Shown: in pieces, positions 1 through 45,292 of the stretch
Numbering within the stretch: the first letter of the stretch is position 1
Layout of the letters: the number at the start of each line of letters is the position of its first letter
Assembly: GCA_001664505.1 (NCBI GenBank)
Contig: CP011806.1
Span: forward strand, 1,496,109-1,541,400
Direction: 5' to 3'
Length of the DNA stretch: 45,292 nucleotides
From: Acidobacteria bacterium Mor1
Lineage (GTDB): Bacteria; Acidobacteriota; Polarisedimenticolia; Polarisedimenticolales; Polarisedimenticolaceae
Translations under genes and position numbers: made by a program
The notes under the pieces: generated by a model
Told to the model about the DNA's origin: nothing
The model's input: the letters and a program-made list of their open reading frames with translations, nothing else
The model's database searches: none

Positions 1-496
1 GCAACTCATCCAATCCTTCCAGCAGCGAAGGATCGCCGGGCAGCAGACCGTCGAGGGTCTCCAGGGCAGCCTCTCGCCGGGGGTCCACGACCCCGGGATC
101 GTCTTTCCCGATCCCCGGCAGGGTCAACAGCGCCACCACCGCGAGCACGGCGGCGACGGCGGCAATCTTCAGCCAGGGCCCGCCGCCGGCGCCCCGCCCC
201 GCAGCCGGTCCTGGGGCCACCCCCGTGGCCGGTGCGTCGGCATCCGCCTCGATGCGGGAGCGGACCCGCTGGTCGAAGGTCTGCCAGTAGCCCTCGCCGG
301 GATCCGGAACAGGGTCCCGGCGGCCGGCCGGAGCGGCCAGCATCTCCACCAGCTCCCGGCTGGGCGCGCAGGCCTCACACGCCTCCAGATGGGCTCTCAG
401 GGACTCCAGAGCCTCCTGCTCTACCGGGCCGCCGTCCCGCCCCAGGAGTTCGGCCAACTCGCTCTCGAACCGGACACAGGGATTATCGGTGCTCAT
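1..496 (-). CDS. Zinc-finger anti-sigma factor, membrane anchored (3' end beyond the left edge)
   Basis: The frame is open to the left edge, so about 165 residues are visible and the C-terminus is missing. The N-terminus carries the zinc-binding anti-sigma signature H-x3-C-x2-C (H36, C40, C43), with a further Cys at 7. A proline/alanine-rich linker follows, then one hydrophobic segment at about residues 109-130, so the N-terminus should be cytoplasmic and the C-terminus periplasmic. Its ATG overlaps the stop of the upstream sigma gene in an ATGA, the usual coupling of an ECF sigma factor with its inhibitor. By family knowledge the N-terminal domain binds and silences that sigma factor. The signal that relieves it cannot be read here. 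Confidence 0.85.
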   Translation of the reverse strand, partial: MSTDNPCVRFESELAELLGRDGGPVEQEALESLRAHLEACEACAPSRELVEMLAAPAGRRDPVPDPGEGYWQTFDQRVRSRIEADADAPATGVAPGPAAGRGAGGGPWLKIAAVAAVLAVVALLTLPGIGKDDPGVVDPRREAALETLDGLLPGDPSLLEGLDEL

Positions 497-1071
497 AGCG
501 CCTCCTGGGCTTCGGCGGGGATCAGCCGGCGTCTCAGATTCGAAACGGCTTGATGTAGATGGGCCTTCACCGCTCCCTCCGAAAGCTCCATGACCCCGGC
601 TACCTCCCCGTAGGTCATTTCCGAGAAAACCTTCAGCAACACGACCTCCCGCTGGCGGGGCGGGAGCGACAGGACCGCCTTGCGCACCTCCGAGCGGGCC
701 TCGATCCGGTCCAGCAGCGCATCGGCGCCCTCGGTGTCGTCCTCGGAGGTCCGCTCGACCTCGTCGAGCCCGTCCTCGGGACGTCGCCGCCCGATCAACG
801 AGCGAGAGACGTTGAGAGCGATCCGGACCAGCCAGGTGCGCAGGCTGGCGTCCCCGCGGAAGCCTCCGATGGCCTTCCAGGCCTTGACGAAGGTCAGCTG
901 GGCCGCCTCATCGGCGTCTCCGTGATTCCCCAGGACGCGCCACGCCACGGCGTACACCGTCTGACGGTGACGCCTGAGCACCTCGTCGAAGGCCTCGGAC
1001 TCTCCCCGGCGCAGCCGCTCGAGTAGGGCCCTCTCCTCCGCCGCTCCATCGCGCTGGGAAGCCGCGTTCAC
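493..1071 (-). CDS. ECF-type RNA polymerase sigma factor (sigma-70 family)
   Basis: A 192-residue protein of normal ECF length. Region 2 includes FDEVLRRHRQTVY and a WKAIGGFRGDASLRTWL stretch that corresponds to the -10-binding helix. Region 4 includes LPPRQREVVLLK and the helix-turn-helix EVAGVMELSEGAVKAHL. The frame stays open further upstream to 1266, but that extension is basic, low in complexity and overlaps cysS. I chose GTG at 1071, which gives the family length and has GGGAG about 10 nt upstream. That GGGAG lies in a small hairpin (GGACT, loop, AGTCC), which may limit translation. The gene is coupled to the anti-sigma gene by an ATGA overlap and sits 91 nt downstream of cysS. Confidence 0.9.
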   Translation of the reverse strand: MNAASQRDGAAEERALLERLRRGESEAFDEVLRRHRQTVYAVAWRVLGNHGDADEAAQLTFVKAWKAIGGFRGDASLRTWLVRIALNVSRSLIGRRRPEDGLDEVERTSEDDTEGADALLDRIEARSEVRKAVLSLPPRQREVVLLKVFSEMTYGEVAGVMELSEGAVKAHLHQAVSNLRRRLIPAEAQEAL

Positions 1072-1162
1072 GGTGGTTGGACTCCCGAAGTCCCCCCGGA
1101 GTTTAGTGTCCGACGCTGACGATCTCGTAACCGGCGCGGTCACCGCCGGACGCAACGGCCGC

Positions 1163-2554
1163 CTAGCCCAGCCGCCGCTTCCAGCGGACCCCCTGGGGCG
1201 TGTCCTCGAGGACGATGCCCCGGGCCGCCAGGTCGTCCCGGATCCGGTCCGCCTCGGCGAAGTCACGGGCCTTGCGGGCCGCCTGCCGGGCTTCGATCTG
1301 CGCCTCGATCTCGGCGTCGATCTCCTCAGCGGGGCGTTCCAGTACGGCCATCACCGAATCCATCCGCTCCAGGGTATCCCGCAGCACCTGGAGGCTCGCC
1401 GCCGGCAGCGCCTCCCGGTCCATGGCCGCGTTGCTCTCCCGGACCAGCCGGAACAGCGACCCGACGGCCCCGCTGACGTCCAGGTCGTTGGCCAGCGCCG
1501 CCCGGAACTCCTCGAGCCGCTTGGCGCAGAGCGCCTCGAACTCGGCATCGCTGCCGTCGGCAGCACCGTACTCGTCGAGCCGGCGGGTGAAGTCGTCCAG
1601 CCGCTGCACTTCCTGGGTCGCCTTGCCCATGCTCTCCAGGGTGAAGTTGACCTGGCTGCGGTAGTGGGTCGAGAGCAGCAGAAAGCGGATCGCCCGGGGG
1701 TCGAAGCCCTTCTCCAGAAGATCGCGCAAGGTGTAGAAGTTGCCCTTGGACTTGGACATCTTCTCGCCGTCGACCATCAGGTGCGCCGAGTGCATCCAGT
1801 AGCGCACGAACTTCTCGCCGGTGGCCGCCTCGCTCTGGGCGATCTCGTTTTCGTGATGCGGGAAGATGTTGTCGACGCCGCCGGTGTGCAGATCGAAGCC
1901 CTTGCCCAGGTACTTCATGCTCATCGCCGAACACTCGAGGTGCCAGCCCGGACGGCCGCAACCGAAGGGGCTGTTCCAACCGGGCTCCCCTTCCTTCTGG
2001 CCCTTCCACAACACGAAGTCCCGGGCGTTGTCCTTGTCGTACTCGTCGCTGTCGATCCGCGCTCCGTCCTGGACCTCGCGCTTGTCCAGATGGGACAGGC
2101 CGCCGTAGGCCTCGTAGGCGCCGATGCGGAAGTAGAGCGAGCCCTGGCTCTCGTAGGTGAAGCCCTTGTCGGTCAGGGTCTGGGCCAGGTCGATCATCTC
2201 CTCTACATGTTCGGTGGCCCGGGGGTAGCGGTCCGCCCGCTTGATCCGCAGGGTGTCGATATCTTCAAAGAAGGCCTCGATGAAGGGTGCCGTGACCTCG
2301 TCCAGGGTCTGGCCCAGTTCCATCGCCTTGTTGAGGATCTTGTCCTCGACGTCGGTGATGTTCATGACCTGGGTCACCTTGAAGCCGTTGAGCTCCATGG
2401 AACGCCGCAACAGGTCTTCCCAGACGTAGGTCCGGAAGTTTCCGATGTGGGCGAAGTCGTAGACCGTGGGCCCGCAGGCGTAGAAGCGGACATGCCCCGG
2501 CTCCGCCGGCTCCAGCGGCTCCAGTTTCCGGGTCATGGTGTTGTAGATGATCAT
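1163..2554 (-). CDS. cysS: Cysteinyl-tRNA synthetase
   Basis: A class I aminoacyl-tRNA synthetase that charges tRNA-Cys in the cytoplasm. It has 463 residues, the usual length. Visible signatures are the zinc/cysteine-recognition Cys27 in YACGPTVYDFAHIGN with HIGN at 36-39, the GWHLECSAM segment, the HHENE zinc motif, and KMSKSKGN at about residue 263. The C-terminus ends in the typical IRDDLAARGIVLEDTPQG segment. The first start aligns with family N-termini (a short strand before the TRK motif) and has a GGAGGGGG Shine-Dalgarno. A strong promoter lies just upstream. Confidence 0.97.
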   Translation of the reverse strand: MIIYNTMTRKLEPLEPAEPGHVRFYACGPTVYDFAHIGNFRTYVWEDLLRRSMELNGFKVTQVMNITDVEDKILNKAMELGQTLDEVTAPFIEAFFEDIDTLRIKRADRYPRATEHVEEMIDLAQTLTDKGFTYESQGSLYFRIGAYEAYGGLSHLDKREVQDGARIDSDEYDKDNARDFVLWKGQKEGEPGWNSPFGCGRPGWHLECSAMSMKYLGKGFDLHTGGVDNIFPHHENEIAQSEAATGEKFVRYWMHSAHLMVDGEKMSKSKGNFYTLRDLLEKGFDPRAIRFLLLSTHYRSQVNFTLESMGKATQEVQRLDDFTRRLDEYGAADGSDAEFEALCAKRLEEFRAALANDLDVSGAVGSLFRLVRESNAAMDREALPAASLQVLRDTLERMDSVMAVLERPAEEIDAEIEAQIEARQAARKARDFAEADRIRDDLAARGIVLEDTPQGVRWKRRLG

Positions 2555-2584
2555 GCGCAGGCCCCCTCCCCTTCCGATCGGGGG

Positions 2585-2613
2585 ATTGTAGGGATCCGGG
2601 AGGCCGATTTCAA
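2585..2613 (-). promoter_or_regulatory. Sigma-70-type promoter of cysS
   Basis: Read on the minus strand, TTGAAA (2613-2608), a 17-nt spacer and TACAAT (2590-2585); each hexamer matches consensus at five of six positions. The predicted start of transcription is near 2578, about 24 nt before the cysS ATG. It may also feed the sigma/anti-sigma pair downstream. Confidence 0.7.
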
Positions 2614-2640
2614 AGGGAAGCCCGGGAACCGCACCGGCGG

Positions 2641-2676
2641 CGGAAAAGAAGAAGGCCGCCCTTGCGGGCGGCCTTC
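2641..2676 (-). terminator. Intrinsic terminator of the large TonB receptor gene
   Basis: An 11-bp perfect stem (arms 2651-2661 and 2666-2676, loop TTGC or its complement) is followed on the minus strand by TTCTTTT. It begins 25 nt after the receptor stop codon and separates that gene from the cysS promoter. Confidence 0.9.
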
Positions 2677-2701
2677 GTAGCAGTCGTGACTGGCTCGGCG
2701 C

Positions 2702-5700
2702 TTAGAACGAGAGCTTGGCGCTGAGCTGGTAACGGCGACCGAAGCGGCGGCGCGCCTGGTTGATGCCGTTGACCTGGAACCCGGACTCCAGGTCGTTGTT
2801 GTAGACCTGGTAGGTGCCGTCGTTCAGGGCGTTGAAGACGTCCACCGAGACCGAGCCGTTCAGGCCGCGGCCGAGGCGGAATTCCTTGGTCGCCTTGAAG
2901 TCGAAGTTCCAGTAGGGACGGTTGCGCTGGTCGTTGCGCACGCCGGTCGGGTACTGGAAGCGGGTCCGGCCTTCCTGGGTGCCCAGGGTGTTGACCAGAT
3001 CGGCTTCGCCCGGATCGGGAGCGATGGTGTCGAAGGACAGCGACTGGACCAGCAGCGAGTACGGCAGGCCGGACTGCCAGCTGATCGTCGTACCGAGACG
3101 CACGCCCCAGGGAGTCTGGGTAGTGGCGTTGACCTTGACCACGTGGCGCTGGTCGAAGGACTGGAAGCCGAACTCGTCGTCGATGGTCGCGGCGTCGTTA
3201 CCGAGGATCTGGTCGAAGTCCTCACCGTTACCTTCGGCGATCGACCAGGTGTAGGAGCCGCTGAGCTCCCAACCGCGGTACTGGCGGCGAATCAGCTCGA
3301 AGACCAGGCCTTCGTAGTCGGCGGAGTTGAAGTTGCCGAGCACGATGACCGAGTTCCAGAACGGGTTCAGCTTGTAGAGATCCGGCACACCGTCGGGACG
3401 CTCGATGATGTTACGGCGAGCGACCAGATCGCCGGAGGTGGCGCCGGTGCCGTTGGGGTTCGCCGGCTCGATGAAGTCGCCGGTGCAGTCGTCGATGATG
3501 CCGTCGGGACCGGTGGTGAAGTCGATCACCGGGTCGCCGGGCTGGAAGGTGTCGAGGCAGGTACCGAAGTCGCCGGAGATGTTGTTGGCGTCGATGTCCT
3601 GCAGCTGGTTGCGGAACTCGCGACGGACGTACGAGATCTTCATCGAGGTTTCGGCGAACAGCTGCCGCTCGAAGCTCAGGGTGAACTCGTCGTTGTAAGG
3701 AGTCTTGAGGTCACGCTCGGTGAAGTTGACCGTGGCCGCCGGGTTGATCGTGCTGCGCACGTCCTGAATGGCGTTGACCGCGAAGCAGGAGGCCAGACCG
3801 CCGGGGCACTGGATACCTTCGGCCGCGGCGTTGGTCACGAAGGGAGCGTCGAGACCGATGGTCGCACGGGTCGGAGCCAGTTCGCGGGTCGCCACCAGCA
3901 GCGGGAGGTTCTGGAAGAAGCGGCGGCCGGTCACGGCGAACTTGGTCTTACCGTTGGACCAGGGGTCCCAGGTCACGCCCAGGAAGGGCGAGATGTTGGT
4001 GTTCTCGATGTTGATGTCCTGGGGACGGCGCTTGACCTGCTGGAAGCTGGCCTGGACCGTCGAGGGGCCGAAGAAGCTCTGCACCTGCTGCTGCGGGATC
4101 CCGAGGATGCCGGCCAGCTGGGTGACGAAGGCGTCGGTGCCCTCGAAGGCGGTGAACGCCTGGGTACGAGCGGTGGTCGAGCTGACGCCCTGGGCGATCA
4201 GGTCGACGTAGCGGTCGTACTCGGCCTGGGGATCGAACGGGGTGCGCCCCTCGGCGTTGATCACCTCGCGCTCGATGCGGGCGCCGACCTCGATGGTCAG
4301 GTTCTGAGCGACGCGCATCTGATCGCGCAGGAAGAAGGACCAGCGGGTGCCGGTGGCCCGGGCGCGATCGGTCTCGGGAACCGAGATCTGGGCGAACACG
4401 GTGCCGACCCGGTCCAGGTTGACGCCGGTGTCCGGGTCGATCGGCTCGCGAGAGAAGAACGCCGCGCTGGGGTTCTGGGTCAGCTGGCGCACGTAGCGCT
4501 CGTTCTCGATGCTGATCCCGGTGCGGAACTCGTGGCTGACGCCGAGCCAACGCTTCTTGGCGTAGATCGTCGCGTCACTGGAGGCGGCGAAGCGCTGACG
4601 CGCATCATTGAAGATCTGCCAGTAGGAACCACTGGTTTCCTGGGTTTCGAGGTTGGTGCACTGAGCGCCCGAAAGGAACTCGGCACCGGGGCCGACGCCG
4701 AAGCAGTTGTTCGGGATGCCGGTGGTGGTCGGTCCGAGGCGGAAGCCGCCGTCGAGCCAGGAGACCTGGCTGGTGACGAAGATCTGCGGCGAGTAGGGCG
4801 CGGTCCACTCGACCGAGTAGACGTCGTTGATGTCCTCGAGGAACAGGCTCGCCTCGGGGGGCTGGGTCGAGCTGACGCCGAAGTTGCGGGTCTCGCTCGG
4901 GTTGCCGTCGAAGCGGAAGATCAGCTTGTTGCGGTCGGAGACCTGCCAGGTGATCTGATCGGAGTTGATCTGACGGTCGATGGTCACGACGTTCAGGGCG
5001 CCGACGGTGTTGACCGGCAGTTCCTGATCGACGATCTCGTGAGAAAGGCGGTACCACAGGCGGTCCTTGATGATCGGACCGGAAACCTGGATCGAGGGCC
5101 GCAGCGACTCGAACTGGGGCGCGCGATCGTCGGGGAGATCGAGGGCGCCGGTGCCGTCGAGGTCACTGGAGCTGTACAGGAAGTTGAACACACCCTCGAA
5201 GGTGTTGCCGCCCTGCTTCTGGATGATCTGGGCGAAGCCGCCCTGGGCGCCACCGAACTCGACGCCGGCGCCGGCCGCGATGACTTCCATCTCTTCGATG
5301 GAGTCCATGTTCACGTCGCCGGAGCGCTGACCGGTCAGCGGGTCGACGTTGGACACGCCGCTGACGATGGCCTTGAAGTCGCGGGCGCGGGAACCGTGAA
5401 CGTTGGGGTTGCCGTCACCGTCGGCATCCTGCACGCCGGGGGCGAGGGTCAGGATGTTCTGGTAGGCGCGACCCTGGACCGGAAGGTCCTGGATGAAGTC
5501 GTCGCTGAACTTGGTGGCGGTGCTGCTCTCGGTCAGCTCGACCACCGGCCGGTCGGCGACGACCTTGACCTTTTCGACGTAGTCCTCGGCCAGCTGAACG
5601 GGAACCATGGTCCGCTCGCCCAGCTTGACCCGCTGGTTGTCCAGCTTGGTCGTCCGCATGCCGGGGAACGAGACTTCGAGGATGTATCCCCCGCCGGCGC

Positions 5701-5914
5701 GAAGCACCGGGAACTCGACGGTCCCCCGCTTGTCGGTAATCGAGGCGGTGTCCTTCACCTGCTTCTCGGCGCTGCTCAGCTTGACCGTGGCGCCTGGAAG
5801 CGGATTGCCCTCTGTGTCGGTCACCTTGATGATCAGACCACCTGTCGAGGCACTCACGGTGCCGACGGTCAGCCCGACCAGAACTAGGAACGTGAGAATT
5901 CTTGCAAACCGCAT
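2702..5914 (-). CDS. Oar-like TonB-dependent outer-membrane receptor with carboxypeptidase-regulatory domain
   Basis: A 1070-residue outer-membrane protein. Residues 1-22 are a signal peptide ending ...VSAS. Residues 25-110 form a carboxypeptidase-regulatory-like beta-sandwich (GNPLPGATVKL). A plug domain follows at about 125-260 (PVQGRAYQNILTLAPGV, then SIEEMEVIAAGAGVEFGGAQGG), then a long barrel ending in the Phe-terminated RRYQLSAKLSF. Such receptors, common in Acidobacteriota and Myxococcota, import large substrates or take part in surface processes; the substrate is not readable here. The ATG has a GGGAGGGG ribosome site. The gene has its own promoter and terminator and appears monocistronic. 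It lacks an obvious N-terminal signalling domain for sigma regulation. Confidence 0.92.
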   Translation of the reverse strand: MRFARILTFLVLVGLTVGTVSASTGGLIIKVTDTEGNPLPGATVKLSSAEKQVKDTASITDKRGTVEFPVLRAGGGYILEVSFPGMRTTKLDNQRVKLGERTMVPVQLAEDYVEKVKVVADRPVVELTESSTATKFSDDFIQDLPVQGRAYQNILTLAPGVQDADGDGNPNVHGSRARDFKAIVSGVSNVDPLTGQRSGDVNMDSIEEMEVIAAGAGVEFGGAQGGFAQIIQKQGGNTFEGVFNFLYSSSDLDGTGALDLPDDRAPQFESLRPSIQVSGPIIKDRLWYRLSHEIVDQELPVNTVGALNVVTIDRQINSDQITWQVSDRNKLIFRFDGNPSETRNFGVSSTQPPEASLFLEDINDVYSVEWTAPYSPQIFVTSQVSWLDGGFRLGPTTTGIPNNCFGVGPGAEFLSGAQCTNLETQETSGSYWQIFNDARQRFAASSDATIYAKKRWLGVSHEFRTGISIENERYVRQLTQNPSAAFFSREPIDPDTGVNLDRVGTVFAQISVPETDRARATGTRWSFFLRDQMRVAQNLTIEVGARIEREVINAEGRTPFDPQAEYDRYVDLIAQGVSSTTARTQAFTAFEGTDAFVTQLAGILGIPQQQVQSFFGPSTVQASFQQVKRRPQDINIENTNISPFLGVTWDPWSNGKTKFAVTGRRFFQNLPLLVATRELAPTRATIGLDAPFVTNAAAEGIQCPGGLASCFAVNAIQDVRSTINPAATVNFTERDLKTPYNDEFTLSFERQLFAETSMKISYVRREFRNQLQDIDANNISGDFGTCLDTFQPGDPVIDFTTGPDGIIDDCTGDFIEPANPNGTGATSGDLVARRNIIERPDGVPDLYKLNPFWNSVIVLGNFNSADYEGLVFELIRRQYRGWELSGSYTWSIAEGNGEDFDQILGNDAATIDDEFGFQSFDQRHVVKVNATTQTPWGVRLGTTISWQSGLPYSLLVQSLSFDTIAPDPGEADLVNTLGTQEGRTRFQYPTGVRNDQRNRPYWNFDFKATKEFRLGRGLNGSVSVDVFNALNDGTYQVYNNDLESGFQVNGINQARRRFGRRYQLSAKLSF

Positions 5915-6031
5915 GACCCCTCCCGAAGGTCGTTACCTAAACCCCTGACCCGCTCCGATCGCGGGCATCCAGCCCGGAGAACGACGCGAGGCACACCACA
6001 CCCCTCTGATTACCATTTCGATATCCAGGTG

Positions 6032-6060
6032 TATGTACCACTGCGCTGATGCTCCGTCAA
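6032..6060 (-). promoter_or_regulatory. Candidate promoter of the TonB receptor gene
   Basis: On the minus strand, TTGACG (6060-6055), a 17-nt spacer and TACATA (6037-6032). The -35 is good and the -10 is weak. Transcription would start near 6025, giving a leader of about 110 nt. Confidence 0.45.
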
Positions 6061-6096
6061 CAAACCACGACGTGGCTTGTCCGTTTCTTGGCCGAT

Positions 6097-6129
6097 CCCC
6101 TTGACGCCTTATTCTTAAGGCGAAAGGGG
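6097..6129. repeat. Long inverted repeat upstream of the TonB receptor promoter
   Basis: The inner arms CGCCTTA (6105-6111) and TAAGGCG (6116-6122) are perfect around TTCT. The outer arms CCCCTT (6097-6102) and AAGGGG (6124-6129) also pair. It lies about 37 bp upstream of the candidate -35, at roughly -72 to -104, a position suited to an activator or repressor site. It could also act as an RNA hairpin in read-through transcript from the response-regulator gene. Confidence 0.6.
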
Positions 6130-6288
6130 TCCGATTACCGGGCGACCGGGTAGGCCTTGCTGCATCGGCTCCGCGACGGGGAGGGCGCGGGTCCATTTAT
6201 TTGGATAAAAGGGGGTCCCGGAGCCCGTTCATAGGCCAACCAGGCGGAAAACGCCGGATTTGCGGCCGGGATCGGGCGCCGATCGGGG

Positions 6289-7710
6289 TCAGGGCGTGAT
6301 CTTGAGCCGCTTGATCTTCTCGTTGAGTGTCGTCGGCTTGAGCCCCAGGAGCTCGGCCGCCTGCTTCTGGACCCCGTTGGCCTGGCGCAGGGCGGACTCG
6401 ATCAGCTGGCGCTCGAAGCGCTGGACCGCCTCGTAGAACTCCATCCCCTTGGGCAGGGCCATCGACGGAGGCAGCGCCACGGGGTCCCGCAGGTCCGGCG
6501 GCAGCAGGTCCGGGGTGATCTCCTCACCCTGGGCCATGACCACGCCCCGTTCGATGGTGTTCTCCAACTCCCGCACGTTGCCGGGCCAGCGGTAGTTGAG
6601 CAGCTTCTCCATCACCTCGGTACTGACCCCGCGGACCTCCTTGCTGTTCTCGTCGTTGAAACGGGCCAGGAAGTGGTCGATCAGGATCGGCACGTCTTCC
6701 ATTCGCCGGTGGAGCGGAGGCAGGTTGATGCTGATCACGTTGAGCCGGTAGTAGAGGTCCTCGCGGAACCGCCCCTCGGCGACCAGGGTCTTGAGATCCT
6801 CGTTGGTCGCCGCCAGGATCCGCACGTCGACCTTCTTGCTCTCGACGGCGCCCAGGGGCAGGAACTCTTTCTCCTGCATGACCCGCAGCAGCTTGGCCTG
6901 GACCACCGGGGCCACGGTGCTGATCTCGTCGAAGACGATGGTGCCTCCGTCGGCGGTCTCCAGGAGGCCCGGCTTGTCGCCGGTGGCCCCGGTGAACGCG
7001 CCCCGGGTGTGGCCGAACAGATTGTCCTCGAGCAGTTCGGTCGGAATGCTGCTGCTGTTGACGATCACCAGGGGCTTGTGGGCCCGGGGGCTCCGCCGGT
7101 GGATCGCCTGGGCCACCAGCTCCTTGCCGGTGCCGCTGTCGCCGTGAATCAACACCGTCGAACGGCTGGGGGCGACCTGGTCGATGAAGCGGTAGACCTC
7201 CTGCATCGCCCGGGACTTGCCCACGATCTTCTCGAACTTGTGGCGCTGCTCCAGCGCCTTCTTCAGGCTCTCGTTCTCGCGGCGCAACCGGGTCGCCTGG
7301 ACCGCGTGAGCCACCAGGGCCCGCACCTCGTCGTTCTTGAACGGCTTGGTCAGATAGTGGAAGGCGCCGAGCTTCATCGCCGCGACGGCGTTCTCCACCG
7401 AACCGAAGGCGGTGATCATCACCGCGGCGACTCCCGGTTGGTGCTCCTTGACGAAGCGCAGCACCTCCAGGCCGTCGGCGTCGGGCAACATCACGTCGAT
7501 CAGCACCGCGTCCCACGGCGTCTCGGAGTCGAGCAACTGACGGCCGGTGGCGGCGTCGGAGGCCACCTCGACCCGGTAGCCCTGCTTGTCGAGCACCGTC
7601 TGCAACACGTCGCGCACGACCGGCTCGTCGTCGATCACCAGGATGCGGCCGGTGGTCACGTCGTCATCCAACAGGGCGGCTGCGGGCAGGCTGTCGTTCG
7701 AAAGGTCCAT
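6289..7710 (-). CDS. Sigma-54-interacting response regulator (NtrC family)
   Basis: A 473-residue activator with the standard three domains. The receiver domain covers about residues 20-135, with the acidic pair in LVIDDEP and phospho-acceptor D71 in LIDVMLPDADG. The AAA+ domain covers about 155-390, with Walker A GDSGTGKE, the sigma-54 contact loop GAFTGA and Walker B IVFDEI. A Fis-type helix-turn-helix lies at the C-terminus (KQAAELLGLKPTTLNEKIKRL). ATG at 7710 is preferred because GAGG sits 5-6 nt upstream; an in-frame GTG at 7716 is the alternative. It follows the kinase stop by a few bases, so the two form a two-component system. No clear -24/-12 promoter was found nearby, so its targets are unknown. 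Confidence 0.95.
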   Translation of the reverse strand: MDLSNDSLPAAALLDDDVTTGRILVIDDEPVVRDVLQTVLDKQGYRVEVASDAATGRQLLDSETPWDAVLIDVMLPDADGLEVLRFVKEHQPGVAAVMITAFGSVENAVAAMKLGAFHYLTKPFKNDEVRALVAHAVQATRLRRENESLKKALEQRHKFEKIVGKSRAMQEVYRFIDQVAPSRSTVLIHGDSGTGKELVAQAIHRRSPRAHKPLVIVNSSSIPTELLEDNLFGHTRGAFTGATGDKPGLLETADGGTIVFDEISTVAPVVQAKLLRVMQEKEFLPLGAVESKKVDVRILAATNEDLKTLVAEGRFREDLYYRLNVISINLPPLHRRMEDVPILIDHFLARFNDENSKEVRGVSTEVMEKLLNYRWPGNVRELENTIERGVVMAQGEEITPDLLPPDLRDPVALPPSMALPKGMEFYEAVQRFERQLIESALRQANGVQKQAAELLGLKPTTLNEKIKRLKITP

Positions 7711-7717
7711 ATGCACC

Positions 7718-10480
<2,763 letters not shown>

Positions 10481-10594
10481 GCGTCGCCTCTCCCGCAAAT
10501 TTCCTCCTGTTTGAACAGCAAACGCCGGGCCAGCCCGCCGCGGGCCTCGAGGCACCGGAACAGGCCGATTCCCGGCTCCGGAGCCCGCGACCAC

Positions 10595-10612
10595 GATCCA
10601 AAATTTAGGATC
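10595..10612. promoter_or_regulatory. Near-perfect 18-bp dyad upstream of the kinase gene
   Basis: GATCC-A-AAATTT-A-GGATC is symmetric except for one A/A pair. It lies in the 217-bp gap between the barrel gene and the kinase, about 115 bp before the kinase start, and shares its GGATC core with the dyad at 10631-10647. It may be an operator. Confidence 0.45.
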
Positions 10613-10630
10613 AGCCTGCGAACAGACCAA

Positions 10631-10647
10631 CCCTTTGGATCCAAGGG
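10631..10647. promoter_or_regulatory. Second GGATCC-centred dyad upstream of the kinase gene
   Basis: CCCTT-T-GGATCC-AAGGG is an inverted repeat with one bulged T. Its centre is about 35 bp from the centre of the 10595-10612 dyad, between three and three and a half helical turns. A T6 tract (plus strand) lies at 10663-10668 but has no plus-strand gene to serve. Confidence 0.4.
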
Positions 10648-10697
10648 ACCGGAAGTGCCAGCTTTTTTAGAGGCTTACGAGGGGATGCGGCGAGGGT

Positions 10698-12701
10698 TCA
10701 GAAGATCACCGAAACGCCGGCGCTGACCTGATGGTTGGCGCTGGTCAGCACCTGCTCGACCTCGACCGGCTCCTCGGGAGCGTCCAGGGTCGCCGCCCGG
10801 GCCGCCACCAGCAGCCGCCAGGACCCGCCCCGCTCGCTGAGGCGCAGGAGACTCTGAACCAGTCGGAATTCCAGGGACTCCTCGACGAGGGGGAAATCCT
10901 GCACGGTCTCGAGGCTCCGCTCGGAGACCTTGCGGTACTCCAGAACCACATCGGTGCCGCTGGGGATCACCTGGATCGCCAGGCTGCCGTTGGTGAAGTC
11001 GAGTGCGTGGTCGCCGAGCACCTGGAAGGGCGCGGCAAAGGCGGAGAGCGCCTTGAGGGTGCCGGTCGCTTCCCCCCGGGCAAACTCGAAGGAGGCCCGG
11101 GTGGTGGTCCAGTCGTGCTCGATGCCGATGCCGGCCCGGCGCGAGGAGGCATCGCCGTTGCTGAGGAAGATCGGCTGGACGGCCGAGAGGTCCCCGCCGG
11201 CGGTGTCTAGCTGGGTGGGCTGGAAGGAGAAGGCCCCTTTCAGCCGGGTCGTGCGGGTCAGCGGAACCAGCACATCCCCCTGATAGCCCAGAGGCTCCGC
11301 CACCTCGAACACCGGACGCAGGTCGCTGTCGCTGACCTCGTCGATCGATTGCTCGGAGGAACCGGAGTGGTAGGAGAGCAGCAGACGCAGTTGCACCCAG
11401 TCTTCGTTCCACGCGGCGCCGACCCGCGGCACCAGCAGCGACCGGCGGTCGGCGACCAGCGCCTGGCGGTAACCGACGCCGGCGATCAAGGTCAGCGGAC
11501 CGCTGACCGACCAGTTGTCCTCGGCGTTGAGGCCGAGGCTCCAGCCGTCGACCCATCCGGCGCTGGCGGGCACCACCGCATCGGTCAACGGGCGGACGGC
11601 GGTCAGGGGAAGCTCTTCGAATTCGGCACGCAGGCCGACCTTCACCTGGTGACGATCGGCAGGGGCGCTCTCGTAGACCCCTTCCGCACCCATGCGCCGG
11701 TTCAGCAGCGCCGGCTCGTACGGAAGCCCGGGGGACGCGATCCCCGGGTCCTCGACGCCGGCGGACAGCGCGCCCATGGCCATCGAGTGGTTCTGGTAGT
11801 CCATCCGCACGGACACCCGGGAAGCGGCGCTGATCTGCTTGGACCAGGCGGCGTCGTAACCCCAGGAACGGCGGCTCTGGGCGGAGCTGAGCGAAGGGTC
11901 GAGTCGCTCGAGGCCGCCGGAGTTGTAGAACGCCTTGACTGCCAGGGCCGCGTCGGCGCTGGTGTCGTAGGACAGGTCGAGGCGCAGGCCGGAGTTCTGC
12001 CGGCTCGCGATATCGCCGATGGAGCCCTCGCCTTCGCCCTGCAACCGCTCGCGGTAGCCCGAGAGACTGATGTTGCCCCGTTCGCCCAACGAACTGGAGA
12101 GACGCATGGCGGTTTCGGAACCGCGCAGCGACGAGGAGTTGGCCTCGATGCCGCCGCCGTTGGCCAGGGAGAAGCTGTGGTCCAGCCGCAGGTCGATCTC
12201 CCGGGCCACGCCGGCCAGGAACATCGGCTGACCGGCTGCGGGTTCGATGGTGCCGTGGGCCGCCGCCTCGGTCTCCCGCAGGATGCTGCGGCGAGGCAGG
12301 CGCAGGGCCCAGGACGCATCCCGGGGCAACTTGCCCTCCTGCGCGGCCTCGGACGTTTCGGCGGGACGCATCAAGAGGTCGATGGATGAATGAACGAGGG
12401 TGTCGATCTTGCCGAGGTAGGTGCGGTAGCCCCGCTTGATTGCGGCGACGCGGTAGAGGCCCGGAGCCAACCCGGCGACCCGGAAGCGCCCCTTCTCGTC
12501 GGTGCGGGCGGTCGCCGCCGGGACCGCGTCGACCAGGTTCTGCAGCAGGAGCACCTCGACGTTGCCCAACAGGTTGCCAAGGCCGTCGTGTGCAATTCCG
12601 GACAGGTGGTGAGGTTCGGTGACCTGGTCGGATGCAGACACCGGCGCCTGGATCAGGGCAAGCAGGACAATGATGGCGAACGCGAGGCGCGAGCTGCGCA
12701 T
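10698..12701 (-). CDS. Plug-less outer-membrane barrel-like protein with carboxypeptidase-regulatory domain
   Basis: 667 residues. A signal peptide (1-23, ending PVSAS) is followed by a carboxypeptidase-regulatory-like domain (about 30-115; KGRFRVAGLAPGLYRVAAIKRG). The rest alternates in the way of a TonB-receptor-like barrel and ends in a Phe-terminated strand (HQVSAGVSVIF), typical of outer-membrane insertion. I see no plug-domain motifs between the two parts, so it is shorter than a normal TonB receptor and may be a pore, an adhesin or a degenerate receptor. The ATG has GGAGAG 5 nt upstream and a good promoter 41 nt before it. The kinase gene lies 217 bp downstream on the same strand. Confidence 0.7.
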   Translation of the reverse strand: MRSSRLAFAIIVLLALIQAPVSASDQVTEPHHLSGIAHDGLGNLLGNVEVLLLQNLVDAVPAATARTDEKGRFRVAGLAPGLYRVAAIKRGYRTYLGKIDTLVHSSIDLLMRPAETSEAAQEGKLPRDASWALRLPRRSILRETEAAAHGTIEPAAGQPMFLAGVAREIDLRLDHSFSLANGGGIEANSSSLRGSETAMRLSSSLGERGNISLSGYRERLQGEGEGSIGDIASRQNSGLRLDLSYDTSADAALAVKAFYNSGGLERLDPSLSSAQSRRSWGYDAAWSKQISAASRVSVRMDYQNHSMAMGALSAGVEDPGIASPGLPYEPALLNRRMGAEGVYESAPADRHQVKVGLRAEFEELPLTAVRPLTDAVVPASAGWVDGWSLGLNAEDNWSVSGPLTLIAGVGYRQALVADRRSLLVPRVGAAWNEDWVQLRLLLSYHSGSSEQSIDEVSDSDLRPVFEVAEPLGYQGDVLVPLTRTTRLKGAFSFQPTQLDTAGGDLSAVQPIFLSNGDASSRRAGIGIEHDWTTTRASFEFARGEATGTLKALSAFAAPFQVLGDHALDFTNGSLAIQVIPSGTDVVLEYRKVSERSLETVQDFPLVEESLEFRLVQSLLRLSERGGSWRLLVAARAATLDAPEEPVEVEQVLTSANHQVSAGVSVIF

Positions 12702-12748
12702 CCCACTCTCCTCGGGGCCGGACCTCCCCTCAGAGTCCGACTGGTGCG

Positions 12749-12778
12749 ATCTTAAGGGTGCTGCCCGGGACTTGTCAA
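12749..12778 (-). promoter_or_regulatory. Sigma-70-type promoter of the barrel-protein gene
   Basis: On the minus strand a perfect TTGACA (12778-12773), an 18-nt spacer and TAAGAT (12754-12749). Predicted leader about 41 nt. On the plus strand the same spot reads TTGTCA with TAAGTT 17 nt later (12795-12800), so a weak back-to-back promoter for the divergent gene at 12824 may share this -35 region. Confidence 0.65.
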
Positions 12779-12823
12779 ATCTCCATACGACAATAAGTTA
12801 ACGCTCCGGAGGCTCGTCAAACC

Positions 12824-13645
12824 ATGAGATTCGGCCGGACCCTGCTGATTTTGCTGACCCTGGCGCAATTCCTGCCAGGAATGTCCGTCGAGGCTGCAAC
12901 TTTCGAGCTGCGCCCAAAATCGGTCATTTCTCTCGACGTACGGCCGATGATCCAGGTCGCGGGCCAGTCCGGCACCCTGGCCCCGCGCCGGCTGGACCTG
13001 GACCCCGCCGACGGCGGAGTCCTCGAGTTCGAGGTCGTCTGGCCCGTAGGCGAGCGCAGCCGGCTGCGGCTGTTCGCCCTGCCTGCCGGCTCCACGGAGC
13101 CGGACGTTCACCCGGTTCGCCTGGAGGCGGAGCTCGTGCTGGAGGACCGCACACGGGTGGTCGCCCGGCGGGAGTTGAGCCTGACCGAGGGGCGAACCGG
13201 CCTGTTCGAGCTGTTCCGCCGCGGCGCCGAGTCGCTGTCCCTGGCGATCTCCGCCGAGGCGACGGTGATTCACGAGTTGGCGCGGCCGAGCCTCGGCCTC
13301 CCGGTCGGCCTGCGGGTAGAGGTCGAGTACATGGGACCCCACGGTGCGGTGCCCCTCGAGACCAATCACCTCTCGACCTTCCTCGGCGAACCGGTGACCT
13401 ATGCCTTCGATCGGGGTGCCGACGACTCCCGCCAGTCGATGCACCTGACCCTCGAGCCGGTGTCCCGCAAGGCGGACCTGCTGGAAATCCGCATCGAGTT
13501 CAGCGGCAGCCTTCCGGGCGAACAACGGCTCCTGCTCAGCCGCCGCGAGACCCTGTTCACCACGCGACAGACGACGAGCAGCCTGCTGGTGACGCACGGC
13601 GAGCCCGCCACCGGTTACCGCTTCCGCATCACGCCCGACTTCTAG
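12824..13645 (+). CDS. Exported protein of unknown function
   Basis: 273 residues that I do not recognise. Residues 1-24 are a clear signal peptide (LLILLTLAQFLPGMSVEA). The mature part is rich in beta-strand-like alternation and has no cysteine, so it is probably an all-beta periplasmic or outer-membrane-attached protein; it ends ...YRFRITPDF. The ATG has GGAGG 13 nt upstream. It is divergent from the barrel-protein gene across 122 bp and 61 nt ahead of the amidase gene. The aromatic C-terminus hints at outer-membrane association but is weak evidence. Confidence 0.7.
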   Translation: MRFGRTLLILLTLAQFLPGMSVEAATFELRPKSVISLDVRPMIQVAGQSGTLAPRRLDLDPADGGVLEFEVVWPVGERSRLRLFALPAGSTEPDVHPVRLEAELVLEDRTRVVARRELSLTEGRTGLFELFRRGAESLSLAISAEATVIHELARPSLGLPVGLRVEVEYMGPHGAVPLETNHLSTFLGEPVTYAFDRGADDSRQSMHLTLEPVSRKADLLEIRIEFSGSLPGEQRLLLSRRETLFTTRQTTSSLLVTHGEPATGYRFRITPDF

Positions 13646-13690
13646 ACGCTCCCGCGAATCTGCGAGGCGAACGGCGCGGAACCGACATCC

Positions 13691-13698
13691 TGCTACAA
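13691..13698 (+). promoter_or_regulatory. Extended -10 element immediately upstream of the amidase gene
   Basis: TGC-TACAAT (13690-13698 including the flanking base) ends 8 nt before the GTG at 13707. No -35 and no Shine-Dalgarno are visible. Transcription would begin at or 1-2 nt before the start codon, giving a leaderless mRNA. Confidence 0.5.
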
Positions 13699-13706
13699 TC
13701 GAATGC

Positions 13707-15512
13707 GTGCGCATCGACGCGGAAACGCCGCCGACCCACCCTCGCGGGCGCCTGCGCGGCGCCGGTCGGCTCCTCGACACCCCACTGATCGTCGCCCTTG
13801 CTCTGCTCGTTCTCGCCGTGCCGCTCGGCGCGTCGGCCTACGCCGAGGCACCGCCGGAATCGATCGCGATCAGTGAGGAGTTGCGGCTCGGCGTTCGGGA
13901 CGGCCGGGACATCGAACTCCACGTGCGCCCCTCGGACAACGACGACTACCGCAGCCTGGCCGAACGCCTTTGCGCCAACGCTGCCGCCGCCGATGCGATC
14001 CGAGCCTGGAACGGCAGGGTCGCCGTCGATCCCTCGGTCTGGATTCGCGTGCCGCTGCCGCTGCTCTCGGCGGACTACCGCGTCCTGGTCCTGCGCAGCC
14101 TGTTCCCCGAGGACCGCTACGACGGGGAAGACTGGGTGCACGTGGCCCGGCGCGGACGGCTGCCGCTCTACAACGTCGGGCTATGGCAGGTCGCCGAATG
14201 GTTCACCGGAAACGGAGAGCACTTCGCCACCCTGCAGCAGGCCAATGCCCTGACCTCACCGGAACTGACCGCGGGGCAGCAGGTGCGCATCCCCGCGCGG
14301 CTGTTGATCCCGGCGTTGCGGCTCTCCCCGCGTTCGGCCGACGGCCTGCTGGAATACGGCGCCGACGGCGCCGGTTCCTACGCCGGCTACCGACTCAAGT
14401 CGGGCGAGGCGCTCTACACATCGGTGGTGGTGCGCTTCACCGGCCGCAGCGGCTCCGAAGACGTCAACGCCCTCGCCGCCCAGATCGCCGAGCGCAGCGG
14501 CGTTCGCGACGCCCGGGACATCCCGGTCGACTACCTGATCAAGATTCCCTTCGACGTGCTCGAGCCGGACTACCTGCCGCCGAACCACCCCCGGCGGCTG
14601 GAAGCCGAGGCGGCCCGGGCGGAGATGGCCGAGGCCCTGGCGCGGGAACCGGTGCGGATGACCGAGGGCGGCCTCGAGGGTGTGGTGGTGGTGATCGATC
14701 CCGGTCACGGCGGCGCCGATCCCGGGACCCACGGCAACGGTATCTGGGAGCGGGACCACGTCTACGACGTCGCCTGCCGGCTGAAGCAGAAGCTGGAGCG
14801 CTACTCCGCCGCCCAGGTCGTGATGACTTTGAAGAACGCGCAGAACTGCACGATCCAGAACAAGGACAAGCTGCCAGCGTTCACCAAGGGTGAGATCCAG
14901 ACCGACCCACCTTTCGTTGCCGGCAACACGGCGCAGGCCCGGGTCGGGGTCAACCTGCGTTGGTACCTGGCCAACTCGATCATGCGCGATGCGGTGAAGA
15001 GAGGGGTCTCCGCCGACCGGATCGTCTTCCTCTCGATCCACGCCGACAGCCGCCACCCCTCGCTGCGCGGCACCATGGTCTACGTCCCCGGCGCCAAGTA
15101 CCGGGCACGGACCTACGCCCACAACAGCAAGACCTATCGCCGCTTCTCCGAGGTGCGCGAGAAGTCCTCGATCAAGTTCTCCCGCAAGTCCAGGGTCCGC
15201 TCCGAGGCGATCTCCCAGAAGCTGGCCAAGGAGATCGTCGCCTCGTTCCGCCAGGCGGGGCTGCCGGTGCAGAAGCACCAGCCGATCCGCAACCGGGTGA
15301 TCCGGGGCAAGGGGGTCTGGGTCCCGGCGGTGATCCGGGCCAACGCGATCCCGGCGAAGGTGCTGGTGGAGCTGCTGAACCTGCCCAACCCCAAGGACGC
15401 CGCGTTGATGGCCTCGGCCCGGGAACGGGACCGGATGGCCGGCGCCCTGTTCGACTCCCTGTTCGGCTACTTCGGCGAGGAGCCCCCGGAGCTCCAGGCC
15501 GCCCGACCTTGA
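13707..15512 (+). CDS. N-acetylmuramoyl-L-alanine amidase with LysM-like repeats
   Basis: A 601-residue periplasmic amidase_3 enzyme that cleaves the amide bond between MurNAc and the peptide stem. A hydrophobic signal region lies at about 27-47. Three LysM-like peptidoglycan-binding segments follow (about 55-115, 135-200 and 220-290; the middle one reads FATLQQANAL...LTAGQQVRIP). The catalytic domain starts at about 325 with the zinc His in IDPGHGGADPGT, a Glu in WERDHVYD, the second His in LSIHADS and the catalytic Glu in KVLVELLN. GTG 13707 is the first start in frame with a -10 element 8 nt before it and no ribosome site. Its role is likely daughter-cell separation or wall turnover. Confidence 0.9.
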   Translation: MRIDAETPPTHPRGRLRGAGRLLDTPLIVALALLVLAVPLGASAYAEAPPESIAISEELRLGVRDGRDIELHVRPSDNDDYRSLAERLCANAAAADAIRAWNGRVAVDPSVWIRVPLPLLSADYRVLVLRSLFPEDRYDGEDWVHVARRGRLPLYNVGLWQVAEWFTGNGEHFATLQQANALTSPELTAGQQVRIPARLLIPALRLSPRSADGLLEYGADGAGSYAGYRLKSGEALYTSVVVRFTGRSGSEDVNALAAQIAERSGVRDARDIPVDYLIKIPFDVLEPDYLPPNHPRRLEAEAARAEMAEALAREPVRMTEGGLEGVVVVIDPGHGGADPGTHGNGIWERDHVYDVACRLKQKLERYSAAQVVMTLKNAQNCTIQNKDKLPAFTKGEIQTDPPFVAGNTAQARVGVNLRWYLANSIMRDAVKRGVSADRIVFLSIHADSRHPSLRGTMVYVPGAKYRARTYAHNSKTYRRFSEVREKSSIKFSRKSRVRSEAISQKLAKEIVASFRQAGLPVQKHQPIRNRVIRGKGVWVPAVIRANAIPAKVLVELLNLPNPKDAALMASARERDRMAGALFDSLFGYFGEEPPELQAARP

Positions 15513-15537
15513 CAGGTTCGAGCCCCGATTCTAACTA
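15509..15537 (+). promoter_or_regulatory. Sigma-70-type promoter of the FmdB-type gene, overlapping the amidase stop
   Basis: A perfect TTGACA (15509-15514), a 17-nt spacer and TAACTA (15532-15537). The amidase stop codon TGA (15510-15512) lies inside the -35 hexamer. Transcription would start near 15544, about 70 nt before the ATG. Confidence 0.6.
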
Positions 15538-15613
15538 TGGACGGTGGACGGGCCGGATCTCCAGGCCAGGAGAGGAACCGGTCCGGGATCCCGTTTGCGG
15601 AGGCCCAGGACAG

Positions 15614-15889
15614 ATGCCGATCTACGAATATCGCTGCAAAGACTGTGAAAACGTCATCGAGGTACTCCTCGGGATGAACGCCCGTCAGCCCCGCAAGTGC
15701 AAGGAATGCTCCGGGACTCTGGAGAAAATGATCTCCCGCACCTCGTTCCAGCTGAAGGGCGGCGGTTGGTTCGACCAGGGCTACGGCGCCGGCTCCGGCA
15801 CCGGCAAGTCCTCGGGCGGCAAGAGCGAGGGCAAGTCCTCCTCCAAGCCGAAAAAGGCGGCCAAGGCCGCCGGCGGCAAGAACGACTGA
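15614..15889 (+). CDS. FmdB-type zinc-ribbon protein
   Basis: 91 residues. The N-terminal half is the FmdB/CxxC_CxxC regulatory family: MPIYEYRCKDC, then CKECSGTLEKMISRTSFQL, so two Cys-x2-Cys knuckles bind one zinc. The C-terminal half is a Gly/Ser/Lys-rich tail ending in a lysine/alanine stretch, probably disordered and able to bind nucleic acid. The family is widespread and linked by name to formamidase regulation, but its role is not established. AGGA lies a few bases before the ATG. The reading frame is open far upstream within the amidase gene, but only this start gives the family N-terminus. Confidence 0.88.
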   Translation: MPIYEYRCKDCENVIEVLLGMNARQPRKCKECSGTLEKMISRTSFQLKGGGWFDQGYGAGSGTGKSSGGKSEGKSSSKPKKAAKAAGGKND

Positions 15890-15932
15890 CCCTCCCCTCC
15901 CCGGGGCCTCCCGGCCCCCGTCCCCGGCCAAA

Positions 15933-15962
15933 TTGACCCGGTTCTGACCCGCATGGAATAAT
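15933..15962 (+). promoter_or_regulatory. Sigma-70-type promoter of purD-mtaB
   Basis: TTGACC (15933-15938), 18-nt spacer, AATAAT (15957-15962). Predicted leader about 44 nt before the purD ATG. A GGGGCC-TCCC-GGCCCC hairpin at 15903-15918, with no T-run, lies just upstream and may help end the preceding transcript. Confidence 0.55.
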
Positions 15963-16012
15963 CCCCGGTCTTTTGCAGGCCTACCCGGGCCTCGAGCAAG
16001 GAGATCGGTTCC

Positions 16013-17299
16013 ATGCGCGTCCTCGTCGTGGGCAGCGGCGGCCGTGAGGCTGCCCTGGTCTGGGCTCTGCACACCAGCCCCTCCATCGACCGGCTGTGCT
16101 GCGCGCCGGGCAGTGCCGGCATCGCACGCCTCGCCGAGCGCGTGCCGATCTCCGTCGACGATATCGACGGCCTGGTCGACCACGCCGTCGCCGAACGCTA
16201 CGACCTGGTCGTGGTCGGCCCCGAGGCACCTCTCTGCGCCGGACTCTCCGACCGCTTGCGCAGCCACGGCATCGATGTGTTCGGGCCGTCGGCAGCCGCC
16301 GCCGAGCTGGAGGGCAGCAAGGCCTTCTCCAAGGAGTTCATGGCGCGGCACGACATTCCCACCGCAGGCTTCAAGGTCTTCACCGAGGCCGACGCCGCCC
16401 TGGCCTATCTGCGCGATCCCGGCACCCGCTACCCGCTGGTGGTCAAAGCCGACGGCCTGGCAGCGGGCAAGGGGGTGATCCTGGCGGACACTGCCGATGA
16501 GGCCTGCGCCGCCGCGGCGGACATGCTCGACGGAGGCGCCTTCGGCGATGCCGGCCGGCGGGTGGTTATCGAGGACCGGCTGGTCGGACGCGAAGTCTCC
16601 TTCTTCGTTCTGAGCGACGGCAGCCGCTACGTCGAGCTCGCTACCTGCCAGGACTACAAGCGCGCCCTCGACGGCGACGCCGGCAACAACACCGGCGGGA
16701 TGGGCTGCTACTCCCCGTCGGTCTACCTCGACGCGGAGACCCGGCGCACGATTCGCGAGAAGGTCATCGAACCGACCATTCGCGGCATGGCCGAGGAGGG
16801 CCGCGCCTATCGCGGCGTGCTCTACACCGGACTGATGCTGACCGAGCAGGGCCCCCAGGTGCTGGAGTACAACGCCCGCTTCGGCGACCCCGAGACCCAG
16901 GTATTGATGCCCCGGCTCGACGGCGACTGGCTGCCGCTGCTCCAGGCCTGCGCCCGGGGCAGCCTGGAAGGGGTCGAGCCCCGCTGGAAGGATGAAGCCG
17001 CGGTCTGCGTCGTGATGGCCGCCGGCGGCTACCCCGGCTCCTACGAGAAAGGCACGGCGATCGCCGGTCTCAACGACGCCGAGGGACAGCCCGGCGTGAT
17101 CGTCTACCACGCCGGCACCGACGGCGGCGACGAAGAGGGCTGGAAGACCGCGGGCGGGCGCGTGCTGGGGGTCACCGCTACCGGCGCGACGCTGGCAGAC
17201 GCCCGCGACCGGGCATACGCCGCGGTGGAACGGATTCGCTGGGACGCCGAACACCACCGCACCGACATCGCCCTCGACGCCATCAAGCGCGACGCCTGA
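16013..17299 (+). CDS. purD: Phosphoribosylamine-glycine ligase (GARS)
   Basis: 428 residues, the standard length. An ATP-grasp enzyme that joins glycine to 5-phosphoribosylamine in step 2 of purine synthesis. It begins with the PurD N-terminus [15 protein letters not shown]. It has the VVVGPEAPL motif, the ATP-grasp glycine loop [13 protein letters not shown], the family stretch [15 protein letters not shown], and the metal/substrate segment [18 protein letters not shown] lies 9 nt before the ATG. It is 13 nt ahead of mtaB and probably cotranscribed with it. Confidence 0.97.
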
Positions 17300-17312
17300 T
17301 CGAGATCACGCC

Positions 17313-18668
17313 ATGGGTTTCCACACGATCACCTTGGGCTGCAAGCTCAACCAGTTCGACACCGCCGCGATCGAAGCGGAGCTGATGCGGCGGGGCCTGT
17401 CACCGGCTGCGGATGCCGGCGACGCCCGGGTGGTGATCGTGAACACCTGCACCGTGACCGGCAAGGCGGATGCGGAAGCCCGCAAACTGATCCGGGGCGT
17501 CCGCCGGCGTAACGCCGGCTGCAAGCTCCTGGTCACCGGCTGTTACGCCGAACTCGACGGCGAACGGATCGCCGCCATCGACGGCGTCGACCGGGTCTTC
17601 GGCAACCGGGACAAGCACCGGCTCCCGGAGATCCTCGACGAGGTCGGTATCGCGGCGCCCGAGCAGAACACGGGCGATCTGGACCGGGGTTGCGATGCGC
17701 TGCACTTCGGCGATCGCTCCCGGGCGTTCCTGCGGGTGCAGGAGGGCTGCAACCTTCGCTGCTCGTACTGCGTGATCCCGAAGGTCCGGGGGCTCAGCCG
17801 CTCGACGCCGCCGCAGCAGGTGGCGGAGATGTTCGGCAGCCTGCTCGGAAGGGGCTACCGGGAGGTCGTGCTGACCGGGGTCAACACCGGGGACTACGGC
17901 AAGGACCTCGATCCACCCCGCTCCCTGGCGGACCTGCTGCGTGAGCTGCTGGAAGTTTGCCCGGACGCCGACGCGCCCCGGCGCAGCCGCATCCGGCTCA
18001 ACTCCCTGGAGCCGCTGACGGTGACCGACGAGATCATCGCGCTCATGGCGGCAGACCGCCGCCTGGCGCCCCACCTGCAGGTTCCGCTGCAGTCCGGCTC
18101 CGAGACGATCCTGCGCCGCATGCGCCGCAACTACCGGCTGTCGCAGTACACCGACCGGCTGGAGCGGCTGCGGTCGGCGGTGCCCCACGTGGGACTGGGT
18201 GCCGATGTGATCATCGGATTCCCCGGCGAAACCGACGAGCTGTTCGAGGAGTGCTACCGCTTCATCGAGAACTCGCCGCTCAACTACCTTCACGTGTTCG
18301 CCTGGTCGCCCCGCCCGGGAACTCCGGCAGCGGACCTCGAGGATCGGGTGCACGGGTCGAAGGTGAAGGAACGCTCGGCGCGGCTGCGGGAACTCGCCGC
18401 CCGGCTGGGGCTGCGCTTCCGCCGGGGATTCGAGGGGCGCCCGCTGGATGCCGTCATCCTCGGCCCCAGGGAGGACGGCCGGATCCGGGCGTTGACCGGG
18501 AACTTCATCGAGGTCAGCCTGCCCGCCCGAACCGAAGTCCCCCGTGGCAGCATGCTCGACGTGGTGATCACCGAGGCCCGGGAAGAGGAAACCCTGGCCG
18601 TGCCGGCGGACAGCGGACAAACAAAAGCCCCGCCGGCGGATGCCGGCGAGGCCGTCGAACTCGTCTGA
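17313..18668 (+). CDS. mtaB: tRNA threonylcarbamoyladenosine methylthiotransferase (MtaB type)
   Basis: 451 residues. A radical-SAM enzyme that adds a methylthio group to t6A37 of tRNA, improving decoding of ANN codons. The N-terminal domain binds an auxiliary Fe-S cluster through C10 (TLGCKLNQFD), C46 (VNTCTVTG) and C77 (VTGCYAEL). The radical-SAM cluster is C146/C150/C153 in EGCNLRCSYC. The LGCKLNQ form and FGNRDKHRLP segment favour MtaB over MiaB or RimO. A TRAM-like C-terminal domain ends in a Pro/Ala-rich tail whose DNA also encodes the terminator of the convergent HU gene. The ribosome site is weak. Confidence 0.9.
   Translation: MGFHTITLGCKLNQFDTAAIEAELMRRGLSPAADAGDARVVIVNTCTVTGKADAEARKLIRGVRRRNAGCKLLVTGCYAELDGERIAAIDGVDRVFGNRDKHRLPEILDEVGIAAPEQNTGDLDRGCDALHFGDRSRAFLRVQEGCNLRCSYCVIPKVRGLSRSTPPQQVAEMFGSLLGRGYREVVLTGVNTGDYGKDLDPPRSLADLLRELLEVCPDADAPRRSRIRLNSLEPLTVTDEIIALMAADRRLAPHLQVPLQSGSETILRRMRRNYRLSQYTDRLERLRSAVPHVGLGADVIIGFPGETDELFEECYRFIENSPLNYLHVFAWSPRPGTPAADLEDRVHGSKVKERSARLRELAARLGLRFRRGFEGRPLDAVILGPREDGRIRALTGNFIEVSLPARTEVPRGSMLDVVITEAREEETLAVPADSGQTKAPPADAGEAVELV
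18617..18652 (-). terminator. Intrinsic terminator of the HU gene, inside the 3' end of mtaB
   Basis: An 11-bp stem (arms 18627-18637 and 18642-18652, one G-U pair) with loop ATCC is followed on the minus strand by TTTTGTTTG. It starts 33 nt after the HU stop. All of it lies in mtaB coding sequence and encodes part of the MtaB tail. Confidence 0.85.
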
Positions 18669-18684
18669 GCCCTTCCCGGCTGAA

Positions 18685-18957
18685 CTAGCCGATCAGGTCC
18701 TTGAGCGTCTTGGCCACCGTGAATTTGACCACGGTCTTGGCCGGAATCTGAATCGCCTCACCCGTTGCCGGGTTACGGCCGACCCGGGCCTGGCGGTGCT
18801 GCACCTTGAACTTGCCAAGCCCCTTGAGCGGAACTTCGCCTCCGGCCCGAATCTGCCCCTCGATGATCGAGGTAAGGCCTTCGAGCATGGCCTTGGCGAG
18901 CTTGCGGTCGGTACCGGTCTCGTCCGCCAGGGCTTGAATCAACTCCGTTCTCGTCAT
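18685..18957 (-). CDS. HU-family DNA-binding protein
   Basis: 90 residues, the classic HU/IHF length. The N-terminus reads MTRTELIQALADETG. The beta-arm motif GRNPATGEAIQIP, which inserts into the minor groove, is intact, and the C-terminus ends KTVVKFTVAKTLKDLIG. It bends and compacts DNA as a dimer. The frame is open to 19020, but ATG 18957 has GGAGGAG 8 nt upstream and gives the family start. It is the last gene of a minus-strand operon after aroK (59-nt gap) and has its own terminator. HU versus IHF cannot be decided, but HU is more likely. Confidence 0.95.
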   Translation of the reverse strand: MTRTELIQALADETGTDRKLAKAMLEGLTSIIEGQIRAGGEVPLKGLGKFKVQHRQARVGRNPATGEAIQIPAKTVVKFTVAKTLKDLIG

Positions 18958-19016
18958 CAGCGCTCCTCCGTTGGGCTGTGGTCGAGCGGCGTTGTACCAC
19001 CGCTGTGGAAGGAAAA

Positions 19017-19547
19017 TCAATCAAGAATCGGCGGTTTTTGGCCCAGAATGCGATCGGCCACCCAGGCCGCATCCCCGCCGGCAGCATCTACACGCCGGTC
19101 TGCGAGGGCATAAACGGCCCGCCGCTTATCGAACATAACACGAAGAGCGACCGCATCGAGCCCCTGCCAGAGCGGCCTCCCCTCCCCGGCTCCGACCCGG
19201 CGGCGCACCACTTCCAGCGGCAGATCCAGCCAAACCGACGTCCCGGCGCCGCGAATCAGCCGGCGTTGGGCGTAGCCCAGATAAAGCCCGCCACCGGTGG
19301 CGACTACCCGGCCCGGAGCCGAGAGCGGCTCATCGACCAGGTCGCTGAGCACTTCCCACTCGAGCCGGCGAAAGGTGCCCTCGCCGTCGGTCCGGAAGAT
19401 CGACTCGATCGGCTTGCCGCTTCGCTCCTCGATGCGCCGGTCGGTGTCGACGAGTTCCCAACCGAGACGGCGGCCGATCTCGGCGCCGACCGAGGACTTG
19501 CCCGAACCCATGAATCCGACCAGGAAGAGCGGACGGGGCCTGTCCAT
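19017..19547 (-). CDS. aroK: Shikimate kinase
   Basis: 176 residues, normal for the family. It phosphorylates shikimate at O3 with ATP in aromatic amino-acid synthesis. Walker A is GFMGSGKSS (about 11-19), the shikimate-binding DTDRRIE follows, then FRRLEWEVL and the ATGGGLY glycine motif. The lid has the catalytic arginine in GEGRPLW. The start lies 1 nt after the stop of the small membrane protein gene upstream, so translation is probably coupled. The symbol follows the common usage aroK/aroL; other aro genes are not in the window. Confidence 0.95.
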   Translation of the reverse strand: MDRPRPLFLVGFMGSGKSSVGAEIGRRLGWELVDTDRRIEERSGKPIESIFRTDGEGTFRRLEWEVLSDLVDEPLSAPGRVVATGGGLYLGYAQRRLIRGAGTSVWLDLPLEVVRRRVGAGEGRPLWQGLDAVALRVMFDKRRAVYALADRRVDAAGGDAAWVADRILGQKPPILD

Positions 19548-19548
19548 C

Positions 19549-20025
19549 TCAGGCCTCGGGCCCGGGCTCGAGAGGTTCGGCCGGTTGGATGAACCACTGC
19601 ACCCGCTCGACCGAGGGCCAGAGCGCGCCGACGATCAGGAGGTGCGCCGCGACCCCGAGCAGGGTCAGGGGCTGGCCGGTCAGAAAGTAGGCCACCGCCG
19701 CCAGCAGCGCCCCGCCCTCCGATACCGCCAGCGCGACGATGAAGGCCTGAATGAAACGCCGTATCCGGGTCTCGCCGTCAAGGGCCGAATCCGCATCGGC
19801 CCGCCCCTTGGCGGCGAGGAACAGGTGGTAGCCCGCCGCCGGAGCAACAAGGCCCAGCGCCCCGGCCACGATCTGGAGCGGCCGCATCGCCTGATCCATG
19901 CCGCCCATCCCGAACAGATAGGCGGGGATCAGGAACAGGACCGGGCCCGCGCCGAGGCCGAGGGCGATCAGGCGCGTGGTGCGGACCGCGCCTTCCACCG
20001 TCGCGCTGCCGGCCCCGACGCTCAC
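19549..20025 (-). CDS. Small four-helix membrane protein, function unknown
   Basis: 158 residues from a GTG that overlaps the upstream stop as GTGA, with AAGGA about 11 nt before it. Four hydrophobic helices are clear: about 15-40 (LGAGPVLFLIPAYLFG), 48-72, 92-120 and 122-145. The short loop between helices 2 and 3 is charged. I recognise no family. It is held between a DUF1684 lipoprotein gene and aroK with overlaps or a 1-nt gap, so it is certainly cotranscribed. The longer frame to 20133 runs deep into the DUF1684 gene and lacks a ribosome site. Confidence 0.7.
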   Translation of the reverse strand: MSVGAGSATVEGAVRTTRLIALGLGAGPVLFLIPAYLFGMGGMDQAMRPLQIVAGALGLVAPAAGYHLFLAAKGRADADSALDGETRIRRFIQAFIVALAVSEGGALLAAVAYFLTGQPLTLLGVAAHLLIVGALWPSVERVQWFIQPAEPLEPGPEA

Positions 20026-20669
20026 GCCGGATCTTCCTTGAACCCCTTCTCCCCCGCCTCGACGGGAACCACCATGCGGTTGGCCTGGGGAGTCACCGGA
20101 CAGGCGAAGCGCCCGGGATCGCCGTAGGCGCAACTGGGGTTGTAGGCCATGTTGAAGTCGAGAACGTAGCGCCCGTCCTCCAGCATCTCGATGTCGATGT
20201 AGCGGCCCGCCGGGTAGGTCTCGTTGCCCGATGTGCTGTCGGTGAACGGCAGGAAGGGAGTGCCCACGTCAAGCAGCTTGTAGACCTGCAGGATGTGGAC
20301 CTCCCCGTGCATGCGGAAGGTCAACCAGCCGACCTTCTCACAGGGGCGTTGCTGGCCCGACGTGGTGATGATCTGGAATCGTTCGGGTTGGGCGTAGAAC
20401 TGGATCGGCCCCTCGAACCGATAGTCCGCGTCGGCCTCGAAGTACTCGAGCCCCTGGAACGACGGCCGGTCCGCGGGCAGTAGCGGCGACTGCTCCGGGT
20501 CGCGCATCACGTCATCGCGGCTCTCACGCCACTCGGCAAGGGACGCCTCCCAACCCTCCGGCGCCTTGCCCGCGGCCATGCGACCGTCGCCGCCGGCATC
20601 GCAGCCGGCGCAGAGCAGCGCGAGCAGCAGTACCGCCCCCAAAGCGCGCACCACGGCCGCCCCGGTCAC
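20022..20669 (-). CDS. DUF1684 family lipoprotein
   Basis: 215 residues. The N-terminus is hydrophobic and ends LALLCAGC, a lipobox-like site with the lipid Cys at 23. The rest matches DUF1684 as I know it: a phenylalanine-rich segment (GPIQFYAQPERFQI), a YPAGRYIDIEML stretch, the conserved DFNMAYNPSCAYGDPGRFACPVTP with two Cys, and a closing PVEAGEKGF. The biochemical function of DUF1684 is not established. I placed the start at the GTG that overlaps the helicase stop as GTGA; an adjacent GTG at 20672 is equally possible. The longer frame to 20819 is a run-in from helicase DNA. Confidence 0.8.
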   Translation of the reverse strand: MTGAAVVRALGAVLLLALLCAGCDAGGDGRMAAGKAPEGWEASLAEWRESRDDVMRDPEQSPLLPADRPSFQGLEYFEADADYRFEGPIQFYAQPERFQIITTSGQQRPCEKVGWLTFRMHGEVHILQVYKLLDVGTPFLPFTDSTSGNETYPAGRYIDIEMLEDGRYVLDFNMAYNPSCAYGDPGRFACPVTPQANRMVVPVEAGEKGFKEDPA

Positions 20670-23600
20670 CACGAGACCGGCACCCGCAGGAGTCGTTCTT
20701 CCTTGTCCCGGTAAAGCAGGTAGCCCTGGTCGCGCCCCAGCTTGTAGAGCCGGGTCGTGATCTCCACGTCGCCGCGGCAGTAGCTCTCGATCAGGTCGAT
20801 GCGTCCCTGTTTCCACCATTGCAAACTCTGCAGGCCGTCGCCGGCCTTGCGAATACCGAAGTTCGCCTCGCCCAGGTGATTCAGCGAGAGACGGAACCCG
20901 GTTCGACGGTAGATCTCCTCGAGCATGTCGCAGGTGCGGATGCGCGACAGATCCTGGTCGGTGTAGCCCGAAAGGACCGGCAGATCGAAGCGGTCCAGGT
21001 TGAATCCGACGACGCGATCGGCCATCACCAGATCGAGCAGCAGCCGGTGCACGTCACTCTCATAGTAGGTCACGTAGCAGTCCGCGGCCGCATCGTAGAC
21101 GACCGCCAGCGCCAACCCCATGCGATCGACGTTGCCCCAACCGCCGACGTCGGCGGCGCTGTGCTGAGTCTCCACGTCGAGAACCAGCACCCGTTCGGCG
21201 GTAGTGACCGCCGGCGCCCCGCCCCTCGGAGGCGCGGCTCGGGGCTGCATCTCGGAACCGGCGGCGGGCAAGGCAGCGGCCGCATTCCCCCCATCGGGTC
21301 CCGGCTCGAGTGCGCCGGCCCGGGCAGGCGCGGCCGTTCCGGGCTCGACATTGCCGGCGCGGACGATGCCGTGTTTCCGCGGCGGCCGCGCCGCGGTCTG
21401 TTTTGCCAGGGCCTCCAGGTCCGCCGGCTCGATCGTCTCCAGTTCGGGGATCGCCTCCCGGCCCTCGAGGAATCCGAGCACCAGCAGCGAGGCTCGCTTG
21501 TCCAGCGGCTTGTTGCCGTTGCCGCAGCGGGGGGACTGAATGCAGCCGGGGCAGCCCTCCTCGCATTCACAGGACTCGATCATCGCCCGGGTGCGGGTGA
21601 TCAGATCGGGCAGGTCGCGGAAGCCGCGGGCGGCGAGCCCCGCCCCGCCGGCCATCCCGTCATAGAGGAAGATCGCCGGCCGGCCGAGCTGAGGATGGCC
21701 GGTGTAGGAGATGCCGCCGACGTCACCCCGATCGGCGATGGCCAGCAACGGAAACAGCGCGATCATCGCGTGCTCGGCAGCGTGGATCCCGCCCATGAAA
21801 TGCAGCCGGCGCTGCTTGAACGCCACCGGCATCTCGGGCGGCAGCTCGATCCAGAACCCGACGGTCTCGAAGATGAGCGGCGGCGCTTCCAGATCGTGGG
21901 CCGAGATCGGCTCGCCGCCGAAGAGCCGCTTCTTCTGGAACCCGCGAATACGCACCGTGACCTTGAGCCGGCCCAGGCCGACGCCGACCCGGTGAGGCGT
22001 ATCGCTCCCCGGCACCGGCAGTTCGAGTTCCCGCCGGTCGAGCCGCTCCAGAATCTCGGTCTCCTTCTCCCCCATCACCACGGTGTAGTAGTCGACCCGG
22101 GCCTGCTCGACGGTGGCCTTGCGTTTCTCGGTGTCCAGGTCGGTCACCAGGAAACTGCGTCCACCGTGCAGGTAGATCGCACCGGGATGACACTCGTGAT
22201 GGACCCGCATCCCGTCGATCTGTCCCAGCAGCCGTCCGCTGCGTTTTTCGACGATGGTGAAGGGCTGCGCCGCGGTGCGCAGATTGACTTCCCGGTGAGG
22301 CTTGCGCCGGAACGAGAAGTAGCGTTCCCCCGCGGCATCGAGACGCAGGTTGCCCTCGTCGAGCATCTTGTCGGCGAGAGCGGTCCGCGCTTCGCCGGCC
22401 CGCTCCAACTCTTCGCGGTCGATGGGCCGCTCACTGGCCGCGCAGATCAGGTGCCGCTCGGCGATGAACGGGTTGTTCGGATCCAGCACCACCCGCTCGA
22501 AGCCCTTGTTGAACAGAAGCTCGGGGTGTTGCGCCACGTACTGATCCAGGGCGTCGGGCATCGCGATCATGATCGCCAACGCCTCCCGATCCTTGCGGCC
22601 GACCCTGCCGATCCGCTGCCAAGTGGAGGTCAGCGATCCGGGATAGCCGACCAGGACGCAGACGTCGAGGGCGCCGACGTCGATGCCGAGCTCCAGAGCG
22701 CTGGTCGAGAGCACCGCGCTCAACTCTCCGCGAAACAATCTGTTCTCGAGATCACGCCGTTCCTCGGGCAGGTAGCCGGCGCGATAGGGCGCGACCTTCC
22801 CGCGCAACTGCGGTTCCTGCTGCACCAGCCACGTGTGCAGGAGTTCGGTAGTACGGCGGGCCTTGGTGAAGGCGATGGTCTTGAGCCCGGCGTCGGCGGC
22901 CCGGGCCACCGCCCGCACCGCGGTGGTGTAGGGGGACACGGCAACCGGGTTCAACACCCTTACGTGGAGCGGCGCCGACGGCGCGCCGCTCTCGTCGACC
23001 ATCTCGAACGGCTCGCCCACCAGGGTCTCGGCAAACTCCCCGGCGTTCCCCACCGTCGCCGACGCGCCGATGAACTGCGGGCGCCCCCCGGCGTCGGCGC
23101 ACAGGCGGCGTAACCGCTGCAGGATGTGGTGCACGTGGGCGCCGAACACCCCGCGGTAGACGTGCATCTCGTCGAGCACCACCCAGCGCAACTGCCGCAG
23201 GAAGTCGGCCCAATCCTGATGGTGGGACAGGATCCCCATGTGCAGCATGTCCGGATTGGTGACCAGCACCTCCGGCGGGTCGGCGCGGATCTTCTTGCGC
23301 CGATGCTGCGGCGTGTCGCCGTCGTAGATCTCGAAGCGGGGCGTGCGGAACGGTCCGAGCGCCGAGGACAACTCGCCGAGACTCCCGACCTGATCCTGGG
23401 CCAGGGCCTTGGTCGGATAGAGAAAGAGCGCTTTCGACCGAGGATCCTCGAGGGCGGACTCGAGCACCGGCAAGGCGAAGATCAGCGTCTTGCCCGAAGC
23501 GGTCGGGGTGACCGCCACCACGTTCTTGCCCGAGCGAGCCAGATCGGTCGCCCGGGCCTGGTGGGCGTAGAGCTGCTCGATCCCCCGGTAGCGCAGCGCC

Positions 23601-23773
23601 TCCTGGAGCTGTTGCGGAAACGGCCGCTGGGGATCGGCGAACTCGGGCCGGCGGCCTTCGACGGTGCGGCGATGCACGATCATCGGCCCGAGCCGGGAGT
23701 CGCTCTCCAGCCGCTCGACCAGGGATCGCACCACCGGATCGGCGGCGCCGGGGGTTTGGGGGGCTCCACTCAC
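20666..23773 (-). CDS. MrfA/YprA-like DEAH-box helicase fused to a DEDD-type exonuclease domain
   Basis: 1035 residues. The first 770 match the MrfA family of DNA-repair helicases: Walker A TPTASGKT (about residue 91), DEMH box in VVLDEMHVYRGVFG (about 198), motif VI QRIGRVGRKDR (about 388), and the C-terminal DUF1998-type zinc cluster CECEEGCPGC (about 734). An Ala/Pro/Gly linker of about 80 residues follows. Residues about 860-1030 form an RNase H-like 3'-5' exonuclease with D-x-E in VLDVETQ, GFNLDRFDLPVL, and YCRGDVEI, so all four acidic positions and a Tyr seem present. In Bacillus the helicase MrfA and nuclease MrfB are separate. The GTG start is preceded by a -10 element only. Confidence 0.92.
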   Translation of the reverse strand: MSGAPQTPGAADPVVRSLVERLESDSRLGPMIVHRRTVEGRRPEFADPQRPFPQQLQEALRYRGIEQLYAHQARATDLARSGKNVVAVTPTASGKTLIFALPVLESALEDPRSKALFLYPTKALAQDQVGSLGELSSALGPFRTPRFEIYDGDTPQHRRKKIRADPPEVLVTNPDMLHMGILSHHQDWADFLRQLRWVVLDEMHVYRGVFGAHVHHILQRLRRLCADAGGRPQFIGASATVGNAGEFAETLVGEPFEMVDESGAPSAPLHVRVLNPVAVSPYTTAVRAVARAADAGLKTIAFTKARRTTELLHTWLVQQEPQLRGKVAPYRAGYLPEERRDLENRLFRGELSAVLSTSALELGIDVGALDVCVLVGYPGSLTSTWQRIGRVGRKDREALAIMIAMPDALDQYVAQHPELLFNKGFERVVLDPNNPFIAERHLICAASERPIDREELERAGEARTALADKMLDEGNLRLDAAGERYFSFRRKPHREVNLRTAAQPFTIVEKRSGRLLGQIDGMRVHHECHPGAIYLHGGRSFLVTDLDTEKRKATVEQARVDYYTVVMGEKETEILERLDRRELELPVPGSDTPHRVGVGLGRLKVTVRIRGFQKKRLFGGEPISAHDLEAPPLIFETVGFWIELPPEMPVAFKQRRLHFMGGIHAAEHAMIALFPLLAIADRGDVGGISYTGHPQLGRPAIFLYDGMAGGAGLAARGFRDLPDLITRTRAMIESCECEEGCPGCIQSPRCGNGNKPLDKRASLLVLGFLEGREAIPELETIEPADLEALAKQTAARPPRKHGIVRAGNVEPGTAAPARAGALEPGPDGGNAAAALPAAGSEMQPRAAPPRGGAPAVTTAERVLVLDVETQHSAADVGGWGNVDRMGLALAVVYDAAADCYVTYYESDVHRLLLDLVMADRVVGFNLDRFDLPVLSGYTDQDLSRIRTCDMLEEIYRRTGFRLSLNHLGEANFGIRKAGDGLQSLQWWKQGRIDLIESYCRGDVEITTRLYKLGRDQGYLLYRDKEERLLRVPVSW

Positions 23774-23780
23774 CGAGGCG

Positions 23781-23789
23781 ATTGTCGCA
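23781..23789 (-). promoter_or_regulatory. Extended -10 element immediately upstream of the helicase gene
   Basis: On the minus strand TGC-GACAAT ends 7 nt before the GTG at 23773. There is no visible -35 and no Shine-Dalgarno, as at the amidase gene. It would drive the helicase-DUF1684-membrane protein-aroK-HU operon as a leaderless transcript. Confidence 0.45.
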
Positions 23790-23813
23790 CGAAAGCCCGG
23801 TCGATTCCCGCCG

Positions 23814-23842
23814 AAAAACAGGCCGGCGGACCGGAAGCCGGC
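23814..23842 (-). terminator. Intrinsic terminator after rpiA
   Basis: GCCGGC arms (23822-23827 and 23837-23842) are followed on the minus strand by CTGTTTTTC. It starts 8 nt after the rpiA stop and separates rpiA from the helicase operon. Confidence 0.7.
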
Positions 23843-23849
23843 GAAGCGC

Positions 23850-24524
23850 CTAGTCCCGGGGCTCGGCGCGCAGGGTTTGCAGCCCCCGATCGGTTCCCAG
23901 CAGCAGCACGTCGGCAGGACGCCGTGCGAACAGCCCCGAGGTCACCACCCCGGCAACCCCCTCGATCCGGAGCTCCAGTTCGGCGGGGTCGTCGATCCGG
24001 AGTCCGTGGACGTCGAGGATCACGTTGCCGTTGTCGGTCACGAAGTCCTGCCGGACCACCGGGTCGCCACCGAGGTCCTGGAGCGCCCGGCCCACCTGGG
24101 CCTGGGCCATCGGGATCACCTCGACCGGAAGGGGGAACGCGCCGAGGCGCTCGACGAGCTTGGCCTCGTGAGCGATGCAGACGAACAGCCGGCTGGCCGC
24201 GGCGACGATCTTTTCCCGGGTCAACGCGCCGCCGCCCCCCTTGATCAGCCGCAGCTCGGCGTCGGACTCGTCGGCCCCGTCGACGTAGATCGGAAGCGGC
24301 CCGGCATCGTTGAGTTCCAGCACCGGGATGCCTCGCTCCCTCAATTGCCGGGCGGTTGATTCGGAGCTCGCCACCGCGCCCGGAAGATCGGGAAACCGGG
24401 TCGCCAGGGCGTCGATGAACAGATCGGCGGTGGAGCCGGTGCCGACTCCGACGATCCAGTCCGGCTCGACGTACTCGAGGGCGGCCTCGGCGGCGAGGCG
24501 TTTCTGGGCACTGCTGTCGCTCAT
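23850..24524 (-). CDS. rpiA: Ribose-5-phosphate isomerase A
   Basis: 224 residues. It interconverts ribose-5-phosphate and ribulose-5-phosphate in the pentose phosphate pathway. Family motifs are in order: [22 protein letters not shown], the catalytic [22 protein letters not shown] with its Asp/Glu, then the lysine in [10 protein letters not shown] and FVTDNGN. ATG 24524 is preferred; a TTG two codons upstream is possible. There is no Shine-Dalgarno. A -10-like TACGCT lies 6 nt before the ATG. Confidence 0.96.
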
Positions 24525-24530
24525 GGCCAA

Positions 24531-24539
24531 AGCGTAGCA
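24531..24539 (-). promoter_or_regulatory. Extended -10 element immediately upstream of rpiA
   Basis: On the minus strand TGC-TACGCT ends 6 nt before the ATG at 24524, which places the predicted first transcribed base on the A of ATG. The hexamer itself is a modest match. Confidence 0.35.
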
Positions 24540-24597
24540 GCCACGGCGGCCGATCCGGTCGGGAAAACCGGTGGCGACGCCGATCCCCCGCTTTGAC

Positions 24598-24603
24598 TAG
24601 AAT
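24598..24603 (+). promoter_or_regulatory. Possible -10 element of the sigma/CHAT operon
   Basis: TAGAAT lies 18 nt before the TTG start, with no convincing housekeeping -35. If used, the leader would be about 12 nt and would include the GGGGGTGG ribosome site at 24611-24618. Confidence 0.35.
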
Positions 24604-24621
24604 GAGCCGCGGGGGTGGTTT

Positions 24622-25152
24622 TTGACCGCTGATTCGAATCAGTCCTGGGATCTGGAGGAGGTCCGCCGCGTCCTGGTGGCGGCTGTGGCCAAGGCCTGCC
24701 CGGCGTGGCTGGCCGGCGACCGGGAGGACATCGTCCAGGGGGCGATGATCCGGGTCGTGCGAATCCTTGAGCAACAAGGTGAGGAGAATCGGATCCGCAG
24801 CACGTCTTACCTGTGGCGGGTCGGATATACGGCCACGATCAGCGAGATCCGGCGCCGGCGCCGCCAGCAGGAGGAACCCGTGGACCTCGACGCTGCGCCC
24901 GAGCCGGTCGACCCCGGCACCCCCGATCCGGAGCGCGTCTCGGCATCCCGCGAAATCGGCCGTGGGATCGAGGACTGCCTCCTGGCGATGATCGAGCCGA
25001 GACGCCTGGCGGTGACCCTGCACCTCCACGGCTACGGGTTGAAGGAATCCGCCGCGATGCTCGGCTGGGACGTCAAGCGGGTGGACAACCTGCTCTATCG
25101 CGGCCTGGGCGACCTGAGGAAGTGCCTGAGCGGAAAGGGGCTGGAACCATGA
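24622..25152 (+). CDS. Sigma-70 family (ECF-like) RNA polymerase sigma factor
   Basis: 176 residues. Region 2 is recognisable in DREDIVQGAMIRVVRILEQQ and in YLWRVGYTATISEIRRRRR, the -10-binding helix. Region 4 carries the helix-turn-helix YGLKESAAMLGWDVKRVDNLLYRG. It is divergent from typical ECF proteins, and a negatively charged linker joins the regions. The start is TTG at 24622 with GGGGGTGG just before it. The stop overlaps the next ATG (ATGA). It is the first gene of a three-gene module with a membrane anti-sigma-like protein and a TPR-CHAT protein. Confidence 0.85.
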   Translation: MTADSNQSWDLEEVRRVLVAAVAKACPAWLAGDREDIVQGAMIRVVRILEQQGEENRIRSTSYLWRVGYTATISEIRRRRRQQEEPVDLDAAPEPVDPGTPDPERVSASREIGRGIEDCLLAMIEPRRLAVTLHLHGYGLKESAAMLGWDVKRVDNLLYRGLGDLRKCLSGKGLEP

Positions 25153-25826
25153 GCGAAACGGCCCGCAGCGAAGACCTGCGCCGCGGTCTGGAGGAACTTG
25201 CGCGGGGACACCGTCCGAGCGCCCCGGACTCGGTCGTCGAGGAGGTCTGGAAAGCGACCCGGGGGGAACTCCCGTCGGACCAGACCCGGGAGCTGATCAA
25301 CCGCTCGATCACCGAACCGGAGCTCGCTGAGGCGTTTCGCCTCGCCGCCGAGATCCAGAAGGAGATGCCCGCAGAGCCCGCCGCGGCCGGCGGCGCCCGC
25401 TCCGGGTTCGGCTCACGCCTCGCCGCGTTGGGCGCCGTGGCGGCTGCGGTGATCGCCGTGGTGTTGCTCTTGCCGGTGTTGCGCGGACCGGACTCCCCCG
25501 CTTCAGGCGCCGGCGAGGTTCAGTTCCGCAACGACGCCGAACTCGTGCTCGCTTCCCCCCAGGATGGCGGCATCGAGCTCCGGCGGGACGCTCTGGAGCT
25601 GACCTGGACCGCCGGTCCCGAGGGCACCCGCTACGACCTCGAGATCGCCGGAGTCGATCTCGCCGTGCTGCACCGTGCCGAGGGTCTGACCGAGACCCGC
25701 TACACCGTCCCCGCCGACGCGGTAGCCGGCGTCGAGCCGGGCGACCGCTTGCTGTGGGGCATCGAGGCAACCGAGCCCGACGGCAGCAGGACCACCTCCC
25801 GCACCTTCGTCGTCGTCCTGCAATGA
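25149..25826 (+). CDS. Membrane anti-sigma-like protein lacking zinc ligands
   Basis: 225 residues. The N-terminus (1-75) has the shape of a cytoplasmic anti-sigma domain: GELPSDQTRELINRS, then EPELAEAFRLAAEIQKE, which resembles the helix after the CxxC of zinc-finger anti-sigma factors but without His or Cys. One membrane helix lies at about 91-111. The outer part (112-225) is a probable beta-sandwich, similar to fibronectin III or carbohydrate-binding folds (YDLEIAGVDLAVL, YTVPADAV). Coupled by ATGA on both sides, to the sigma gene before and the CHAT gene after. Its role as the sigma inhibitor is inferred from position and topology. Confidence 0.75.
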   Translation: MSETARSEDLRRGLEELARGHRPSAPDSVVEEVWKATRGELPSDQTRELINRSITEPELAEAFRLAAEIQKEMPAEPAAAGGARSGFGSRLAALGAVAAAVIAVVLLLPVLRGPDSPASGAGEVQFRNDAELVLASPQDGGIELRRDALELTWTAGPEGTRYDLEIAGVDLAVLHRAEGLTETRYTVPADAVAGVEPGDRLLWGIEATEPDGSRTTSRTFVVVLQ

Positions 25827-28654
25827 GCCGGAAGGCGGTGGCGGCGGGCCTCCTGCTGACCGCGCTCTGCTTGCTACCCGCCGCGGCCGAGGAGGTGGAC
25901 CTCTCGGCGGTGCGGAGCTTCGACGACTGCGACCGGATCGTCGACCTCCACCCGGACTCCTTCCGCGCCCACCGCTGCTATCGCCTGCTCTCCCGCAAGA
26001 CCGGGCAGCACGCCGAGGCCATCCGCAGACTCGAAGCCCGCCGGTCGGTGCGGCCCGGCAACGGACTGATCCCGCTGATGCTCGCCTCGATTCGCTACGA
26101 CTCCGGCGATCCGGACCGGGCGCTCGTAGAGATGGGAGACGGGATTCGGCTGCTGGAATCCGCGGGGCGAACCCGAGACGAGATCGAGGCGCGGCTGCGC
26201 ATGCGCTTCATGCTTGCCACCCGTGGCGATTTGGCCGCGGCCGACGCCGAACTGGAACGGGCCGCGGCGGTCGCCGAGACCCTCGACGACGAGCGGATAC
26301 GGGTCGCGATCCTGATCATCCAGGCCGAGAGGGCGCGAGAGCGAGGAGACGACGGGCTCGCGCTCTCGCTGTTTCTCCAGGTCGAGCAGCGGTTGGGGCC
26401 CGACGGTTCACCCAACCAACGAGCGATCACCTATTCCCGCATCGGCGGAGTCTACCTGACGCTCAACCGCTACGAACCCGCCATGCGCTACTTCGAACGG
26501 GAGATTGCCCTGCGGCGGGAGCTGGGAGATCGCTACGCCGAGGCGATTTCGATGGACAACTACCTGCGCTGCCTGTTCTACACCGGCCGCACCCCCGCCG
26601 CCGAACTTCGCCCGATGATTGAACGTTCCGTAGAGACCGCGAGAGAGCTGGGGAACGGCCCCATCGAAGCGGCGATGCTGCGGATGCTCTCGGAGATCGA
26701 GAGCGACCAGGCAGCCCGCATCGATCTCCTGACCCGCTCGGCGGAGCTCGCTCGCCGGTTGCGCTTGAACGGCGAACTGTCCCTCTCGCTGACCCTGCTG
26801 GCCGAAGCCACCCTCTCGACCGATACCGAGACCGCCTTCGAGCACATCGAGAACGCGACCCGGCTGGCCAAGACCCGGGGCTACTCGCCCCGCTGGGCTC
26901 ATGCGCTGGCGATCAAGGCGCACATGCGCCGGCAGATCGGCCCGCGGGAAGACGCCCTTGCCGACTCCCTCGCCGCCCTCGATGCCGTCGAGATGCTGCG
27001 CACGCTGCACTCCGACGACGAGGTGCGCACGACCCACTTCGAACGCTGGTCCGGGGTCTACTACTCGGCGGCCGCCTACATCCTCGGAGACCCCCGGGGC
27101 CTGCCCGATGACGAAGCCATGGAGGCGGCCCACCGGGTGATCGAACGGATGCGCTCACGCCGTCTGCTCGATCACCTGGACCGCACCCGCAGCGCGACGG
27201 TTTCGGGCGCGGCTCCGGAACTGGAGGCCCGCCGCAGGGCCGCACTCAACCAGATCGCCTTGATCCAGCGAGACCTGCTGGATCCGGAACTCGAGAACGA
27301 CGCCCGGGAACGCTTGCTCGCCGACCTGACCCAGCGGGAGCTCGACGAACGGGAAGCCCGGGCGCTGCTGGTCCGGGAGGATCCGCGCTTCGCCAGGCTG
27401 GAGCAGCCCGAGATCCCCGAGCTGAAGCAGCTACGGCAGAGCCTCTCTCCCGGCCAGGCGGTGCTCTCCTACCAGCTGTTCCGGGCGGACACCTCGGCCC
27501 TCCTGGTGCACACCGCCGGCGAGAGCCGCGTGTATCCGATGCCGACCCGGGACGAAGCGGAGGCCGCGGTGCGGCTCTACATCGGATCTCTCGAACGGCG
27601 GGACGAACTCGAGGGGGAGCTTGCCGCCCGACTGCACGGGATGCTGCTTGCCGATGCACTGGACGACCTGCCCGGCGAGGTCACGCGGCTTCTGATCGTT
27701 CCCGACGGGCCGCTCCAGCGACTGCCGTTCCATGCGCTGCGCGAAGGGCCGGAGAGTGCGCCCCTTGCCCGCCGCTACGCCATCGGCGTCGCGCCCTCGA
27801 TCTCGACCTGGATGCGCCTGCGCAACACCCCTTCCGAGGCGGGCAACGCCGTGCTCGCCCTGGCCGACCCGGAACTGCGCGCCGAACAGAGCGAAACCTC
27901 GTCGCTTCGCGCCTGGAGCCTCGATCGAGTCGGAGGACTCGGCTCCCTACCCCACGCCCGCCGCGAAGCCGCCGCCGCGGTGCGCCGGCTCGGATCGGGA
28001 TCCGAACTGCACACCGGCGCGTCGGCCAGCGAACACCTGATCAAGACCGAGGACCTCACCGGCTTCCGCATGATCCACTTCGCCGCCCACGCGCTGCTGG
28101 ACGATTCGCACCCCGAGCGAGCGTCCCTGCTGCTGACCCCCGGCGATCCCGGCGAGGACGGACTGCTCCAGGTGCGGGAAATCGTCGAGCTCGGCCTCGA
28201 CGGCCAGGTGGTGGTGCTCGCGGCCTGCAAGAGCGCCGCTGGCCGGGAGGTCATGGGCGAAGGGGTCGTCGGGCTGTCTCACGCCTTTTTCCAGGCGGGT
28301 GCCCGGGCGGTGATCGGCGGGCTGTGGCCGCTGCGCGACGACGAGACGGAACGATTGATCGACGGGATGTATGCCGAACTCGCCCGGGGCGCGTCGGTCG
28401 TCGACGCCCTGGGCGCCGCCCGGCGGCGAGCGCTGGATGCCGGCGAACCGGCGGCCGCCTGGTCCGGCGTGGTGGTGATCGGCGACGGGGACTACGTGCC
28501 GCTACCCGGTGGTTCTGCCGCGGGCAAGGCCCGGCGCATCATCGGCGCTGGACTGTTGCTGGTGGTCGCGCTGGGGTTGTTCCTGCTGTCCCGGCGACGG
28601 GGAACTCAGCGGTTCTCGGCGGTCGCGTCGAACAACCCGCTGAACTCGCCGTAG
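25823..28654 (+). CDS. Exported TPR-CHAT (caspase-like) protein with C-terminal membrane anchor
   Basis: 943 residues. A signal peptide (about 1-22, ending LLPAAA) is followed by tetratricopeptide-like helical repeats to about 450, a charged helical stretch, and the CHAT domain at about 620-895. The caspase-type dyad is intact: the second His of IHFAAHA (H756) and C802 in VVLAACKSA, followed by [23 protein letters not shown], typical of CHAT. One membrane helix lies at about 906-923, then a short basic tail. Signal peptide plus anchor put the protease-like domain outside the cytoplasm. ATGA overlap with the anti-sigma-like gene. The 3' end overlaps the convergent msrAB gene by 49 nt. Confidence 0.9.
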
Positions 28655-29796
28655 CCCTCGGCCTCCAGCGACTCACTGGGCACGAAGCGCAACGAGGCGC
28701 TGTTGATGCAGTAACGGAGACCGGTCGGCCGGGGGCCGTCGTTGAACACGTGCCCCAGGTGGCTGTCGCCGTGCTTGCTGCGCACCTCGGTGCGCACCAT
28801 GAAGTGGGAACGGTCCTCGAGCTCGACGACGTTCTCGGCGATCAGCGGCCGGGTGAAGCTGGGCCAGCCGGTGCCGCTCTTGAACTTGTCGGTGGAACTG
28901 AACAGCGGCTCTCCACTGACGATATCCACGTAGATCCCCGCCTGTTTGTTGTCCCAGTACTCACCGGTGAAGGCGCGCTCGGTGCCGTCCTTCTGGGTGA
29001 CCCGGTACTGCAGGTCGGTCAGGCGTTGTTTCAGCGACTCGTCGGCAGGTTTGACGAAGGCACGCCAGTCTCCGCCTGCAGCAGCGGCAGCAGCAGCGAC
29101 CTTCTCCACATCCGGCTTGCGCGTCGGCAGCGGCTCGTCCCCCCAGGCGTTGGCCAAGAAGCCCTCCCGTCCGGAGCCGACCCGGTAACGCATGTAGTGC
29201 CGGGCGTTCTTCTTGTAGTAGTCCTGGTGGTATTCCTCGGCGACGTAGAACGGACCGGCCGCCTCGATCGGAACGACGATCGGTTTCTGGAAGCGGTTGC
29301 TGGCTGCGAGTTCCGCCTTGGATGCCTCGGCCAACTCACGCTGGCGCTCGTCGAGAACGAAGATTCCGGTACGGTACTGGGGACCACGATCAGCAAATTG
29401 GCCGCCGGCGTCGGTCGGATCCATCGAACGCCAGAACACATCCAGCAGCGTTGCGTACCCGACGCGGGTCGGGTCGTAGCGCACCTCGACAGCCTCGGTG
29501 TGCTTGGTCCGGCCGCCGGAGACCTGCTCGTAGGTCGGGTCCTCTATCTCACCGCCGGTGTAGCCGGAAACCACCGAGTAGACGCCGTCCAGTTTTTCGA
29601 AGGGGGGCTCCATGCACCAGAAGCAACCACCGGCGAAGATCGCCACCGCCTCGGGGCCGTCCTGCGCCATGGCCTGGGCGGGAGACCCGCTGGCGGCGTG
29701 CACCGTGCCTTCGTTGACGCCGCCGCAGGCGGCGACGGACAGAATGAGCAGACCGAGCAGGCCGCCGCGCAGGGCTGCCGAATGGACCGATTTCAT
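28606..29796 (-). CDS. msrAB: MsrA-MsrB fusion methionine sulfoxide reductase, lipoprotein
   Basis: 396 residues. The N-terminus has a lipoprotein signal (LSVAAC, lipid Cys24). MsrA follows with the catalytic GGCFWC (C58, C61) and [12 protein letters not shown], reducing S-methionine sulfoxide. MsrB is the C-terminal third with catalytic Cys in [11 protein letters not shown], reducing the R form. The second MsrB Cys is absent: the usual GCGWPSF reads GTGWPSF, and zinc-binding CxxC pairs are also absent. It repairs oxidised envelope proteins, like PilB of Neisseria but without the thioredoxin-like domain. ATG 29796 has GGAGG 6 nt upstream. The frame open to 31170 is run-in from the gene upstream. 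Confidence 0.95.
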
Positions 29797-29843
29797 GGTT
29801 TCCTCCGCATCAGGCGTATTCGCTGAAACCAACGCTTCGGATG

Positions 29844-31226
29844 CTAGCGGTATTCCCCGGCCGACGCCTCCCACACCTCGAGGCAGTGCCAGGCGACCTC
29901 CCGCCCCGCGCCGATTTCCATTCTGGAATCGCGACAATCCCGGACAGGTTCCGCCCGCAGCCCCCTCGGACCGAGGGATACGCTCACCAGGTCCTCGGCG
30001 TGGACCAGCCCCGCGATGGCTCCCTCGCGCAGGAAGATCAGCTTCGGCCGGCCCCGCAGCTCCCGGGTGAAGCCGGCCATGGCCTCGGAACCGAAACGGG
30101 TGACCACCTCGTGCCGGTCTCCGGGCTGCCAGCCGTCCAGCGATGGCTGTACGCCCTCGGCGATCTCCCGGTGCATCGTCGCCAGCCTCGCGTAGTCGAC
30201 GCCGTCGAGGTAGTTGATCACCGGGCTGATCAGCGCCAGCCAACAGACGCCGGCCAGTCCCAGGAAGCGCAGTTGCCGCGGCCCCCGGCCCAGGGTCGCC
30301 AGCACCAGCAACATCAGGATCATCGCCAGAGCGGGCACGTAGTAGAACCGCGAAGAGATCTTCGACGAGAAGGCGAACAGTCCGGTCGAGAGCAGATAGA
30401 GCGCCGCGGCGAAGCGAAACTCCCGCACCGCGAGCAGGGCGACCACCAAGCCGACGATCGCCAGCGCCATCCAGACCTCGGGGAACCCGAGCAGCGGTGA
30501 GGCCAGCCGATAGATGTAGAGGGACATCCGCACCGGAAGGTCGGTCAAGGACAGTCCGCCGTAGGCGGACGTACCCCGGTCGATCACCTGCAGGTAGAGC
30601 ACCGCGTGGAGCGCCAGCAGGGCGAACGGAGGGACCCGGGTCCAGAGCGGCCGCTCCCTGCGCAGCAGCATCAGAAACGGAACGACGATCCAGAGTTCGT
30701 AGGCCAGCGACGCCGTCACCAGCATCCCGAGAGCGGCCCAGGTGCGCCCCTTGAGATCGGCGATCAACGCCAGGAGCGAAAAGCCGACGCAGAGGATCAC
30801 CCCGATGGCCGAGATCCAGTAGACCGCCTCGTTGGCCAGGAAGCTGCCGTAGAACAAGAGGCCGGCAGTTGCGGCCACCCGGGGCGACTGACCGACCGAC
30901 CGGACGAACCAGGCCACGATCAGCGACACGCCGGCGTGGAGTCCCAGCGACGCCAGATGCCCGAATGGGGCCGAAGGCCACAGCGCCAACAGCTCGAACC
31001 ACAGCCGCACCAGCGGGCGCAGGTGCGCCGAGACCGGCTCCCAGAGCGTAACCCCGCGGTAGGCGTCGGCCAACAACTCGAAGTCGTCGCCGAAGAAGTA
31101 GTTGCCGGCGCGATGCAGGTAGATGCCCGTCGAGGCCAATGCAGACAGGGCGGCGATGGCCGGAATCCAACGTGGGATCCCGGGGCCGTCGGAGCGGGAA
31201 GCGCTGGCGGGGCTCGAGGCGTTCAC
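29844..31226 (-). CDS. Multi-pass membrane protein, probable GT-C-like glycosyltransferase
   Basis: 460 residues with about ten hydrophobic helices between 20 and 345 and a soluble C-terminal domain of about 115 residues. The first outer loop contains an acidic motif in [11 protein letters not shown], placed as in GT-C enzymes, which take sugars from lipid carriers. An assignment to a specific family is not possible by eye. The C-terminal domain ([37 protein letters not shown]) is not recognised. GTG 31226 has no good ribosome site; a weak TAGGTT lies 6 nt before it. Together with msrAB (47-nt gap) it may form a minus-strand pair. Confidence 0.65.
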
Positions 31227-31289
31227 GCAGCTAACCTAGGTTCCGAACCGGCGCGGGCCACCCCCTCGGAGGAAGGCCCGGAAACGTCT

Positions 31290-31317
31290 GGAACGGAGAG
31301 GGGGGAAAGACTATCAT
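31290..31317 (+). promoter_or_regulatory. Candidate promoter of the sdh operon
   Basis: TATCAT (31312-31317) lies 35 nt before the sdhC ATG. GGAAC, the ECF-type -35 core, lies 17 nt before it at 31290-31294. No housekeeping -35 is seen. A near-copy of the surrounding sequence recurs in the leader at 31332-31346. Confidence 0.4.
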
Positions 31318-31351
31318 CCTTTCCCTTCAGTACGTTGGAACGGGAGCTTTC

Positions 31352-32032
31352 ATGCGCGGAGTTCTGGCTCTTTACCAAAGCACGATCGGCAAGAAAGTCG
31401 TGATGGCCGTCACGGGCCTGATGCTGGTCGGCTTCATCCTCGGCCACATGGCGGGGAACCTCAAGATCTACCAGGGTGCCGAGAAGTACGACGCCTACGC
31501 CGCCGGTCTGCGCGAGCTGGGCAAGCCGTTGCTCGGTCACTATCAGGCCATCTGGCTGGCGCGCCTCGGCCTCTTGGCCGCCGTCGGTCTGCACATCTGG
31601 TCGGCCCTGTCCCTGACCTCGGCCTCTCGCAAGGCCCGCGGCACCGGGTACAAGAAGTTCGACGACGTCAGCATGAGTTACGCCTCACGCACCATGCGCT
31701 GGGGTGGCGTGATCCTGTTGGCCTTCATCGTCTATCACCTGCTGCATCTGACCGTCGGCACGGTCCACCGCGAGTTCGAGTACGGCGCGGTGTACCAGAA
31801 CGTGGTGCTCGCATTCCAGCGCTGGCCGGTATCGGTGGTCTACATCGTCGCCAACCTGGCCCTCGCGATGCACCTCTACCACGGCATCTGGAGCATGACC
31901 CAGACGCTGTCGCTGACCAACAACACGATCCTGCGCGTGCGGCGCCCACTGGCCGCCGGCATCGCCCTGGTCGTCCTGGCCGGCAACATCTCGATTCCCC
32001 TGTCGGTCATGCTCGGCGTGATCTCGCTCTAG
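31352..32032 (+). CDS. sdhC: Succinate dehydrogenase cytochrome b subunit (b558-like)
   Basis: 226 residues, five membrane helices. The sequence starts [21 protein letters not shown] and has [12 protein letters not shown]. His residues for two hemes sit in [21 protein letters not shown] and [11 protein letters not shown]. This is the single-subunit di-heme anchor of B-type succinate:quinone reductases (Bacillus, Bacteroides, Acidobacteriota), so no sdhD is expected and none is present. It moves electrons from SdhB to quinone in the inner membrane. GGGAG lies 6 nt before the ATG; sdhA follows after 13 nt. Confidence 0.95.
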
Positions 32033-32045
32033 GAGGTTCGGACGC

Positions 32046-33958
<1,913 letters not shown>

Positions 33959-33959
<1 letters not shown>

Positions 33960-34714
33960 TGAACCTGACCCTACACGTATGGCGGCAGGCGGGCCCGAAC
34001 GACAAGGGCCGGTTCGAGAAGTACGAAGCGCGGGACATCAGCGAACACGCCTCGTTCCTCGAGATGCTGGACATCCTCAACGAAGAGCTGGTCGAGAAGG
34101 GTCAGGAGCCCATCGCCTTCGAGCACGATTGCCGCGAGGGCATCTGCGGTTCCTGCGGCATGGTGATCAACGGCGTACCCCACAGCAAACAGAAGGCGAT
34201 CACCTCCTGCCAGCTCCACATGCGCAGCTTCAAGGACGGGGACGAGATCTGGATCGAGCCCTTCCGCGCCACGGCGTTCCCGGTGCTCAAGGACCTGGTC
34301 GTCGACCGCAGCGCCTTCGACCGGATCATCCAGAAGGGGGGCTACGTTTCGGTGCGCACGGGCAACGCCGTGGACGCCAACGCGACCCCGATTCCGAAGA
34401 CGGACGCCGACGCCGCATTCGACGCGGCGACCTGTATCGGCTGCGGCGCCTGCGTCGCCGCCTGCCCCAACGCCTCGGCGATGCTGTTCACCTCCGCCAA
34501 GGTCTCCCACCTGGGTCTCCTGCCCCAGGGGCAGCCCGAACGCTACAAGCGGGTCGAGGCGATGGTGGCCCAGATGGACCAGGAAGGCTTCGGTAGTTGC
34601 ACCAACCACGGAGCCTGCCAAAATGCCTGTCCCAAATCGATCAGCATCGAGTACATCGCCCGGATGAACCGGGACCTGATGAAGGCCAAGCTGCTCGGCT
34701 CGAAGGACGACTGA
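33959..34714 (+). CDS. sdhB: Succinate dehydrogenase/fumarate reductase iron-sulfur subunit
   Basis: 251 residues. The 2Fe-2S ligands are C58, C63, C66 and C84 ([12 protein letters not shown], then SC). The 4Fe-4S ligands lie in [13 protein letters not shown] and the 3Fe-4S in [15 protein letters not shown]. The protein carries electrons from SdhA to the heme subunit. The ATG overlaps the sdhA stop by one base. The aldehyde dehydrogenase start is 5 nt after its stop, so the operon continues. Confidence 0.97.
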
Positions 34715-34719
34715 AACCG

Positions 34720-36288
34720 ATGAAAACCCTCAAGAGCTACGTCTGCGGGGGCTGGCACGAGGCCGACGGCGGCTTTGCCACCCTGTACAACCCCTCGACC
34801 GAGGAGGCGATTGCCCAGGCCTCGAGCCAGGGGGTCGATTTCGGCGCCGCCCTGGCCTACGCCCGGGAGCGGGGCGGATCCGCCCTGCGGGAGCTGGACT
34901 TCCTGGCCCGGGGCGAGCTGCTCAAGAACATGTCCAAGGCGCTCTACGAGAAGCGGGACGAGCTGATCGCCCTGTCTCTCGAGAACACCGGCACCACCCG
35001 CCGGGACGCCAAGTTCGACCTGGACGGCGCCACCGGCACCCTGCACTACTACGGCGCCCTGGCCTCGGCCCTGGGGCCGAACAAGGTCATCGTCGACGGC
35101 GAGGGGCAGAAGCTCGGCCGCTCCGCCCGGTTCTGGGGCGAACACGTACGGGTCCCTCTGCGGGGCGCCGCCGTGCTGATCAACGCCTTCAACTTCCCGG
35201 CCTGGGGCTTCGCCGAAAAGGCGGCCGCCGCGATCCTCGCCGGCATGCCGGTGATCATCAAACCGGCGACCAGCACCGCGATGGTCACCGAGCGCTGCAT
35301 CGAGATCCTGGTCGAGGCGGACGTGGTTCCCGACGGCGTGATGAGCTTGATCTGCGGTTCCGCCGGCGATCTGCTGTCCCGGTTGGATTCCCAGGATGTG
35401 CTGGCGTTCACCGGATCGGCGGACACCGCGCTCAAGCTCAAGAGCGGCGACAACCTGCTGGCCCAGTGCACCCGGGTCAACGTCGAGGCGGACAGCCTCA
35501 ACTCGGCGGTGCTGGCCGGCGACGTCGAACCCTCTTCGGAAACCTGGGGCCTGTTCCTCAACGATGTCTTTCGTGAGATCACCCAGAAGAGCGGTCAGAA
35601 GTGCACCGCCGTGCGACGCATCTTCATACCGGCGGAACACGCCGATACGATCCAGGCCGAGCTGGCCCAGCGGATGGGGGACGTGGTGGTCGGGAACCCC
35701 ACCGATCCGTCGGTGACCATGGGTCCCCTGGCCAGCGACGCCCAGCTCGCCGACGCCATCGAGGGCACCAAGAGCCTGGCGGCGGAGTCGAAGATCGTTC
35801 ACGGCCATGGTGAGCGGGTCGACGGAGCCGGCGCCGAGGCGGGCAAGGGCTACTTCTTCGCCCCGACCCTGCTGCGCAACGACGACACCGGCGCCGACGA
35901 TCTGGTCCACCGCCGGGAGGTGTTCGGGCCGGTGGCGACCCTGCTGCCCTACGACGGCTCGGCCGAAAAGGCCGCGGAGCTCGTCGCCATGGGCGGCGGA
36001 AGCCTGGTCGCCTCCTACTACAGCGACTCCGACGACAACGCCGCGACCTTCCTGGCGGCGGCCGGCCCTTTCAGCGGCCGGATCTACCTGGGGTCGGAAA
36101 AGATGGCCGAACAGGCGCCCGGATCCGGCGTTGCCCTGCCCCAGAGCCTCCATGGAGGCCCCGGCCGGGCCGGCGGAGGTGAAGAACTGGGTGGCCTTCG
36201 CGCCCTGAACCTGTATACCCAACGTGTGGCGCTCCAGGGCAGCCGCAAGATGCTTCAAAACCTGACCGGAAACACCTCCGAGGAGTAG
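34720..36288 (+). CDS. PaaZ/BoxD-type aldehyde dehydrogenase
   Basis: 522 residues. NAD(P)-dependent aldehyde dehydrogenase fold with the Glu in [17 protein letters not shown] and the catalytic Cys in [12 protein letters not shown]. The NVEADSLN form, the YVCGGWHEA start and the [17 protein letters not shown] segment match the aldehyde dehydrogenase part of PaaZ (phenylacetate pathway) and BoxD (benzoyl-CoA pathway), which act on CoA-linked semialdehydes. The MaoC-like hydratase domain of full PaaZ is missing. No other paa or box genes are here, so the substrate is unknown. Five nt after sdhB and 5 nt before the aminotransferase. Confidence 0.85.
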
Positions 36289-36293
36289 GGCCC

Positions 36294-37478
36294 ATGACCG
36301 CCGAGCTGAGGCCGACCCGACGGATGTTGATGGGGCCCGGCCCCAGCGACGTCCATGACCGCGTGTTGCGGGCGCTGTCCGCCCCGGTGCTGGGACATCT
36401 CGATCCCGAGTTCCTGGCGCTGATGGACGGCATCCAGCAGATGCTGCGCGGCCTGTTCAAGACCGAAAACCGCATGACCATGCCGATGTCGGGCACCGGC
36501 AGCGCCGGCATGGAAACCTGTTTCGTCAACCTGCTCGAACCGGGCGATGCCGCCGTCATCGGCGTCAACGGCGTGTTCGGCGGACGGATGGCCGAGGTCT
36601 CCGAGCGCTGCGGCGCGACGGTCACCAAGGTCGAGGCGCCCTGGGGACAGATCGTCCCCGAGGACGCGATGATCGAGACGATCCGCCGGGTCAAACCCAA
36701 GGTGGTCGGACTGGTCCACGCCGAGACCTCCACCGGAGCCTGGCAGCCGGTCGAGGCGATCGCCGCCGCCGCCCGGGAGGTCGATGCGCTGTTGATCCTC
36801 GATTGCGTCACCTCCCTGGGTGGTTGCCCGGTGGAGATCGACGCCTGGGGCGTCGACGCGGCCTACTCCGGCACTCAGAAGTGCCTGAGCTGCCCGCCGG
36901 GCTTGGCGCCGGTCACCCTCGGCGACCGGGCCATGGCCGCGGTGGCCGCCCGCAAACACAAGGTCCAGAGCTGGTATCTGGACCTGAGCCTGCTGGCCAA
37001 CTACTGGGGCGGTGAGCGGGCCTACCACCACACCGCGCCGATCTCGATGAACTACGGCCTCTACGAGGCGCTGCGCATGGTCTTCGAGGAAGGCATCGAG
37101 GCGCGCCACGCCCGGCATCGGCTGCACCACGAGGCGCTCTACGCCGGGCTTCAGCAGATCGGTATCGGCCTGGCCAACCAGGAGGGGCACCGGCTGCCGA
37201 TGCTGAACCCGGTCGAGGTGCCCGCGGGTATCGACGAAGCCTCGGTGCGCAAGGAACTGCTGGAACGGCACAACATCGAGGTGGGCGCCGGGCTCGGTCC
37301 CCTCAAGGGCAAGGTCTGGCGGGTCGGCATCATGGGAGCCTCCTGTTCGGCCAACCACGTGGCGCTTTTCCTCTCGGCGTTGGAAAATGCTCTACGGAGC
37401 CGCGGGGCGAAGGTCGGCGCAGGAGCCGCCGCCGCCGCGATGCAACACCTGGAAGCCGCCGAGACCGCGGCGCGCTAG
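36294..37478 (+). CDS. Class V aminotransferase, alanine/serine-glyoxylate type
   Basis: 394 residues, PLP-dependent. The N-terminus reads [15 protein letters not shown], followed by [11 protein letters not shown] for PLP phosphate, the Asp in [11 protein letters not shown] and the Schiff-base Lys (about residue 196) in [16 protein letters not shown]. These fit the alanine-glyoxylate / serine-glyoxylate / serine-pyruvate aminotransferase family. It converts glyoxylate to glycine or the reverse with alanine or serine; the exact donor is unknown. GGAG inside the aldehyde dehydrogenase stop region serves as ribosome site. Confidence 0.88.
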
Positions 37479-37502
37479 CGCGATTCGCACGGAGGAGAGC
37501 TG

Positions 37503-38078
37503 ATGATCACCGTCACCGATCTGGCCAAGGAAAAGGTTCTCGGCGTCATGAAGGACGAGCAACGGGACGGAGCCGGACTGCGCATCAGCGTGCAGGACGG
37601 CGGCACCTCCCGGGTGGCCTACGGCCTGAGCTTCGTGGCCCCCGATGACGTCGATCCCGCCGACACCCAGATCGACGCCGGCGCGTTCAAGCTCCACGTG
37701 GCACCTGATCAGGTCAAGTTCCTGGAAGGCGCCACTCTGGACTTCGTCGACGGCCTCGAGGAGAGCGGCTTCAAGGTCGAGGCCCCCAACGCGGGCGCGC
37801 CCAAACCCGAGGGCCCGGTGGCCGAGAAGATCCAGCAGGTCATCACCGACCGAATCAACCCGGCGATCGCCTCCCACGGCGGTTTCGTCGATCTGGTCGG
37901 CTACAAGGACGACATCGCCTACCTGCGCTTCGGCGGCGGCTGCCAGGGCTGCGGCGGGATCAAGGCCACCCTGCAAAACGGCGTGGAAGGCATGATCAAG
38001 GAAGCGGTGCCCGAATGTCAGGGCATCATGGACGTCACCGATCACGCCTCGGGCAAAAACCCGTACTACCAGCCCTAG
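37503..38078 (+). CDS. nfuA: NfuA-type Fe-S cluster carrier
   Basis: 191 residues, the same length as E. coli NfuA. An A-type (HesB/IscA-like) N-terminal domain (about 1-95) has lost the three cluster Cys, as in NfuA. The NifU C-terminal domain has the cluster pair C147/C150 in GGGCQGCGGIKATL. It delivers 4Fe-4S clusters to target proteins. GGAGGAG lies 5-6 nt before the ATG, 24 nt after the aminotransferase. Placement in the sdh operon makes sense because SdhB needs three Fe-S clusters. Confidence 0.95.
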   Translation: MITVTDLAKEKVLGVMKDEQRDGAGLRISVQDGGTSRVAYGLSFVAPDDVDPADTQIDAGAFKLHVAPDQVKFLEGATLDFVDGLEESGFKVEAPNAGAPKPEGPVAEKIQQVITDRINPAIASHGGFVDLVGYKDDIAYLRFGGGCQGCGGIKATLQNGVEGMIKEAVPECQGIMDVTDHASGKNPYYQP

Positions 38079-38134
38079 TCCGCGTCCGGCTCCCCGGCCC
38101 CGGGCGTCGCCTTGCGGGTGCGGCCGGGAATCGA

Positions 38135-38140
38135 TAGCAT
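38135..38140 (+). promoter_or_regulatory. -10-like element 7 nt before the small His/Cys protein gene
   Basis: TAGCAT ends 7 nt before the GTG at 38148, with no Shine-Dalgarno. It fits the spacing of leaderless promoters seen elsewhere in this window. No -35 is visible. Confidence 0.35.
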
Positions 38141-38147
38141 CCGTCGC

Positions 38148-38423
38148 GTGCCGCAACGTGCTCAGCGCCAGCTGCTTGCCCTGCTGCTGCTCCTCGGAGT
38201 AGCCGCCGGGGCGACCCACGCGCTGGTCCACGTCCACGAAGCCGAGGATCAGGCGTCCTGCGCCGGCTGTGCGATCCAGCACGAGGCCCCGACGCCGGTG
38301 GAACCGGCGCCTCCGGAGTCCGCGGACCGGCAGGTCTCGGCCCTCGGCGAGGTGTCCCGGAACGCGACCGTCGATCGGTTGATCCTGGGTTCCGCCGCCC
38401 CCCGCGGCCCGCCGATCTCCTGA
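38148..38423 (+). CDS. Small exported His/Cys-containing protein upstream of a ZnuD-like receptor
   Basis: 91 residues from the GTG that follows a -10-like element; an ATG 12 codons upstream (38112) is the alternative. A signal peptide (QLLALLLLLGVAAGATHA) precedes a metal-ligand-rich patch, HALVHVHEAED-x3-CAGCAIQHE, with four His and two Cys in about 22 residues. The rest is Pro/Ala-rich and probably disordered. I know no family for certain; small secreted proteins of this type often sit beside metal-related TonB receptors. The neighbour at 38581 is such a receptor, so periplasmic metal binding is a reasonable guess. Confidence 0.6.
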   Translation: MPQRAQRQLLALLLLLGVAAGATHALVHVHEAEDQASCAGCAIQHEAPTPVEPAPPESADRQVSALGEVSRNATVDRLILGSAAPRGPPIS

Positions 38424-38514
38424 ATCGGCTTCCCCTTACAACCTGACACCCTCTCCGGATCTGGTGAAACCACCTCTGGTGAGGGAGGGTTGCGGCCCCA
38501 GCGCCGCCCTGCCC

Positions 38515-38530
38515 GCGGAGCGCGCTCCGC
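38515..38530. repeat. Perfect 16-bp palindrome in the leader of the ZnuD-like gene
   Basis: GCGGAG-CGCG-CTCCGC, followed by CCTCTTT on the plus strand, 51 nt before the ATG. It could be a weak terminator or attenuator, or an operator. It does not match a Zur box. Confidence 0.5.
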
Positions 38531-38580
38531 CCTCTTTGCAATGTTTCGAGCCGCCCATGCGGCCTCGACCGAGGTCTGGA

Positions 38581-40890
38581 ATGAACCGTCTGTCTTTGTT
38601 CAAGGCGTGCGTCACCACGCTGCTGGTCTGCTTGTTCTCCGTTTCCATCGTCAGCGCCGCGGAAGTCAGCGGCCGCGTGCTCTCTCCCGACGGCTCCGCC
38701 GTCAGCGACGCCACCGTCACGCTGGTCGAACTCAACCGCCGCACCGACGTCGATGACCAGGGACGCTTCAGCTTCTCCGATGTTCCGTCGGGGGACTACC
38801 ACGTACTGGCGCGGAGTTCGCTGTTCGGCGGAAAGGTCGCCGAGGTCTCGGTCAACGGCGGCGACGCCGAACTGGAACTGACCCTCGACCGCTCCCAGCA
38901 CCGTGAGCGTATCGTGGTCACCTCGACCCGCAGCGGTCGCGGCACCGGCGAGGTGGTTTCGCCGGTCAACGTGATGGACCGCTCCGAGATCAGCCAGCAA
39001 GGCGGACTGACCCTCGGTGAGACCCTCTCCTCCCAGCCGGGCCTGCGCTCCACCGGTTTCGGCCCCGGCGCCGGCCGGCCGATCATCCGCGGCCAGGACG
39101 CGGGACGGATCCGGGTGCTCGAGGGAGGTGTCGATGTCGGTGACGCGTCGACGACCAGCCCGGACCACGCCGTCTCCTCGGACATCGCCACCGCCCAGCA
39201 GATCGAGGTCGTCCGCGGCCCCGCCACCCTGCTCTACGGCAGCTCCGCCGTCGGCGGCGTCGTCAACATCCTGGACAACCGGGTCCCCTCCTACGTGCCG
39301 TCCGATTCCCTGAGCGGCAGCGTCGAACTGCGCTACGGCAGCGCCGCCGAGGAACAGACCGGCGCCGTCGTCCTCGACGGGGGCATCCAGACCGGAGGAC
39401 GCACCTCCTTCGCCTGGCACGTCGACGCGGTCAGCCGCGAGACCGAGGATGTGGACATTCCCGGTCAGGGCGTCCAGGGAGATCCCGAGAGCCCCTTCGG
39501 CACCCTGCCCAACAGCTCCGTCGAATCCGAGACCATCACCGCGGGCGTTTCCGCCGTAGGTGACTGGGGCTTCTTCGGTGTGTCGGTCCGCGAGTTCGAC
39601 ACCGACTACGGTATTCCCGCCGAGCTCGAGGAAGAAGAGGAAGAGGAATCGATCTTCTCTCGCAACGTCGGCGTGGACAGTGGCGGCGACGGCATCCGCA
39701 TCGACATGGAGCAGAAGCGCTTCGACGTGCGCTCCAGCTTCAACCTCGCCGAGGGTGCGCTGTTCGACACCTTCGACTTCCGCGCCGGCGTGACCGACTA
39801 CGAGCATGCCGAGCTGGAGGGCGCCGAGGTCGGCACCGAGTTCTTCACCGAAGCGGTCGACGCTCGTTTCGAACTGAAGCACGGCGCCGGCAAGCGCCTC
39901 AGCGGTGTGATCGGCCTGCAGGTCTCCGAGCGGGATCTGGAAGCGATCGGCGCCGAGGCGTTCCTGCCCGAGAGCCAGACCGAAAGCGTTGCGCTGTTTG
40001 CTCTGGAGCGCCTGGAGCAGGAGAAGGTCCACTACGAGTTCGGCCTGCGCCTGGAGAACCAGGAGAGCACCACCGAGGCGACCACCGCCGCCGAGGCGGA
40101 CTGCCTCAACCCGACCTCCCGCAACTTCGACAACCTCTCCGGTTCCTTCGGCGCCGTGTGGCTGCCCGGGCCGGACTTCTCCCTCGGCGCGACGGTCACC
40201 CACGCGGTGCGCGCGCCGGGTGCCGAGGAGCTGTTCTCCTGCGGCCCTCACGTGGCGACGCTCTCTTTCGAGGTCGGTGATCCCAACCTGCGCAACGAAA
40301 CCGCCCGCGGCCTGGACGTCTCGCTGCGCAAGCGCACCGGCCGCCTGACCGGTGAACTCAACGTCTTCATGACCCAGTACGACAACTACATCTACGAGCT
40401 GGCCACCGGCGGTATCGAGGACGGCCTCCCGGTCTTCCAGTTCACCCAGGCCGACGCCGAGTTCCGCGGCTTCGAACTCTCGGGCCTGTTCGAGCTGCTC
40501 CACGGCGACGGCCACGACCTGGACCTGGAGTTCGTCGGCGACACCGTCCGCGGCGAACTGCGTGACGGCGGCATGAACCTGCCCCGAATCCCGGCCACCA
40601 GCCTGGGCGTGGGCATCCGCTACCGGGGTCAGAACCTGTACGCCAACGCCCATGTCCGGCAGTTCGACGATCAGGACCGCATCTCGATGAACGAGACCCG
40701 CACCGAGGGCTACACCCTGATCAACGCCGCGGTCGGCTACCGCTTCTCCCATGCCGGCTTCGTCCACGACTTCTCGATCCAGGGCTTCAACCTGGGTGAC
40801 GAGGAGGCGCGGCTGCACACCTCGCGGCTCAAGGACTTCGTCCAGCTGCCGGGTACCGACCTGCGCGCGATCTACCGGCTGCTGTTCTAA
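38581..40890 (+). CDS. ZnuD-like TonB-dependent outer-membrane receptor
   Basis: 769 residues. A signal peptide (1-28) and a carboxypeptidase-regulatory domain (about 28-115) precede the plug. The plug has GRPIIRGQDAGRIRVLEGG, TTSPDHAVSSD and VEVVRGPATLLYG-like motifs. The barrel has EELFSCGPHVATLSFEVGDPNL and YDNYIYELATGG, which match the ZnuD zinc receptor of Neisseria closely, and it ends in Phe. In ZnuD an outer loop is rich in His; here the equivalent loop has seven Glu in a row. Metal import, probably zinc, is likely, but the ligand is not certain. GAGG lies 6 nt before the ATG; the frame open to 38464 is run-in. Confidence 0.85.
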   Translation: MNRLSLFKACVTTLLVCLFSVSIVSAAEVSGRVLSPDGSAVSDATVTLVELNRRTDVDDQGRFSFSDVPSGDYHVLARSSLFGGKVAEVSVNGGDAELELTLDRSQHRERIVVTSTRSGRGTGEVVSPVNVMDRSEISQQGGLTLGETLSSQPGLRSTGFGPGAGRPIIRGQDAGRIRVLEGGVDVGDASTTSPDHAVSSDIATAQQIEVVRGPATLLYGSSAVGGVVNILDNRVPSYVPSDSLSGSVELRYGSAAEEQTGAVVLDGGIQTGGRTSFAWHVDAVSRETEDVDIPGQGVQGDPESPFGTLPNSSVESETITAGVSAVGDWGFFGVSVREFDTDYGIPAELEEEEEEESIFSRNVGVDSGGDGIRIDMEQKRFDVRSSFNLAEGALFDTFDFRAGVTDYEHAELEGAEVGTEFFTEAVDARFELKHGAGKRLSGVIGLQVSERDLEAIGAEAFLPESQTESVALFALERLEQEKVHYEFGLRLENQESTTEATTAAEADCLNPTSRNFDNLSGSFGAVWLPGPDFSLGATVTHAVRAPGAEELFSCGPHVATLSFEVGDPNLRNETARGLDVSLRKRTGRLTGELNVFMTQYDNYIYELATGGIEDGLPVFQFTQADAEFRGFELSGLFELLHGDGHDLDLEFVGDTVRGELRDGGMNLPRIPATSLGVGIRYRGQNLYANAHVRQFDDQDRISMNETRTEGYTLINAAVGYRFSHAGFVHDFSIQGFNLGDEEARLHTSRLKDFVQLPGTDLRAIYRLLF

Positions 40891-40950
40891 GCGTCCCTTC
40901 CCCGAGGGAACCCTGGGGACCTCGGGCGCGTAGTCATCGAGGAAGCCTTC

Positions 40951-40976
40951 GGCACCGGACCGTCGGGTCCGGTGCC
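40951..40976 (+). terminator. Intrinsic terminator of the ZnuD-like gene
   Basis: An 11-bp perfect stem (arms 40951-40961 and 40966-40976) with loop GTCG. The T-run (TTTT) comes only 11 nt later, at 40988-40991, so efficiency is uncertain. Confidence 0.6.
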
Positions 40977-41018
40977 GCGGGCGCCGGTTTTGACCGCAAT
41001 TCCGCGGCCAGGGCCGTG

Positions 41019-41024
41019 TATCAT
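41019..41024 (+). promoter_or_regulatory. -10-like element 8 nt before the PerM-type permease gene
   Basis: TATCAT ends 8 nt before the ATG at 41033. There is no Shine-Dalgarno. TTGACC lies 23 nt upstream, which is too far for a normal -35. Confidence 0.4.
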
Positions 41025-41032
41025 CTCGATCG

Positions 41033-42196
41033 ATGAGCGACCAAGCACCCCGGGAGCGCAAGCTGCTCGACCTGAGCCCACGCCAACAGACGGCCATCGC
41101 CGCGGCGGCCACGATTCTCTCCGCCGCGATCATCCTCGCCGCGGTCCTCGGCCTCGGCTGGGTGCTGGCCGCCTTTTTCGGCCGCTTCTCCAACGTGTTC
41201 CTGCCCCTGGCGGTCGGGGGCATCGCGGCGCTGACCTTCTCCCCCTACTTCCGGCTGCTGCGGACCAAGCTCAAGATGCCGCCGGTGGTCGCCCTGGTGG
41301 TGGTCTGCCTCTCGATCCTGCTGCCGGTGGTCGGCTTCGGCTGGTTCTTCGGCGCCATCGCCTTCGATCAGATCTCCGAGCTGGTGTCCCACGCACCCGA
41401 GTGGTGGGACAAGACCTCCACCCGGGTCAAGGCCGAGCTTCCCGTGGTGCGCCAGTTCTTCGAAGAGAATCCCTGGGGCCAGCGCATCCAGGAGGCGGCA
41501 CGCTCCCAGCAGGAGGCACTCCTCGACGGCCTGCAGAAGTTCGGGGTGGGAGCGCTCTCCGCCGGGCGCGGCATCTTCCGCGGCATCGGCACCCTGGTCG
41601 CCTGGGCGGTGCTGCCGGTCTACTTCGCCTTCTTCCTGATGGCCGCCGGCGGACGCCCCAAGGGGGGCGACATGTCCCACTGGTTCCCCTTCCTCAAGGC
41701 GGAGACCCGGGAAGACGTCGTCTACCTGATCACCGAGTTCATCAACATCATCGTCGCCTTCTTCCGCGGCCAGCTGATCATCGCGTTCCTGCAGGGGCTC
41801 CTGTTCGCCATCGGGTTCAGCGCCGTGGGGCTGCGCTACGGCTTCGTGCTGGGATTGATGCTCGGCTTCCTCAACATCATCCCTTACCTCGGCAGCATCA
41901 TCGGCCTCGGTATCGGCCTGCCGCTGGCCTACTTCCAGGAGGGAGGCGGCCCGGTCACCTTCGCCCTGGTCATCGTGATCTTCACCATCGTGCAGATGAT
42001 CGAAGGCTACGTACTGACCCCGCGAATCATGGGCGACCGCACCGGGCTCCACCCGGTTGTGATCATCGTCGCCGTCTTTTTCTGGGGCTCGGCCCTTCAG
42101 GGCATCCTGGGAATGATCCTGGCGATCCCGCTGACCGCCTTCCTCGTGGTCTTCTGGCGGCTCGCCCGGGAGAAATACATCAGTGAGTGGCTCTAG
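41033..42196 (+). CDS. AI-2E (PerM/TqsA) family transporter
   Basis: 387 residues, seven to eight membrane helices. The family pattern is clear: an N-terminal pair of helices, a large soluble loop (about 115-195, WWDKTSTRVKAELPVVRQ), the PVYFAFFLM helix, and the terminal LGFLNIIPYLGSIIGLGIGLPL and VEGY-like IEGYVLTPRIMGDRTGLHP signature. Members include TqsA, which exports AI-2, and cation/proton antiporters, so the substrate is not known. A single-gene promoter of the leaderless type is suggested. The last 14 nt overlap the DUF3224 gene. Confidence 0.9.
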   Translation: MSDQAPRERKLLDLSPRQQTAIAAAATILSAAIILAAVLGLGWVLAAFFGRFSNVFLPLAVGGIAALTFSPYFRLLRTKLKMPPVVALVVVCLSILLPVVGFGWFFGAIAFDQISELVSHAPEWWDKTSTRVKAELPVVRQFFEENPWGQRIQEAARSQQEALLDGLQKFGVGALSAGRGIFRGIGTLVAWAVLPVYFAFFLMAAGGRPKGGDMSHWFPFLKAETREDVVYLITEFINIIVAFFRGQLIIAFLQGLLFAIGFSAVGLRYGFVLGLMLGFLNIIPYLGSIIGLGIGLPLAYFQEGGGPVTFALVIVIFTIVQMIEGYVLTPRIMGDRTGLHPVVIIVAVFFWGSALQGILGMILAIPLTAFLVVFWRLAREKYISEWL

Positions 42197-42662
42197 CATC
42201 CGCCCTGTCCTGATCGTTGCCGTGGCCCTGGGGCTTTGCGGCGCAGTTCAATCCGGAGAGCCTGTCATGCACAAGATCAGCGGCGAGTTCGATATCCAGC
42301 TCGAGCCGCGGGACTGGGACCACCAGGAAGAAGATGGCCGCTTCTCCCGCCTGGCCATGACCAAGACCTTTCGGGGCAGCCTCGTCGGCTCGTCCAGCGG
42401 GCAGATGCTGGCTTGGGGCGGCCCCCCATCGCCCAGCGGCGCCTACGTGGCGATCGAACGCTTCAGCGGCACGCTACAGGGGCGCGACGGCAGCTTCGTG
42501 CTTCAGCACCGGGGAGTCATGGGCGCCGACGGCCAAACCCTCGAGGTCACCATCGTGCCCGAGTCGGGCACCGGGGATCTCGAAGGGATCGAAGGCACCA
42601 TGACGATCCAGAGAGAGGGCTCCCAGCACCGCTACGAGCTGGACTACCGGCTGCCGGGCTAG
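42183..42662 (+). CDS. Exported DUF3224 domain protein
   Basis: 159 residues. Residues 1-26 are a hydrophobic signal peptide (VLIVAVALGLCGAVQSG). The rest is DUF3224: RLAMTKTFRGSLVGSSSG, a YVAIERFSGTLQGRDGSFVLQH core and the VPESGTGDLEGIEGTMTI end. The family has an allene-oxide-cyclase-like beta-barrel and no established function. Most members I know are cytoplasmic, so the signal peptide is unusual. The GTG start lies in the last codons of the permease, with GGGAG about 10 nt before; an internal ATG at 42267 would remove the signal. The stop lies in an inverted repeat shared with mscS. Confidence 0.8.
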   Translation: MSGSSIRPVLIVAVALGLCGAVQSGEPVMHKISGEFDIQLEPRDWDHQEEDGRFSRLAMTKTFRGSLVGSSSGQMLAWGGPPSPSGAYVAIERFSGTLQGRDGSFVLQHRGVMGADGQTLEVTIVPESGTGDLEGIEGTMTIQREGSQHRYELDYRLPG

Positions 42663-42686
42663 CGCCTTCGGCCCGGCCGCTAGCCC
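42656..42686. terminator. Bidirectional hairpin between the DUF3224 and mscS genes
   Basis: GGGCTAGCG (42656-42664) and CGCTAGCCC (42678-42686) form a 9-bp perfect stem around 13 nt. Both stop codons (TAG, one per strand) lie in the arms. No T-run follows on either strand, so it may slow or block rather than terminate. Confidence 0.6.
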
Positions 42687-43918
42687 TCCCCTCCCATCTG
42701 GTGCAGGTAGACATCCCGCTTCGGGTAGGGAATCTCGATGTTCTCCCGCTTGAACACCCGGTAGATCTCCATGAACAGCTCGTGGGTTCGTAGCCCGCGG
42801 TTGACCGGGTCGTCGATCCAGCAGAGGAGCTCGAAGTCGACGCTCGAGTCGCCGAAGCCCCGCATGCGCACCCGGGGGGTCGGGCTGTCGATGATCTCGG
42901 GGTGATCGATCGCCACCTGGTTGACCACCTTGCAGACCTGATCGAGATCCGATCCGTAGGCCACGCCGAACTTGAGGCGAATCCGCTCCTTGATCCAGTG
43001 GCCTCCGGATTCGTTGACGATCTTGGCGTTGGCGATCACCGCGTTGGGCAGGGTGACCTCGATGTCGTCCCGGGTCTGGAGCCGGGTGCTGCGGATGCCT
43101 ACGTTGACCACCTTGCCCCGCTCACCGGTATCGAGCTGGATCCAGTCGCCGATCTTGTAGGGGGCGTCGGTCAGGATGAAGAAACCGGCGAAGAGGTTGG
43201 CCAGGGTGTCCTTGGCGGCGAAACCCACGGCGAGGCCGATGACCCCGGCCGAAGCCAGCCAGGCAGTGGGATCGATATTCCAGGCCAGCAGGATCGCGTA
43301 GCTGGCGCCGCCGAGAATCAGCAGCTTGCCCACCATGTCCAGCAGCGGAATGGTGCGATCCTCGATCAGCTTGAAGCGTTCCCCCTGGCGTCTCAACGCG
43401 TCGAGCAGCAGACGGCAGGAACCGAAGAGCGCCTGGAACCAGACGACGATCAGCAGGGTCTTGATGATGCCGATGGTCGCCCACTCCACACCCGACGGCA
43501 GCCGCATGACGTGGGTCGCGATGATCAACCCGGTAAAGAATACCGAGAGGAAGACCGGTCGGTGCATCTTGGCGACCAACTGGTCGTCGACGTCGGACCG
43601 GGTGCGGGCGGTCAGGCGCTTGAGTACCTGGGTCACGAACAGGTCGACGATCTTGGCCAGCACCAGCGAGACCAGGACGATCGCCAGGGCGCCGAGGATC
43701 GGGTGCTCGACCACCATGGCCCATGCTTCGGCCAGCGGGTCGGGGGCCCATTCGGGCAGGGTCGACCAGTCGAAGGCTTCCGCCCCGTCCGCCGCCTGGG
43801 CGGCCTCTGCTGCTTCGGTGGCCTGGGCGGCGCCTGCATCGGTCGAGGGCGGCGCCGCCTCCTGTGCCGCCCCGTTCGCCTGCTGTTCCGCCGCTTCCTG
43901 CGAGTCCTGCTGAGCCAT
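42680..43918 (-). CDS. mscS: MscS-family mechanosensitive channel
   Basis: 412 residues. An Ala/Gln/Glu-rich N-terminal stretch (about 1-55) precedes three or four membrane helices. The pore helix is ASAGVIGLAVGFAAKDTLANLFAGFFIL, in the usual small-residue pattern. The beta domain follows (GDWIQLDTGERGKVVNVGIRSTRLQTRDD) and then the alpha/beta domain (VRMRGFGDSSVDFELLCW), ending PYPKRDVYLHQ. It opens under membrane tension to release solutes. ATG 43918 has GGAGGG upstream; a longer frame to 43954 adds 12 residues and lacks a ribosome site. Confidence 0.94.
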   Translation of the reverse strand: MAQQDSQEAAEQQANGAAQEAAPPSTDAGAAQATEAAEAAQAADGAEAFDWSTLPEWAPDPLAEAWAMVVEHPILGALAIVLVSLVLAKIVDLFVTQVLKRLTARTRSDVDDQLVAKMHRPVFLSVFFTGLIIATHVMRLPSGVEWATIGIIKTLLIVVWFQALFGSCRLLLDALRRQGERFKLIEDRTIPLLDMVGKLLILGGASYAILLAWNIDPTAWLASAGVIGLAVGFAAKDTLANLFAGFFILTDAPYKIGDWIQLDTGERGKVVNVGIRSTRLQTRDDIEVTLPNAVIANAKIVNESGGHWIKERIRLKFGVAYGSDLDQVCKVVNQVAIDHPEIIDSPTPRVRMRGFGDSSVDFELLCWIDDPVNRGLRTHELFMEIYRVFKRENIEIPYPKRDVYLHQMGGEG

Positions 43919-43978
43919 GGGTCCCTCCGTCGAATCGAGCGGCGATTCTCTCACAGCCCGGGGAGGGTTTGCTGCGGG

Positions 43979-45292
43979 CTACTGGCAGGCGTCGCCGATT
44001 CCGTCGCCGTCGCTGTCCGACTGGTCGGGGTTCGGGACCAGGGGGCAGTTGTCACACGCGTCACCCACGCCGTCGGGCTCGGCCGGTAGCCCGCGGTAGT
44101 ACAGGCCGACCGCATCGATCTCTTCCCACTCGGGAATGCGGGTGTGAATCCTCACCCCGGCGACCTCGTAGGCAGTGGTCTCCCAGCGCAGGACGAACTC
44201 GTCGTTGCAGCGGGCCGGGTCATCGCCGGACCAGATCTCCCGATAGACGCCTCCGGTATCGATCAGCTCGATGCGGAAGACCGATCCCGCCTCGTAGGTC
44301 TCGCGGATGCGGATCCCGCTGACTCGATGGGCAGGTTCGTAGCGCAACTCGAGCCACTCGGGCGCATCCCCGCCCTCGAGGGGGGACCAGGCGCTGGAGC
44401 GGCTGACGCAGCTCCCGGTGTCCGGCGGGCCGGTCGCCTGCACGGCGCCCCAGTGGTCGGGGGTGAACTCGCTGCTGGCCGTGGCCGAACTCGCCCATTG
44501 AATCAGCTCGGCCTCGGCGCCGAGATCGGTGTCTTCCTGAAGCGGGTTGGAGATGTCCGGACAGTTGTCGACGTCGGCGCACAGTCCGTCCTCGTCGGCG
44601 TCATTCAGCGGATCTTCGGGACATGGATCCTCGGACTGGCAGATTCCGTCGCCGTCGGGATCGTTGGCCGCCTCGTCGGGGCAGAGATCGCAGACATCCC
44701 CGATCCCGTCCCGGTCCCGGTCGTGCTGGCCGAAGTTGGCCCGGTCGGGACAGTTGTCGCAGGCATCGCCCAGGTTGTCCCGGTCGCGATCCGATTGATC
44801 GGGGTTCGGCACGTCGTCGCAGTTGTCGCAGAGGTCCCCCAGACCGTCGAGATCGCCGTCCTGCTGGCCTGGGTTGGGCCGCCCCGGGCAGTTGTCCACA
44901 TCGCCACAGATGCCGTCCTCGTCCTGATCGTTGAACGGATCGAAGGGGCACGCTTCGCAGGCATCCCCCAGACCATCGCCGTCGGAATCCAGCTGATCGG
45001 GGTCGGGCACCGCGGGACAGATGTCTTCGAGATCGCAGATGCCGTCGCCGTCGGTGTCGATCCCCGGTACGTCCGGGCAGGGATCGCAGGCGTTCCCCTG
45101 GCCGTCGGCATCGTTGTCCAGCTGGTCGGCATTCGGGGTCTCGGGACAGTTGTCGAGGTCACCGCAAACACCGTCGCCGTCGATATCGTCCGACGAGTCG
45201 CCGGGGCAGGCGTCACAGGCGTCCCCCTGCCCGTCCTCGTCCAGGTCCTCCTGCCCCGGGTTGGGCAAACCGAGACAGTTGTCGCAGAGGTC
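43979..45292 (-). CDS. Thrombospondin type 3 repeat protein (5' end beyond the right edge)
   Basis: 438 residues visible; the N-terminus is outside. About 12 calcium-binding TSP3-type repeats (patterns such as DxDxDGxxDxxDNCP and NPDQxDxDxDGxGDAC) fill residues 1-260 and occur once more at the C-terminus. A non-repeat domain of about 140 residues lies between, at about 44100-44520, with ASSEFTPDHWGAVQATGPPDT and WLELRYEPAHRVSGIRIRE, resembling a discoidin/F5-8C-like sandwich. Probably a secreted or surface protein stabilised by calcium. It ends ...GIGDACQ with no sorting signal seen. The reading frame stays open to the right edge. Confidence 0.9.
   Translation of the reverse strand, partial: DLCDNCLGLPNPGQEDLDEDGQGDACDACPGDSSDDIDGDGVCGDLDNCPETPNADQLDNDADGQGNACDPCPDVPGIDTDGDGICDLEDICPAVPDPDQLDSDGDGLGDACEACPFDPFNDQDEDGICGDVDNCPGRPNPGQQDGDLDGLGDLCDNCDDVPNPDQSDRDRDNLGDACDNCPDRANFGQHDRDRDGIGDVCDLCPDEAANDPDGDGICQSEDPCPEDPLNDADEDGLCADVDNCPDISNPLQEDTDLGAEAELIQWASSATASSEFTPDHWGAVQATGPPDTGSCVSRSSAWSPLEGGDAPEWLELRYEPAHRVSGIRIRETYEAGSVFRIELIDTGGVYREIWSGDDPARCNDEFVLRWETTAYEVAGVRIHTRIPEWEEIDAVGLYYRGLPAEPDGVGDACDNCPLVPNPDQSDSDGDGIGDACQ

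Follow-up and report, generated by a model that had tools for sequence, protein, structure and literature searches.

We propose that a gene in the window, a stretch of 45,292 nucleotides from Acidobacteria bacterium Mor1, encodes a single-chain machine for DNA processing and repair, which would do the work of the B. subtilis proteins MrfA and MrfB (YprA and YprB) in cis. We put the probability of this reading at about 70%; it includes a single fusion event, a nuclease probably distinct from MrfB, and replacement of the mrfAB pair by the fusion. The protein joins a helicase of the YprA family to a domain with the predicted fold and the conserved active site of a DEDDy exonuclease. The fused helicases form a single clade, and the fusion is widely distributed among bacteria. 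The substrate is presumably DNA and not RNA, and the role presumably one in repair.

Domain layout and helicase part

The reading frame was found to be open over exactly the span given in Table 1, and the product has 1035 amino acids. The helicase motifs PTASGKT (residue 90), DEMH (201), SAT and QRIGRVGR (386) were all located, and the DEAD, Helicase_C, WHD_HRQ1 and MZB domains each scored above the Pfam cut-off, which gives the layout of the YprA/MrfA family. This bears out the sequence-only reading, in which helicase motifs and a zinc cluster had been recognized in one chain. The zinc cluster reads CECEEGCPGC at residues 735-744, and the cysteines, including C750, were invariant in 19 fused proteins.

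Table 1. Features of the fused helicase-nuclease gene (positions in the window)
Feature	Positions	Strand	Details
Whole gene, YprA-family helicase + DEDDy exonuclease	20666..23773	-	GTG start 23773, stop 20668-20666; full-length model
RecA1 (DEAD), residues 70-242, with PTASGKT and DEMH	23048..23566	-	Pfam PF00270 E=2.7e-31
RecA2 (Helicase_C), residues 295-394, with QRIGRVGR	22592..22891	-	Pfam PF00271 E=2.4e-13
Winged helix of the HRQ1/YprA kind, residues 430-500	22274..22486	-	Pfam PF22982 E=1.6e-8
MZB (MrfA Zn-binding/DUF1998), residues 666-745	21539..21778	-	Pfam PF09369 E=2.1e-20
Zinc cluster C735, C737, C741, C744 and further invariant C750	21524..21571	-	Residues 735-750; cysteine conservation
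Low-confidence (disordered) 80-residue linker, Ala/Pro/Gly-rich, residues 779-858	21200..21439	-	pLDDT < 50
Predicted DEDDy 3'-5' exonuclease domain, residues 859-1035	20669..21199	-	AF2 mean pLDDT 95.5; PolB proofreading fold; RNase_H_2
Motif I, D866-V-E868	21170..21178	-	D 91/91, E 91/91
Motif II, GFNLDRFD (residues 923-930), catalytic D930	20984..21007	-	N925 91/91, F929 91/91, D930 89/91
Motif III, Y998-C-R-G-D1002	20768..20782	-	Y 91/91, C999 91/91, D1002 91/91

The closest match among PDB sequences was B. subtilis YprA/MrfA (6znp, E=2.8e-136). The top NCBIfam match was TIGR03817 (DECH_helic) with 724 bits, which lies under the curated cut-off of 874 bits. SftH and the other TIGR03817 proteins (the actinobacterial 'YprA only' type) have the same helicase layout, but they end without a nuclease domain and the actinobacterial ones form a clade of their own. 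In the helicase tree the fused helicases were recovered as one clade (support 99/99), whereas B. subtilis MrfA grouped with the Acidobacteriota MrfA of the two-gene arrangement (100/99), with the fused helicases outside. The helicase had earlier been called MrfA-like, and this is right at the level of the family (Pfam, 6znp), but not in the strict sense of grouping with B. subtilis MrfA.

Every residue of the linker fell below the confidence limit of Table 1 in the full-length structure model, in agreement with the disordered stretch of 80 residues noted before. In 92 fused proteins the distance from the zinc cluster to the nuclease was 46-168 residues, with a median of 62. Based on the model, helicase and nuclease are predicted to be connected by a flexible linker whose length varies among relatives.

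The nuclease domain and its relation to MrfB

The C-terminal domain was modeled confidently, and its nearest structural matches were the proofreading exonucleases of B-family polymerases (VIA Z 14-15). The five active-site residues D866, E868, D930, Y998 and D1002 were located on this RNase H-like fold, so that D-x-E, D and Y-x3-D are all in place as in DEDDy enzymes of the DnaQ/PolB-exo fold. Only the motif II Asp was missing, in two of the 91 fused relatives, and conservation at 89-91 of 91 argues that the motifs are not due to chance. The sequence-only reading had assigned all DEDDy residues to D-x-E, GFNLDRFD and YCRGDVE, and the exonuclease fold and the retention of the catalytic acids both agree with it; the built-in helicase-nuclease that it envisaged is likewise predicted here, with one chain carrying an MrfA-family helicase as well as an intact DEDDy active site. 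Pfam RNase_H_2 was matched by the protein of the window just above the cut-off (22.4-22.6 bits vs 22) and by 13 of 13 members of alignment A1 (strongest 1.8e-8). The match to MrfB profiles was slight.

The domain had also been described as MrfB-like. It would then be part of an MrfA and an MrfB of the B. subtilis kind fused head to tail, with the catalytic His replaced by Tyr and the TPR tail lost. This would agree with the identical order of helicase and nuclease, with the RNase_H_2 superfamily that is shared at a marginal score, and with a 2025 preprint in which the fused partners are termed MrfB/YprB homologues (PMC12458937). MrfB is a DEDDh enzyme (His258) with a TPR tail, and the spacing of His258-x3-Asp262 equals that of Y998-x3-D (PMC11194089). 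However, Tyr takes the place of this His in 91 of 91 fused relatives, whereas each of 15 Acidobacteriota MrfB proteins has His four residues before the last Asp, so the fused domain is not of the DEDDh type. The fused chain also stops at the exonuclease fold, at residue 1035, and has no C-terminal TPR domain.

Profile comparisons pointed in the same direction. The fused-domain profile scored a mean of 8 bits on true Acidobacteriota MrfB, compared to 32 bits on PF10108-type proteins and 22 bits on another RNase_H_2 family of the DEDDy type, and the MrfB profile scored a mean of 4 bits on the fused domains. With hhalign the match to MrfB was partial (1.3e-5), and these two alternatives reached 1.4e-10 and 1.2e-9. 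In a search of PDB sequences the fused-domain profile did not find MrfB (8un9) at E<=1, yet a genuine Acidobacteriota MrfB found it at 2e-33. The absence of 8un9 among the 50 structural matches listed carries no weight, because these are the top matches only. In the nuclease tree a branch with support 99/98 separated the fused and PF10108 domains from MrfB and RNase_H_2, but a tree with the fused domain and MrfB in one clade was not rejected by the AU test (p=0.109). Together with the different clades of the helicases, these results make the head-to-tail fusion of MrfA and MrfB unlikely. The sequence comparisons favor, short of proof, the view that the fused nuclease is distinct from MrfB.

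RNase D and NrnC are both DEDDy enzymes, and the top PDB match of the nuclease profile was an NrnC, with an E of 0.13 that is below significance. A nuclease of that kind could act on RNA or RNA-DNA hybrids, and the protein would then clear R-loops or transcripts, not lesions. We consider this quite improbable, as the closest structural matches were DNA-polymerase proofreading domains and the YprA-family members in the papers cited here are DNA helicases.

Distribution and gene context

Of the 80 best relatives, 77 were fused in frame. They represent at least six bacterial lineages (Acidobacteriota, Thermodesulfobacteriota, Myxococcota, Methylomirabilota, Firestonebacteria, KSB1 and others); the remaining three were one contig-end fragment and two stand-alone proteins. 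A sequencing or frame artefact was rejected on this ground. Among 197 Acidobacteriota genomes the fusion was present in 33, an adjacent mrfA-mrfB pair in at least 35, and both in none; within this phylum the two arrangements are mutually exclusive. These counts, which the sequence-only reading had called for, show that the fusion is not peculiar to the source genome. In a survey of the phylum to which Desulforhopalus belongs, a match within a reading frame of 940 or more amino acids was present in about 47 out of 148 genomes. Desulforhopalus and Desulfoluna are examples of culturable carriers. A separate MrfB was not found in the genome that holds the window, where the sole RNase_H_2 match was a DnaQ-like protein with 17.7 bits to the MrfB profile. 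Since the nuclease is probably distinct from MrfB, the helicase clade is separate from that of MrfA and no Acidobacteriota genome surveyed had both arrangements, the fusion appears to be a parallel one-chain analogue of MrfAB. Stand-alone copies of the fused-type nuclease domain occur without an adjacent helicase, which suggests that the nuclease also works apart from it. No fused copies were found on plasmids, and no plasmid location covered 80% of the protein.

The gene lies between rpiA (upstream) and a gene for a DUF1684 lipoprotein (downstream); sigma factor and CHAT-TPR genes lie at a greater distance. No neighbors were conserved in 77 loci, as would be expected of a housekeeping repair gene. 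C-terminal nuclease-type domains on YprA-family helicases are typical of the defense branch (TALON, ARMADA, Druantia or DISARM type), and TALON, ARMADA and Druantia differ from the fusion in their defense operons, their insertions and their different or inactivated nuclease domains (PMC12458937). PADLOC models did match the helicase part, most strongly BrxHI/HII with 179 bits, but these matches were partial and far under that to TIGR03817. In TALON the fused C-terminal RNase H domain is described as inactivated (PMC12458937) and has TOTE-type neighbors, whereas here the active site is intact and no defense operon is nearby. The helicase was also matched in 24 of 24 near relatives searched (completeness of at least 90%), unlike a patchy mobile defense gene. 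An antiphage effector is therefore very improbable, and identity with a defense system was rejected on gene context and profile scores.

Proposed function and comparison with known systems

SftH and MrfA are stated to be 3'-5' helicases (PMC12458937), and by analogy the helicase of the fusion, from the housekeeping (repair) YprA/MrfA/SftH branch of SF2, would translocate 3'-to-5' on single-stranded DNA. Most likely it would load at a 3' single-stranded stretch of a damaged or stalled site and then unwind. The exonuclease, for which DEDD chemistry suggests the 3'-to-5' direction, would be held to the helicase C-terminus by the linker and would trim the 3' end leaving, or adjoining, the helicase, so that both activities run along one strand in one direction. 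We propose that the damaged segment is thereby removed and reannealing prevented. MrfA and MrfB show epistasis in the repair of mitomycin damage (PMC11194089), and the fused protein would perform their joint job on mitomycin-type lesions. For mrfAB, complementation is stated to require alleles from close relatives (PMC12458937). The fused protein would have originated by one fusion event within a helicase clade of its own, the nuclease probably coming from a source other than MrfB, and would replace the mrfAB pair in carrier genomes.

The likeness to the B. subtilis pair thus lies in a YprA-family SF2 helicase with MZB zinc cluster and winged helix, an RNase H-fold DEDD exonuclease as partner, and presumed joint action. 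The pair is however encoded by two genes, its helicase belongs to another clade, and its nuclease, DEDDh with a TPR tail (PMC11194089), barely matches in profiles the fused DEDDy domain without TPR.

Fusions of YprA helicases with MrfB/YprB homologues are already noted in the 2025 preprint (PMC12458937), so the helicase-nuclease fusion as such is not new. The DEDDy identity of the nuclease and the separate helicase clade were not found reported in the literature, and no paper was found on COG1205 together with COG3359. Annotation would class the fused nuclease as an MrfB/YprB homologue, yet it resembles a different DEDDy family, and a likely annotation error is hereby corrected.

The odds appear about even that YprA helicases gained DEDD exonuclease partners on several separate occasions, through non-orthologous nucleases: DEDDh MrfB with TPR in the two-gene system, a PolB-exo-like DEDDy domain in cis in the fused clade of several phyla, and, in haloarchaea, an HhH-RNase_H_2 DEDDy protein whose gene lies just upstream. 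If so, selection would act on the partnership of helicase and 3'-exonuclease as the unit, and the fused clade would be a widespread repair enzyme in place of MrfAB. In Acidobacteriota and Desulfobacterota carriers that lack mrfAB, the fusion is a candidate replacement pathway. With both activities in one polypeptide, coupling of the MrfAB type could be tested on one protein after purification, with single-site mutants as clean controls.

S. aureus DinG likewise combines an SF2 helicase and a 3'-5' DEDD exonuclease in a single chain, and its authors describe it as a naturally occurring fusion that is analogous to MrfA and MrfB (PMC12345164). In DinG, unlike the fused protein, the exonuclease is N-terminal and of the DEDDh type, and the helicase is 5'-3' and of the DinG group.

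Domain architecture and gene neighbourhood

Domains scoring over the Pfam cut-offs in the 1035-residue protein were DEAD, Helicase_C, an HRQ1-type winged helix and the MrfA zinc-binding domain. The nearest NCBIfam model of the helicase was TIGR03817 (724 bits, under the model's own cut-off of 874), and the closest solved structure was B. subtilis YprA/MrfA (6znp, E=2.8e-136). The zinc cluster CECEEGCPGC occupies residues 735-744, with an additional invariant Cys at 750. In the AlphaFold2 full-length model (mean pLDDT 83.7) the linker spans exactly 80 residues (779-858) with pLDDT <50; the 177-residue C-terminal domain past it had a pLDDT of 95.5, predicted from a 13-sequence alignment. As the domains, the zinc cluster, the 80-residue linker and the folded C-terminal domain were all confirmed, the sequence-only reading (helicase motifs, zinc cluster, linker and DEDDy domain) was right on every structural point.

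The gene is flanked by rpiA on one side and a DUF1684 lipoprotein gene on the other, and all three are encoded on the minus strand. The longest frame of the DUF1684 gene overlaps the 3' end of the helicase-nuclease gene, so its true start is probably further inside. The adjoining sigma-70-like and TPR-CHAT genes are possibly a CHAT-type protease module. No defence operon was present around the fused gene, the commonest neighbour family of fused genes was found at 11 of 77 loci, and PADLOC models gave partial matches on the fused protein. The protein is consistent with the fused members of the YprA repair branch; fusions as such are therefore already on record (PMC12458937), and the fused helicase-exonuclease is partly known.

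Coordinates of the helicase-nuclease gene, its neighbours and the haloarchaeal plasmid pairs (L, sequence loci)
Feature	Position	Strand	Basis
Fused helicase-nuclease ORF, 1035 residues	20666-23773	-	open frame
DUF1684 lipoprotein gene, directly downstream	20022-20819	-	longest frame
Weak sigma-70-like gene, then 966-aa TPR-CHAT protein (PF12770, 1.7e-58)	window 24622-28654	+	adjoins locus
HhH + RNase_H_2 nuclease, then YprA-family helicase	L173:783-4810
HhH + RNase_H_2 nuclease, then YprA-family helicase	L174:917-4792
HhH + RNase_H_2 nuclease, then YprA-family helicase	L179:964-4843

The nuclease domain and its relation to MrfB

An exonuclease fold and catalytic acids conserved in relatives had been set beforehand as the test of the nuclease claim, and both were found. 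With Foldseek and VIA-align the C-terminal domain matched the proofreading exonuclease of B-family and T7 DNA polymerases (best matches Z ~14-15, 144-163 residues aligned). The alignment of 91 fused proteins, drawn from several phyla, shows four of the catalytic residues without exception (D866, E868, Y998 and D1002) and the fifth, D930, in 89. GGW 877-879, D949, K976, W986 and C999 were also invariant and mark the domain as a coherent family. The Pfam search proposed earlier did return RNase_H_2, though weakly, with DNA_pol_B_exo2 near threshold. Two fused relatives (L020, L084) have RFA instead of RFD in motif II and lack the Asp; the L020 match also runs across an in-frame TAG.

For comparison, genuine two-gene neighbours were fetched from Acidobacteriota, an ~800-aa YprA helicase followed by an ~450-aa nuclease. 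These nucleases are true MrfB (one member matches 8un9, E=2.1e-33), and all 15 carry the DEDDh motif H-N-x-x-D, in line with the published MrfB active site (PMC11194089). The fused domain, in contrast, has Tyr at the His position in 91/91 and no TPR tail. Its profile gave mean scores of 8.3 bits on MrfB, 31.7 on PF10108-type exonucleases and 21.9 on another RNase_H_2 DEDDy family; the MrfB profile gave 3.8 on the fused domains, and hhalign agreed. The best nuclease tree placed the fused family and the PF10108-type apart from MrfB and the other RNase_H_2 family (support 99/98). A tree with fused and MrfB nucleases together was 12 log units worse and was not rejected (AU p=0.109), so that the fused nuclease is likely, rather than proved, not to be MrfB. 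The label "MrfB-like exonuclease" thus held for a DEDD exonuclease with intact DEDDy residues and failed on the Tyr, the missing TPR tail and the poor MrfB score. The other RNase_H_2 family (L166-L170, L182; ~280 aa, DEDDy, motif YNxQDV or YCLEDV) was seen in several Acidobacteriota, some of which also carry the fusion; the L182 copy continues into a C-terminal region resembling DUF429 by eye.

MrfA and MrfB act on mitomycin damage and are epistatic to each other (PMC11194089); the helicases MrfA and SftH both have 3'-5' polarity (PMC12458937). The fused protein would likewise move 3'-5' and its tethered DEDDy nuclease would take off 3' ends, so that both activities would share strand and direction. 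The spacer from zinc cluster to nuclease varies between 46 and 168 residues (median 62), which argues for a flexible tether, not rigid docking. The fused protein is likely a functional analogue of MrfAB, with a nuclease that probably differs.

Distribution and history of the fusion

Scanning one genome per species with the nuclease-domain alignment gave at least 529 confirmed relatives. Of the best 80, 77 had both parts, helicase and nuclease, in a single open frame; the other three were two stand-alone nucleases and a fragment located at the end of a contig. Fused forms among the matches listed came from Acidobacteriota, Desulfobacterales and relatives, Myxococcales, Methylomirabilota, Firestonebacteria and KSB1. 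Among genomes drawn evenly, 33/197 Acidobacteriota and ~47/148 from the phylum of Desulforhopalus had the domain in a frame >900 aa, frame length being the sole criterion for fusion in the latter. The fusion, whose frequency had been left to be counted, is thus common. A helicase match was found in all 24 searched near relatives with completeness >=90%, most visibly fused; the host genome is a single contig of 5.985 Mb, with Candidatus Polarisedimenticola and gp22 Acidobacteria among its nearest named relatives in the scan. Judged from these sequences, the single-chain helicase-exonuclease is real, widespread and conserved.

The same domain was also found in frames of 172-280 aa not adjoining a YprA helicase (L132-L140, L034, L098; Acidobacteriota, a Desulfobacterales and a Nitrospirota genome), and therefore also serves alone. 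At least one such genome, G049, had no MZB match at all.

In a 54-row helicase tree all 30 fused helicases formed one clade (support 99/99), B. subtilis MrfA grouped with the MrfA of the two-gene pairs in Acidobacteriota (100/99), and helicases from actinobacteria and haloarchaea made up other branches. This is most simply explained by a single fusion that was then inherited, with some transfer, the tree root not being fixed. An RNase_H_2 search found MrfB-type protein in 0/33 fused Acidobacteriota genomes, and adjacent mrfA and mrfB were present in at least 35 others; fusion and pair are thus mutually exclusive in the sampled Acidobacteriota. The one doubtful case (genome G078) was rejected as MrfB, since it has 16 bits to the MrfB profile and belongs to another family.

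On haloarchaeal plasmids a YprA-family helicase begins 2-7 bases past an HhH + RNase_H_2 nuclease gene (L173, L174, L179). This further helicase-DEDD exonuclease pairing is a good match to neither MrfB nor the fused domain, and the nucleases of L173 and L179 carry a YCE-x-D motif (DEDDy).
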